Shown: piece after piece, positions 1-51,498 of the stretch
Position numbering within the stretch: position 1 is the stretch's first letter
Layout: the number at the start of each line of letters is the position of its first letter
DNA from: Thermodesulfobacteriota bacterium
GTDB taxonomy: Bacteria > Desulfobacterota > Desulfobulbia > Desulfobulbales > JBFMBH01
Length of the DNA: 51,498 nt
Direction: 5' to 3'
Assembly: GCA_040755095.1 (NCBI GenBank)
Contig: JBFMBH010000012.1
Location: forward strand, 1-51,498
Program-made: the position numbers and the translations under genes
The notes under the pieces: generated by a model
What the model was told of the DNA's origin: nothing
What the model saw: the letters and a program-made list of their open reading frames with translations, nothing else
Database searches by the model: none

Positions 1-1097
1 TGCTGGAAGATAGCCGCCACATCGATTTCGGACCGCTGGCTGAAGATGGGCTTGTCCGCGAGTCGGTCGAGGGCCCGAGTCACGCTGTCATCTCCTCGTC
101 CTTCTTCTTGATACTGCCGGCGCACGGCGTCCCGAGCTTCCTTAAGGCTCGGGCCCGCACGGTTCGCCTGACGGGCCATGCGGTATGCCTCGGTCAGGGC
201 CCTGTCCACGATCCCCTGCTGGCACCCACCCATCTGGGGGATAAAGGTGGCGAGGGTGCTCGAGAAGATCTCGGCGGCCAGGTCCGTATTCGCGTCCCGG
301 GGCAGATCGAATGGGTTTATGGGCAGCGGCTGCTCGGGTGGCCGAATGACGCGGAGCCCAGCCACGGAACGGAGAAATGGCTCCCCTGTCTGCCCTTTCG
401 CCAGATCACCCTTGTAGTCGAGGAGGATGAACCCGGTGGCAGGGGCGGCCGAGGCGATGGCGTGCAGAAGCCCCAGCAGCCCCTGGCTTTTGCCCTTGCC
501 TTGTGCGCCCGCGATGCGCAGGCTGGCCGAAGTATCCTGACCCTCTTCACGGTTGACAATCCACTTGACCGGTTCTCCTGTCGTCGCATCACGCCCAAGC
601 TCCACAGAAACCGGACCGGATGGCGGGAGGTCCGTAGCCTGAATGCCCCCTTCCATGGCAGAGACCAGACACGCGCCAAGCTCGCGCACCAGGCGACGGG
701 CGTCTCGGTGCATCCGGTCGTAGAGCGTGCCCAAGTGACGATAGCCCGCGTTGAGCGCCCGGCGCATCCGTGTTTGCGCCTCCTCTCCCGATCCGTCGAC
801 GGTGAGGACGGTGCTGAGATAGCGTATGCCCGGGAAATCAATGTGGCTAAGATCATGTTCGCCACCCCGGCTATCGTCGTCCGAGGCCTTTTCATACGAC
901 AGATGGAGATCCCAGCTCGCGGCGAGACGGCGAAGGGGGTGGTCGTCGTTGGCCCTGGCACCGCGGTCCGCAGCCAGGCCCAGAGCCAGAGCCAGTCGGT
1001 CACATTCATCGGGAGCGATGTCGAGACCAACGGCCAGTTGAGCTCGCAACGTCTGCGCCAGTCGACTGCCACGGATGCGGAACACCGGATCAGGCAT
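1..1097 (-). CDS. DndE-like domain fused to HerA/FtsK-type ATPase (3' end outside window)
   Basis: Partial gene; 365 codons are visible and the frame is still open at base 1. Residues about 1-75 (FRIRGSRLAQTLRAQLAVGL..., then a WDLHLSYEKA stretch) resemble DndE, the small DNA-binding protein of DNA phosphorothioation systems. After a linker comes a P-loop ATPase core with Walker A GAQGKGKS at 197-204 and Walker B FILLDYKGD at 223-231, of the HerA/FtsK pumping-ATPase type. The ATG at 1097 lies inside the 3' end of the DndD-like gene (8-base ATGCCTGA overlap), so the two are translationally coupled. In ordinary dnd clusters DndE is a free protein of about 110 residues, so this fusion is unusual. 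Base composition is less GC-rich than in the housekeeping genes from ribBA onward. Likely role: DNA translocation or recognition in a defence or DNA-modification system. The P-loop ATPase call is firm; the DndE call is moderate. Confidence 0.7.
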   Translation of the reverse strand, partial: MPDPVFRIRGSRLAQTLRAQLAVGLDIAPDECDRLALALGLAADRGARANDDHPLRRLAASWDLHLSYEKASDDDSRGGEHDLSHIDFPGIRYLSTVLTVDGSGEEAQTRMRRALNAGYRHLGTLYDRMHRDARRLVRELGACLVSAMEGGIQATDLPPSGPVSVELGRDATTGEPVKWIVNREEGQDTSASLRIAGAQGKGKSQGLLGLLHAIASAAPATGFILLDYKGDLAKGQTGEPFLRSVAGLRVIRPPEQPLPINPFDLPRDANTDLAAEIFSSTLATFIPQMGGCQQGIVDRALTEAYRMARQANRAGPSLKEARDAVRRQYQEEGRGDDSVTRALDRLADKPIFSQRSEIDVAAIFQ

Positions 1098-3297
1098 GGA
1101 CAGCCTCCGGACAGTCTATGATGTCCGTCTGCTCGCCACTGCCACCACGAATCATTTTCAGGCGTTGTGCCACCTGGTTGCGGATCGAGTAGCTGGGGTG
1201 GGCAGGGATTTCCTCTGGGGTGACGAGCAACACCATCTGGGCGGTGCACTTCGCCAGCATCTCGCGCAGGACGGCTTCTCGGTGCTCGGGATCAAGCACG
1301 CGTAACGGCGCCTCGATGACCATCGGCAAGCGTGCGCCCGCGGCCTCTCGGATCGCATGGACGAGGCAAAGGGCCAGAAGGTTGCGCTCGCCAGTGGAGC
1401 GACCGGCAGGCGCAGGATTGTCGTTCTTGTCGACCACGGCGTAACGATAGGTGCGCCGATCGACCTTCAGGCGGGCCAGAACATCGTGTTTGTGGGCGGT
1501 GCGAATGAGCATTTGCGAAGCCTCGATTTCGAGCCTGCTCACGCGCTCCTTAAGCATGTGATCGGCAATGGCGCCCAGCCCCTGGCCGGCGGCGTCGGCC
1601 AACCGGGATCGTTGTTCGATGTTGTCGATCTCATTCACCACGGTCGAGGCTCCCGGCCCTGCCGCTGTCAACGCCTCTCGCACCGACTCGAGCTCCCCGC
1701 CCGAGCGCTTGAGCTCTTCCCGCGCTGCTTGGAGCTTCTGCTCCAGGCCATTCTTGCGTTGTGAGGCCTCCGCATACCGTTCGATCCATGGCGTCTCCGC
1801 GACCGGGTACGCCAGGTCATCGATTTCCTGTTGGATCTCCCGCACACGCTCTGCCCAGCGGTTTCCACTATCCGCCTGCTGCAGGAGGCTGCGGAGCTTG
1901 CGGCCGGCGGCCTCTACCGGCTGTCGTAGGGACGCCAGACGCTCCTCCTGCCGCCGGGCCCGGTTTTGATCCTCGGTTGCGGGAATTCCTACGGTTTCGC
2001 GCAACGCTTCGAGGATCTCATCGTATGGCGGAGGCGGCCGGCGTACCCATGGGAAGCCAGCTCCCGAAACAGCCTTCGCGATCGCCGTAATGGTATCGTT
2101 TGTTCCTTGGCGCCAATCGGCCGACTTGCTGACTTGCGCGGTCGTGGGCGTAGGCCGAATCGAAAGCCCGATCAGAGCAAGCGGCAGCAACTCGGTCACA
2201 ATCTCATGGCGCTCCTGCTCGGCCCGTTTTTGCCTTTCTCTTGCACGTTCCAGTTCGCGGAGAAGGTTGTCCCGGCGTCGACGCTGCTCCGGCTGCCCCT
2301 TGCCGCTGTAGGTGTCGACCTCCTTCTGCGCCTGGCTCAACTCGCGCTCAATATCAATGATGGATTGCCGTTCGTCCGCTTCCTTGCGGCGCAGACGTTC
2401 CGCTGTCTCTTCAAGATCCCGCCGACGCCTCCCTTCCCTCTCCACCTCGTCCCGTCGTTGGCGAGCCTTCTTGCTTGTCTTGCGCGAATAGTCATCGCAC
2501 CACTTCGCAAGGTCGCGCAACGGCCGAATGGCGAGCGCGGTCTCCACGACGTCCTGGATAGGCGGAAGTTCTGTACCCTTTTGGCCGGACAACTTCTGTA
2601 CCACGCTGCTCTCCGCATCGAAGACGAAGTAGTCCAAGAGCTGTTTCGGAAACAGGGCCTCGAGCCACTGGGCGGCATCATGGCCATGCATCGGACGATC
2701 AGCCACTCGAACGGCGAGGTCATCCGCCCCCGAGCGTGCCCAGCCATTCCCCACCCGGTGATATTTTTGTAATCGGCGGATCTCAATCTGACTATACGCT
2801 TGCGAGCGAAATCGAAGGACGACCTTGACTTCGGCCTGGCGGCCAGGCGTGTCGGCATGGACGAAGTAAGGGATGTCCTCGCTCTCCCTTTCCCCTGCAA
2901 GCGCGAAGCGAACAGCGCGGACGAGCGCTGACTTGCCGTAGCCGTTGGGCGCCTCAATGAGAATCACTGGCCGAATGCTGTCCGACCGCAGATCGACGAC
3001 CACCTGCCTGAACTGGAGAAAGTTGGCCAGTTCGATGGCTTCGAGCTGCATTCCAGCTCGGTCTTCCACTGGCGCCGCTTTGGCCGCATCTCCACAGCTG
3101 TCCGTGGTGGTGCGCTGGGGCAGTCTTTGGTCCAGTGCCTCTTCAAGCAGGCGGGCGACGTCTGTCGCTGCACGGCGCGGGCTGTGAAGATCCAGTGCCA
3201 GCAGGGCATGGAGCAGATTGAGGGGCAAGTCTCTTGCAACCCACTCTTGTTCGGCTCGATCAGCCTCTTCCCTGGTCAGCCCAACGCTCGAACTCAA
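1090..3297 (-). CDS. DndD-like SMC/Rad50-type ATPase of a probable defence operon
   Basis: 735 residues. Walker A APNGYGKS is at residues 116-123 after a DndD-like beginning (MQLEAIELANFLQFRQ) at residue 83. A long charged coiled-coil region covers about 280-560. An ABC-type signature STGERN lies near 633, and a Walker B/D-loop MVIEAPLRVLDPEHR near 658. DndD proteins carry a similar (V/I)DTPLGRLDSxHR block; here the Asp-Thr pair is Glu-Ala. No CxxC zinc hook is visible in the coiled coil. The 82-residue N-terminal helical extension has no domain I recognise. The start is TTG, supported by GGGGAGG 10 bases upstream and by an in-frame stop just before it. That TTG overlaps the stop of an upstream remnant (TTGA). 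Expected role: nicking or ATP-driven DNA processing in phosphorothioation-like defence. No dndC or dndB accompanies it here. Confidence 0.7.
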   Translation of the reverse strand: MSSSVGLTREEADRAEQEWVARDLPLNLLHALLALDLHSPRRAATDVARLLEEALDQRLPQRTTTDSCGDAAKAAPVEDRAGMQLEAIELANFLQFRQVVVDLRSDSIRPVILIEAPNGYGKSALVRAVRFALAGERESEDIPYFVHADTPGRQAEVKVVLRFRSQAYSQIEIRRLQKYHRVGNGWARSGADDLAVRVADRPMHGHDAAQWLEALFPKQLLDYFVFDAESSVVQKLSGQKGTELPPIQDVVETALAIRPLRDLAKWCDDYSRKTSKKARQRRDEVEREGRRRRDLEETAERLRRKEADERQSIIDIERELSQAQKEVDTYSGKGQPEQRRRRDNLLRELERARERQKRAEQERHEIVTELLPLALIGLSIRPTPTTAQVSKSADWRQGTNDTITAIAKAVSGAGFPWVRRPPPPYDEILEALRETVGIPATEDQNRARRQEERLASLRQPVEAAGRKLRSLLQQADSGNRWAERVREIQQEIDDLAYPVAETPWIERYAEASQRKNGLEQKLQAAREELKRSGGELESVREALTAAGPGASTVVNEIDNIEQRSRLADAAGQGLGAIADHMLKERVSRLEIEASQMLIRTAHKHDVLARLKVDRRTYRYAVVDKNDNPAPAGRSTGERNLLALCLVHAIREAAGARLPMVIEAPLRVLDPEHREAVLREMLAKCTAQMVLLVTPEEIPAHPSYSIRNQVAQRLKMIRGGSGEQTDIIDCPEAVHA

Positions 3298-3446
3298 CGA
3301 GGTTCACCCTCCCCAAAGAGGTGGCGGACGGCAGGACGATTTCTTGCAAGGGCAAGAGCGGCACAACGGCACGGCTCCTGATGGAGCGTCAGCGGCGAGC
3401 CTTGGAGAGCACCCCACGACCGGATTCCACCAGGGATCCATGTGCC
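3294..3446 (-). pseudogene. 3'-terminal remnant of a lost gene upstream of the DndD-like gene
   Basis: An open frame of 50 codons plus TGA runs from just after a stop at 3447-3449 to 3294. Its final part (HQEPCRCAALALARNRP, then VRHLFGEGEPR) looks like the natural C-terminus of a protein. Its TGA overlaps the TTG start of the DndD-like gene as TTGA, the usual sign of two coupled operon genes. No start codon with a ribosome site is present, and the ribBA stop lies only a few bases beyond the 5' end. I read it as the tail of the gene that once preceded the DndD-like gene, cut off when the operon was joined to ribBA. The family of the lost protein cannot be told from the tail. Confidence 0.45.
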
Positions 3447-3452
3447 TCAGGG

Positions 3453-4691
3453 TCACGGTCCGCCGTCCGGGTCCTGCATCCGGGTCGGGATGAGGCCCAG
3501 CATGTGGCCGAGCTTGTCCTTCTTGCACTGGAGGTAGCGCAGGTTCTCGGGCAGGGGCTCGATCTCGATGGGCAGGCGGTCCACCACCTCCAGGCCGTAG
3601 CCCTGCAGCCCGACGATCTTCTTGGGATTGTTGGTGATGAGCCGCATCTTCTTCACCCCCAGGTCCCGGAGGATCTGCGCCCCCACCCCGTAGTCCCGCA
3701 GGTCGGGCTTGAAGCCCAGCTGCACGTTGGCCTCCACGGTGTCCAGGCCCTGATCCTGGAGGGCATAGGCCTTGAGCTTGTTGACCAGACCGATCCCCCG
3801 GCCCTCCTGGTGCATGTAGAGGATCACCCCGCAGCCCTCGTCGGCCACCATCTCCATGGCGGCGTGCAGCTGGGCGCCACAATCACAGCGCAGGGAGCCG
3901 AAGACGTCACCGGTCAGGCACTCGGAGTGTACCCGGACCATGACCTCTGCCTCGGGGGCGATGGTGCCCTTCACCAGGGCCAGGTGCTCCAGGTTGTCCA
4001 CGTCGTTGGTGTAGACCACGGCCGTGAACTCGCCGCCGTAGCGGCTGGGCAGCCTGGTCTCGGCGGCGCGGTGCACGAAGCTTTCGTTCCGGAGCCGGTA
4101 GGCCACCAGATCGGCGATGGTGGCGATCCTGAGGTCATGGGTGGCGGCAAAGGCCTCCAGGTCCGGCATGCGGGCCATGGTGCCGTCCTCCTTCATGATC
4201 TCGCAGATCACGCCGGCGGGCCGCAAGCCCGCCAGGCGGGCCAGATCCACCGAGCCTTCCGTCTGGCCGGTGCGCACCAGCACCCCGCCCCGGCGGGCCC
4301 GCAGGGGAAAGACATGGCCCGGGCTCACCAGATCGTCAGGCCGCACGTCCTCCCGCACCGCCACCTGGATGGTCCGGGCCCGGTCGGCGGCGGAGATGCC
4401 GGTGGTGACCCCGGTGCGGGCCTCGATGCTGACCGTGAACGCGGTGCCGTAAGGCGACTGGTTGTCCCGCACCATCATCGGCAGCCGCAGCCGCTCGATG
4501 TGCTCCGGGGTCATGGTCAGGCAGATGAGGCCACGGCCGTACCGGGCCATGAAGTTGATGGCCTCGGGGGTGACCATCTGGGCGGCCATGCACAGGTCGC
4601 CTTCGTTCTCCCGGTCCTCATCGTCCACCAGGATGATCATCTTGCCGGACCGGATGTCCTCGATGACATCCTCAATCCTGCTCACCGGCAT
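3453..4691 (-). CDS. ribBA: bifunctional 3,4-dihydroxy-2-butanone-4-phosphate synthase / GTP cyclohydrolase II
   Basis: 412 residues, normal for RibBA. The N-terminal half is DHBP synthase, with the acidic metal/substrate loop [11 protein letters not shown] at about residues 23-33; it makes the four-carbon riboflavin precursor from ribulose-5-phosphate. The C-terminal half is GTP cyclohydrolase II. It shows the zinc cysteines in [17 protein letters not shown], the HQEGRGIGL active-site loop and a [10 protein letters not shown] segment. Start chosen at ATG 4691 ([13 protein letters not shown]) with GAAGGAG 6 bases upstream; an open frame extends further 5' but is not protein-like. It follows ribE by about 60 bases and is the last surviving gene of the riboflavin block. 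ribH and nusB, which often follow, are replaced here by the defence operon. Confidence 0.96.
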
Positions 4692-4752
4692 GGCGGGCTC
4701 CTTCGCGAGTTGTCTGGCTTTGGTTGCGGGGGAAAGAACACCAGCGGTCGGC

Positions 4753-5406
4753 TCAGCGCCAGAAGCCGTGCTCGGCCAGGAAGGCCGGGTCGATGCCGCC
4801 CGCCTTCCTGGTCCCGGCCAGCGGTCCCAGGAGCCTTTCCACATACTTGCCGATGATGTCCACCTCGAGGTTGACGGTATCCCCGGGCTGTCTGTCCCCC
4901 AGGGTGGTGATCTTCAGGGTGTGGGGAATGATGGAGACGGCAAAGGACCGCTCGTCGCAGGCATTCACGGTGAGGCTGATGCCGTCCACCGCGATGGAGC
5001 CCTTTTCGATGACATAGCGGGCCTGGGCCTCCGGCAGACTGAAGGAGAAGAGGACGAAATCGCCCAGGGGCTTTCGCTCCAGAACCTGGGCCACCGCGTC
5101 CACGTGGCCGCTCACCAGATGCCCCCCCAGCCGGTCCGCCAGGCGCAGGGCGCGCTCCAGATTGACCGCGGCGCCGGCGGCTACTGCCCCCAGGTTGGTG
5201 CGGGAAAGGGTCTCCGGCGAGACATCCACCGCAAAGCGGCGGCCGCGGATATCCCGGGCGGTGAGACAGACGCCGTTCACGGCAATGCTCTCCCCTTCCT
5301 GGGGATCCGCCAGATCGAAATCCGCCTCCAGCACAAAGACCATGCCCTGGCCCTGGGGCCGCCGCTCCCGCAGCCGGCCCTGGCCCTGGATGATGCCGGT
5401 GAACAT
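4753..5406 (-). CDS. ribE: riboflavin synthase, alpha subunit
   Basis: 217 residues. The enzyme dismutates two 6,7-dimethyl-8-ribityllumazine molecules to riboflavin. It has the invariant N-terminus MFTGIIQG and two tandem lumazine-binding barrels (about 1-97 and 98-195). Each barrel carries its signature: INGVCLT-like AVNGVCLTA in the first, [10 protein letters not shown] in the second, and HLVSGHVD at the junction. The start is fixed by the family N-terminus. It lies between ribD and ribBA, separated from ribD by about 160 bases that contain a pair of palindromic repeats. Such genes are called ribE or ribC depending on the organism. Confidence 0.95.
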
Positions 5407-5445
5407 CAGCTGCCCCCTGGGGGAGCCAGTCAGCCCCCCTCCCAA

Positions 5446-5521
5446 CCTCCCCCCGCTGGGGGGAGGAGAGTTTTGCCCCTGTGCCGCACGAACTTCGACT
5501 CCCTCCCCCAGCGGGGGAGGG
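5446..5521 (+). repeat. pair of inverted REP-like palindromes between ribD and ribE
   Basis: Two GC-rich palindromes, cctccccccgctggggggagg-type at 5446-5466 and ccctcccccagcgggggaggg-type at 5501-5521, lie head to head in the ribD-ribE gap. Their flanks are also related in opposite orientation (a run of C with CCCAA/CCCCGG before each). This is the layout of a REP doublet/BIME. Each could fold into a strong hairpin in the rib transcript and either protect the upstream message or reduce read-through. Confidence 0.6.
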
Positions 5522-5564
5522 CCGGGGTGGGGGCCGGGCGCCACACCCTGCCGCCCCTGGTTTT

Positions 5565-6683
5565 TCACGGTTGCCTGCTCCTGACCGGTGTTCCGGAGAC
5601 CAGGAAGTCCGCCCCGCAGTGCCGGATGGTCACATCCCGCAGCGCCAAGCCGTCCTCCACCCGCCGGGCAGCGAAACCCGCCACCACCGGCAGGCCATCG
5701 CCGCCCAGCAAGCGGGGGGCCACGAAGAACAGGCAGCGGTCCGCGAGACCCGCCGCCAGAAAGGCGCCGTGCACCCGGCTGCCCCCTTCCACCAGGAGCG
5801 AGGTGATGCCGGCCCGGCCCAGCTCCCCGAGCACCGATGCCAGATCCAGCCCGCCGCCGGCGGTCCGGGGCACGGTCACCACCCGGCAGCCGGCCTGCGC
5901 CAGGGCGACCCGCCGCTCCTCCGGGGCCTCCGGGCCGCAGAACAGCCAGGTGGCGGCGGCGGATCCCTGGGTGAGCATGCGGCAGGTGGCCGGCAGCCGG
6001 GCCTGGCTGTCCAGCACCACCCGTAGCGGATCCCGGCCCCGGGGCAGCCGGCAGGTGAGCTGGGGGTCGTCGGCCAGGGCAGTGCCGATGCCCACCAGCA
6101 CGGCGTCCAGGCGATCCCGCAGCCGGTGCACCTCGCGCCGGGCGCGCTCGCCGGTAATCCACTGGCTGTGGCCGCAGGCCGTGGCGATGCGGCCGTCCAG
6201 GGTCATGCCGGCCTTGAGCACCACCCAGGGCAGGCCGGTTGCCACGTGCTTGGCAAAGGGCGCGATGAGCTCCTGGCAGGGCCCGGCCAGGACCCCGGAC
6301 ACCACCTCGATGCCCTGTTTGGCGAGAAAGGCGGCCCCGCCGCCAATCACCGTGGGGTTGGGATCCTGGGCGCCCACCACCAGCCGCCGGATGCCGGCCG
6401 CCAGCACCGCGCCGGTGCAGGGCGGAGTGCGGCCGGTATGGTGGCACGGCTCCAGGGTGACATAAAGGGTCGCGCCCCGGGCCCGTGCACCGGCCGCCGC
6501 CAGGGCGTGCACCTCGGCATGGGGGGTGCCGGCCCGCCGGTGGAAGCCCCGGCCCACCACCTGGCCGCCCGCCACCACCACCGCCCCCACCGCCGGGTTG
6601 GGGGCGGTGCGACCCAGGCCCTTTCTGGCCTCGGCCAGGGCCAGGCGCATGAAGGCGGCGTCAGCGGCCTCAGGCCTCGCCAT
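5565..6683 (-). CDS. ribD: bifunctional riboflavin deaminase/reductase RibD
   Basis: 372 residues. The N-terminal cytidine-deaminase-fold domain (1-145) removes the amino group of the pyrimidine intermediate; its zinc motif is HAEVHAL plus [11 protein letters not shown]. The C-terminal dihydrofolate-reductase-like domain then reduces the ribosyl side chain with NADPH and shows [10 protein letters not shown] and [14 protein letters not shown]. Start at ATG 6683 ([12 protein letters not shown]), which lies inside the 3' end of nrdR (14-base overlap), so translation is probably coupled. Full length, with no damage visible. It works with RibE and RibBA encoded downstream. Confidence 0.95.
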
Positions 6684-7152
6684 GACCCCGCTCGGCCTCC
6701 CGGCTGGCCAGAACGTTCTTGAGCTCTTCCATGAACTCGTTGATGTCCTTGAACTGCCGGTAGACGGAGGCAAAGCGCACATAGGCCACGTCGTCCATGC
6801 GCCTCAGGCCGTCCACCACCCGCTCGCCGATCCAGCCGGAGGGGATCTCCCGCTCCCCCGAATCCTGCAGCTCCCGCTCCAGATCGTCCGCGAACTCCTC
6901 GATGGCGGTGACCGACACCGGCCGCTTCTCGCAGGCCTTCTTCATGCCCTCCACCACCTTGTGGCGGTCATAGGCCTCCCGGCGGCCGTCCTTTTTGACC
7001 ACCATGGGCAGGAGCATCTCCAGCCGCTCGTAGGTGGTGAAGCGGCGGTTGCAGCCCTCGCAGAGCCGGCGGCGGCGGGTGATGGTGTACTCCTTGTTGA
7101 GGCGGGAATCCACCACCCGGTTCTCGAAATGACCGCAGTAGGGACACTTCAT
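6670..7152 (-). CDS. nrdR: transcriptional repressor NrdR
   Basis: 160 residues, typical. The zinc ribbon is MKCPYCGH at 1-8 and LCEGCNRRF near 30-40, followed by an ATP-cone domain (about 49-140, [19 protein letters not shown]). In known systems NrdR senses ATP/dATP and represses ribonucleotide reductase genes at NrdR boxes. Its ATG overlaps the deaminase stop (ATGA). nrdR upstream of ribD is a frequent order in proteobacteria. I saw no NrdR-box pair in this window, so its targets lie elsewhere. Confidence 0.96.
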
Positions 7153-7631
7153 ATCGCCCCCTTGCCCGGCAGATGCACCAGGGGAATGCCGGCCTCGGCC
7201 AGGAGGCTGGAGCCCAGCTCGTCCGGATAGCCATCCCGGTAATAGATGCCGGTCAGGCGGGCATTGATCAGCATCTTGGTGCAGATGGCGCAGGGCAGAT
7301 TGGTGCAGTAGAGGCTGGCGCCGTCGACCGGCGTGCCGTACAGGGCGGCCTGGATGAGGGCGTTCTGCTCGGCGTGCAGGCCCCGGCACAGCTCGTGGCG
7401 CTCGCCGGAGGGCACGCCGCGGTCCGCCCGCAGACAGCCCACGTCCAGGCAGTGGGCGATCCGGGTGGGGGCGCCGTTGTAGCCGGTGGTCAGGATCCGC
7501 TTCTCCCGGACCAGCACCGCCCCCACCTGCCGGCGCAGACAGGTGGAGCGCTGGGCCACCAGCTCGGCGATGGCCAGGAAGTATTCGTCCCAGGAGGGGC
7601 GTGGGGGCCGGCCCGGAGGAGAATCACTCAT
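7149..7631 (-). CDS. dCMP deaminase family protein (ComEB-like)
   Basis: 160 residues. The zinc-dependent deaminase fold has HAEQNAL (zinc His, catalytic Glu) and [10 protein letters not shown] (two zinc Cys). An extra Cys/His-rich stretch ([26 protein letters not shown]) is typical of dCMP deaminases of the ComEB group. Expected reaction: dCMP to dUMP, feeding dTMP synthesis. The ATG at 7631 overlaps the glyA stop by 8 bases, and the TGA overlaps the nrdR ATG. Its position between GlyA (one-carbon units for thymidylate) and NrdR (dNTP control) fits a nucleotide role. Other cytidine-like substrates cannot be ruled out. Confidence 0.88.
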
Positions 7632-8880
7632 CGCTGCGGGAAAGAGACGGATAGATGGGGAAGCGCGCGCACAGCTCCCGGACCGCGAGGCGGATCCGGC
7701 CCAAGGCCTCCGGATCGTTGCGGCTGGCCAGGGCCTGGTCGATCCACTCCACGATCCGGCCCATCTCCGGCACACCGAGGCCGCGGCTGGTGACCGCTGC
7801 CGTACCGATGCGGATGCCGGAGGTCACCACCGGGCTGCGGGTGTCGAAGGGGATGGCGTTCTTGTTGACGGTAAGGCCGGCCTGCTCCAGGGCCCCCTCC
7901 GCCTCCCGGCCGGTGAGGCCCTTGCCGGTCAGGTCCACCAGGAGAAGGTGGTTGTCGGTGCCGCCCGAGACGATACGGAAGCCTTGGGCCGTAAGCCCCG
8001 CAGCCAGGGCCTGGGCATTGGCCACCACCCGGATCTGATCCTGCTGGAACCGCTCCCCCATGGCCTCCTTGAGGCTTACGGCCTTGGCGGCGATGACATG
8101 CACCAGCGGCCCGCCCTGGATGCCGGGGAAGATCTGACTGTTGATGAGACGGCCATACTTCTCCCGGGCCAGAATCAGCCCGCCCCGGGGGCCGCGCAGG
8201 GTCTTGTGGGTGGTGCTGGTGACGAAATCGGCGTGGGGCACCGGCGACGGATGGACGCCGGCGGCCACCAGACCGGCAATATGGGCCATGTCCACCATGA
8301 ACAGGGCCTCCACCTCGTCGGCGATGCGGCGGAAGGCAGCGAAATCGATGATCCGGGGGTAGGCGCTGGCGCCGGCGACGATCATCTTTGGCCGGTGCGC
8401 CTTGGCCAGCCGCTCCACCTCGTCGAAGTCGATGCGCTCGGTGCTGCGATCCACCCCGTACGAGACCACCTTGTACAGCCGGCCGGAGAAGTTGGCATGG
8501 GCCCCGTGGGTCAGGTGACCGCCGTGGGCCAGGCTCATGCCCAGGATGGTGTCGCCGGGGTGGAGGGTGGCCATGTAGACCGCCATATTGGCCTGGCTGC
8601 CGGAGTGGGGCTGGACATTGGCGTACTCGGCACCGAACAGGGTGCGGGCGCGCTCCATGGCCAGGGACTCCACCTGGTCGGCGTAGTCGCAGCCGCCGTA
8701 GTAGCGCTTGGCCGGGTAGCCCTCTGCGTACTTGTTGGTGAAGATGCTGCCCTGGGCCTCCAGCACCGCCTCGCTGACGATGTTCTCCGAGGCGATGAGC
8801 TCCAGCTGAAAGGACTGGCGCTCCAGCTCGCACTGGATGGCCCGGTAGATCTCGGGATCGGTATCCTTGAGAAACGACAC
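7624..8880 (-). CDS. glyA: serine hydroxymethyltransferase
   Basis: 418 residues, the usual bacterial length. A PLP enzyme converting serine and tetrahydrofolate to glycine and methylene-tetrahydrofolate. The PLP lysine is in [28 protein letters not shown] and the N-terminal [15 protein letters not shown] are diagnostic. Start is GTG at 8880 with GGAGGG 6 bases before it. It is followed by the deaminase with an 8-base overlap and preceded by rpiB about 107 bases away, a gap that holds one GC hairpin. Confidence 0.97.
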
Positions 8881-8939
8881 GTTGGTCCCTCCATGGGGAC
8901 AGATCCGACACGCCGGACGCGTCCGACCAGTCCATCCTT

Positions 8940-8969
8940 GGCCGCGGCGCGCGGGTCCCGCCCGCGGCC
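8940..8969 (-). other. GC-rich hairpin in the rpiB-glyA gap
   Basis: GGCCGCGG at 8940-8947 is matched by CCGCGGCC at 8962-8969 around a 14-base loop. No T-run follows on either strand, so it is not a classical intrinsic terminator. It may be a pause or message-stability element inside the long operon. Confidence 0.35.
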
Positions 8970-8987
8970 GCAGCCAGGCAAAACAGC

Positions 8988-9413
8988 TCAGTCAAACATC
9001 CGGATCCGCCGCAGATGCCGGCCGCCGGCAAACTCGGTGGCCAGCCAGACCTTGAGCATCTCCTCGGCCAGGCCCGGCCCCACCACCCGGCCGCCCAGAC
9101 ACAAGACATTGGCGTCGTTGTGCTCCCGGCTCATCCGGGCGGTGAACAGCTCGTGGCACAGCGCCGCCCGGATGCCATCGAAGCGGTTGGCCGCCATGGA
9201 CATGCCGATACCGGTGCCGCAGACCAGCACCCCCCGGTCGGCCTGGCCATCCCGCACCAGGGCGCAGACCGCCTGGGCGAAGTGGGGGTAGTCCACGGAG
9301 GCCGACGAATCGCAGCCCTGATCAAGGATCTCGTGGCCGAGCTCGGCCAGCACCGCCAAAAGGCGGCACTTGAGGTCCACACCGCCGTGGTCCGAGCCGA
9401 TGGCAATCCTCAC
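8988..9413 (-). CDS. rpiB: ribose-5-phosphate isomerase B
   Basis: 141 residues. Interconverts ribose-5-phosphate and ribulose-5-phosphate; the latter is also the RibB substrate made use of downstream. Motifs: IGSDHGG near the start, the catalytic-cysteine block [14 protein letters not shown], and [19 protein letters not shown]. The start is GTG at 9413, whose GTGA overlaps the fabF stop. rpiB next to glyA is a widespread pairing. It could also act on another aldopentose phosphate (LacA/RpiB superfamily), but RpiB is the usual assignment. Confidence 0.94.
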
Positions 9414-10657
9414 GACCCCGCCTCGAAGCGCCTCAGGATCACCACCGCATTGGTGCCGCCAAAGCCGAAGGAGTTGGACATCGCCGCCCGCATGGCCATC
9501 TCCCGCGCCTGGTTGGGCACATAGTCCAGATCGCATTCCGGATCCGGGTGCACCAGGTTGATGGTGGGCGGCGCCTTCTGGTGGTAGAGAGCCAGGGCGG
9601 TGAACACCGACTCGATGCCGCCGGCGCCCCCCAGCATATGACCGGTCATGGACTTGGTGGAGCTCACCGCCAGCCGGTACGCCTCGGCCCCGAACACGGT
9701 CTTGATCGCCCGGGTCTCGCAGATGTCGTTCAGGGGCGTCGAGGTGCCATGGGCGTTGATGTAGTCGATGTCCGCCGGGCCGAGGCCGGCATCGTCCAGG
9801 GCCATCTGCATGGAGCGGGCGGCCCCCTCGCCGTCCTCCGGCGGGGCCGCCATGTGGAAGGCGTCGCCCGTAAGGCCGTAGCCGGCCATTTCGGCGTAGA
9901 TGGTCGCCCCCCGGGCCTGGGCGTGCTCCAGGGATTCCAGGATCAGCATGCCGGCGCCTTCTGCCACCACGAAGCCGTCCCGATCCCGGTCGAAGGGCCG
10001 GGAGGCCAGGGTCGGCTCGTCGTTGCGGCGGGACAGGGCCTTCATGGCGCCAAAGCCGGACAGGGTGAGCGGGCAGATCACCGACTCCGAGCCGCCGGTG
10101 ATGGCGGCGTCGCAGATCCCCTCGCGGATCTGGCGAAACGCCTCGCCCACCGCATGGGTGCCGGCGGCGCAGGCCGTGCTCACCGCCAGGTTCGGGCCCT
10201 TGGCCCCTGAGGCGATGGAGATCTGGCCGGCGGACATGTTGGGGATGACCATGGGAATGAAAAAGGGCGTCATCCGCTTCGGCCCCTTGTCCAGGATCAC
10301 CAGATGGTACTTCTCGATGGTGGACAGCCCGCCCAGGCCGCAGCCGGTGATCACCCCCACCCGGGTGGCGTTCTCCGGGGTGATGGCCAGCCGGGCGTCA
10401 CTCACCGCCATGCTCGCCGCGGCCATGGCGTATTGGATGAAAGGATCGAGGTGGCGGGCCAGCTTCTTGTCGATAAAGGCCTCGGGATCGAAATCCTTGA
10501 CCTCGGCGGCGATCCGCACCTCGAAGCCACTGGCATCAAAGCGGGTGATGGGACCGAGGCCGCTCTCCCCCCGGCACAAGGCCTGCCACGTCTTGTCCAC
10601 CCCGGTTCCCAGAGGGGTGACCAGCCCAAGACCGGTAACCACTACGCGTCGTCGCAA
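9410..10657 (-). CDS. fabF: beta-ketoacyl-ACP synthase II
   Basis: 415 residues. The elongating condensing enzyme of type II fatty acid synthesis. The catalytic triad is visible: nucleophile Cys in STACAAGTHAVGEA, first His in NAHGTSTPLND, and Lys/His in STKSMTGHMLGGAGG. Start is TTG at 10657 (frame begins MRRRVVVTGLGLVTPLG), with GAGGAGG about 6 bases before it; no ATG fits as well. It follows acpP by about 100 bases and is coupled to rpiB by a 4-base overlap. Confidence 0.96.
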   Translation of the reverse strand: MRRRVVVTGLGLVTPLGTGVDKTWQALCRGESGLGPITRFDASGFEVRIAAEVKDFDPEAFIDKKLARHLDPFIQYAMAAASMAVSDARLAITPENATRVGVITGCGLGGLSTIEKYHLVILDKGPKRMTPFFIPMVIPNMSAGQISIASGAKGPNLAVSTACAAGTHAVGEAFRQIREGICDAAITGGSESVICPLTLSGFGAMKALSRRNDEPTLASRPFDRDRDGFVVAEGAGMLILESLEHAQARGATIYAEMAGYGLTGDAFHMAAPPEDGEGAARSMQMALDDAGLGPADIDYINAHGTSTPLNDICETRAIKTVFGAEAYRLAVSSTKSMTGHMLGGAGGIESVFTALALYHQKAPPTINLVHPDPECDLDYVPNQAREMAMRAAMSNSFGFGGTNAVVILRRFEAGS

Positions 10658-10759
10658 GGCTTCCTCCTCAAAACGGCTGGGCGCCGGCAGCCGCGCCAGC
10701 AGCCACCGCCGCCCAGGTCACGCGGCCTCCCACCGATGCCCCCCTGCCCGGCGGGACTC

Positions 10760-10993
10760 TCAGGCGGTTTCCGCCTTGATATGCTCGATGGCATCCTTGA
10801 CGGTGCGGATCTTCTCCGCCTTCTCATCGGGAATCTCCACGTCAAAGGCCTCTTCCATGGCCATGATCAGCTCCACGAGGTCCAGGGAATCGGCGCCGAG
10901 ATCGTCCACAAAGGATGCCTCCGGCTGGACCTTGGACCGGTCCACACTGAGCTGCTCGACAATGATGTTGGTCACCTTCTCTTCCACGGACAT
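10760..10993 (-). CDS. acpP: acyl carrier protein
   Basis: 77 residues, acidic, four-helix ACP. The phosphopantetheine serine is in [13 protein letters not shown]. Start ATG at 10993 with a GGAGGA-rich leader. It carries the growing chain for FabG, FabF and FabH encoded around it. The order fabG-acpP-fabF is the classical one. No oddities. Confidence 0.97.
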
Positions 10994-11089
10994 AGGTTCT
11001 TCTTCCTCCTCTTGGCTCCTTCCTCTGAGACAGTCCCCGACCCGGCCTGGCGCCCGGCACCACGCCGCGCTGCCGCCGGTCCAGGGCTC

Positions 11090-11836
11090 TTAGCCCATGA
11101 ACAGGCCGCCGTTGACGTGGATCACCTGGCCGGTGATGTAGCCGGCCTCGCCGGAGGCCAGGAAGGCCACGGCTGCGGCGACATCCGCCGGAGATCCCAT
11201 CCTCGCCATGGGGATCTCGGCCAGAATCTTGTCTTTGGCCGTCTGGGGCAAAACGGCGGTCATCTCGGTATCGATATAGCCGGGGGCGACGGCATTGACG
11301 GTCACCCCCCGGCCGGCCAGCTCCCGGGCCAGGGAGCGGGTGAGCCCCAGGAGGCCGGCCTTGGCAGCGGCGTAGTTGGCTTGGCCGGCGTTGCCGGTGG
11401 CGCCGATCACCGAGCTGACGGCGATGATCCGGCCGCCGCGCTGCTTGATCATCGGCCGGCACACCGCCTTCATACAATGGAAGGCGCCCTTGAGGTTGGT
11501 GGCCAGCACCGCGTCCCAGTCCGCCTCCTTCATGGTTGCCAGCAGGCCATCCCGGGTGATGCCGGCGTTGGACACCAGGATGTCCAGCCGGCCAGCCTCG
11601 GCGAGCACCTCCTTGATGCCCGCCGCGCAGGCCTCGCCGGCCGCGACATCGAAGGGGGCCAGGAGTGCCCGGCCGCCGGCCGCGACGATCGCCGCCTCGG
11701 TCTCCTGGGCGGCCTCCGGCCGGCTGACGAAGTTGATCGCCACCAGGGCTCCCCGGCGGGCCAGTTCCATGGCAATGGCCCGGCCGATGCCGCGGCTGCC
11801 GCCCGTAACCAGGGCCACCTTGCCAGCAAGGCTCAT
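11090..11836 (-). CDS. fabG: 3-oxoacyl-ACP reductase
   Basis: 248 residues, SDR fold. NADPH-binding TGGSRGIGRA at the N-terminus, SNAGIT for the catalytic Asn region, and the Ser-Tyr-Lys set in SSVIGATGNAGQANYAAAKAG. Reduces the 3-oxoacyl-ACP made by FabF and FabH. Its ATG overlaps the etfA stop (ATGA), so fabG is translationally coupled to an electron-transfer flavoprotein gene. In most genomes it would follow fabD. Confidence 0.95.
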   Translation of the reverse strand: MSLAGKVALVTGGSRGIGRAIAMELARRGALVAINFVSRPEAAQETEAAIVAAGGRALLAPFDVAAGEACAAGIKEVLAEAGRLDILVSNAGITRDGLLATMKEADWDAVLATNLKGAFHCMKAVCRPMIKQRGGRIIAVSSVIGATGNAGQANYAAAKAGLLGLTRSLARELAGRGVTVNAVAPGYIDTEMTAVLPQTAKDKILAEIPMARMGSPADVAAAVAFLASGEAGYITGQVIHVNGGLFMG

Positions 11837-13029
11837 GAGCGCTCCTCCTCCGCCTTCAGGGCATCCACCAGTCGGGGCAGAATGGCAAAAAGATCCCCCA
11901 CCACCCCGTAATGGGCGACATCGAAAATCGGCGCGTGCGGATCCCGGTTGATGGCGATGATGGTCTCAGCCGACTGCATGCCCACCAAATGCTGGATGGC
12001 GCCGGAGATGCCGCAGGCGATGTAGAGCTTGGGGGCCACGGTCTTGCCGGTCTGGCCGACCTGGTGGCAGTGGGGGATCCAGCCGCTGTCCACCGCGGCC
12101 CGGGAGGCGCCCACCGCCCCGCCCAGAAGCTGGGCCAGCTCGGACAGCAGGGCGAAGCCCCGGGTGTCCTCCAGGCCGCGGCCGCCAGCCACCACCACGT
12201 CCGCCTCGGTCAGACGGGCGGTGTCGCCGGCGGTGGCCACCGAGCGTACAACCTGAATGCGCGAGGCCAGGCGCGCGGGCGCCGGCCGCACCGGGACGAT
12301 GGCGCCGGTCCTGGCCGGATCCCGGGGCAGCGGCCGCATCACCTTGGGCCGGACCGTGGCCATCTGCGGCCGGGTGTGGGGACAGACAATGGTGGCCATG
12401 ATGTTGCCGCCAAAGGCGGGACGGGTCTGGAGGAGCGCCCCGTCCTCCGGCCGGATCGCAAGCTCGGTGCAGTCGGCGGTAAGCCCGGTGCCCAGCATGG
12501 TGGCCACCCGAGGAATGACCGAGCGCCCCACCGCCGTGGCACCGGCGAGCACGATCTCCGGCCGCACGTCCCGGACCAGATCCGCCAGCACATTGCCGTA
12601 GGCATCGTCGGTGAACGCGGCCAGGGCCGGGTCGTCCACCACGTACACCGTATCGGCGCCCTGGGCGACCAGCTCCTCCGGCACGCCGTCCAGCCGGTGG
12701 CCCAGGAGCACCGCGGCCAGGGGCGCCCGCCGCTGGTCGGCCAGCCGGCGGCCGGCGCCCAGGAGCTCGAAGGCTACCGGCGCGGTGCGGCCCTGGCGGT
12801 GCTCGGCAAAGACCAGCACCCCGGACCAGGCAGCAAGATCAGCGACCGGGGCGGGCTGATCCCGGACAATGGCCAGGGCGCCGGCCTCGCAGGCCTCGAC
12901 GCAGGCGCCGCACAGGGTGCAGGCGTCCGAGACCTGGGGCCGGCTGTCGTGCAGGGTGATGGCGCCAAAGGAGCAGGTCTCCTGGCAGAGCCCACAGCCG
13001 ATGCAGCGTTCGTGATCGATGACCAGCAT
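11833..13029 (-). CDS. etfA: electron transfer flavoprotein alpha subunit with N-terminal 2x[4Fe-4S] ferredoxin domain
   Basis: 398 residues against about 320 for a plain EtfA. The extra N-terminus (1-60) holds two cluster motifs, [11 protein letters not shown] and [11 protein letters not shown]. The rest is EtfA, with the C-terminal FAD-binding block [20 protein letters not shown]. Ferredoxin-extended EtfA subunits occur in electron-bifurcating acyl-CoA/enoate reductase systems such as the caffeyl-CoA reductase complex, where the clusters pass electrons on. Gene order etfB-etfA with 47 bases between them, right after an acyl-CoA dehydrogenase gene, indicates a three-subunit enzyme. The stop overlaps fabG. 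Whether this ETF truly bifurcates cannot be read from sequence alone. Confidence 0.92.
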
Positions 13030-13076
13030 GGGGAGCGTTTCCCGAGAAGAAGGCTTGAACCACCGGCCCCGCGGGC

Positions 13077-13856
13077 TCAGCCGATGGAGGAGCGCAGGCA
13101 GGCTACCAGGGCTGCCACCTGCTCTTGCGGCGAGCCGTCCAGCATGCGGGCCTGGCGCTGGCGGCTGGGGGCGAAGACCCGCACCACCTGGGTGAAGCTG
13201 CCGGCCAGGCCGCAGCTCGCCGGATCAGCACCGAGATCCGCGGCCGCAAGCCGGGGGATGGCCAGCTTGGCGGCCCGCATCTTGCCCTTCAGGGATGGCA
13301 GGCGCGGCTCGTTGATCTCCCGGACCACGGTGACCAGGCAGGGCAGAGGCGCCAGCACCTCGTCGTAGCCGTCGTCCATGACCCGCTCCAGCCGCAGGCC
13401 GCCTTCTGCCAGCTCCAGCCGCCGGGCGTAGCTGACGAAAGGCATGTCCAACCGCTCGGCCAGGCCTGGCCCCACCTGGGCGGTATCGCCGTCGATGGCC
13501 TGCTTGCCGCACAGGACCACATCAGCCCCCCCCAGATGGCGAATAGTCGCCGCCAGGGTGTAGGTGGTGGCCCAGGTGTCGGCGCCGGCAAAGGCGCGGT
13601 CCGAGACCAGAACCGCCTCGTCGGCACCGCAGGCCACGGCCTCCCGCAGGGTAGCCTCGGCCTGCGGCGGTCCCATGCTGAGGGCCGTGACCGTGCCGCC
13701 GGCCGCCTCCCTGAGGCGCACCCCAGCCTCCAGGGCGTGCCGGTCGTAGGGGTTCATGATGCTGGCCACCCCTTCCCGGGCCATGGTGTTGGTCTGGGGA
13801 TCCAGCCGGACGTCTTTGGTATCCGGAACCTGCTTGATACAGACGATGATGCGCAT
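13077..13856 (-). CDS. etfB: electron transfer flavoprotein beta subunit
   Basis: 259 residues. EtfB signature: MRIIVCIKQVPDTKDV at the start, MNPYDRHALEAGVRL, CGKQAIDGDTAQVGPGLAE, and REINEPRLPSLKGKM near residue 190. The DGDTAQVGP segment is the one that contacts the second flavin in ETF dimers. ATG at 13856. It pairs with the ferredoxin-EtfA downstream and serves the acyl-CoA dehydrogenase upstream. The 152-base gap before it contains inverted repeats, so it may have an extra regulatory or processing point. Confidence 0.94.
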   Translation of the reverse strand: MRIIVCIKQVPDTKDVRLDPQTNTMAREGVASIMNPYDRHALEAGVRLREAAGGTVTALSMGPPQAEATLREAVACGADEAVLVSDRAFAGADTWATTYTLAATIRHLGGADVVLCGKQAIDGDTAQVGPGLAERLDMPFVSYARRLELAEGGLRLERVMDDGYDEVLAPLPCLVTVVREINEPRLPSLKGKMRAAKLAIPRLAAADLGADPASCGLAGSFTQVVRVFAPSRQRQARMLDGSPQEQVAALVACLRSSIG

Positions 13857-13886
13857 GGGGTGTCGCTCTGCTGCCCGACGAACCGT

Positions 13887-13998
13887 GGAATGTCCAACAA
13901 GGAATATCGAAGGTTGACGGGACCGGTCGTTGCCGTTTCAGGTCAGTGCGGCCGGTCCCTTCTGCGGTTGGACATTCCCTGCTCGATATTCAATCTTC
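13887..13998 (-). repeat. complex inverted repeat between the acyl-CoA dehydrogenase gene and etfB
   Basis: A perfect 12-base inverted pair, GGAATGTCCAAC at 13887-13898 and GTTGGACATTCC at 13967-13978, encloses a second perfect pair, GGGACCGG at 13919-13926 and CCGGTCCC at 13952-13959. A third pair, GAATATCGA at 13902-13910 and TCGATATTC at 13983-13991, crosses the first. The stretch is AT-richer than its surroundings and has no coding sense. It looks like a small mobile palindromic repeat and would fold strongly in RNA. Confidence 0.6.
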
Positions 13999-14008
13999 GT
14001 CTTGGTCC

Positions 14009-15169
14009 TTACCGGCTGTACTCCTTGTTGAGCTCCTGGCCGATGACGTTGCGCTGGATCTGGTTGGTGCCCTCGTAGATCTGCAGGATCTTGGCATCCC
14101 GCATCATCTTTTCCACCGGATACTCCCGCATGTAGCCGTAGCCGCCCAGAACCTGCACCGCGTCGGTGGTCACCTTCATGGCCATGTCGGTGGCAAAGAC
14201 CTTGCACATGGAGGAGGGCTTGGACATGCTTTCGGGATGCGCGCTGATGTGCTTGGCCGCGGCGTACACCAGGGCCCGGGCCGCCTCCAGCTCGGTCGCC
14301 ATGTCCGCCAGCATGTGCTGCATGGCCTGGAAGGCGATGATGGGCTTGCCGAACTGGACCCGCTGCTTGGCGTAGCTCACCGCCTCGTCCAGGGCGGCCT
14401 GGGCCAGGCCCACCCCCAGAGCGGCGATGCCTGGCCGGGAAAGATCCAGGGTCTTCATGACGGTGATGAAGCCCGAGCCTTGCCGCCCCACCATCCGGTC
14501 CCTGGGGACCCGGCAGTCCTTCATGATGAGCTCCCGGGTGGAGGAGGCCCGGATGCCCATCTTCTTCTCTTTCTTGCCGCAGGAGAAGCCCGGATCAGAC
14601 GCCTCCACCACGAACATGGAGGCGCCCCGCGGCCCTTTGTTGCGATCGGTGATGGCGACCACGGTGTAGATGTCCGCCTCGCCGCCGTTGGTGATCCATT
14701 GTTTGGTGCCGTTGAGGACCCAGGAGTCGCCGTCCTGAACGGCGGTGGTCTGGATGGCCGAGGCGTCGGAGCCGGCATTGGCCTCGGTGAGGGCGAAGGC
14801 GGAGCGCCGGGCGCCATTGGCCACGTCCGGCAGATACCTGGCCTTGAGGTCGTCGCTGCCGGCCAGGAGGATGGGATAGGCGCCCAGGGCGCTGGCGGCG
14901 TAGCTGGTGGCCACCGCCACGCAGCCCCGGCCCAGCTGCTCCAGGCAGAGCACCACCTCGAAGGGGCCGCCGCCCAGGCCGCCGTACTGCTCAGGGATAT
15001 AGAGCCCGAAAAGGTCGGCCTGGGCCATGGCCGCCAGGATCTCGGCGGGGAACTCCTCCCGCTCGTCCAGCTCGGCTCGCTGGGGGATGATCTTGTCGTC
15101 GGCGATCTGGCGGGCCAGATCGACGATCATCCGCTGCTCATCAGAAAGAAAATAGTCCACGGCGCTCAC
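14009..15169 (-). CDS. acyl-CoA dehydrogenase (butyryl-CoA dehydrogenase type)
   Basis: 386 residues, standard ACAD length. Complete fold: N-terminal helical domain (FLSDEQRMIVDLARQIAD), middle barrel (ALTEANAGSD, WITNGGEADIY), and the catalytic glutamate in LQIYEGTNQIQRNVI at the C-terminus. The enzyme introduces or reduces the alpha-beta double bond of acyl thioesters and exchanges electrons with ETF. Start set at GTG 15169; another GTG follows three codons later. It lies between fabH and etfBA inside the fatty-acid synthesis operon, so an enoyl reduction role in synthesis is as plausible as beta-oxidation. The substrate carrier (CoA or ACP) cannot be decided here. Confidence 0.92.
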   Translation of the reverse strand: MSAVDYFLSDEQRMIVDLARQIADDKIIPQRAELDEREEFPAEILAAMAQADLFGLYIPEQYGGLGGGPFEVVLCLEQLGRGCVAVATSYAASALGAYPILLAGSDDLKARYLPDVANGARRSAFALTEANAGSDASAIQTTAVQDGDSWVLNGTKQWITNGGEADIYTVVAITDRNKGPRGASMFVVEASDPGFSCGKKEKKMGIRASSTRELIMKDCRVPRDRMVGRQGSGFITVMKTLDLSRPGIAALGVGLAQAALDEAVSYAKQRVQFGKPIIAFQAMQHMLADMATELEAARALVYAAAKHISAHPESMSKPSSMCKVFATDMAMKVTTDAVQVLGGYGYMREYPVEKMMRDAKILQIYEGTNQIQRNVIGQELNKEYSR

Positions 15170-15230
15170 CCTGTGCCCTAGGGATTGGTCTTAGCGGAGG
15201 TATCCTGTGGCTGCCCATGGAGACGGACCG

Positions 15231-16208
15231 CTACCAGCGAACAACGGCCGCCCCCCAAGTGAAACCGCCGCCAAACGCACAGAGGAGCACTGCATCGCCC
15301 CGTCGGATCCGACCTTCCCGCACCGCCTCGTCCAGGGCGATGGGGATGCTGGCGGCAGAAGTATTACCATACTTGTCGATGTTTAAGTAGAACTTTTCCA
15401 GGGGCAAACCGAGGCGCTCCGCCAGGCTGGCGACGATGCGGACATTGGCCTGGTGGGGGATCACCAGATCGATCTGGCCCAGATCAAGACCGGCGTCGGC
15501 CAGGACTGCCACCGCGGCCTGCTCCATGGCCCGGACCGCGTAGCGGAACACCTCCCGGCCCTGCATGCGGATATAGGAGCCGTCGTTGTCCGGGCTGGCC
15601 AGGGCCGGGTTGCGGCTGGGCGCGCCGTGCATGGACAGGAGGCTCCACAGCCGGCCGTCCGAGTAGAGGCGCGTCGCCAAAAGCCCGTGGCCGTTGTCGC
15701 TGCCGGTGACCACACAGGCGCCGGCGCCATCGCCGAAAAGCACACAGGTGCCCCGGTCCTGCCAGTTGACCCGGCCGGACAGGGTCTCGGCGCCCAGCAC
15801 CAGCGCGCGCAGGTGGGGCTGCTGGCGGACAAAGCGCTCCGCCACCGCCAGGGCGTAAACGAACCCGGCACAGGCGGCGTTGAGGTCAAAGGCAAAGGCG
15901 CGTCCCGCGCCGAGAGCCTGCTGCACCAGACACGCCGCCGAGGGCATGGTCATGTCCGGGGTGATGGTGGCGGTCACGATCATGTCCAGATCGTCCGGCC
16001 CCCAGCCCGCCATGAGCAGCGCCCGCTGGCCGGCTTCCACCGCCAGCCGCGAGGTGGTGTCTCCCTGCCCCGCAATCCGTCTGGTCGAGATGCCGGTCCG
16101 GGTGGTGATCCACTCGTCCGAGGTGTCGACCATCCGCTCCAGATCGCGGTTGCTGAGAACCGTGGCGGGCAGACAGGAGCCGGTGCCGGCGATCACCATC
16201 CGGTTCAC
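15231..16208 (-). CDS. fabH: beta-ketoacyl-ACP synthase III
   Basis: 325 residues. Starts fatty acid synthesis by condensing acetyl-CoA with malonyl-ACP. Catalytic Cys in LNAACAGFVYAL, His in IPHQANVRI, Asn in YGNTSAASIPIAL; these form the FabH Cys-His-Asn triad. The start is GTG at 16208, whose GTGA overlaps the plsX stop. It is followed about 60 bases on by the acyl-CoA dehydrogenase gene rather than fabD, the usual neighbour. Confidence 0.96.
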   Translation of the reverse strand: MNRMVIAGTGSCLPATVLSNRDLERMVDTSDEWITTRTGISTRRIAGQGDTTSRLAVEAGQRALLMAGWGPDDLDMIVTATITPDMTMPSAACLVQQALGAGRAFAFDLNAACAGFVYALAVAERFVRQQPHLRALVLGAETLSGRVNWQDRGTCVLFGDGAGACVVTGSDNGHGLLATRLYSDGRLWSLLSMHGAPSRNPALASPDNDGSYIRMQGREVFRYAVRAMEQAAVAVLADAGLDLGQIDLVIPHQANVRIVASLAERLGLPLEKFYLNIDKYGNTSAASIPIALDEAVREGRIRRGDAVLLCAFGGGFTWGAAVVRW

Positions 16209-17251
16209 CGTCCGTCCCCCCCCGGCGGCATCGCCGCACCCTCCGCAGCGGTCAGATGGGCGGCGGCGGCCAAGAGCTCCAGCAGATGCTCATTCACGTG
16301 CCGCTCCACCCCTTCTCCCGCCATCCGGATCGCGTTCATGATCGCCTTGGCGTTGGATCGACCGTGGCAGACGATCCCGGTGCCTTTGAGCCCCAGAAGA
16401 GGCGCGCCCCCATATTCGGCGTAGTCCACCCGGCGGCGGAACGCCTTGAAGGCCCGCTTGGCCAGAAGGTAGCCCACCTTGGCCAGGAAGGTCCGCTCCA
16501 GCTCCAGCCGCAGCATGGCCACCAGGGCCTCGGCCAGCCCTTCGGACAGCTTGAGGCAGACATTGCCCACAAAGCCGTCACAGACGATGACGTCCACGTC
16601 GCCCAGAAAGGTGTCCCGGCCCTCCACGTTGCCCACATAGTTGAGGCTGCTCTTCTGGAAGAGGTCGTGGGCCTTCTTGACCAGGGCATTGCCCTTGCCG
16701 CCCTCCTCGCCGATGCTCAAGAGCCCCACCCGGGGTCGCTCTCTGCCCAGGGCGCAGGCCGAAAAGGCGGCGGCCATCAGGCCGAACTGGAACAGATGCT
16801 GGGGCCGGCAATCGACGTTGGCCCCCACGTCCATCATGACCAGCGGGTCCTTGAGGGTGGGGAAGATGCTGGCGATGCCCGGCCGGGCCACGCCCTTCAG
16901 GCGGCCGAAGGTGGTGACCGCGGCCGCCATGGTGGCGCCGGAGTTGCCGGCCGAGACCACGGCGTCGGCCTCGCCCCGCCGGACCAGCTCGCAGGCCCGG
17001 ACGATGGACGAGTCCTTCTTGCGCTTCACCGCCTCGATGGGCGCCTCGTCCATGGCCACCACCTGGGAGGCGTGGACGATGGACAGACCGGGTCCCTCGC
17101 CGGACATGGCCTCCAGGGCTGCTCGCAGCACCGGTTCGTCACCCACCAGGACCACGTCCAGGTGGAAGAGCTGGGCCGCCTGAACCGCCCCGGCAACGAG
17201 CTCGACCGGTCCCCGATCGCCGCCCATAGCGTCCAAGGCTATCCGCGGCAC
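16205..17251 (-). CDS. plsX: phosphate acyltransferase PlsX
   Basis: 348 residues. Converts acyl-ACP to acyl phosphate for phospholipid synthesis. Conserved N-terminus RIALDAMGGDRGP, then GNSGATMAAAVTTFGRLKGVARPGIAS and MMDVGANVDCRPQHL, then CDGFVGNVCLKLSEGLA. Start is GTG at 17251 with GGGGAG 7 bases before it. It lies 12 bases after rpmF and overlaps fabH; rpmF-plsX-fabH is a conserved order. Confidence 0.96.
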   Translation of the reverse strand: MPRIALDAMGGDRGPVELVAGAVQAAQLFHLDVVLVGDEPVLRAALEAMSGEGPGLSIVHASQVVAMDEAPIEAVKRKKDSSIVRACELVRRGEADAVVSAGNSGATMAAAVTTFGRLKGVARPGIASIFPTLKDPLVMMDVGANVDCRPQHLFQFGLMAAAFSACALGRERPRVGLLSIGEEGGKGNALVKKAHDLFQKSSLNYVGNVEGRDTFLGDVDVIVCDGFVGNVCLKLSEGLAEALVAMLRLELERTFLAKVGYLLAKRAFKAFRRRVDYAEYGGAPLLGLKGTGIVCHGRSNAKAIMNAIRMAGEGVERHVNEHLLELLAAAAHLTAAEGAAMPPGGDGR

Positions 17252-17263
17252 GGGCTGGCTCCC

Positions 17264-17452
17264 CTAGGACTCAACCTCGTCCATGCGGATGACGCTCCGG
17301 TCCTTGTAGAAGCCGCAACCGCCGCAAAGCCGATGCGGCAGCTTGGGCGCCTGGCACTTGGGGCAGGTGGCGATGGTGGTGGGATTGAGGGCGTCATGAG
17401 CCCGGCGCTTATGGGTCCGGGCGTGGGAATGACGTCGTTTGGGAAGCGCCAT
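17264..17452 (-). CDS. rpmF: 50S ribosomal protein L32
   Basis: 62 residues. Basic N-terminus MALPKRRHSHARTHKRRAHD is the L32 signature, followed by a zinc ribbon CPKC...CGGC (the cysteine-bearing form). Start ATG at 17452. Sits between yceD and plsX, the normal place. Confidence 0.97.
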   Translation of the reverse strand: MALPKRRHSHARTHKRRAHDALNPTTIATCPKCQAPKLPHRLCGGCGFYKDRSVIRMDEVES

Positions 17453-17579
17453 GATGATCTCTCCTGATGCCGGCCAGGGGCTTCCCTGACCGTCAATCAA
17501 TAAGCGGCCCGCCAGGGCCGCGCCTCGTGCCTCTTCGTTGCCTCCACGTGCTGCCACGCTGCCGGCGGCACGTTCGCCA

Positions 17580-18110
17580 TCAATCCTTGCCAGGGCCACT
17601 CCCCTTGGCGAGAGTCGCCAGAGCCGCGAAGGGGGATCGGCCGATCTCCGGCCGGCAGTGGCAGGCCTGCAGCCGGCGGTTCGCCCCGCAGACCGGGCAC
17701 AATCCGGGGCAGTCGTCGGCGCACAGCCTCTTCTGGGGCAGAGCCAGAAAAAGCTGCTGCCGCAGCAAGCTCTCCACCTCCACCACCGGCTCCTCCAGGA
17801 GCACGGTGTCGGTGTCTTCCTCTTCCTCCGGCCCGCCGCCAAGATCCGGCTCCGGGGCACCGGCGACCTCCAGGACCAGCTGCACCCGCTCGTCCACCGG
17901 CAGCACCAACGGCCCCAGGCAGCGATCGCAGGCCAGGATCAGGCTGAGCACCAGCTCCAGGTCGCACAGCACCCGCTCTCCCCGGCGCTCCAGATGCAGC
18001 CGGGCCCGGATCGGCCCCTGGACGGTGAGCTCATCCCCGGGGAGCCAGCTCGGATCGTCGAGGCTGACCGTCAACCCCTGGTCCGGGATGTCTTCAAAGC
18101 GGATGCGCAC
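17580..18110 (-). CDS. yceD: DUF177/YceD family protein
   Basis: 176 residues. YceD family, found almost universally just before rpmF and linked to 23S rRNA processing or ribosome assembly. CDRCLGPL in the middle and the C-terminal DDCPGLCPVCGANRR block, each with cysteines that may bind metal, are typical. An acidic insert (EEEEDTD) separates the halves. The start is GTG at 18110 (frame MRIRFEDIPDQG). A strong sigma70-like promoter lies about 80 bases upstream, so this is the first gene of the fatty-acid operon. A gap of 127 bases to rpmF shows nothing notable. Confidence 0.88.
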   Translation of the reverse strand: MRIRFEDIPDQGLTVSLDDPSWLPGDELTVQGPIRARLHLERRGERVLCDLELVLSLILACDRCLGPLVLPVDERVQLVLEVAGAPEPDLGGGPEEEEDTDTVLLEEPVVEVESLLRQQLFLALPQKRLCADDCPGLCPVCGANRRLQACHCRPEIGRSPFAALATLAKGSGPGKD

Positions 18111-18192
18111 GAAGGCCCACGGCTCCCGCTCGGCCTGCGCCTGGTCCCGGAGAACGGCTCCGGCCGGGCTGGGCCGAAAAAATGAAACGTTG

Positions 18193-18220
18193 ACTATAAA
18201 GGATCAGGACGGGTTGTCAA
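18193..18220 (-). promoter_or_regulatory. sigma70-type promoter for the yceD-rpmF-plsX-fab operon
   Basis: On the minus strand a perfect TTGACA (18220-18215), a 16-base spacer and TATAGT (18198-18193) precede yceD; transcription should start near 18186. The -35 box and spacer overlap the last codons of the upstream membrane-protein gene, so both transcripts share sequence. Confidence 0.7.
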
Positions 18221-18947
18221 GGGCTTTCGCGCCGCCCACCACCCGGCGGGCCATGCGGCTGTATGTGCGATCCCACAGCCGCCAGACGGCGAACAGGTCG
18301 GCCAGCCACGCCATGAGACCCAGGAGCATGGCCAGATTGAGGAGGGGGGCGTCCAGTGGCTGGGACGATGACGAAGCTCCCGCCAGATCCAAGAGCCTTT
18401 CCACCGGCAAGGACGCCACCAGGGAATACAGCAGGATCGAACCGATGAGATAGACGAAGAAGAGGACAAAGGAGGAGACCAGGATGCCCATGCGGGCCAG
18501 AAGGCGCGCCCACAGCCAGAGTCCGCCCGCCGGCAGGATGGCCAGGCCAAGGCCGAAGGCCAGGCCGGTGGCGAGCCCTTTGGACAGCAGGCAGCCCCCC
18601 CCGGGGTCCGACAGTCCGATGCCGTGGCGGCCCCCCCACCAGACAAAGGAGACCAGCACCAGGAGCGCGGCCAGGAGACACTGCCGCAGAAGGCGCCACC
18701 AGCGGGGCGCTGCCCGGTCCGCGGCCGGCGGGGCAAGGGACGGCGAGCCAGGCCCGACAGGCGGCTCGATCACCGGCGTCGTCCGGGGTAGCTCCTCCCG
18801 GGTCTCGTCGACCTGTGCCCCGCAGGGGCTGGGATCGACCCACAGACCGCTGGAGCGCCGGCCGGCATGTCCACCCACCACGTTCATCTTCAAGACCCCG
18901 ATCACGCCTGCTGCCGCCAGCAGGAGACCCATGGCGGGAAGGAGCAA
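18204..18947 (-). CDS. membrane protein of unknown function
   Basis: 247 residues; family not recognised. One hydrophobic segment lies at the N-terminus (about 4-20, LPAMGLLLAAAGVIGVL). A soluble stretch rich in Pro and Gly follows (25-83), then about four membrane segments: LLAALLVLVSFVWW, GLAFGLGLAILPAGGL, SFVLFFVYLIGSILLYSLV and LLNLAMLLGLMAWLADLF. The start is uncertain: TTG at 18947 opens the frame, while ATG at 18932 (MGLLLAAAG) would trim five residues; neither has a clear ribosome site. It is the last gene in the mla direction, 46 bases after the cyclic-nucleotide-fold protein. A link to envelope lipid transport is a guess from position only. Confidence 0.6.
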   Translation of the reverse strand: MLLPAMGLLLAAAGVIGVLKMNVVGGHAGRRSSGLWVDPSPCGAQVDETREELPRTTPVIEPPVGPGSPSLAPPAADRAAPRWWRLLRQCLLAALLVLVSFVWWGGRHGIGLSDPGGGCLLSKGLATGLAFGLGLAILPAGGLWLWARLLARMGILVSSFVLFFVYLIGSILLYSLVASLPVERLLDLAGASSSSQPLDAPLLNLAMLLGLMAWLADLFAVWRLWDRTYSRMARRVVGGAKALDNPS

Positions 18948-18993
18948 CGGCTGCTGTGCCCGGCAACTGGCCGTCCCCCCGTTGCCCGTGCGG

Positions 18994-19467
18994 TCACAGC
19001 AGCCAGGACAGGCGCTCGTCTGCCTCCTTGAGCCGCAGGCTCAGCACATAAAGCATCCGCTTCAGGATCTTGATGCCCAGGGCCGGGTGGAGCACCAGCA
19101 GCTCGTCCATGGCCTCGCGCCCCAGGACCAGACAGACCGCATCATCCCGGGCCACCACCGTTGCCGAGCGCTGCTGCTCGTGAATCACCGCCATCTCCCC
19201 CACCATGGTCCCAGGGTCGAACACGGCCACGGTCATGAACTTGCCGGGAAAGCTCGTCTCCTTGCGCGCCTCCAGGCGGCCCCGGACCAGGAAGGCCATG
19301 AAGTCGCCAGGGTCGTGCTCCCGGATGACGATGCTGCCCGCGGGATACTGCCGGTAGTCGAGAAAGGCGCACAGAGCCACCGCCTCTTCCGGGGAGAGGA
19401 AGCGGAAAACCTGGGCCAGTTCCTCGGCCGCCAGCCGCTGGCAGACGTCGCCGCTTGCCTCGGCCAT
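18994..19467 (-). CDS. cyclic-nucleotide-binding-domain protein (stand-alone CRP-like sensor)
   Basis: 157 residues made of one cNMP-binding beta-roll (about 20-135: YPAGSIVIREHDPGDFMAFLVRGRLE and GTMVGEMAVIHEQQRSATVVA) plus a short C-terminal helix. There is no helix-turn-helix and no enzyme domain. The phosphate-binding cassette GEMAVIHEQQRSATV resembles the GE-x(n)-R-A-T/S pattern, so ligand binding is possible. Start ATG at 19467, three bases after mlaC. As part of the Mla operon it could regulate the transporter or an interacting partner, but no partner domain is visible. Confidence 0.75.
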   Translation of the reverse strand: MAEASGDVCQRLAAEELAQVFRFLSPEEAVALCAFLDYRQYPAGSIVIREHDPGDFMAFLVRGRLEARKETSFPGKFMTVAVFDPGTMVGEMAVIHEQQRSATVVARDDAVCLVLGREAMDELLVLHPALGIKILKRMLYVLSLRLKEADERLSWLL

Positions 19468-19470
19468 GGC

Positions 19471-20103
19471 TCAGTCCGCCTCCCCCACCTGGCGCACCCT
19501 TTCCTCCAGACGGCGGACCAGCTCGGCAAAGCTCTCCCGCTCCAGGATCTGGGCGAACTGGCTGCGGTAGTTGCTCACCAGGCTGACCCCTTCGATGACC
19601 ACGTCGTAGACCAGCCACTGGTCGCCAGCCAGCTTCAAACGGTAATGGAGAGGGATTTTGATCCCTTTGTTGAGGATGGCGCTCTCCACCACCGCCTTCT
19701 CCCCGGTCATCGTCTCCTGCTCATAGACGATCGTCTGGTCGGTGTAGGCCTCGATCTTGCCCACGTACGAGGATTTCAGCAGCCGGCCGAACAGATCCAC
19801 GAAATGGTCCTGCTCGGCCGGCGACCGGTCCCGCCAATGCCGGGCCAGGGCCCGCTGGGCCATGTCCCGGAAATCGAAGCGGGACTGCACCACCGCCATG
19901 ATCCGGTCCCGGCGGGTCTCCCGCTGCTCGGGTGCAGCCAGCTCCGGCGCGGTGAGCAGCCCCAGCACCTGATCCACCGAGGCACGCACCTGGGCGGTTG
20001 GGGTGCTCACCGTGGCCCAGCCCCGGCAGGCCAGGCCCAGGGCTACCAGCACCAGTATGGCGACCCCCAGGGTGTGCCGCCTCATCCTCGCCGTCCTGTT
20101 CAT
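19471..20103 (-). CDS. mlaC: periplasmic phospholipid-binding protein MlaC
   Basis: 210 residues. N-terminal Sec signal (MNRTARMRRHTLGVAILVLVAL) with likely cleavage near residue 30. The mature part is the MlaC/Ttg2D fold: RFDFRDMAQRALARHW, VDLFGRLLKSSYVGKIEAY, and WLVYDVVIEGVSLVSNYRSQF. It ferries phospholipid across the periplasm between the MlaFED complex and the outer membrane. Start ATG 20103, 12 bases after mlaD. MlaA is not encoded in this window. Confidence 0.9.
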   Translation of the reverse strand: MNRTARMRRHTLGVAILVLVALGLACRGWATVSTPTAQVRASVDQVLGLLTAPELAAPEQRETRRDRIMAVVQSRFDFRDMAQRALARHWRDRSPAEQDHFVDLFGRLLKSSYVGKIEAYTDQTIVYEQETMTGEKAVVESAILNKGIKIPLHYRLKLAGDQWLVYDVVIEGVSLVSNYRSQFAQILERESFAELVRRLEERVRQVGEAD

Positions 20104-20115
20104 GAGAGCTCCCCC

Positions 20116-20562
20116 TCAGACCTTGCCGAACACGTATTTGCTGATGAGCTCCTCCAGGTCCACCGCCGACTCGGTCTCGGTGATCAGTCCCCCTGCTGCC
20201 ACCAGCTCCGGTGCGCCGCCCTGGGCGATACGGATGTACTTGTCGCCGATGATGCCCTGGGTCTTGATGGAGGCGATGGCATCCGCGGTGATCTGCACCC
20301 CGTTGTCGATGAGCATGGTCACCCGGGCCTGATCCCGCTCGCCCAGTACGATGGCCGACACCCGGCCGATGGGCACCCCGGCCATCTCCACCTCCGCCCC
20401 CACCTTGAGTCCGGACACCGAGGCAAAATCCGCGGTCACCGGATAGGTGCGCTGCAGGCTCAAGGGAGAAAACTCGCCAAGAGAGATGGACAGATAGGCA
20501 AAGGCCGCAAAACCGGCCAGCAGGAACAGCCCCACCAGGAAGTCGACGCCGAAGCGCTTCAT
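20116..20562 (-). CDS. mlaD: MCE-domain lipid transport protein MlaD
   Basis: 148 residues, the short MlaD form. One membrane anchor (about 7-26, VDFLVGLFLLAGFAAFAYL), then a single MCE domain (VTADFASVSGLKVGAEVEMAGVPIGRV). It forms the periplasmic hexameric ring on the MlaFE transporter. Start ATG at 20562 overlaps the mlaF stop (ATGA). Confidence 0.93.
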   Translation of the reverse strand: MKRFGVDFLVGLFLLAGFAAFAYLSISLGEFSPLSLQRTYPVTADFASVSGLKVGAEVEMAGVPIGRVSAIVLGERDQARVTMLIDNGVQITADAIASIKTQGIIGDKYIRIAQGGAPELVAAGGLITETESAVDLEELISKYVFGKV

Positions 20563-21329
20563 CCCTCCACCTCCCGACTGGAATAGACGTGGCCCATGGT
20601 GGTGGCCACAAACTGTTTGATCTCCGGCACCTGGCTCGTCTGGATGGCCTCCGGCGAATCGAAGGTCTGGATCACCCCGCGGTTGAGGACCACGATCCGG
20701 TCCGCCAGGGTGAAGACCTTGGGGATGTCGTGGCTGACGATCACCGAGGTGTAGCCGTATTGCAGCTGCGTGCGGTAGAAGAGCTGGTAGATCTCCCGGG
20801 AGGTGCGGGGATCGAGGCCGGTGGTGGGCTCGTCGAACAGCATGATCCGCGGCTGCAACTGCAAGGCCCGGCACAACCCCACCCTTTTTCGCATGCCGCC
20901 GGAGAGCTGCGCCGGAAACTTGTGCTCGTGGCCGGCGAGATCCAAAACCTTGAGGGTCTCCATGACCCGGCTCCGGATCTCCTCCTCTGGCAGCCGCGTC
21001 CTCTCCCGCAGGGGCAGGGCGACGTTGTCGTAGACGGTCATGGAGTCGAACAGGGCGCCGCCCTGGAACAGCACCCCGAAGAGCATGCGGACGGTGGCCA
21101 GCTGCCGCCGGCCCAGGCGGCCGATATCCTGGCCATCCACCAGGATCTGGCCGGCGTCCGGCTTCAGGAGGCCCAGGATCAGCTTCAGAGTGACGCTCTT
21201 GCCCTGGCCACTGCCGCCAGCGATCACCGTCGTCTTGCCGGCCGGGATGTCCAGGTCCACCCGGTCCAGGACCACCTGCTCGCCGAACCGCTTGGTGACC
21301 CCGACAAGGCGGATGATCGGCTCGCTCAT
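20559..21329 (-). CDS. mlaF: phospholipid transport ATP-binding protein MlaF
   Basis: 256 residues. ABC ATPase: Walker A GGSGQGKSVTL, signature LSGGMRKRVGLCRAL, Walker B MLFDEPTTGLDP, switch His in VIVSHDIPKV. LSGGMRKR is characteristic of the MlaF/Ttg2A group. It powers lipid movement through MlaE. Start ATG 21329 overlaps the mlaE stop and its own stop overlaps mlaD, so the three core subunits are coupled. Confidence 0.95.
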   Translation of the reverse strand: MSEPIIRLVGVTKRFGEQVVLDRVDLDIPAGKTTVIAGGSGQGKSVTLKLILGLLKPDAGQILVDGQDIGRLGRRQLATVRMLFGVLFQGGALFDSMTVYDNVALPLRERTRLPEEEIRSRVMETLKVLDLAGHEHKFPAQLSGGMRKRVGLCRALQLQPRIMLFDEPTTGLDPRTSREIYQLFYRTQLQYGYTSVIVSHDIPKVFTLADRIVVLNRGVIQTFDSPEAIQTSQVPEIKQFVATTMGHVYSSREVEG

Positions 21330-22117
21330 AACAGGATGGCGGTCAGGAGATAATCCCAGACCAGAACGAAGATGGAGCTCATCACCACCGCCTGGGTGGT
21401 GACCATGCTGACGCTCTGCGCGCCGTAGCCAGCCCGCCGGATGGCGTGCACGAAGTAGCCGCGGCCGGTGCAGATCCAGACGATGAGCAGGGCGAAGACC
21501 ACCGACTTCACCAGGCCCATGTTGATGTCCTCGTTGACCACCGAGTGCTCCATGCCAGCCAGGAAGGCGCCGCTGTTCACCCCGAAGAGGAGCACCCCGG
21601 CCACGTAGCCGCCCCCGATGCCCACCACGTCGAAGAACAGGGCCAGGATCGGCACCGAGACCAGGGTGGCGATGAGCTTGGGTGCCACCAGAAAGCGGAA
21701 GGGATCGATGGACATGCACTCCAGGGCATCGATCTGCTCGGAGATGCGCAGGATGCCCATCTCGGCGCACATGGCTGACCCGGCCCGGCCGGTGACCATG
21801 AGGGCGGTGAGCACCGGCCCCAGCTCCCGGATGAGGCTCAAGGCCACCGCCGAGCCCAGCATGCCTTCGGAGCCGAACTTGCGCAGGGTGTAATAGCCTT
21901 GCAGGCCCAGAACCAGGCCGGTGAAGGCGGCCGTAAAGACGATCACCGGTACGGACTTGACGCCGATGATCCTGATCTCGTTGAGGATCGGCCGCAGCTT
22001 GAAAGGCCGCCGGAAGACGCCCAGCACCGAGGAGAAGAGGAAGATCCCCATCCGCCCCAGATCGCGGACATGGTAGATGGAATTGTTGCCCAGTCGGGCG
22101 ATGAGATCGACGAGCAT
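21326..22117 (-). CDS. mlaE: phospholipid transport permease MlaE
   Basis: 263 residues, several membrane helices. The family core is GLVLGLQGYYTLRKFGSEGMLGSAVALSLIRELGPVLTALMVTGRAGSAMCAEMG-like (parts seen at about 65-120), followed by DALECMSIDPFRFLVAPKLIA. The start was taken at ATG 22117 (MLVDLIARLG) with a purine-rich GGGGGAAGGGGG leader. An extended frame back to 22159 is Arg/Gly-rich and not family-like. First gene of the mla operon, with a promoter about 50 bases upstream. Confidence 0.95.
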   Translation of the reverse strand: MLVDLIARLGNNSIYHVRDLGRMGIFLFSSVLGVFRRPFKLRPILNEIRIIGVKSVPVIVFTAAFTGLVLGLQGYYTLRKFGSEGMLGSAVALSLIRELGPVLTALMVTGRAGSAMCAEMGILRISEQIDALECMSIDPFRFLVAPKLIATLVSVPILALFFDVVGIGGGYVAGVLLFGVNSGAFLAGMEHSVVNEDINMGLVKSVVFALLIVWICTGRGYFVHAIRRAGYGAQSVSMVTTQAVVMSSIFVLVWDYLLTAILL

Positions 22118-22166
22118 GCCCCCTTCCCCCCGCCGACGGTCCCGGATGCCGACGCGCAAGGGGTAA

Positions 22167-22196
22167 CTAATACCGGCTGGGGCTTGGCGCTGTCAA
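22167..22196 (-). promoter_or_regulatory. sigma70-type promoter for the mla operon
   Basis: Minus strand: perfect TTGACA (22196-22191), 18-base spacer, TATTAG (22172-22167). It is 50 bases before mlaE. The remaining 22118-22334 gap between the divergent mlaE and the phosphatase gene shows no other clear signal. Confidence 0.55.
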
Positions 22197-22334
22197 GGGT
22201 TTGTTCCGCTTCTGCCAGCTGGTGCTCCCCTCACGCTGTCCCGCCAGCAGCCACGGCGGTTGTCCGATCCGGCGCCGGCTGCTACAATCGGCGGTAGGCC
22301 TCGATCCGTCCCCCTTCTTGCCCAGGCCGGCCCC

Positions 22335-24188
22335 ATGCCCCTTGTCCCTCACACCCTGCAACAGCGACTGGCCCTCTACGTCCTCCTGCCGGTGGCGGCC
22401 ATCCTCGCCGCCGCCGGCTTTGGCACCTTCTTCTACGCCCGCGATGTCCTCCTGGACCAGTGGCGGGAGGCCACCGTCCTGCATCTGGAACGGTCCACCC
22501 ATCAGGTGGATATGCGCCTGGCCCGGGTCAAGGACCTCATCACCCTTTTCGAAGGAGCCGCCAGCCGGCCCCAAAGCCGGCCGGTGCAGGAGGCCATTCT
22601 GGGCCAGCTGCGCAGCCTGCCGGGGGTGGCCGCGGTGCACCTGACCTGGTGCCCGGGCCCGACGCCGGATGCTGCCAGCGCCGATGCCGAGAGCCTGGCC
22701 GCCTGCCCGGTGCCCGCGGTGCGCCGCCAGGATCTCGCCGTGCAATTCACCCCCCACCGCCACGGACAGGTGGTCGGTTCCCCGGCCATCGACGACGTGT
22801 CGCAGCACGAAACCGTGGGGGTGGTCGCCGAGCTGGTGGATCAGAACGGGGAAGGCCGCGGCCGGCTGGAGGTGCTGGTCCGCTTCGACCACCTGATGGA
22901 GGCCGTGGTCAGCTCCGGCTGGTGGCAGCACAGCCGGGCCTTTCTGGTGGATACCGGCGGCAGGATCCTCACCTGCACGGAAGGCCCGGGCCGGAGCGCC
23001 CTGGCCGAGACGGGCGACCCTCTGGAAGAGACGGTCCTCAAGGCCCTGCAGGAGGAGGCCTCGGGCACCGTGGCCGGGGCCGGCCACCCGCCGGAGGAGG
23101 TGAGCGCCTTCCACCGGCTGCAGGAGGCCCCCTGGACCCTGGTGGTGTTTGCCCCTGGCCGGACGGTGCTGGCGCCCATCATCGGCTTCCGCCTGTACTT
23201 CGGCCTGGCCGGGCTGGCCACCATCCTGGTGATCGTCGCCGTCATCCGTCTGGCCACCGCACGGCCGGCCGCGGCCATCCGCGCCGTGGCCCAGGCGGCT
23301 GCGGGCATCGCCCAGGGTCAGTTCGGGCCACCCCTGGCCACGACTGGGCACGACGAGGTGGCGGAGCTGGTGGGCCGCTTCAATACCATGGCGGTGCAGC
23401 TGGCCGAGAGGTTGCGCCTGAAGGCGGGCATGGATCTGGCCATGGAGGTGCAACAGAGCCTCCTGCCGGAGCGCTGCCTGGCCTGCGATGGCCTCGATGT
23501 TGCCGGCCGCAGCCTCTACTGCGAGCAGACCGGTGGGGACTACTACGACTTCCTGGCCCTGGCCGGGCCCTTCGGCCCCCGGGCCACCATCGCCGTGGGG
23601 GATGTCACCGGCCACGGCATCGCCGCGGCCCTGCTCATGACCACGGCCCGGGCCCTGATCCGCGCCCGGGCGGTGAGCAGCGATCGACCCGGCGTGCTGG
23701 TCGATGCCGTCAACCGCCTGCTTTGCCTGGACACCGAGCCGAGCGGCACCTTCATGACCCTGTTTGTGGCCAGCTTCTGCCCGGAAACCGCCGAGATCCT
23801 CTGGGTGCGGGCCGGCCACGAGCCCGCTTCCATCTATGACCCGGTGACGGATCGCTTCGAGGAGCTGCGGGGGGAAGGGCTGGCCCTGGGGGTGCGGCCG
23901 GACTGGACCGCCAGCGAAGGCAGCTTCCGGCCGTGGCGGCCCGGGCAGCTCCTGGTGGTGGGCACCGACGGGGTGTGGGAGGCCACCAATCCGGCCGGCG
24001 AGGCCTTCGGCAAGGAACGTTTGCAGGACCTGATCCGGCAGCACCATGCCGAGCCGGCAGCCCGGATCGTCGGTGCGGTGATGGCGGCCCTGGTAGCCTT
24101 CCACGGCTCCCGCCCGTTCCAGGACGATGCCACCCTGGTGGTGGCGCGGCTCGGTCCCCGCCCTCCTGATCCGGCCCCCGCCCCCTAG
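22335..24188 (+). CDS. membrane-bound SpoIIE/RsbU-type protein phosphatase with HAMP domain
   Basis: 617 residues from ATG 22335; a TTG at 22260 would add 25 residues that do not look conserved. First membrane helix about 11-33 (LALYVLLPVAAILAAAGFG), an extracytoplasmic sensor region to about 275, second helix (LYFGLAGLATILVIVAVI), HAMP (to about 345), then a PP2C-type phosphatase domain. Metal-binding acids are seen in GGDYYDF, VGDVTGHGIAAAL, VGTDGVWEATN and FQDDATLVV. Such proteins dephosphorylate anti-sigma-factor antagonists or similar STAS proteins in partner-switching cascades. No STAS or kinase gene is nearby, so the target is unknown. It converges on the HDOD-GGDEF gene with overlapping stops. 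Confidence 0.9.
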   Translation: MPLVPHTLQQRLALYVLLPVAAILAAAGFGTFFYARDVLLDQWREATVLHLERSTHQVDMRLARVKDLITLFEGAASRPQSRPVQEAILGQLRSLPGVAAVHLTWCPGPTPDAASADAESLAACPVPAVRRQDLAVQFTPHRHGQVVGSPAIDDVSQHETVGVVAELVDQNGEGRGRLEVLVRFDHLMEAVVSSGWWQHSRAFLVDTGGRILTCTEGPGRSALAETGDPLEETVLKALQEEASGTVAGAGHPPEEVSAFHRLQEAPWTLVVFAPGRTVLAPIIGFRLYFGLAGLATILVIVAVIRLATARPAAAIRAVAQAAAGIAQGQFGPPLATTGHDEVAELVGRFNTMAVQLAERLRLKAGMDLAMEVQQSLLPERCLACDGLDVAGRSLYCEQTGGDYYDFLALAGPFGPRATIAVGDVTGHGIAAALLMTTARALIRARAVSSDRPGVLVDAVNRLLCLDTEPSGTFMTLFVASFCPETAEILWVRAGHEPASIYDPVTDRFEELRGEGLALGVRPDWTASEGSFRPWRPGQLLVVGTDGVWEATNPAGEAFGKERLQDLIRQHHAEPAARIVGAVMAALVAFHGSRPFQDDATLVVARLGPRPPDPAPAP

Positions 24189-26209
24189 CCGGCCATGAGG
24201 GCGGCGGCCGAGCCGCCGGCCTGGGCGCACACCACCCGGTTGCGACCGGCCGCCTTGGCCATGTACAGGGCGCGGTCGGCCCGCTCCACGAGGTTGGCGG
24301 GCTCCTCCTCCCCGGGGATGGTGGTGGCGACGCCGATGCTCACGGTCAGGGCGTGGCCGGTGAAGCGCCGGGCCAAAAGCCGGCCCAGCTCCTCGATCTC
24401 GGCGCGCAGTCGCTCGGCACAGCCCACCGCCTCCGCCGTGTCCGCTCCGGCCAGCAGCACCAGAAACTCCTCGCCCCCGTAGCGGCCCACCAGATCGCTG
24501 GGCCGGGAGCCGGATTTCAAGGCGCTTGCCACCAGCTCCAGGACCCGGTCACCGGCCTGGTGGCCGAAGCGGTCGTTGAACCTCTTGAAATGATCCACAT
24601 CCAGCATGGCAATGCTGAACGGCCGCAGATCCCGTCCTCCCCGGCAGGCGACGGCCAGGGCCTCGCCCAGGGCAGCCCGGTTGGCCACCCCGGTGAGGCC
24701 GTCCAGGTTGGCCCGGGTCTTCAGCTCCTCGAAGCGGCGGGCGTTTTCCAAGGCTACTCCCAGCTCGTGGGCGACGATGGCCAGGGAGCGGAGGGCCTCC
24801 ATGTCCAGGGGCCGGCGACTGACCGCATGATCGACCCCAATCACAGCGGCGGATGGGGTGCCGATGCCGAAGGGCACCAGGCCCAGGGCCGCCACCCGCA
24901 TCTGGGCCAGGACCGTGGCCTCGTGGCCGGTGCGGCCGGAGATGATCGCCGGCTCCTTGCGGCGCAGACATTCCAGGAAGCCGCCGGCGTCCGCCGGCAG
25001 GCCGATGCCGATGCCCACCAGACCGCCGGCCTGGCCGCGGCTGTCCCGGGCGTCCACCACCACCAGGCTGCGGCTGTCCGGGTCGACCCGCAGCAGGCAA
25101 ACCCGGTCGAAGCCGAAGTCCTGGCGTACCGCCTCCAGGGTGCTGGCCACGATCTCCCCGGCCTCCAGGCTGTGGTGCGGCCGGGTCAGGCTCTGCCGCA
25201 GGCGCAGACAGGCGGACAGCTGCTCCCGGGCGTCCTCCTTCAGGAAATAGTAGCGGCTGCTCACCCGCCCCAGGCGGATGTTGGCCCACAAAAGGTGCTC
25301 CCGGAACTGCTCGGGGGCCGGAAACTGCAGGCCGTAGAAGGCCGCCACCCCCTGGACGTCCCGGTCCATGCGCGCCAGAAGCGCCCGCAGGTCCAGGCGC
25401 TCCAGGTCGATGATCTCCTCCACCTCCGGCTGCAGGATCGGATGCCGCCGCAGGCGCACCGAGCCCACCCCCTGGATCCAGGCCAGGTAGTTGGCGAGGG
25501 AAACAGCGGCCACCAGGAGGGCATCGTGGGCCGCCAAGCGCAGCCCGGCGAAACGCCGGTGGTGCCATTTCACCGCCAGCCCCACCCGCTCCGGCAGGCC
25601 CCACTGGGCGCAGAAATGGCCGCCCAGGTCGTCATGGCCCAGGCCCACCAGCTGCCGCTCCTCCTCCACCATGGGGATCTCGGACTGGCCGCGGCCATCC
25701 ACCACCTCCCGGTAGCGGATGCGACCGCGGGCGTCCAGAATCAGCTTGCCGAGATCGTGGAGCAGGCCGGCCACATAGACCTCTTCCGGATGGGGATGGC
25801 CGCAGGCCTCGGCCAACCCGCCCGCCAGGGAGGCCACCGCCAGACAGTGCTGCCAGAAAAAGACGCGGTCGAAGCGGGACCGGCGGCCGCCTTTGACCAG
25901 GCCCTCGAAGATCACCACCTCCAGGGCCAAGGCCTGCATGGCGGAAAAGCCCAGGAGCATCACCGCCTGATGGAGGGAGCCGATGCGCTGCGGCAGGGCA
26001 TAGGCGGCGGAGTTGACGATGCGCAGCACCTTGGCCGAGATGACCGGGTCGGTCTCCACCACCTTCACCAGATCCCCCACCGCGGTTCGCTCGCTGCGGG
26101 TGAGGTTGAGGAGCTTGGCCGCCACCACCGGCAGGGTCGGCAGCTCCCCCACCCCAGCCCGCTCCAGGACCGTCTCCAGGGTCGCCGGATCCAGCATCAA
26201 GGCCTCCAT
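24185..26209 (-). CDS. HDOD-GAF-GGDEF protein, probable diguanylate cyclase
   Basis: 674 residues. N-terminal HDOD domain (about 5-215: LPTLPVVAAKLLNLT, then AGLLHDLGKLILDARG, which retains an HD pair), a GAF-like sensor (about 345-490), and a GGDEF domain (about 500-660). The GGDEF core is GRYGGEEFLVLL, and an RPSD inhibitory site lies exactly five residues before GGEEF. It should therefore make c-di-GMP and be feedback inhibited. NLDGLTGVANRAAL and MLDVDHFKRFND confirm the cyclase fold. Start taken at ATG 26209 with GGGGAGA before it; a longer frame to 26302 is unsupported. The HDOD-plus-cyclase combination suggests coupling of c-di-GMP to another output. Confidence 0.92.
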   Translation of the reverse strand: MEALMLDPATLETVLERAGVGELPTLPVVAAKLLNLTRSERTAVGDLVKVVETDPVISAKVLRIVNSAAYALPQRIGSLHQAVMLLGFSAMQALALEVVIFEGLVKGGRRSRFDRVFFWQHCLAVASLAGGLAEACGHPHPEEVYVAGLLHDLGKLILDARGRIRYREVVDGRGQSEIPMVEEERQLVGLGHDDLGGHFCAQWGLPERVGLAVKWHHRRFAGLRLAAHDALLVAAVSLANYLAWIQGVGSVRLRRHPILQPEVEEIIDLERLDLRALLARMDRDVQGVAAFYGLQFPAPEQFREHLLWANIRLGRVSSRYYFLKEDAREQLSACLRLRQSLTRPHHSLEAGEIVASTLEAVRQDFGFDRVCLLRVDPDSRSLVVVDARDSRGQAGGLVGIGIGLPADAGGFLECLRRKEPAIISGRTGHEATVLAQMRVAALGLVPFGIGTPSAAVIGVDHAVSRRPLDMEALRSLAIVAHELGVALENARRFEELKTRANLDGLTGVANRAALGEALAVACRGGRDLRPFSIAMLDVDHFKRFNDRFGHQAGDRVLELVASALKSGSRPSDLVGRYGGEEFLVLLAGADTAEAVGCAERLRAEIEELGRLLARRFTGHALTVSIGVATTIPGEEEPANLVERADRALYMAKAAGRNRVVCAQAGGSAAALMAG

Positions 26210-26372
26210 ACCGTCTCCCCCTGTGAATCGCCTCGCGCCTGCCTCAAGGACGAATCTTATTTTCGAGCTTGCGTGCAACAAGTTTTCAGATCGCCACGCC
26301 ATTCCGGCCCGGATCGCGGGCAGGCCTCTCCGTACCGTTGGGTAGCAAGGCGTATGCCCGGGGGGAAAGAAG

Positions 26373-26407
26373 GCGCCCGGCCAGCGGCATGGCCACCGGT
26401 CGGGCGC
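26373..26407 (-). terminator. candidate terminator after pntB
   Basis: On the minus strand GCGCCCG ... CGGGCGC forms a 7-pair stem, extendable by CC/GG past one mismatch, about 46 bases after the pntB stop. CTTCTTT follows. The T-run is short, so termination may be partial. The gap 26210-26453 otherwise shows only a weak AT-rich stretch (26260-26290) that might hold the promoter of the HDOD-GGDEF gene. Confidence 0.4.
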
Positions 26408-26453
26408 GCGGGTGGGACGAGACGGAGTGCCGGCTCAGCGGGCCGGGAGCAGC

Positions 26454-27833
26454 TCAGGCGGCCGCGTCTTTGAATTCGGCCACCAGGGCCTGGACAGAGG
26501 CCTTGGCGTCGCCGAAGTACATGCGGGTGTTGGGATACGAGAAGAGGGCGTTCTCGATGCCGGCAAAGCCCGGCCTCATGGAGCGCTTGAGGACGATCAC
26601 CGTCTTGGCCCGGTGGGTCTCGATGATGGGCATGCCGTAGATGGGGCTGGACTCGTCGTTCAGGGCCGCCGGGTTGACCACGTCGTTGGCGCCGATCACC
26701 ACACAGACATCCACGGAATCCATGCGCGGGTTGATGTCGTCCATCTCCACCAACTGGTCGTAGGAGACATTGGCCTCGGCGAGAAGAACGTTCATGTGCC
26801 CGGGCATGCGGCCGGCCACCGGGTGGATGGCGTAGACCACCTCGGTGCCGTTCTTCTCCAGGAGATCGCCCAGCTCCCGCACCACATGCTGGGCCTGGGC
26901 TACGGCCAGGCCGTAGCCAGGCACGAAGGCCACCGAGCTTGCCGCCTCCAGGATGGCGTAGACGTCTTCGGCGGAGGCCGGCTTCACCTCCCCTTGCACC
27001 CCCTTGCCCTCCTTCCGGACAGCGGCGCCGAAGCCGCTGAAGAGCACATTGGCCAGGGAGCGGTTCATGGCCCTGCACATGATCCTGGTGAGGATGATGC
27101 CCGAGGCGCCCACCAGGGCGCCGGCCACGATGAGGATGTTGTTGTGGACCACGAAGCCGGCCGCGCAGGCCGCCAGGCCCGAGTAGCTGTTGAGGAGCGA
27201 GATCACCACCGGCATGTCGGCGCCGCCGATGGGGATCACCGACAGGACGCCGAAGGCCAGGGCCACCAGCATAGTCAGCGCCAGAAGCCCATAGTGGCCA
27301 GCCGGATTCAGGGTGAAGAGGAGGCCGGCGAGGACGGTGACGGCGAGGAGCGCGGCATTGACCTGATGCTGGCGAGGAAAGAGCACCGGCCGGCCGGAAA
27401 TCTTCTCGGCCAGCTTGCCGTAGGCGATCATGCTGCCGGAAAAGGTGACGCCGCCGATGAAGGCGGTCAGCACCGTCACCAGACCGATGAAGGCGGACAG
27501 CTCCGGGTCCTGGTGGTATTCGGCCCAGGCCAGGAGCAGGCTGGCCAGACCGCCGAAGCCGTTGAACAGGGCCACCATCTCCGGCATGGCGGTCATGGCC
27601 ACCCGGTGGGCGGCGGTCAGACCGAAGGCAGCGCCGATGGCCACCCCGAAAAAGATCCAGCCGTAGCTGAGGCCCGAATAGCCCAGGGTGAAGATCACCG
27701 CCACCAGCATGCCCACCCCGGACAGGATGTTGCCCCGCCGGGCAGTGGCCGGCGAGCTCAGCATCTTCAGGCCGAGGACGAAGAGCGCTGCGGACACCAC
27801 ATAGACGAAGTTGATGAGGAGCTCCGCGCTCAT
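26454..27833 (-). CDS. pntB: NAD(P) transhydrogenase subunit beta
   Basis: 459 residues. The N-terminal half holds about eight or nine membrane helices forming part of the proton channel (FGLTAAHRVAMTAMPEMVALFNGFGGLAS). The C-terminal NADP(H)-binding domain shows VPGYGLAVAQAQH, YAIHPVAGRMPGHMNVLLAEA, VVIGANDVVNPAA and VLKRSM. Start ATG 27833 overlaps the pntAB stop. Works in the inner membrane, using proton motive force to drive NADH to NADPH hydride transfer. Confidence 0.96.
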   Translation of the reverse strand: MSAELLINFVYVVSAALFVLGLKMLSSPATARRGNILSGVGMLVAVIFTLGYSGLSYGWIFFGVAIGAAFGLTAAHRVAMTAMPEMVALFNGFGGLASLLLAWAEYHQDPELSAFIGLVTVLTAFIGGVTFSGSMIAYGKLAEKISGRPVLFPRQHQVNAALLAVTVLAGLLFTLNPAGHYGLLALTMLVALAFGVLSVIPIGGADMPVVISLLNSYSGLAACAAGFVVHNNILIVAGALVGASGIILTRIMCRAMNRSLANVLFSGFGAAVRKEGKGVQGEVKPASAEDVYAILEAASSVAFVPGYGLAVAQAQHVVRELGDLLEKNGTEVVYAIHPVAGRMPGHMNVLLAEANVSYDQLVEMDDINPRMDSVDVCVVIGANDVVNPAALNDESSPIYGMPIIETHRAKTVIVLKRSMRPGFAGIENALFSYPNTRMYFGDAKASVQALVAEFKDAAA

Positions 27834-28117
27834 CGGTGGTCCTCCTTCTTGCGGAACATCTGCAGCATGCGGTCGGTGACCGCGTAGCCGCCGACGACGT
27901 TCACCGTCGCCAGGGCCACCGCGCACGTGCCGAGGATGATGGCCACGGCAGAATGCTCGCCCTTGAGGGTGGCCAGGGCGCCGATCAGGGTGATGCCGGA
28001 GATGGCGTTGGAGCCGGACATGAGCGGCGTGTGCAGGGTGGATGGCACCTTGGAGATGAGCTCAAAGCCCAAGAAGATGGCCATCACGAAGACAAAGGTC
28101 AGGTAGACCGGTTCCAT
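27830..28117 (-). CDS. pntAB: NAD(P) transhydrogenase subunit alpha, part 2 (membrane)
   Basis: 95 residues, three or four membrane helices; SKVPSTLHTPLMSGSNAISGI is the diagnostic block. It is the membrane part of the alpha subunit, encoded separately as in many bacteria with three-gene transhydrogenases. Nine bases after pntAA; stop overlaps pntB. Confidence 0.95.
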   Translation of the reverse strand: MEPVYLTFVFVMAIFLGFELISKVPSTLHTPLMSGSNAISGITLIGALATLKGEHSAVAIILGTCAVALATVNVVGGYAVTDRMLQMFRKKEDHR

Positions 28118-28126
28118 GGGGGTCCC

Positions 28127-29263
28127 TCACTTGTTCATGATGCTCTTGTAGGTCTCGCTGAAGATGGCACCCTGGTGGGTGACCAGGGCGCCGCGCAGGA
28201 TCTCGTCCTCCAGCCGCAGTTGGAAGGTCTTGGCGTCCTTGTCCCAGAAATGCTCGACGAAGCTGCCCAGATTGGAGGAGAACATCTGGCTGGCGGTCGA
28301 GGCCACGAAGCCCGGCAGGTTGGCGAGCCCGATCACCGACACGCCGTGGATCTCCACCGTCTGGTCCAAGACCGAGCCCTCGACGTTGCCACCGGTCTCA
28401 ACGGCCATGTCCACCACCACCGAGCCGGGCTGCATCTTGGCCAGCATGGCGCTGTCGATGATGCGGGGCGCCCGGCGGCCGAAAACCTGGGCGGTGGTGA
28501 TGACGATGTCCGCCTGGGCGCAGGCCCTGGCCATCCCCTCCTTCTGGAGGGCCAGTTGGGCCGGGGTCAGGGCCTTGGCGTAGCCGTCTTTGGTCTGGCC
28601 GGTCTCGCCCAGGTCGATGGCCAGGAACTTGGCCCCCAGGGACTGGACCTGCTCGGCCACCACCGGCCGGGTGTCGAAGGCCTCCACCCGGGCACCGAGG
28701 CGGCGGGCGGTGGCAATGGCCTGCAGGCCGGCCACCCCGGCACCGATGATGAAGACCCGCGCCGGCTTGATGGTGCCGGCCGGGGTGGTGAGCATGGGAA
28801 AGATCTTGTCCAGACGGGCGGCGGCCAGGACGACCGCCACATACCCCCCCAGATTGGCCTGGGAGGAGAGGACATCCATCTTCTGGGCCAGGGTGGTGCG
28901 GGGGAGCATCTCCAGGCTGACGGCGCTGATGCCCGCCTCCCGGAGGGCGGCCAGGAGCTCCGGCTCGTTGAAGGGGTCCAGGTAGGAGACCTGGATGGCG
29001 CCCCGCCGCATGCGGCCGATCTCCTCCAGGGGGGGCTTCCGGAGGCGCAGGATGAGATCGGCGCTCGCCAGGAGGGCATCCCGATCCGCCTGGACCCGGG
29101 CGCCAGCCCGGACGTACGCCTCGTCGGCCAGCCGGCAGGTGCTCCCCAGACCGGCCTCCACCTCCACCTCGGCCCCCAGCTTCACCAGCTTCTCCACCGT
29201 CGGGGGGATGATCGGCACCCGCTTCTCCCCGGGGTGGGTCTCTCGTACGACGGCAATCTGCAT
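28127..29263 (-). CDS. pntAA: NAD(P) transhydrogenase subunit alpha, part 1 (NAD(H)-binding)
   Basis: 378 residues, alanine dehydrogenase/PNT fold: MQIAVVRETHPGEKRVPI at the start, Rossmann motif VFIIGAGVAGLQAIATARRLGA near 170, and VVDMAVETGGNVEGS near 275. Start ATG 29263 with GGAGGG 7 bases before it. The NAD(H)-binding soluble domain of the three-gene transhydrogenase. It diverges from the hdr cluster across a 369-base gap. Confidence 0.96.
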   Translation of the reverse strand: MQIAVVRETHPGEKRVPIIPPTVEKLVKLGAEVEVEAGLGSTCRLADEAYVRAGARVQADRDALLASADLILRLRKPPLEEIGRMRRGAIQVSYLDPFNEPELLAALREAGISAVSLEMLPRTTLAQKMDVLSSQANLGGYVAVVLAAARLDKIFPMLTTPAGTIKPARVFIIGAGVAGLQAIATARRLGARVEAFDTRPVVAEQVQSLGAKFLAIDLGETGQTKDGYAKALTPAQLALQKEGMARACAQADIVITTAQVFGRRAPRIIDSAMLAKMQPGSVVVDMAVETGGNVEGSVLDQTVEIHGVSVIGLANLPGFVASTASQMFSSNLGSFVEHFWDKDAKTFQLRLEDEILRGALVTHQGAIFSETYKSIMNK

Positions 29264-29460
29264 CGACTTCCCTCCTTCGTTGCTGGCGCCGGCAGGACCT
29301 CTCGCGGTCCATACGGCCCCGGGAATCTGTCCAGCCGCGGGTCCCACACGGGAAGGCCATCTATACTAGCTATCTCGGGAAAAAGCTACCCTCAGGGAGA
29401 CGCTTCTGCCGGGGCCTGGCGTACCGCGCTCCCCGCCAGCCCGGGAAACCGGTCAACCGA

Positions 29461-29508
29461 GCCGGCTCCAGGGCAGTGGCCTCACCCCTGGAACAAGGCT
29501 TTTTTTTT
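29461..29508 (+). terminator. intrinsic-terminator-like hairpin upstream of hdrC
   Basis: CCAGGG (29468-29473) pairs with CCCTGG (29486-29491). An inner GTG/CAC stem and an outer GCC/GGC closing pair extend it. Nine Ts follow at 29500-29508. No plus-strand gene precedes it, so it may end an unannotated small RNA or antisense transcript, or act as a leader attenuator. Confidence 0.45.
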
Positions 29509-29518
29509 CCGACGAAGC

Positions 29519-29527
29519 TGCTATATT
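29519..29527 (+). promoter_or_regulatory. extended -10 promoter candidate for hdrCBA
   Basis: TGC followed by TATATT fits an extended -10 (TGnTATAAT, one mismatch). No good -35 is present, as allowed for this class. Transcription would start near 29534, about 100 bases before hdrC. Confidence 0.4.
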
Positions 29528-29632
29528 GAGCGGTCAGGCATTTCGGTATGCGCCCCTGATCCTTCACTGCTGCCTGACTGCAGAGACAGGCGGGGGGGGC
29601 TCCACATCCTTCCTGACCCTGGTAATGCGGAC

Positions 29633-30220
29633 ATGATGCGGGTAGGAGCAACAGCGACCCAGGGGCTCTTCCTGGAGGAAGTCAGCCGGCTTGCCGGCGT
29701 CGAGATCGCCGGCTGCTACCAGTGCGGCAAGTGCTCCGCCGGCTGCCCCATGGCCGACGAGATGGACATTCTGCCCAACCAGGTGCTTCGTCTCATCCAG
29801 CTCAATGCCCAGGACGAGCTGCTGGCGGCCAACGGCTTCTGGCGCTGTGTCTCCTGCCAGACCTGCAGCAGCCGCTGCCCCAAGGGTATCGACGCCGCCC
29901 GGGTGATGGACACCCTGAAGATCCTGGCCGTAAGCCGGGGCTGGCGTCCCAAGGACCGGCTGGTGGCTATCCTGCAACGGCTTTTTCTGGCCAACATCCG
30001 GCGCCATGGCCGCCTTCAGGAGCTGGAGCTGGCAGCCCTGTTCAACCTCCGCTCCTTCCGCCCCTTCCAGGATATTCGGCTGGTCCCGAAGCTCCACGCC
30101 CGGGGCAAGCTGTCCCTGGCCCGACACGAGACCCGAGACATCCACTCCGTGCAGCGGATCTTTGAGCTGGCCCGGCCCTTCGACCGCCCGGCCAGCACCT
30201 CGGAAGGTCACCGTCCATGA
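29633..30220 (+). CDS. hdrC: heterodisulfide reductase-like subunit C
   Basis: 195 residues. Two [4Fe-4S] motifs, CYQCGKCSAGCP (about 29-40) and CVSCQTCSSRCP (about 72-83), in the HdrC arrangement. Passes electrons between HdrA and the catalytic HdrB. Two ATGs stand side by side at 29633 and 29636; the first is used. The stop overlaps hdrB (ATGA). In bacteria the physiological substrate of HdrBC is not CoM-S-S-CoB but an unidentified thiol/disulfide or another carrier. Confidence 0.93.
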   Translation: MMRVGATATQGLFLEEVSRLAGVEIAGCYQCGKCSAGCPMADEMDILPNQVLRLIQLNAQDELLAANGFWRCVSCQTCSSRCPKGIDAARVMDTLKILAVSRGWRPKDRLVAILQRLFLANIRRHGRLQELELAALFNLRSFRPFQDIRLVPKLHARGKLSLARHETRDIHSVQRIFELARPFDRPASTSEGHRP

Positions 30221-31089
30221 GCGCCCTGGCCTACTATCCCGGCTGCTCCTCCCATGCCTCCTCCCGGGAGTACGAGCTTTCCTGCCGGGCCCTCTTCCCC
30301 TACCTGGGCCTGGCACCGGTGGAGGTCACCGACTGGAGCTGCTGCGGCGCCAGTGCGGCCCATGGGGTGAGCGACGAGCTGGCGGTCGCTTTGCCTCTCC
30401 GGAACCTGGCCATCGCCGAGGCCATGGCGGCCACGGCGATCATGACCCCCTGCGCGGCCTGCTACGACCGTCTCCGGCACGCCGCGGCAGCGGTGGCCGG
30501 CAACGCCCCCCTCAAGGCCCGCATGACTGAGCTGGTGGGGGTGGCCTTTCGCGGCACCGTGGCGGTGCACCATCTCGTGGACCTGCTCCATGACCAGGTG
30601 GGCGCCGACCGGATCCGAGCCCGCACCACCCGCTCCCTGGCTGGCCTCAAGGTCGCGTGCTACTACGGCTGCCTTCTGGTGCGGCCCCCCGGCGGGGCGG
30701 TGGTGGACCAGCGTCCGGAGGATCCGTGTGCCATGGACGAGCTGGCAGCCGCGGTGGGCGCCGAGCCCGTGTCCTGGCCGCACAAGACCGAATGCTGCGG
30801 CGCCGCGGCGGTGATCCCCCATCCTGAGTCGGTGGTCCGCCTGGTGGGCCGCCTTGCCGGCGCCGCCCGCCTGGCCGGCGCCCATTGCCTGGTGGCGGCC
30901 TGCCCCTTGTGCCACGGCAACCTCGACATGCGCCAGGAGGAGGCAGTGCGCCAGGGCCAGCTGGCCGCCCCTTTGCCGGTGCTCTATCTCAGCCAGCTCC
31001 TGGGGCTGGCCGTGGGCCTGGCCCCCGAGGTCCTGGGGCTGGGGCTGCATTTCGTGGACACCGCTCCGGTTCTGGCCGCCATCTCCTGA
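30217..31089 (+). CDS. hdrB: heterodisulfide reductase-like subunit B
   Basis: 290 residues, two CCG domains binding noncubane iron-sulfur clusters: YYPGC, WSCCGAS and TPCAACYDRL in the first; ACYYGC, TECCGAAA and ACPLCHGNLD in the second. All cysteines of both motifs appear present, so both catalytic clusters should form. Start ATG 30217 overlaps hdrC; hdrA follows 11 bases later. Confidence 0.94.
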   Translation: MSALAYYPGCSSHASSREYELSCRALFPYLGLAPVEVTDWSCCGASAAHGVSDELAVALPLRNLAIAEAMAATAIMTPCAACYDRLRHAAAAVAGNAPLKARMTELVGVAFRGTVAVHHLVDLLHDQVGADRIRARTTRSLAGLKVACYYGCLLVRPPGGAVVDQRPEDPCAMDELAAAVGAEPVSWPHKTECCGAAAVIPHPESVVRLVGRLAGAARLAGAHCLVAACPLCHGNLDMRQEEAVRQGQLAAPLPVLYLSQLLGLAVGLAPEVLGLGLHFVDTAPVLAAIS

Positions 31090-31100
31090 CAGGCACCTTC

Positions 31101-33071
31101 ATGAAGCCCAAGAAGCAGAAACGCGTCGGCGCCTTTGTCTGCCGTTGCGGCATCAACATCGGCTCGGTGGTGGATACCCGGGAGGTGGCCGCGGCCCTGG
31201 GCCAGCGGCCCGACGTGGCGGTGGCCCAGGAATACGTCTACATGTGCTCCGATCCGGGCCAGGAGCTCATCCGCCAGGCGGTGGAGAAGGAGGGCCTGGA
31301 TGCGGTGGTGGTGGGCTGCTGCACCCCCAACCTCCATCTGAAGACCTTCCGCAAGGCCGCCGGCACCAGGGGCGTCAATCCCTTCCAGGTCGAGGTGGCC
31401 AACATCCGGGAGCAGTGTGCCTGGGTGCACCAGGAGGACAAGGCCGCTGCCACCCGGAAGGCCATCCGGATCATCGGCTCCCTGGTGGACAAGGCCCATG
31501 GCAACCGGGCCCTCACCCCGGCCAAGGTGGGCATCAGGAAGAGGGCCCTGGTGATCGGCGCCGGCATCGCCGGCATCCAGGCGGCGCTGGACATCGCCGA
31601 TGCCGGCTACCCGGTGCTCCTGGCCGACCGGCTGCCCAACATCGGCGGCCGCATGGCTCAGCTCTCCGAGACCTTCCCCACCCTGGACTGCTCCCAGTGC
31701 ATCCTCACCCCCCGCACCGTGGAGTGCGGCCAGCACCCCAACATCGAGCTTTTGACCTACGCCGAGGTGGAGGCGGTCTCGGGCTTCATCGGCAACTTCA
31801 CGGTGCGGATCCGGAAGAAGGCCACCTACGTGGACTGGGACAAATGCGTCGGCTGCGGCATCTGCACCCAGAAATGCCCCAGCAAGGTCAGCTCCCAGTT
31901 CGACCGCGGCCTGGTGGACCGGCGGGCAATCTCCATCCCCTTCCCCCAGGCGATCCCCAACCGGGCCACCCTGGACGCGGCCCACTGCCGGCAGCTGGGC
32001 CGGGGCAAGGCCTGCGGCGTCTGCGCCAAGGTCTGCCCGGCTGGTGCCATCGACTACGCCATGCAGGACCGGGTCATTGAAGAGGAGGTGGGGGCGATCG
32101 TGGTCGCCACCGGCTACGACCTCTTCGCCAAGGCCCAGGTGGGGGAATACGGCTACGGCCAGATCAGGGACGTCGTCGACGGCCTGGAGTTCGAGCGCAT
32201 CCTTTCTGCCTCCGGGCCGTTTGCCGGCCAGGTGCGGCGACCCTCGGACGGCAAAGAGCCGCAGACCGTAGTCTTCATCAAGTGCGTCGGCTCCCGGGAC
32301 CCCGAGCACGGCTACCCGTACTGCTCGAAGATCTGCTGCATGTACACCGCCAAGCAGGCCATGCTCTACAAGCATCGGGTGCACCACGGCCGGGCGTACA
32401 TCTTCTACATCGATGTCCGCACCCCGGGCAAGGACTACGAGGAGTTCTACCAGCGCACCCAGGCGGAGGGGGTCACCTATGTCCGGGGCCGGGTCTCCCG
32501 CCTGTACCAGGAGGGGGAGCGGATCGTCGTCCAGGGGGTGGATACCCTGGTGGGCAGGAAGGTGGAGGTGACCGCCGACCTGGTGGTCCTGGCCACCGCG
32601 GTCACGCCCAGCCAGGGCGCCAAGGATCTGGCCAGGAAGCTCAACCTGGCCACCAACGAGCACGGCTTCTTCAGCGAGGCCCATCCCAAGATGCGGCCGG
32701 TGGAGAGCATCACCTCCGGCTTTTTCCTGGCCGGCACCTGTGTCGGGCCCCGGGACATCCCGGAGACCGTGGCCCATGCCAGCGGCGCGGCCAGCAAGGT
32801 CCTGGCCCTGTTCTCCAGGGAGGCCCTGGAGACCGACCCGGTCATCGCCACGGTGGACCAGGAGATCTGCTCCGGCTGCGGCCTGTGCGTGGCTGCCTGC
32901 GCCTACGGCGCCCGGCAGCTGGACCCCAAGCGGCACAAGGCCACGGTCATCGTCTCCCTGTGTCAGGGCTGCGGCGCCTGCGCCATGGTCTGCCCCAACA
33001 GCGCCACCCAGCATGAGAACTTCCGCACCGACCAGATTATGGCCATGGTGGATGATCTGGTGTTGGCGTGA
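31101..33071 (+). CDS. hdrA: heterodisulfide reductase-like subunit A
   Basis: 656 residues, the standard HdrA form. N-terminal cluster-binding domain (VGAFVCRCGINIG), FAD Rossmann motif VIGAGIAGIQAALD near 152, CSQCILTPRTVEC, inserted ferredoxin CVGCGICTQKCP near 250 and CGVCAKVCPAG, KCVGSRDPEHGYPYC, and a C-terminal two-cluster ferredoxin (CSGCGLCVAAC near 590, CQGCGACAMVCP near 621). HdrA carries the bifurcating flavin in methanogen complexes. ATG 31101 was chosen because the protein then begins MKPKKQKRVGAFVC, as in relatives. With hdrC and hdrB it forms a complete HdrABC. Confidence 0.95.
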   Translation: MKPKKQKRVGAFVCRCGINIGSVVDTREVAAALGQRPDVAVAQEYVYMCSDPGQELIRQAVEKEGLDAVVVGCCTPNLHLKTFRKAAGTRGVNPFQVEVANIREQCAWVHQEDKAAATRKAIRIIGSLVDKAHGNRALTPAKVGIRKRALVIGAGIAGIQAALDIADAGYPVLLADRLPNIGGRMAQLSETFPTLDCSQCILTPRTVECGQHPNIELLTYAEVEAVSGFIGNFTVRIRKKATYVDWDKCVGCGICTQKCPSKVSSQFDRGLVDRRAISIPFPQAIPNRATLDAAHCRQLGRGKACGVCAKVCPAGAIDYAMQDRVIEEEVGAIVVATGYDLFAKAQVGEYGYGQIRDVVDGLEFERILSASGPFAGQVRRPSDGKEPQTVVFIKCVGSRDPEHGYPYCSKICCMYTAKQAMLYKHRVHHGRAYIFYIDVRTPGKDYEEFYQRTQAEGVTYVRGRVSRLYQEGERIVVQGVDTLVGRKVEVTADLVVLATAVTPSQGAKDLARKLNLATNEHGFFSEAHPKMRPVESITSGFFLAGTCVGPRDIPETVAHASGAASKVLALFSREALETDPVIATVDQEICSGCGLCVAACAYGARQLDPKRHKATVIVSLCQGCGACAMVCPNSATQHENFRTDQIMAMVDDLVLA

Positions 33072-33102
33072 TGCGGCGCTGGCCGGGCAGTGGGCGGACG
33101 GG

Positions 33103-33188
33103 ATGGACGCTATGGACAAGATGGACCCCATGGACCAGGGGCCCAGGTCCATACCGTCCATGATGTCCATACGGTCCATACCGTCCAT
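33103..33188 (+). repeat. 9-base-phased ATGGAC / GTCCAT inverted array between two hdrA genes
   Basis: ATGGAC occurs at 33103, 33112, 33121 and 33130, exactly nine bases apart. After an 11-base GC loop, its reverse complement GTCCAT occurs at 33147, 33156, 33165, 33174 and 33183, again nine apart. The two halves can pair into a long hairpin. It lies in the 162-base gap after hdrA and has no ribosome site of its own. Confidence 0.8.
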
Positions 33189-33233
33189 CCTGAACAAGCA
33201 GACCCAACCAAGGAAGAACGAGCCTCGGATGCC

Positions 33234-36200
33234 ATGAGCCACGAAGAAGGAAAGCCGGTCGGCGCCGTGGTGGTGGTCGGGGCCGGCATCGCCGGCATGC
33301 AGGCCAGCCTCGATCTCGCCGAGATGGGCTTCAAGGTCTATCTGGTGGAGGAGAAGCCCGCCATCGGCGGTGTGGTGCCCCAGCTGGACAAGACCTTCCC
33401 CACCAACGACTGCGCCATGTGCATCCTGGCGCCCAAGCTGGTGGAGACCGGCCGCCATCCCAACATCGAGATCCTCATCAATGCCCAGGTCGAGGCGGTC
33501 ACCGGCACGCCCGGCAACTTCGCGGTCACGATCCGCCGCCGGGCCACCTGCGTGGACCCCAGCCGCTGCAACGGCTGCGGCGAGTGCGAGACCAGCTGCC
33601 CGGTGGTCCTGAAGAGCGAGCACGACGAGGGCCTCGCCCCCCGGCGGGCCATCTATCGCCGCTATCCCCAGGCCATCCCCAACGCCTTTGCCATCGACAA
33701 GCGGGGGGTCTCCCCCTGCCGGACGGCCTGTCCTGCGGGCATCAACATCCACGGCTACGTGGCCCTGATTCGGGCCGGCAAGTATGCCGAGGCCTATCGG
33801 CTGATCACCGCGGCCTTGCCGTTCCCTGGCATCTGCGGCCGCGCCTGCCATCACCCCTGCGAGCTGGCCTGCAACCGCAAGGACCTGGACCAGGCCATCT
33901 CCATCCGCAACCTCAAGCGCTTCGTGGCGGACCAGCTGGCGGCTGGCGGGCCGCTGCCGGCCCTGGTGCCGGCCCCCCCGGAGAAGCGGCCGGAGCGGAT
34001 CGCCATCATCGGTGCCGGCCCGGCCGGGCTGACCGTCGCCAAGGAACTCCTGGGCCGGGGCTTCCCGGTGAAGATCTTCGACGCCGCACCGGTGCCGGGC
34101 GGCATGATGGCCCTGGGCATTCCCAGCTACCGGCTGCCCCGCAGCCTGGTCCAGGGTGAGGTGGGCCGGGTCCTGGAGCTGGGAGCCGAGCTGGAGCTGG
34201 GGGTCCGGGTGGACGCCGCCAGACTTGCCGAGCTTCTGGCCGGCGAGTTTGTTGCAGCGGTCATCGCCATTGGCGCCCACCGGGGCCACAAGATCCCCCT
34301 GCCCGGGGCCGAGCACCCGGACTGCCTGGAGGCGATCAGCTTCCTGCGCCGGATCAACCTGGGCGAGGCGGTGACGGTGGGCCGGCGGGTGGTGGTGGTG
34401 GGCGGCGGCAACGTGGCCATGGATGTGGCCCGCTCCGCCCGGCGCCTGGGCGCCAGGGAGGTGCATCTGGTCTGTCTGGAGGCCCGGCGGCAGATGCCAG
34501 CCCACAAATGGGAGCAGGAAGAGGCCCTGGAGGAGGGGGTGATCTTCCACACCTCCCGGGGGCCGAAAAGGGTCGTGGTGGAGGAGGGCCGCGTGGCCGG
34601 CCTGGAGACCCTGGCCTGCAACGCGGTCTTCGACGCCACCGGCGCCTTCAAGCCGTCCCTGGCTCCGGGCACCGAGGAGATCCTGGCCGCGGAGACGGTG
34701 ATTCTGGCCGTGGGCCAAGGCCTGGACACCCAGGCCTTCGAAGGCCTGGTGGCCCGGGATGGCCGCGGCCGCATCCAGGTCGACCCCATCACCTTCCAGA
34801 GCAGCCAGCCGAACATCTTTGCCGCTGGCGACGTGGTCACCGGCCCGGCCTCGGTGGTGGGCGCGGTGGGCCAGGGCCGGGCCGTGGCCGAGTCCATCAG
34901 CCGCCTTTTCTCCGGCCAGGATCTGGCCGCCGGCCGGGCACCGGTGGATATCGAGACCGCCCGGATCCGGGCCGATTACCGGCTGCGGCGGCCGCGGATC
35001 GAGCCGGCCGTGGCGGCGGCGAGCGACCGGGTGCAGGACTGGCGGGAGATCGAGCGGGCCTTCACCGAGGAGGAGGCCCGGGCCGAGGCGGACCGCTGTC
35101 TCAACTGCGGTGGCTGCTCGGAGTGCCTGCAGTGCGTGGCCACCTGCAAGCGCCAGGCGGTCAATCATGGGGACACCGACCGGCTCATCGCGGTGCAGGC
35201 TGGCGCCGTCCTTCTGTCCCCAGGCTTCGAGAAGTGGCATCCCGAAGAGAAGCGGGCCTATGCCTACGGCCGGAGCCCCAACATCCTCACCAGCCCGGAA
35301 TTCGAGCGGATCCTCTCCGCCTCCGGCCCCTACGGCGGCCACCTGATCCGGCCCTCGGACCACCGGGAGCCGAAGCGGATCGCCTTTCTCCAGTGCATGG
35401 GCTCCCGGGACCCGTCCATCGGCTGCACCTACTGCTCGTCGGTGTGCTGCATGTACGCGGTCAAGGAGGCGGTGATCGCCAAGGAGCACTCCCGGGAGCC
35501 CCTGGAGTGCCACGTCTTTTTCATGGACATGCGGGCCTTCGGCAAGGGCTTCGAGAAGTACTACCAGCGGGCGGCGGGCGAGTATGGGGTCCGGTTCCGG
35601 CGCCAGCGGGTGCCGTCGCTTACCCCTCTTGAGAACGGCGACGTCGAGGTGCGGGTCCTGGGCGAGGACGGCCGGGTCCATACCGAGGCCTTTGACATGG
35701 TGGTGCTGGCGGTGGGCATGCGGCCGGCCAAGACCATGCCGGAGGTCAGCCGCATCACCGGCGCCGCCCTGGGGAAGGAAGGCTTCCTGGCCACCCGGCC
35801 CTTCGCCAAGGAGCAGACGGAGCAGCCGGGCATCTTCGCTGCTGGCGCCGCCACCGAGCCCATGGACATCCCGGAGACGGTAGCCCGGGCCTCGGCGGCT
35901 GCCGGGGCGGTGGCCGAGCTTTTGGCCGGCGCCCGCGGCTCTCTGGTCAGCCGCAAGGAGTTCCCGCCGGACCTGGACGTGGCTGACCAGGACGCCCGGA
36001 TCGGCGTCTTTGTCTGCGCCTGCGGCATCAACATCGGCGGCGTCGTCAATGTCCAGGAGGTGGCGGCCTATGCCCGCCGCTTCCCCGGGGTGGTGCACGC
36101 GGAGCACAATCTCTACACCTGCTCCCAGGACACCCAGGAGATCATCAAGGCCAAGATCGAGGAGCACCGCCTCAACCGGGTGCTGGTGGCCTCGTGCACG

Positions 36201-37643
36201 CCCCGCACCCACGAATCCCTGTTCCAGAATACCATCCACGAGAAGGGCCTGAACCCCTTCCTCTTCGAATTCGTCTCCCTCAGGGAGCAGGTCTCTTGGG
36301 TCCACCCCGGCAACCGGGAGATCGCCACCAACAAGGCGAAAAGCCTCCTGGCCATGGGGCTGGCCCGGGTGCGCACCTTGCGGCCGGTGGTCAAACAGTC
36401 CTTCCCGGTGCAGCCGGTGGGCCTGGTGGTGGGCGGCGGGGTGACCGGCCTCACCGCCGCCCTGTCCCTGGCCGACCAGGGCTACGGGGTGCATCTGGTG
36501 GAGCGGACCACCACCCTGGGCGGCCAGGCCCGGCATATCCGGACCACCATCGACGGCCAGGACGTGCAGGCCCACCTCGCCTCTCTGGTGGAGCGGGTCG
36601 GGCAGCACCCCCGGATCACCCTCCACCTGGGAAAAACCCTGGCCAGGCTTTCCGGCTACATCGGCAACTACCAGGCCCTGCTCGCCGGTGCCGAGGAGCC
36701 CATCGCCGTGGGGGCGGTGATTGTGGCCAGCGGCGGCCGGGAGATAACCACCGACGCTTATGGCTATGGCCGCCTGCCGGGTGTGATCAGCCAACGCCAG
36801 CTGGAGGAGGCTCTGGCGGCGGGCGAGGCCAGGAAGATGAAGGGCCTGGTCATGATCCAGTGCGCCGGCTCCCGCAGCGCCAGCCACCCGTACTGCTCCC
36901 GGATCTGCTGCACCCAGGCGGTGAAGAATGCCCTGGCCGTCAAGGCTGCCAATCCCAAGGCCCAGGTGACGGTCCTCTACCGGGACATCCGGACCTACGG
37001 CTTCCGGGAGCAGTACTACCAGGAGGCCCGGCGGGCCGGGGTGCTCTTTGTTCGCTTCGCGGATGACCGGCCGCCCCAGGTGCGCCAGGAGGGCAAGGGC
37101 CTGGTGGTCGAGGTGGAGGATGCGCTCCTGGCCGAGCCCCTGACCATCCCTGCCGACCGGGTGGTGTTGAGCCTGGGCATCGCGGCCGGAGACAACGCCG
37201 CCCTCTCCCAGGTGCTGAAGGCGCCCCTGGATGCCGATGGCTTCTTCCTGGAGGCCCACGCCAAGCTGCGGCCCCTGGAGTTCGCCACCGACGGCATCTT
37301 CCTGGCCGGGCTTGCCCACTCGCCCAAGGACCTCACCGAGTCCATCTCCCAGGCCCGGGGCGCGGCGGCCAAGGCCGCCACCCTCCTGGGCAAGGAGGCC
37401 ATCCAGGCCAAGGGCCGACCCGTGGCGGTCACGCCCAAGGCCTGCTCCGGCTGCGGCCTGTGCGTGCGGGCCTGCCCCTACGAGGCCCGGTTCGTGGACG
37501 AGGAGACCGGCCGCGCCCAGGTGATCGAGGTCCTCTGCCAGGGCTGTGGCGCCTGCGCCGCCGTCTGTCCCAACTCGGCCACCCAGCACATCGGCTTTGA
37601 AAGCGGCCAGATCCTGGCCCAGATCGATGCGGCGCTGGGGTAG
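33234..37643 (+). CDS. giant HdrA-GltD-HdrA fusion flavoprotein
   Basis: 1469 residues, one uninterrupted frame. First module: a QmoA-like HdrA without the N-terminal cluster domain (FAD VVGAGIAGMQ near 16, DCAMCILAPK, ferredoxin CNGCGECETSCP near 112). Inserted at about 160-620 is a GltD/NfnB-type unit: CRTACPAGINIHGY and CGRACHHPCELAC clusters, FAD IIGAGPAGLT near 259, NAD(P)H site VVGGGNVAMDVAR near 386, and FAAGDVVTGPASVVGAV near 530. CLNCGGCSECLQC then leads back into HdrA (LQCMGSRDPSIGCTYC). A second full HdrA starts near 923 (IGVFVCACGINIGG), with FAD VVGGGVTGLT near 1064 and terminal ferredoxins at 1404 and 1436. Three FADs and many clusters are predicted, giving direct NAD(P)H input. 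Large HdrA-like proteins (HdrL type) are known in sulfate reducers. Start ATG 33234. Confidence 0.93.
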   Translation: MSHEEGKPVGAVVVVGAGIAGMQASLDLAEMGFKVYLVEEKPAIGGVVPQLDKTFPTNDCAMCILAPKLVETGRHPNIEILINAQVEAVTGTPGNFAVTIRRRATCVDPSRCNGCGECETSCPVVLKSEHDEGLAPRRAIYRRYPQAIPNAFAIDKRGVSPCRTACPAGINIHGYVALIRAGKYAEAYRLITAALPFPGICGRACHHPCELACNRKDLDQAISIRNLKRFVADQLAAGGPLPALVPAPPEKRPERIAIIGAGPAGLTVAKELLGRGFPVKIFDAAPVPGGMMALGIPSYRLPRSLVQGEVGRVLELGAELELGVRVDAARLAELLAGEFVAAVIAIGAHRGHKIPLPGAEHPDCLEAISFLRRINLGEAVTVGRRVVVVGGGNVAMDVARSARRLGAREVHLVCLEARRQMPAHKWEQEEALEEGVIFHTSRGPKRVVVEEGRVAGLETLACNAVFDATGAFKPSLAPGTEEILAAETVILAVGQGLDTQAFEGLVARDGRGRIQVDPITFQSSQPNIFAAGDVVTGPASVVGAVGQGRAVAESISRLFSGQDLAAGRAPVDIETARIRADYRLRRPRIEPAVAAASDRVQDWREIERAFTEEEARAEADRCLNCGGCSECLQCVATCKRQAVNHGDTDRLIAVQAGAVLLSPGFEKWHPEEKRAYAYGRSPNILTSPEFERILSASGPYGGHLIRPSDHREPKRIAFLQCMGSRDPSIGCTYCSSVCCMYAVKEAVIAKEHSREPLECHVFFMDMRAFGKGFEKYYQRAAGEYGVRFRRQRVPSLTPLENGDVEVRVLGEDGRVHTEAFDMVVLAVGMRPAKTMPEVSRITGAALGKEGFLATRPFAKEQTEQPGIFAAGAATEPMDIPETVARASAAAGAVAELLAGARGSLVSRKEFPPDLDVADQDARIGVFVCACGINIGGVVNVQEVAAYARRFPGVVHAEHNLYTCSQDTQEIIKAKIEEHRLNRVLVASCTPRTHESLFQNTIHEKGLNPFLFEFVSLREQVSWVHPGNREIATNKAKSLLAMGLARVRTLRPVVKQSFPVQPVGLVVGGGVTGLTAALSLADQGYGVHLVERTTTLGGQARHIRTTIDGQDVQAHLASLVERVGQHPRITLHLGKTLARLSGYIGNYQALLAGAEEPIAVGAVIVASGGREITTDAYGYGRLPGVISQRQLEEALAAGEARKMKGLVMIQCAGSRSASHPYCSRICCTQAVKNALAVKAANPKAQVTVLYRDIRTYGFREQYYQEARRAGVLFVRFADDRPPQVRQEGKGLVVEVEDALLAEPLTIPADRVVLSLGIAAGDNAALSQVLKAPLDADGFFLEAHAKLRPLEFATDGIFLAGLAHSPKDLTESISQARGAAAKAATLLGKEAIQAKGRPVAVTPKACSGCGLCVRACPYEARFVDEETGRAQVIEVLCQGCGACAAVCPNSATQHIGFESGQILAQIDAALG

Positions 37644-37717
37644 AAGAGAAGGATCAGGAGGAGCCCCCATTCGGGAAAGTTTGACCACCAGATGAGGTCA
37701 CAGATACAGGATTCCCC

Positions 37718-38176
37718 ATGAGCGAACCCTTCGAGCCCCGCATCATCGCCTTTGTCTGCAACTGGTGCACCTATGCCGGCGCTGACCTGGCCGGCACCGC
37801 CCGGCTGCAGTATCCGCCCAACATCCGCATCATCCGCCTCATGTGCAGCGGGGCCATCGATCCGGTGTACATCCTGCGCGCGTTGAGCGAGGGGGCGGAC
37901 GGCGTCTTCATCGGCGGCTGCCATCCCGGCGACTGCCACTACCTGTCGGGCAACTACAAGGCCCGCCGCCGGATCGCCACCTTGAAGACCATTCTGGCGG
38001 GGGTGGGGCTGGAGAACGAGCGGCTGATGCTGCGCTGGATCAGCGCCAGCGAGGGCCAGCTCTTTGCCCGGACCATGCAGGAATTCACCACCCGGATCCG
38101 GGCCATGGGCCCCAACCCGCTGGCCGGGCCGAGCCTGCCCCGGTCACCCCAGCCGGTCCAGGAGGCCGCCGCATGA
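37718..38176 (+). CDS. mvhD: MvhD/FlxD-type [2Fe-2S] electron-transfer protein
   Basis: 152 residues. Cysteine pattern FVCNWCTYAG, RLMCSGAID and GCHPGDCHY is diagnostic of MvhD, which docks on HdrA and relays electrons from a hydrogenase, formate dehydrogenase or Flx module. Start ATG 37718 with AGGA 8 bases upstream. The stop overlaps the next gene (ATGA). A 74-base gap separates it from the giant fusion; a weak TTGACC there is not convincing as a promoter. The C-terminal 20 residues are Pro-rich and probably disordered. Confidence 0.93.
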   Translation: MSEPFEPRIIAFVCNWCTYAGADLAGTARLQYPPNIRIIRLMCSGAIDPVYILRALSEGADGVFIGGCHPGDCHYLSGNYKARRRIATLKTILAGVGLENERLMLRWISASEGQLFARTMQEFTTRIRAMGPNPLAGPSLPRSPQPVQEAAA

Positions 38177-39279
38177 GCGCCGCCGAGCCCCAGCCGTCTT
38201 CCTCCCTGCCCCAGGTCCTCGCCTTTGCCGGCGATGCCGCCTCGTACCCGGCCAAAGCCGCCCGCTTCCTGGCCCAGCTGCTGGAAAAAGGGGTCGTCAC
38301 CGGCGTGGCGGTGCCGGTCTGGACCTCGGACCGCTGCGCCAGCTACCAGCTGCTCACCGCCCCGGCCCTCCTGGCCCAGGCGGACCCCTTCGCGCCGGTG
38401 ATGCTCCGAAACGCCGCCGAGCAGCTGGCGGAGCTGAGCCGCCAGGGCCTGTCCCAGCCGGTGGCCCTGGTGCTCCGCTCCTGCGAGATGCGGGCTTTGG
38501 TGGAGCTGGCCAAGCTCAAGCAGGCCAACCTTGCCAACTGCCTCCTGGTGGGTGCCGACTGTCTGGGCACCATGCCGGTGACCACGCTGACCGAAGGCGG
38601 CCAGGGCCTGTCCCAGCGCCTCATGACCGAGCCCCTGGCCGAAGGGGCGATGCGCTCCGCCTGCCGGCTGTGTGCGGAGCGGACCCCGCCGGTGGCGGAT
38701 CTGGTGCTTCTGGCCATTGGGGTTGCCGCCGGCGGCCCGCTTCTGGTGGAGGCCAGGACCGGGGCCGGGGCGCAGGCTGTCTCCGGCCTGGGCCTGGCCG
38801 AGACGCCGGCGCCGGCCGGTCGCCCCCCGGCCCTGGCGGCCCTGGCCCAGGCCGCCACCGACCGGCTGGCGCAGGCCAGCGCCACGGATCTTCTGGAGCA
38901 CCTCGGCCGCTGCAGCCGCTGCTACAACTGCCGGAACCTCTGCCCGATCTGCTACTGTCCGGAATGCGTGTTCGTGCCGGCCAAGCTGGGCTACGACTCG
39001 GAGCGCTATCTGGCCTGGGCGACCCGCAAGGGCAGCCTCAGCCTGCCCACCGACGTCGTCTTGTTCCATCTCACCCGGATGAGCCACATGCTCACCTCCT
39101 GCGTCGGCTGCGGCATCTGCGAGGCCGTCTGCCCCAACCAGATCCCGCTGGGCCGCATCTACAGCGTGCTCCGCAAGAAGGTCCAGGATCAGTTCGGCTA
39201 CCAGGCTGGCCGGGCCCTGGACGAGCCCCTGCCGGTGACGGTCTTTGCCGAGCGGGAGCTGGCAAGCGTGGAGGAGTAA
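38173..39279 (+). CDS. FrhB/FdhB-like iron-sulfur protein with C-terminal 4Fe-4S dicluster domain
   Basis: 368 residues. The N-terminal two-thirds resembles the FrhB/FdhB family that binds flavin and relays electrons: LVLRSCEMRALVELAKLKQ, LLVGADCLGTMP, and a conserved CRLCAERTPPVADL. The C-terminus carries CSRCYNCRNLCPICYCPEC near 254-272 and CVGCGICEAVCPNQIPL near 311. Related proteins accompany HdrA/MvhD in Flx-type and formate-linked clusters. Start ATG 38173, overlapping mvhD. The same pair of domains occurs fused in one protein at 42826, so this gene is the unfused paralogue. Confidence 0.8.
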   Translation: MSAAEPQPSSSLPQVLAFAGDAASYPAKAARFLAQLLEKGVVTGVAVPVWTSDRCASYQLLTAPALLAQADPFAPVMLRNAAEQLAELSRQGLSQPVALVLRSCEMRALVELAKLKQANLANCLLVGADCLGTMPVTTLTEGGQGLSQRLMTEPLAEGAMRSACRLCAERTPPVADLVLLAIGVAAGGPLLVEARTGAGAQAVSGLGLAETPAPAGRPPALAALAQAATDRLAQASATDLLEHLGRCSRCYNCRNLCPICYCPECVFVPAKLGYDSERYLAWATRKGSLSLPTDVVLFHLTRMSHMLTSCVGCGICEAVCPNQIPLGRIYSVLRKKVQDQFGYQAGRALDEPLPVTVFAERELASVEE

Positions 39280-39282
39280 GCC

Positions 39283-39771
39283 ATGGGCCATCCCGACCAG
39301 AACGTTGTCCAGCATGGAGCTGCCGGCCGGAAGCTGGCGCAGGAGATCATGGCCCGGCCGGGGGGCGAGCATCTGTCGCTGTGCTTCGCCTGCGGCACCT
39401 GCACCCTGGCCTGTCCGGTGGCCGAGGTCACGGAGACCTTCAATCCCCGGCGCATCATCCGGCAGATCCTCCTGGGCCGGGGCACGGAGGTCCTGGACGA
39501 CCCGGCGATCTGGCTGTGCCACCAGTGCTTCCGTTGCGCCGTGCACTGCCCCCAGGGCGTCTCCTTCACCACCATCATGCGCATCCTCCAGGGCCTGGCC
39601 CAGGAGCAGGGCCGGGTGACGCCACGGTTCGTGGCCGCCTTGCACCAGGCTGAGCAGGAGATCGAGGCCTTGCGCACCCGGGTGTTCGCCGAGCTTGCCG
39701 CCCACCGGCAGGAGGAGGCGCCGCCGGAGCCGGCCGAGCTGGTCAGGAAGGCAACGGCGGCAGGAGAGTGA
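39283..39771 (+). CDS. hdrC: second heterodisulfide reductase-like subunit C
   Basis: 162 residues. Two cluster motifs, CFACGTCTLACP near 34 and CHQCFRCAVHCP near 79, in HdrC spacing. Unlike the first hdrC it has no hdrB partner beside it, so it either shares the upstream HdrB or acts as a simple relay to the double HdrA that follows four bases later. The last 40 residues are charged and probably helical. Start ATG 39283. Confidence 0.88.
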   Translation: MGHPDQNVVQHGAAGRKLAQEIMARPGGEHLSLCFACGTCTLACPVAEVTETFNPRRIIRQILLGRGTEVLDDPAIWLCHQCFRCAVHCPQGVSFTTIMRILQGLAQEQGRVTPRFVAALHQAEQEIEALRTRVFAELAAHRQEEAPPEPAELVRKATAAGE

Positions 39772-39775
39772 GCCG

Positions 39776-42700
39776 ATGACCGCGCCTGTCTCCCCTTCCC
39801 CGAGCCCAGCCGCCATTCTGGTGGTGGGCGGCGGCATTGCCGGCATGCAGGCGGCCCTGGACGTGGCCGCCGCCGGCCGCCGGGTCTACCTCCTGGAGGC
39901 CGGCCCCAGCATCGGCGGCCGCATGGCCCAGCTGGACAAGACCTTCCCCACCAACGACTGCGCCTTGTGCATCCTCTCCCCCAAGCTGGTGGAGGTGGCC
40001 CGCCACCCCAATATCTCCCTTCTCACCAGCAGCGACCTCCTGGTTCTGGAGGGCGAGGCCGGGGCCTTCACCGCCCGCATCCGCCGCCGGCCCCGCTACG
40101 TGGACGAGGAGCGGTGCATCGGCTGCGGTCTGTGCTCCGAGGCCTGCCCGGTCAGGATCCCGGACCGGTACAACGAGGGCCTGGCCGAGACCGCCAACAT
40201 CCGCATCCCCTTTGCCCAGGCAGTGCCCAAGAAGGCGGTCATCGATGCCGCCACCTGCCTGCGCCTCCAGCACGGGGAGAAGGTGTGCGGCAAGTGCGTC
40301 GAGGCCTGCGAGGCCGGGGCCATCGACTTCTCCCAGACCGAACAGACCGAAGAGCTCCAGGTGGCCGGGGTGATCCTGGCCATGGGCGCCAATCCCTTCG
40401 ATGCCCGGCTGCTGCCCCAGTTCGGCTACCGCCTCTACCCGGATGTGGTCACCAGCATCGAGTACGAGCGGATCCTGTCCGCCTCCGGACCCTGGGGGGG
40501 CGAGATCCGGCGGCCATCCACCGGCGGCCATCCGCAGAAGATCGCCTTCCTCCAGTGCATCGGCTCCCGCCAGCAGCAGACCGGCGGCCGCTACTGCTCC
40601 TCCATCTGCTGCATGCAGGCCACCAAGGACGCCATCATCTCCCGGGAGCATGCCCCGGAGGCCGAGGTCACCATCTTCTTCATGGAGCTGCGCACCCCGG
40701 GCAAGGGCTTCGACCGCTACGTGGCCCGGGCCCAGGAGGAGTACGGGGTGCGCTACGTGCGCTCCCGGGTGAGCCATGTGGAGCGGCGGGCCGCGGACGG
40801 CCGGCTCCTGGTCTCTTACGAGACGACTGCTGGCGGCCGCCGCCAGGAGGCCTTCGACCTGGTGGTCCTCTCCCTGGGCCTGGCCATCAGCCCCCGGGTC
40901 CAGGAGCTGTGCCGGCGCATCGGCGTCGCCCTCGATCCCTTCGGCTTCGTGCAGACCGACGAGACCACGCCGCTCGCCACCTCCCGGCCCGGAGTCTTCG
41001 TCTGCGGCACCCTGTCCGGGCCCAAGGACATCCCGGCCACGGTCATGGAGGCCAGCGGCGCGGCCGCCCAGTTCGTCTACCCGGAGCGGGGCGAGCGGCC
41101 TGCGCCGGCGCCCATCACCCCGCCGCGGTCCCTGTTCGCCGACGAGCCCCGGGTGGGGGTCTTCGTCTGCCATTGCGGCAAGAACATTGCCGCCACCGTC
41201 GATGTGGCCGACGTGGCGAGCTACGCCGCCACCCTGCCCAACGTCCTTTTTGCCGCCCACCTCACCTACACCTGCTCCGACGATGCCCAGGCCAGGATCC
41301 GCACGGCGATCCGGGAGCACGATCTCAACCGCATCGTGGTGGCGGCCTGCAGCCCCCGCACCCACGAGGGTCTCTTCCAGGCAACCCTGAAGGAGGCGGG
41401 ACTCAACCCCTATCTCTTCGAGATGGCCAACATCCGGGACCAGTGCTCCTGGGTGCACAGCCGGGTGGCCAGGGATGCCACCACCAAGTCCCGGGAGCTG
41501 GTGCGGATGGCGGTCTCCCGGGTGCGGGTCCGGGAGCCCCTGGGCGAGATCCCCCTGGCCATCACCGACCGGGCCCTGGTCCTGGGCGGCGGCCTGGCGG
41601 GCATGGAGGCGGCGCGCAGCCTGGCCCGGCTGGGCTTCGCCGTGGACCTGGTGGAGCGCCAGGAACGTTTGGGGGGCCTCCTGCGGGAGGTGCCCTTTCT
41701 GCCCTCCGGCGGCCGCACCCGGGACTTCCTCGACCGGCTGGAGCGGGAGCTGGCGATGAGCCCCCGGGTGCACCTGCACCTGGCCAGCCGCCTTGCGGAG
41801 GTGAGCGGCTATCTGGGCAACTTCCGCTCCCGGATCGCCACGCCGGAGGGCGACCAGGAGATCAGCCACGGCATCACCGTGGTGGCCACCGGCGGCGAGC
41901 GGCCGCGGCCGGCCGAATACGGCCTGGACCGGGACCCCTATGTCCTCACCCAGGACGATCTCGAAAGGCGCCTGGCCGGCAGCCACCCGGATCTGCGCCT
42001 CCTGGATAGGCTGGTGATGATCCTCTGCGTCGGCTCCCGCACCCCGGAGCGGCCGTACTGCTCGGTGGTCTGCTGCCCCCAGGCCCTCAGAAACGCTATC
42101 CGCCTCAAGGAGCGTTTCCCGAGCCTGGACGTCACCATCCTTTTCCGGGAGCTCCGGAGCGCCGGCAAGGACGAGCTGCTCTTCGAGGAGGCCCGGCGGC
42201 GGGGCGTCCTCTTCATCCGCTTCCCGGACGGATCGCCGCCGCAGGTGGAGCGGCAGGGAGAAGAGCTGCAGGTGACGGTCGCCGACGCCACCTTCGGCGA
42301 GACCTTGACCCTGGCCGCCGACACGGTGGTCCTCAGCCAGCCCCTGGCCCCCAACCCGGACAACGCCTGGCTGGGCCCGCTCCTCAAGGTGCCCCTGGAT
42401 CAGGACCGCTTCTTCCTGGAGGCCCACGTCAAGCTGCGGCCGGTGGATTTCGCCACCGACGGCATCTTCCTCTGTGGCCTGGCCCAGGGCCCGAAGGGCA
42501 TCGCCGACACCATCCGCCAGGCGGATGCGGCGGCGACCCGGGCCGCCACCCTCCTCGGCAAGAGCGTGGTCCTGGTGGAGGGCAAGACCTCGGTCATCAA
42601 CCCCCGGCTGTGCAACGGCTGCCGGCAGTGCGTGGAGGCTTGTCCCTACCGCGCCATCGCCATGGACGACAAGAAGGGGGTGGCGGTGGTGAACCAGGCC

Positions 42701-42829
42701 CTGTGCAAGGGCTGCGGCATCTGCGCCGCGGCCTGCCGCTCCGGAGCCCCTGACCTGGGCGGCTTCTCCAACGAGGAGCTGGCCTCGGCCATCGGCGCCT
42801 TTCTGGCAGAGGAGCTCCAATCCCCATGA
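39776..42829 (+). CDS. double HdrA fusion (QmoA-like module plus full HdrA)
   Basis: 1017 residues. First half: FAD VVGGGIAGMQAALD near 15, DCALCILSPKLVE, ferredoxin CIGCGLCSEACP near 114, VCGKCVEAC, and QCIGSRQQQTGGRYC. Second half begins near 461 with the HdrA cluster domain (VGVFVCHCGKNI). It continues with FAD LGGGLAGMEAARS near 602, LCVGSRTPERPYC, and two terminal clusters (CNGCRQCVEACP near 945, CKGCGICAAACRSG near 977). Same plan as the giant fusion but without the GltD insert, so the two look like duplicates. Start ATG 39776 with GGAGAG upstream; stop overlaps the next gene. Confidence 0.93.
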   Translation: MTAPVSPSPSPAAILVVGGGIAGMQAALDVAAAGRRVYLLEAGPSIGGRMAQLDKTFPTNDCALCILSPKLVEVARHPNISLLTSSDLLVLEGEAGAFTARIRRRPRYVDEERCIGCGLCSEACPVRIPDRYNEGLAETANIRIPFAQAVPKKAVIDAATCLRLQHGEKVCGKCVEACEAGAIDFSQTEQTEELQVAGVILAMGANPFDARLLPQFGYRLYPDVVTSIEYERILSASGPWGGEIRRPSTGGHPQKIAFLQCIGSRQQQTGGRYCSSICCMQATKDAIISREHAPEAEVTIFFMELRTPGKGFDRYVARAQEEYGVRYVRSRVSHVERRAADGRLLVSYETTAGGRRQEAFDLVVLSLGLAISPRVQELCRRIGVALDPFGFVQTDETTPLATSRPGVFVCGTLSGPKDIPATVMEASGAAAQFVYPERGERPAPAPITPPRSLFADEPRVGVFVCHCGKNIAATVDVADVASYAATLPNVLFAAHLTYTCSDDAQARIRTAIREHDLNRIVVAACSPRTHEGLFQATLKEAGLNPYLFEMANIRDQCSWVHSRVARDATTKSRELVRMAVSRVRVREPLGEIPLAITDRALVLGGGLAGMEAARSLARLGFAVDLVERQERLGGLLREVPFLPSGGRTRDFLDRLERELAMSPRVHLHLASRLAEVSGYLGNFRSRIATPEGDQEISHGITVVATGGERPRPAEYGLDRDPYVLTQDDLERRLAGSHPDLRLLDRLVMILCVGSRTPERPYCSVVCCPQALRNAIRLKERFPSLDVTILFRELRSAGKDELLFEEARRRGVLFIRFPDGSPPQVERQGEELQVTVADATFGETLTLAADTVVLSQPLAPNPDNAWLGPLLKVPLDQDRFFLEAHVKLRPVDFATDGIFLCGLAQGPKGIADTIRQADAAATRAATLLGKSVVLVEGKTSVINPRLCNGCRQCVEACPYRAIAMDDKKGVAVVNQALCKGCGICAAACRSGAPDLGGFSNEELASAIGAFLAEELQSP

Positions 42830-44157
42830 GCCTTCAACCTGGCCCCATCAAGCTGATCGGCTTCTTGTGCAACTGGTGCTCGTACGCCGGCGCCGACCTG
42901 GCCGGGGTGTCCCGCTTCCAGTACGACGCGTCGATCCGCATCGTCCGGCTGCCCTGCTCCGGCCGCATGGATCCGCTCTTGGCCCTCAAGGCCCTCCAGG
43001 ACGGTGCCGACGGCGTCCTCATCTCCGGCTGCCACCCCGGCGACTGCCACTATTCGGATGGCAACTACTTCGCCCGCCGCCGCTTCGCGGTGGTGCGCTC
43101 GCTCATGGAGTTCGTCGGCCTCGATCCGCGGCGCCTGCAGATGAGCTGGGTCTCCGCCTCGGAGGGGAAGAAATGGGCCGAGGTGGTGAACGAGGTCGCC
43201 GGCGCAGTGACCGCGGCCCGGGACGAGGCCAGAGCGGCCGGACAAACCGCGGCCGCCCCCCTGCCGGCAGCATCCGGAGACCGGGTCCCGCCCCGGGAGG
43301 ACCCGGAGCTGACCGCCGCCCTGCGGCAGACCGCCCGGGATCTCCTGGCCACGGGCCGGGTGCAGGCGCTCCTCGGCCACCGCCGGCGGCCCGGCGGCCG
43401 CCCCGGGACCGCCTTGCTGGTGGCGACCGGCCCGGAAGCGCTGGAGGAGCTGGTGGCCTTCCAGGGGGATGCCCCCAACCTGGCCTGCCATCTGAAATCG
43501 ACCGTGGAGCGCCACGGCACCACTGCCCTGGTGGGCAAGGGCAGCGATCTTTTGACCGCCATCAACCTGGTGCGGGAAAACCAGCTCCAGCGCCAGTCGA
43601 TCGTCCTGGTGGGCCTGGGCTTTCCGGAGCCGGCGGCCGGCGGGTCGGAATCGCTGCGCCCCGGCCGGGTCCAGGAGGCGGTCGGTCTCACCCAGGCCGC
43701 TGATCTGGTGGTGGGCGCCCGGCCGGCCGCGGTGCCGGACGAGACCTTCGCCGACGTCGCCGCGATCGACGCCCTGCCGCGACCAGCCCGGTACGCCTTC
43801 TGGCGGGAGCAGTTCGGCAGCTGCCTGCGCTGCTATGCCTGCCGGAGCGCCTGCCCGTCCTGCTACTGCAAGACCTGCTTCGCGGACTCGCGGCGGCCGG
43901 CCTGGACCTCGCCGGCGCCCTCGGCGGAGTCGAGCCTCTATTTCCACCTCATCCGCGCCTACCATCTGGCTGGCCGCTGCGCTGGCTGCCGGGAGTGCCA
44001 GCGGGTCTGCCCGATGCAGATCCCGCTCCTCACCCTGGCCCGGAAGGCCTCCCAGGTGGTGCAGGAGCTGTTCGGCCACCGGGTCTCCGCTGACCCGCAG
44101 GTGAAGAACCCTCTCGCCGCCTTTGCCATGGACGACCAGGTGGATTTCATCCGATGA
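42826..44157 (+). CDS. MvhD fused to FrhB-like dicluster iron-sulfur protein
   Basis: 443 residues. N-terminal 1-140 is MvhD (FLCNWCSYAG, RLPCSGRMD, GCHPGDCHY). A linker rich in Ala and Pro (about 133-160) leads into an FrhB-like domain (GTALLVATGPEALEELVAF, VRENQLQRQSIVLVGLG). A C-terminal dicluster region follows (CLRCYACRSACPSCYCKTC near 328, CAGCRECQRVCPMQIPL near 384). It is the fused equivalent of the separate genes at 37718 and 38173. The typical FrhB RxCE motif is weak, so the flavin site may be altered. Both ends overlap neighbours by four bases. Confidence 0.88.
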   Translation: MSLQPGPIKLIGFLCNWCSYAGADLAGVSRFQYDASIRIVRLPCSGRMDPLLALKALQDGADGVLISGCHPGDCHYSDGNYFARRRFAVVRSLMEFVGLDPRRLQMSWVSASEGKKWAEVVNEVAGAVTAARDEARAAGQTAAAPLPAASGDRVPPREDPELTAALRQTARDLLATGRVQALLGHRRRPGGRPGTALLVATGPEALEELVAFQGDAPNLACHLKSTVERHGTTALVGKGSDLLTAINLVRENQLQRQSIVLVGLGFPEPAAGGSESLRPGRVQEAVGLTQAADLVVGARPAAVPDETFADVAAIDALPRPARYAFWREQFGSCLRCYACRSACPSCYCKTCFADSRRPAWTSPAPSAESSLYFHLIRAYHLAGRCAGCRECQRVCPMQIPLLTLARKASQVVQELFGHRVSADPQVKNPLAAFAMDDQVDFIR

Positions 44158-45122
44158 GCCCGCAAGAACGATTCTTCTCGCCGGCGTCCCTGAGGAGCTG
44201 GCTGGACCGGCTGATCGCCGGCCAGCCGGTGGTGGGGCCCTGCCAGCGGGGCGCCAACACCGTCTTTGCGCCCTTGACCGGCGCTGGCGACTGGCAGGCC
44301 GACCTCCTGCTGCCCAAGACCCCGGCCAAGGGTCTGGTCTTCCCGCCCCGGCGGGCGGTAGGCGACACGACAGTGGTGCCGGCCATCCTCTGGGGCGCCC
44401 GGCCCTGCGAGCTGCAGGCCCTCGATCTCATCGACCGGGTCTTTCTGCAGGAGCCGGCGGATCCGGTGTACCACCAGCGGCGGCTGGCCTTGACCACCGT
44501 CGCCTTCGCCTGTCCCCAGGCAGCGGACACCTGCTTTTGCACCCGGGTGGGCAGCCATCCGGCCGACCGCTCCGGCGCCGATCTTCTGCTGGTGCCGGTG
44601 GCTGGCGGTCATCTGGCCACGGCGGGCACCGGCCGGGGGGCAGAGCTTCTGGCCGGAGCCGGCGAGCCGCCGACGGCCGAGCAGCTGGACGCGGGCGCCG
44701 CCTTTGTCCGCGCCTGCGAGGAGGAGGGGCAAGCTGCGGCGCCGCTGCCGGCCACCCTGGCGGCGCTCTTCGACAGCCCGCTCTGGGAGGATCTGAGCCG
44801 CGGCTGCCTGTCCTGCGGCGTCTGCTCCTTCCTCTGCCCCACCTGCCACTGCTTCGACATCGCCGACGAGCGGACCGGCAAGGTGGTCTTCTGGGACTGC
44901 TGCGCCTTTCCGGACTTCACCCTCATGACCTCCGGGGAGAACCCCCGCAAGAGTCCCGCCATCCGCCTGCGCAACCGGATCCTCCACAAGTTCGATTATC
45001 TGGTGCGCACCGTGGGGAGGAGAGGCTGCGTCGGCTGCGGCCGTTGCGTGGCCAACTGCCCGGCAGGCCTGGACCTCGTCGCGGCGCTGGCGGCTCTGGA
45101 AGCGGCCGCCGCCAAGGAATGA
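44154..45122 (+). CDS. flxB: FlxB/AsrA-like 4Fe-4S dicluster protein
   Basis: 322 residues. Resembles subunit A of anaerobic sulfite reductase and FlxB: ILWGARPCELQALDLIDRVF in the middle and two cluster motifs near the end (CLSCGVCSFLCPTCHC near 219, CVGCGRCVANCP near 294). It should link the NAD(P)H-oxidising FlxA to the MvhD/HdrA chain. Start ATG 44154 overlaps the MvhD-fusion stop. AsrA proper is excluded as the best name because no asrC sulfite reductase gene follows. Confidence 0.85.
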   Translation: MSPQERFFSPASLRSWLDRLIAGQPVVGPCQRGANTVFAPLTGAGDWQADLLLPKTPAKGLVFPPRRAVGDTTVVPAILWGARPCELQALDLIDRVFLQEPADPVYHQRRLALTTVAFACPQAADTCFCTRVGSHPADRSGADLLLVPVAGGHLATAGTGRGAELLAGAGEPPTAEQLDAGAAFVRACEEEGQAAAPLPATLAALFDSPLWEDLSRGCLSCGVCSFLCPTCHCFDIADERTGKVVFWDCCAFPDFTLMTSGENPRKSPAIRLRNRILHKFDYLVRTVGRRGCVGCGRCVANCPAGLDLVAALAALEAAAAKE

Positions 45123-45130
45123 CACCGGCC

Positions 45131-45946
45131 ATGGATCTCTACCAGCCCAGACAGGCGACCATCGAGGCGATCGTCCGGGAGACCCCGGATGTCAAGACCT
45201 TCCATTTCCGGGTGGATGGCGAGTTTTGCTACGCCCCCGGCCAGTTCTTCGAGCTGTCCATCCCGGGCGCCGGCGAGGCGCCCTTCTCCATCTCCTCCGC
45301 TCCCACCGGCGAGCCGGTCTTCCAGTCCACCATCCGCCGGGCCGGGCTGGTGACCCGGGAGCTGCACCGCCTCCTGCCCGGCGCCACGGTGGGGGTGCGC
45401 GGCCCCTTCGGCCGGCCGTTCCCCATCGAGCAGCTGCGGGGCAAGGGCCTCATCTTCATCGGCGGCGGCATCGGCTTTGCCCCCTTGCGGGCGCCGTTGC
45501 AGTATGCCCTGGCCCATCGCCAGGATTTCGGCCCGCTGCTGGTGGTGAACGGCGCCCGCAGCGTCGCCGACGTGCTGTTCGTGGAGCAGGCGAGAGCCTG
45601 GCAGCAGGAGAAGGAGGTGCAGGTGGTGCTCACCGTGGACCCCGGCGGCGAGGCGCCGGGCTGGTCCGGCCGGGTGGGCCTCATCCCCAAGGTGGTGGAG
45701 GAGATGCATCCGTCGCCGGCCAATGCCGCGGTCCTGGTCTGCGGCCCGCCGATCATGATCAAGTTCACCCTCCAGACCCTGGACCGGCTCGGCTTCACCG
45801 ACGAGCAGGTGCTCACCACCCTGGAGATGCGGATGAAGTGCGGCCTGGGCAAGTGCGGCCGCTGCAACATCGGGCCGATCTATGTCTGCAAGGACGGTCC
45901 GGTCTTCTCCATGCAGGAGGTCAAGGCCTTCGTCGGCGACTTCTGA
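45131..45946 (+). CDS. flxA: FlxA-like FAD/NAD(P)H oxidoreductase subunit
   Basis: 271 residues, ferredoxin-NADP reductase superfamily (AsrB/PyrK/HydG-like). FAD site GEAPFSISSAP near 52, NAD(P)H Rossmann start IFIGGGIGFAPLRAP near 110, CGPPIMIKFTLQTL, and a C-terminal [2Fe-2S] site MKCGLGKCGRCNIGP with a further Cys. Expected electron entry point from NAD(P)H. The start is ATG 45131; an ATG at 45119 overlapping the flxB stop would add four residues, but AAGGA is better spaced for 45131. Confidence 0.9.
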   Translation: MDLYQPRQATIEAIVRETPDVKTFHFRVDGEFCYAPGQFFELSIPGAGEAPFSISSAPTGEPVFQSTIRRAGLVTRELHRLLPGATVGVRGPFGRPFPIEQLRGKGLIFIGGGIGFAPLRAPLQYALAHRQDFGPLLVVNGARSVADVLFVEQARAWQQEKEVQVVLTVDPGGEAPGWSGRVGLIPKVVEEMHPSPANAAVLVCGPPIMIKFTLQTLDRLGFTDEQVLTTLEMRMKCGLGKCGRCNIGPIYVCKDGPVFSMQEVKAFVGDF

Positions 45947-45968
45947 GTCGTTGCCCTCGGCTTTTCCC

Positions 45969-45997
45969 TTGACTTTACAACCGTGGCACGCTATGTG
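45969..45997 (+). promoter_or_regulatory. sigma70-type promoter candidate for the glutamate synthase genes
   Basis: TTGACT (45969-45974), 17-base spacer, TATGTG (45992-45997), in the 96-base gap between flxA and the amidotransferase gene. It would allow the glt genes separate expression in addition to read-through from the hdr cluster. AGGAGA (46031-46036) is the ribosome site of the next gene. Confidence 0.45.
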
Positions 45998-46042
45998 GTT
46001 TGACTTTTTGGCCCCGCCGCATCCCCCGTCAGGAGAATCACC

Positions 46043-47185
46043 ATGTGTCGTCTCGCCATGAAGACTGCCTCCGAGCCCTTCGGCCCCCATGGGGTGCTCA
46101 CCGCCATGGAGGCCATGCAGGAGGGCTATGACGGCAGCGGCCTCGGGCTGCTGCTCCGGGGCGTCCGCTTCGCCGACTACAACTACCAGGCCGACGCGCC
46201 GATCCTCTCCGGTATCGCCCATTCCGAGGCCGCCCTGCACCGGCTGGACGAGCGCATGCAGGCCAAGGGCTTTGCCCTCAAGTACGACCACGAGTTCGAT
46301 CTGCGGCCCGGCCTGATCGAGGCCCGGGACCGCCACAAGTACTTCGTCCGGGTGTACAGCCCGCCGGCTTCCTGGAAGGGCCTGCCGAAAGAGGCGGTGG
46401 CGGATGAGCTCATGCTCACCCGGGTGGGCTTGCGCCAGGACGGCGAGGCCCACGGCAATGACCTCACCGCCTTCTCCTTCTGGCCGGACGTGGTGATGAT
46501 CAAAGAGGTGGGCTGGCCTTTGCAAGTAGGCGCCGCGCTGGGGCTGGCCGACGACCGCATCAAGGCGCGGGTGGTCATGGCCCAGGGCCGGCAGAACACC
46601 AACTACGGCATCAACCTCTACGCCTGCCACCCCTTCTTCATCCAGGGCATCGCCACCATGACCAATGGCGAGAACACCGCCTTTGTGCCCATCAAGGAGT
46701 ATCTGTCCGGCTCGCAGTATCCCGGCTATATCGGCTACCAGAGCGACTCCGAGGTCTTCACCCACATCCTCCACTACACCCTGCGGCGCCTGGGCTTGCC
46801 TCTGGAGGCGTACAAGCACGTCATCACCCCCTTGAAGACCGAGGAGCTGGACAGCCACCCCCAGGGCGCCTTCCTGAAGGGTCTGCGCACCGCCTGCCGC
46901 CGCCTCATCATCGACGGCCCCAACTGCGTCATGGGCTCCCTGCCGGACGAGACGGTGCTCCTGGTCATGGACCACAAGAAGCTGCGGCCAGCCACCATTG
47001 GCGGCAAGCCCGGTGAGTGGGCCCTGGCCTCGGAAATGTGCGGTGTCGATGCCATGATCCCGGACCGGGATCGTTCCCTTGACTTCCAGCCCATGCGGGA
47101 GAATACGGTGGTGGTTCCGCCCCACCGCCAGGAGTATGCGATATGGTCGCAGTTGCAGCCGTTGCCACTACCCCAAGCAGCCTGA
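46043..47185 (+). CDS. glutamate synthase, glutamine amidotransferase subunit (archaeal-type split form)
   Basis: 380 residues. Class II glutamine amidotransferase: the nucleophile is Cys2 (MCRLAMKT), followed by GIAHSEAALHRL and a long GATase domain. It releases ammonia from glutamine for transfer to 2-oxoglutarate by the FMN subunit downstream. Equivalent to the N-terminal domain of bacterial GltB, here a separate gene as in archaeal-type enzymes. Start ATG 46043 places Cys2 correctly. Its last 43 bases overlap the next gene. Confidence 0.88.
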   Translation: MCRLAMKTASEPFGPHGVLTAMEAMQEGYDGSGLGLLLRGVRFADYNYQADAPILSGIAHSEAALHRLDERMQAKGFALKYDHEFDLRPGLIEARDRHKYFVRVYSPPASWKGLPKEAVADELMLTRVGLRQDGEAHGNDLTAFSFWPDVVMIKEVGWPLQVGAALGLADDRIKARVVMAQGRQNTNYGINLYACHPFFIQGIATMTNGENTAFVPIKEYLSGSQYPGYIGYQSDSEVFTHILHYTLRRLGLPLEAYKHVITPLKTEELDSHPQGAFLKGLRTACRRLIIDGPNCVMGSLPDETVLLVMDHKKLRPATIGGKPGEWALASEMCGVDAMIPDRDRSLDFQPMRENTVVVPPHRQEYAIWSQLQPLPLPQAA

Positions 47186-48780
47186 CCTACCACGACCTGC
47201 CCTGGATCATCGATCACCGGGAGGACCGCTGCACCCTGTGCGGCCGCTGCACCTCGGTCTGCCCGGTGGAGGCGATCCATCTCACCTACCGGCGCCAGCG
47301 GCTGCCCAACCTGGATCTCCTCAAAAAGGAGCGGGGCTCCACCTTCCGCACCTTCGTCGGGATCCGCCAGCGCACTGAGCTGAGCCGCCGCTGCATCGGC
47401 TGCGGCATGTGCTCCATGGTCTGCCCCAACGAGGCCATCGGCCCCCGGCCCAATGCCAACGACGAGCGGGCCCGGTTCCACATCCACCAGAAGATGGATG
47501 CCTGGAAGCGGGGCGGCCGCCGGAACGTCCGGGAGAGCCTTCTCGACCGCATCGTCTTCACCCGCATCTCCATGCTCACCGACCCGGCCCTGGATGCCGG
47601 CCGGCACGAGTTCTTCCTGAACACCATCCTGGGCCGCATCCTCTCCCCGGAGGAGTTTCTGCGCCGCCACGCCAAGGGCGAGTGGATTCCCCCCACCCGG
47701 GAGATCTTCCCCTTCATCATCGGCTCCATGTCCTTCGGCGCCCTGTCCCCCAACATGTGGCTGGGGCTGCTGCAGGGGGTGGCGTATCTCAACGAGGTGC
47801 TGAAGATCCCGGTGGTGATGGCCACCGGTGAGGGCGGCTGCCCGCCCTGGGTGCTCAGGAGCCCCTTTTTGAAGTACATCATCCTGCAGATCGCCTCCGG
47901 CTATTTCGGCTGGGACGAGATCATCCGGGCCATCCCGCAGATGCAGTGCGACCCGGCGGCCATCGAGATCAAGTACGGCCAGGGCGCCAAGCCCGGCGAC
48001 GGCGGGCTGCTCATGTGGTTCAAGGTCTCGAAGCTCATCGCCCGCCTGCGGGGCGTGCCGGAGAGGGTGGACCTGCCCAGCCCGCCGGTGCACCAGACGC
48101 TTTACTCCATCGAGGAGAGCGTCATGAAGATGATCCAGACCATGTCGATGGCCTGGGGCTTCCGGGTGCCGGTCTATCCCAAGATCTCCGGCTCCACCTC
48201 GGCGAAATCGGTGCTCAACAACCTGGTGCGCAACCCGTACGCCGCCGGCCTTCTCATCGACGGCATCGACGGCGGCACCGGCGCTGCCTACAACGTCAGC
48301 ATGGACGCCACCGGCCACCCCATCGCCTCGAACCTGCGGGAGTGCTATCTCGACCTGGTGGCCCAGGGCCGCCAGAACGAGATCCCGCTCTTTGCCGCCG
48401 GCGGGGTGGGCAAGAACGGCAACGTGGCCCAGAACGGCATGGCCCTCATCATGCTGGGCGCCTCCGGGGTCCATCTCGGCAAGTACATCATGCAGGCAGC
48501 GGCCGGCTGTCTGGGCAGCGAGCGGAACCGCTGCAACGTCTGCAACATCGGCCTGTGCCCCAAGGGCATCACCAGCCAGAACCCCAAGCTTTACCGCCGG
48601 CTGGATCCGGACGACGTCGCCCAGCGGGTGGTGGATGTCTTTGGCGGCATCCGCACCGAGATCAAGAAGATCATGGCGCCCCTCGGCCGCTCCCAGAGCC
48701 TGCCCATCGGCATGTCCGACGCCCTGGGCATCGACGACGAGGCGGTAGCCAAGCGGCTGGCCATCCGCTACGTCTGCTGA
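47143..48780 (+). CDS. gltB: glutamate synthase, FMN-binding synthase subunit with N-terminal ferredoxin domain
   Basis: 545 residues. The N-terminal ferredoxin region has CTLCGRCTSVCP near 30 and CIGCGMCSMVCP near 84. The synthase domain (about 175-520) matches the central FMN domain of GltB: FIIGSMSFGALSPNMW, EIKYGQGAKPGDGG, IDGIDGGTGAA, PLFAAGGVGKNGNVA, and the cluster site CNVCNIGLCPKGI. Makes glutamate from 2-oxoglutarate and channelled ammonia. Start ATG 47143 with AGGAG 9 bases upstream, inside the end of the amidotransferase gene. The extra ferredoxin domain suggests electrons arrive through iron-sulfur carriers. Confidence 0.93.
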   Translation: MVAVAAVATTPSSLTYHDLPWIIDHREDRCTLCGRCTSVCPVEAIHLTYRRQRLPNLDLLKKERGSTFRTFVGIRQRTELSRRCIGCGMCSMVCPNEAIGPRPNANDERARFHIHQKMDAWKRGGRRNVRESLLDRIVFTRISMLTDPALDAGRHEFFLNTILGRILSPEEFLRRHAKGEWIPPTREIFPFIIGSMSFGALSPNMWLGLLQGVAYLNEVLKIPVVMATGEGGCPPWVLRSPFLKYIILQIASGYFGWDEIIRAIPQMQCDPAAIEIKYGQGAKPGDGGLLMWFKVSKLIARLRGVPERVDLPSPPVHQTLYSIEESVMKMIQTMSMAWGFRVPVYPKISGSTSAKSVLNNLVRNPYAAGLLIDGIDGGTGAAYNVSMDATGHPIASNLRECYLDLVAQGRQNEIPLFAAGGVGKNGNVAQNGMALIMLGASGVHLGKYIMQAAAGCLGSERNRCNVCNIGLCPKGITSQNPKLYRRLDPDDVAQRVVDVFGGIRTEIKKIMAPLGRSQSLPIGMSDALGIDDEAVAKRLAIRYVC

Positions 48781-48822
48781 CCTTTACCCTGCTGCCAGCG
48801 CGCCGCAAGGAGCCTGAATACC

Positions 48823-51156
48823 GTGAGCGAGATCACCCATCAGCCGGTCATTGTGGCCGGCCGCGACAGCCAGGGCCGCCGCCTGGGCTCGAAGGAATTC
48901 GACGAGCTGGTCCAGGCGGCCGCCCTTCGCACCAGCAGCCTGATCCTGGAGACCTACGGCCAGCATAACGTCGGTGGCCGGATGCCGGTTGATCGCGGCC
49001 AGGTGTCCATCCGGGTGCGGGGCCCGGTGGGCCAGCGCCTGGGCTCCATGGGCCAGCCCGGCACCACCATCGTCTGCGAAGGCCCGGCCTCGGACGACGT
49101 CGGCTACCTCAACATCGGTGCCGATGTGGTCGTCCTGGGGGATGCCACCAACGGGGTCGGCAATGCCATGGCCCAGGGCCGGCTGATGATCCGGGGCTCC
49201 ATCGGCGCCCGCGGCCTGACCATGACCAAGTGGAATCCGGACTACACCAGGCCGGAGCTGTGGGTGCTGGGCTCGGTGGGGGACACCTTCGCCGAGTTCA
49301 ACTGCGGCGGCGTGGCGGTGGTCTGCGGTGTCGAGGCCAAGAACCCAGCCAATGTCCTGGGCTACCGGCCCTGCGTCGGCATGGTGGGCGGCTGGATCTT
49401 CTTCCGGGGCCAGACCGACGGCTCCTTCTCCCGGACCAACGTCCGCCTAGCCACCCCGGACGATAGCCAGTGGCAGTGGCTCATGAACGAGCTGCCCGGC
49501 TATCTGGCGGCCATCGGCCGGCCGGAGCTTCTAGCCTCTCTGAGCGTCCGCTCCGAGTGGCAGATGCTCATCGCCATTTTGCCCCACGAGCGGGCGCTCT
49601 ATTTCAGCGGCCCCATGCCCATGGCCGCCTTCCGGACCAGGATCTGGGAGCCGGCCTTTGGCGGCGATCCGTTGCGGGATCTGGCGCCGGGCCTGGACCG
49701 CAGCCCGATCGGCACCATCGAGACCGGGGAGCTGAGGCGCCGGCGGCCGTTCTGGGCCAACTCCGCCCTGGCGGCGCCCTGCACCTTCTACTGCCCGGTG
49801 CATATCCCCACCATCGACCGGCTGCGGCTGATGCGGGAAGGCAAGACCGAGGAGGCCTACCAGCTGGTCCTGCAGCACACCCCGCTGCCGGCCTCGGTGT
49901 GCGGTGCCATCTGCCCCAACCTCTGCGTCCAGAACTGCTCCCGCACCGCGGTCGACCGGGGCATCGATGTGGCCATGCTGGGCCGGGCGGTGAAGGACAG
50001 CCGGCCCCCGGCCTGCCTGCCGGCCACCGGCCAGCGGGTGGCGATCATCGGCGGCGGCCCGGCGGGGATGAGCGCTGCCTGGCACCTGGCCCAGGCGGGC
50101 ATCACCGCCCACATCTTCGAGCGGGACCAGCAGCTGGGGGGCAAGCTCGCCCAGGTCATCCCCTGGGAGCGCCTGTCCAAGGCGGTCTGGGAGGCGGAGA
50201 TCGCCCGCTTCCTCACCATGCCCAACATCGAGGTCTCCTTCGGGGTCAGCATGACCCGGGAAGGCCTGGAAGAGCTCAAACGCGACTACGCCTTCGTGAT
50301 CATCGCGGTGGGCGCCCACGAGCCGCGCCGGATCCCCTTCCCGGGCTCGGAGCGGGTGATCACCGCCCTCGATTTCCTGAAGAGCGCCAAGAGCGAGCAA
50401 CCCATGGCGGTGGGGAAAAGGGTCGCCATCATCGGCGCCGGCAACGTCGGCTGCGACGTGGCCTGCGAGGCCTATCGCCTGGGCGCCGAGTCCGTGGTGC
50501 TGCTCGATATCCAGAAGCCACTGGCCTTCGGCAAGGAGAAAGCGGCGGCCGAGGCCCTGGGCGCCACCTTCCGCTGGCCGGTGACCACCCGGGAGGTGAA
50601 CGAGCAAGGCGTGGTCCTGGCCTCCGGCGAGGTCATCCCGGCGGATACCGTCTTCATCTCCATCGGTGACGTGCCGGCCCTGCCCTTCCTGCCGGAGACC
50701 GTGGAGTGCATCCGCGGCTGGATCAAGGCCGACGAGGCCGGTCGGACCACGGACGAGAGGATCTTTGCGGTGGGGGACGTGGAGCGGCCGGGCCTGGCCA
50801 CCAACGCCCTGGGCGCCGGCAAGCGCACCGCCGACTACATCATCACCGCCCTCCAGGGCCGGGAGTGGCAGCCCTTCAAGACCAGGGTTGTGACCCCGGA
50901 CCTCCTGACCCTGGCCCACTACTGCCCGACGCCAGTGGCCGGCTCCCCGGAGGACGAGGCGGAGCGCTGCCTGTCCTGCGGCACCTGCCGGGACTGCCAC
51001 CTGTGCGAGACCATCTGCCCCACCCAGGCCATCAGCCGCCAGCCGGGCGCCGGCAGCGAGTACCGCTACGTCTCCGACGACGCCCGCTGCATCGCCTGCG
51101 GCTTCTGCGCCGACACCTGCCCCTGCGGGGTCTGGACCATGCAGCCGTACGAGTAG
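48823..51156 (+). CDS. fusion of GXGXG glutamate-synthase domain, GltD-type NAD(P)H oxidoreductase and ferredoxin
   Basis: 777 residues. Domain 1 (about 1-250) is the GXGXG beta-helix of glutamate synthase (VRGPVGQRLGSMGQPG, LNIGADVVVLGDATNGVGNAMAQG). Domain 2 is GltD-like: CTFYCPVHIPTIDR and CGAICPNLCVQNC clusters near 325-385, FAD IIGGGPAGMSAA near 407, NAD(P)H site IIGAGNVGCDVACEAY near 536, and FAVGDVERPGLATNALGAG near 650. Domain 3 is a ferredoxin (CLSCGTCRDCHLCETICP near 709, CIACGFCADTCP near 751). With the two preceding genes it completes a glutamate synthase in which the small subunit is fused to the third large-subunit domain. GTG start 48823 with AAGGAG about 10 bases upstream. Confidence 0.9.
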   Translation: MSEITHQPVIVAGRDSQGRRLGSKEFDELVQAAALRTSSLILETYGQHNVGGRMPVDRGQVSIRVRGPVGQRLGSMGQPGTTIVCEGPASDDVGYLNIGADVVVLGDATNGVGNAMAQGRLMIRGSIGARGLTMTKWNPDYTRPELWVLGSVGDTFAEFNCGGVAVVCGVEAKNPANVLGYRPCVGMVGGWIFFRGQTDGSFSRTNVRLATPDDSQWQWLMNELPGYLAAIGRPELLASLSVRSEWQMLIAILPHERALYFSGPMPMAAFRTRIWEPAFGGDPLRDLAPGLDRSPIGTIETGELRRRRPFWANSALAAPCTFYCPVHIPTIDRLRLMREGKTEEAYQLVLQHTPLPASVCGAICPNLCVQNCSRTAVDRGIDVAMLGRAVKDSRPPACLPATGQRVAIIGGGPAGMSAAWHLAQAGITAHIFERDQQLGGKLAQVIPWERLSKAVWEAEIARFLTMPNIEVSFGVSMTREGLEELKRDYAFVIIAVGAHEPRRIPFPGSERVITALDFLKSAKSEQPMAVGKRVAIIGAGNVGCDVACEAYRLGAESVVLLDIQKPLAFGKEKAAAEALGATFRWPVTTREVNEQGVVLASGEVIPADTVFISIGDVPALPFLPETVECIRGWIKADEAGRTTDERIFAVGDVERPGLATNALGAGKRTADYIITALQGREWQPFKTRVVTPDLLTLAHYCPTPVAGSPEDEAERCLSCGTCRDCHLCETICPTQAISRQPGAGSEYRYVSDDARCIACGFCADTCPCGVWTMQPYE

Positions 51157-51183
51157 GGAGGCTCTGCCCAGTGGCGGGGCAAC

Positions 51184-51498
51184 TCACACCGGGGAGTGGG
51201 TCTTGAGCCAGTCGCGGAGCGCCGCGTTGATCCGGGTCTGCCAACCCGGTCCGCCGGCCCGGAAGGCGTCCAGGATATCCCGATCGAAACGGATCGTCGT
51301 GGACTCCTTGTCACTGCCGGCCGGCCGGCCGCGCCGCCGCCGGTGGGCCTTGATGCCAGCCGCCATCTCCTCGGCTGTCAGGGGTCGTTCGTCCTCGTCC
51401 TTGCCGTCCCAGACATAAGGTGCCCCGGCCCGCACCTTGGCAGCATCCGTCTTGCTCTCGCCGCGGCAGGCAGCGGCACGCATCTCATCAATCGTCAT
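51184..51498 (-). CDS. brnA: BrnA-family antitoxin
   Basis: 104 residues, complete: the ATG is the last codon of the window. The C-terminal ribbon-helix-helix part STTIRFDRDILDAFRAGG followed by WQTRINAALRDWLK is the BrnA signature. The N-terminus is charged and probably disordered. In known pairs BrnA neutralises the BrnT ribonuclease toxin and represses their shared promoter. brnT would lie just upstream, beyond base 51498. Only 27 bases separate it from the convergent glutamate synthase gene. Confidence 0.75.
   Translation of the reverse strand: MTIDEMRAAACRGESKTDAAKVRAGAPYVWDGKDEDERPLTAEEMAAGIKAHRRRRGRPAGSDKESTTIRFDRDILDAFRAGGPGWQTRINAALRDWLKTHSPV

Follow-up and report, generated by a model that had tools for sequence, protein, structure and literature searches.

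The window (the whole 51,498-nucleotide stretch of DNA analysed here) is contig C12 of a draft Thermodesulfobacteriota genome of 4.52 Mb in 255 contigs (99.8% complete), and it starts in the middle of a gene. Its minus strand carries, in order, ribD, ribE, ribBA, a dndD-like ORF and then dndE::herA, a fusion gene that runs off the start of the contig (Table 1). A search with a profile of the fusion family located the missing C-terminus (E 2e-18) at the very end of another contig of this genome, C52. There the herA stop codon is followed by a 16-bp gap, an ORF of 287 amino acids, some 570 bases in which no clear gene was seen, a VapB-like/VapC pair, ribH and nusB. We infer the adjacency of C12 and C52 from the split gene and from the rib genes, as ribH directly adjoins ribBA in all 24 relatives in which the neighbourhood of ribBA allowed ribH to be placed. 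The alignment suggests that approximately 15–20 codons (about 50 bp) are unsequenced between the two contigs. If intact, herA would encode ~540 aa; being read across this gap, it could be interrupted there. The idea that a hairpin at the break caused the gap was not supported.

Table 1. Features of the island, its borders and related loci. Positions are those of the window unless a contig or locus is given.
Feature	Position	Strand	Remarks
ribBA	3453..4694	-	left island boundary; ribD-ribE-ribBA upstream, ribH-nusB after the island on C52
DndD-family coiled-coil ABC ATPase	1090..3297	-	735 aa from TTG; TIGR03185 and PADLOC DndD
DndD core	1090-3051	-	653 aa from internal ATG at 3051, matches usual DndD start
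DndD N-terminal extension	3052-3297	-	in-frame, 82 aa; TTG start behind GGGGAGG
DndE::HerA fusion, N-terminal 365 aa	3..1097	-	open at contig edge; C-terminus on C52
DndE domain (predicted), residues 1-149	651..1097	-	strand-helix-helix twice plus C-terminal helix; ~22-residue insert after first unit
HerA/DndH-type ATPase domain, first part	3..620	-	PADLOC DndH/mad8; Walker A and first acid strand
HerA Walker A GAQGKGKS	486-509	-	motif reading
Fusion, C-terminal 157 aa	G000:C52 24408-24881	-	fusion-profile match and translation
VapB-like antitoxin and VapC (PIN) toxin	L024:17287-17950, contig C52	-	between Dnd-like genes and ribH; PIN Pfam 1.7e-8
~280-aa family members	L024:18531-19391; L029, L030, L063-L072	- (L024)	directly before SngB/BrxD-like ATPases (Shango/BREX-like)
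DndE::FtsK-proper fusions	L048; L049 7834-9315; L050 8060-9574; L051 9054-10589		independent of HerA/DndH-type fusion

These genes form an island of ~6 kb between ribBA and ribH, within the riboflavin operon. The genes are tightly spaced, with dndD and dndE::herA overlapping by 8 bp (ATGCCTGA). The GC content of the island is 0.61–0.63, as compared to 0.69 in the rib genes and flanks, and at third codon positions it is 0.69–0.71, as compared to 0.89–0.90. The island is horizontally acquired, and its neighbours are ordinary housekeeping genes. No attachment-site repeats above 10–11 bases were detected at the island borders, and those of that length were taken as chance. Near the ribD-ribE junction, positions 5413–5534 of the window hold GC-rich imperfect inverted repeats with 36 nt arms, which resemble a dispersed intergenic palindromic element.

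As judged by profile matches, the first island gene is predicted to encode, over its full length, a DndD-type ABC ATPase with a coiled-coil insert. The protein matches TIGR03185 at E 8e-54 over 631 of 650 positions, although its score of 183 of 246 bits is under the curated cut-off, and it matches the PADLOC models for DndD (E 5e-54) and PbeC (E 3e-51). The 82-residue N-terminal extension has a coding-like composition, is preceded by a good ribosome-binding site (GGGGAGG) and has no match in Pfam. Walker A reads APNGYGKS, the signature is RSTGE as compared to LSAGE/RSAGE in the other DndDs, and Walker B is VIEAPLRVLD as compared to I(I/V)DTPL.R(L/I)D; the CxC zinc hook is absent. Since the Walker B aspartate is replaced with glutamate and the signature is altered, the protein may hydrolyse ATP weakly or not at all.

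Three lines of evidence, taken jointly, support a DndE domain, predicted to be a double ribbon-helix-helix, at approximately residues 1–150 of the fusion. Pfam DndE does not match the window fusion protein, and direct hhalign against DndE gave only a weak result; fusions of relatives, however, do match Pfam DndE (1.7e-9 in L009, 3.2e-9 in L014 and 5e-5 in L012). Furthermore, a profile of the fusion family with the window sequence included matches the archaeal DndE structure 7x4e (E 5e-4). Finally, an AlphaFold model of window residues 1–207, with relatives in the alignment, has two strand-helix-helix units and a C-terminal helix, the topology by which DndE is defined in the literature; confidence in the model is moderate (mean pLDDT 62, reaching 83–90 in the core helices). 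The best 8 Foldseek matches of the model among 350,542 PDB chains are all DndE (7x4e with prob 0.98, followed by 4lrv chains), with TM-scores by target of 0.60–0.68. The E-values of these matches are poor (0.18 and above), and we therefore rely on the three lines together. The original prediction had placed DndE at residues 1–75: the domain stands, while its extent has doubled and Pfam DndE misses it in the window sequence.

The motor part of the fusion matches PADLOC DndH (E 1e-7) and mad8 (E 7e-6; 7e-10 for the C-terminal piece), with Pfam FtsK_SpoIIIE under the cut-off (E 0.001). The DndH match is limited to the HerA part of that profile (positions 1303–1505 and ~1557–1644 of ~1700), and the structure nearest to the family profile is DptH/DndH 7es4 (E 1e-32). 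While the window part holds Walker A and the first acid strand (FILLDYKGD), the second acid motif (IVAIDEAHNYL) and the sensor (SSQS) sit on the C52 piece, and the set of HerA motifs is complete once the pieces are joined. The predicted pair of a DndD-like ATPase and a DndE-HerA/FtsK fusion is thus real: both minus-strand ORFs are in place, with DndD and HerA recognised by profiles and DndE by the three lines above.

The operon partner on C52, the 287-aa gene, belongs to a family of ~280-aa proteins that are helical in the N-terminal region and better conserved in the C-terminal half. Of 395 genomes of the phylum, about 20 encode the family, and in about 10 cases it directly precedes an SngB/BrxD-like ATPase, making it, on gene context, a candidate for an additional component of Shango-like systems. 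Searches against Pfam and PADLOC gave nothing above threshold, with no recognised fold or catalytic motif, and we found no published description of the family; matches of its members to MbeD and ToxA_N were sub-threshold and were dropped. The structural model of the 287-aa protein is of low confidence (mean pLDDT 58) and matched nothing in the PDB, a family profile returned only coiled-coil noise from the PDB and Pfam, and the profile found no match in viral contigs. In one lineage (L057-L062) the family lies inside a metabolic operon with genes for a 3-hexulose-6-phosphate synthase-like protein, an SIS isomerase and a ketopantoate reductase-like protein.

None of the island ORFs encodes DndA, DndB, DndC, DndF, DndG, a methylase or a restriction nuclease, and VapC is the only nuclease-like gene product of the island. 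Searches of the whole genome with TIGR03183 (dndC), PF01507 and a DndC protein returned nothing but a weak PAPS-reductase match, which proved to be a fragment of TilS. Such genome scans use a loose first pass that can miss genes (PF08870 missed the DndE of genome G036); as judged by these searches the genome-wide absence of dndC is strongly supported, if not absolute, and another part of the draft genome could still supply a modification enzyme. The predicted lack of DndB and DndC, originally read from the visible side only, now extends to both sides of the island and, within the reach of the searches, to the genome: the sequence beyond base 1, where partner genes were to be sought, holds the rest of the fusion, the 287-aa gene, VapBC and ribH-nusB, and no dndC. 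As far as sequence searches tell, neither the island nor the genome provides the DndC that a phosphorothioation system requires.

DndE was found in 10 of the 251 genomes of the class by a loose-first-pass scan that missed at least one (that of G036): seven in ORFs of ~500 aa, two free-standing and one cut by a contig edge. Two types of motor are fused to DndE, namely HerA/DndH-like (the window, L009-L012, L014 and L036) and FtsK-proper (L048-L051). In relatives the fusions usually come with dndC or, alternatively, with an operon for a type I-like adenine methylase, and the window has neither. The former set, dndC-dndD-dndE::motor, is present at six loci (L012, L014, L049, L050, L051 and, in Methylorubrum extorquens AM1, L100); two further genes follow in the operon of L049 and of L050, one for a 389-aa SMC-like ATPase and one for a ~290-aa protein. 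The latter, HsdM-HsdS-(RhuM or PDC-S02)-(Mrr_N-like)-DndD-DndE::HerA, is found in four genomes (L009, L010, L011 and L036; ~175-9508 in L009), with an HsdM composed of N6-Mtase and HSDR_N. It ties the DndDE-HerA core to type I-like adenine methylation and partially resembles MADS (mad2, mad5, mad8). A motif scan of 84,980 species genomes detected no close relatives of the window fusion, its only two matches (L022 and L023) being spurious, inside unrelated opposite-strand ORFs; by sequence, the window fusion is a very divergent lineage.

The DndE::HerA/FtsK fusions that Rakesh, Aravind & Krishnan (2024, PMC10853773) describe as HerA 'clade 3' lie beside a DndD-related ABC ATPase and belong, in that account, to some of the PT-modification systems. 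The same study describes DndDE pairs without dndC, possibly with other marks or mechanisms, and reads them, together with the capture of HerA, as counter-invader systems. Judged by predicted domain layout, with DndE and HerA/FtsK in one polypeptide beside DndD, the island is of the clade 3 type and shares its two-gene core, but it differs in lacking a PT gene and in the added 287-aa partner. The suggestion that the fusion and the dndC-less pair were novel is therefore overturned, since both belong to described systems (PMC10853773).

Canonical DndBCDE systems (e.g. L052, L053 and L101-L103) have the DndD family and the DndE fold in common with the island, but there DndE is free (~125–157 aa), dndC and dndB are present and a translocase is missing. 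With DndFGH, for which PT-independent action has been proposed, the island shares the DndH-type HerA motor of DndH/DptH, although it has neither DndF nor DndG, and the fused protein lacks the REase, SF2, TRD and inactive methylase domains. PbeABCD/CxC-DndE systems likewise combine a DndD/PbeC-like ATPase with DndE; the island, when tested for their features, showed no CxC motif and no HKD-SF2 helicase PbeA, and has the fused motor instead. While its HerA part matches mad8, the methylase (mad2), specificity (mad5) and kinase genes of MADS are lacking, and the resemblance to MADS is closer for L009 and L036. Finally, the island shares the neighbouring 287-aa family with Shango-like SngB/SngC loci, but has neither SngB nor SngC.

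Sequence and structural model together present one tight operon for a DndD-type SMC-like ATPase, a DndE double-RHH::HerA/DndH-type translocase and a 287-aa partner. We put at about even the chances that the island is a compact, mark-free defence module built on the DndDE core and operating without phosphorothioation. Since the island encodes neither DndC nor a methylase or restriction nuclease, such a module would most likely work on DNA state or topology, by analogy with DndFGH or SMC-type systems, and not on a self-written mark. DndD dimers with DndE would scan DNA and hold it at particular sites; the fused HerA would form a ring that pumps or loops the bound DNA; this DNA, for example replicating or entering DNA, would thereby be marked as foreign; and to block it, the module would recruit or activate the 287-aa protein or nucleases of the host. 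A more specific form of this proposal, in which DndD, DndE::HerA and the 287-aa protein make up a self-contained, modification-free immune complex, with DndDE sensing DNA state and the HerA ring driving the 287-aa effector, is offered tentatively, as its likelihood is limited.

It is unlikely, though not strongly so, that the DndDE core cooperates with a different mark (methylation, for instance) whose writer is encoded outside the island. The same pair lies behind HsdM, HsdS, RhuM/PDC-S02 and Mrr_N-like genes in the four relatives above, and methylases are reported with CxC-DndE systems in the literature. The island itself, however, has no methylase, the methylase-linked DndE::HerA proteins are only ~27–31% identical to the window fusion, and the window DndD is only ~20–25% identical to the DndDs of relatives' fusion loci. 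The original suggestion that Dnd parts were borrowed for another DNA mark is accordingly unproven for the island, which encodes no modifying enzyme, while it looks right for L009, L010, L011 and L036 with their HsdM/HsdS. A role outside defence, in which a mobile element with VapBC as its stabiliser would use the SMC-like ATPase and the FtsK-like pump for chromosome or element maintenance, would fit the insertion into the rib operon, the atypical GC content and the flanking VapBC; we consider it improbable, as the island has no integrase, relaxase or replication gene and DndD/DndE/DndH-type domains elsewhere occur in defence loci. Most doubtful is the reading of the island as what is left of a phosphorothioation system, or as a part of one that acts in trans, with DndC lost or in an unassembled gap: while dndC stands directly upstream at the six loci with the same fusion listed above, here ribBA, 155 bp upstream, occupies its expected place, the 99.8% complete genome gave no match to DndC or PAPS_reduct (in scans that can miss genes), and the intact ORFs do not suggest an obvious pseudogene.

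With the fusion itself already published (PMC10853773), what is new here is the bounded dndC-less case, the unusual 287-aa partner and the divergent DndD. Across the loci compared, DndE is joined to at least two kinds of motor, HerA/DndH-like and FtsK-proper, and at least three sets of partners accompany it. The role of DndD–DndE pairs without dndC is a published open question, for which the locus offers a clean case, with both borders visible, housekeeping neighbours and no modifying enzyme; it could therefore directly test whether the DndDE core acts without any DNA mark. Should the mark-free module prove to be the self-contained immune complex outlined above, the 'DNA-marking' Dnd core would here have been turned into a sensor-motor.
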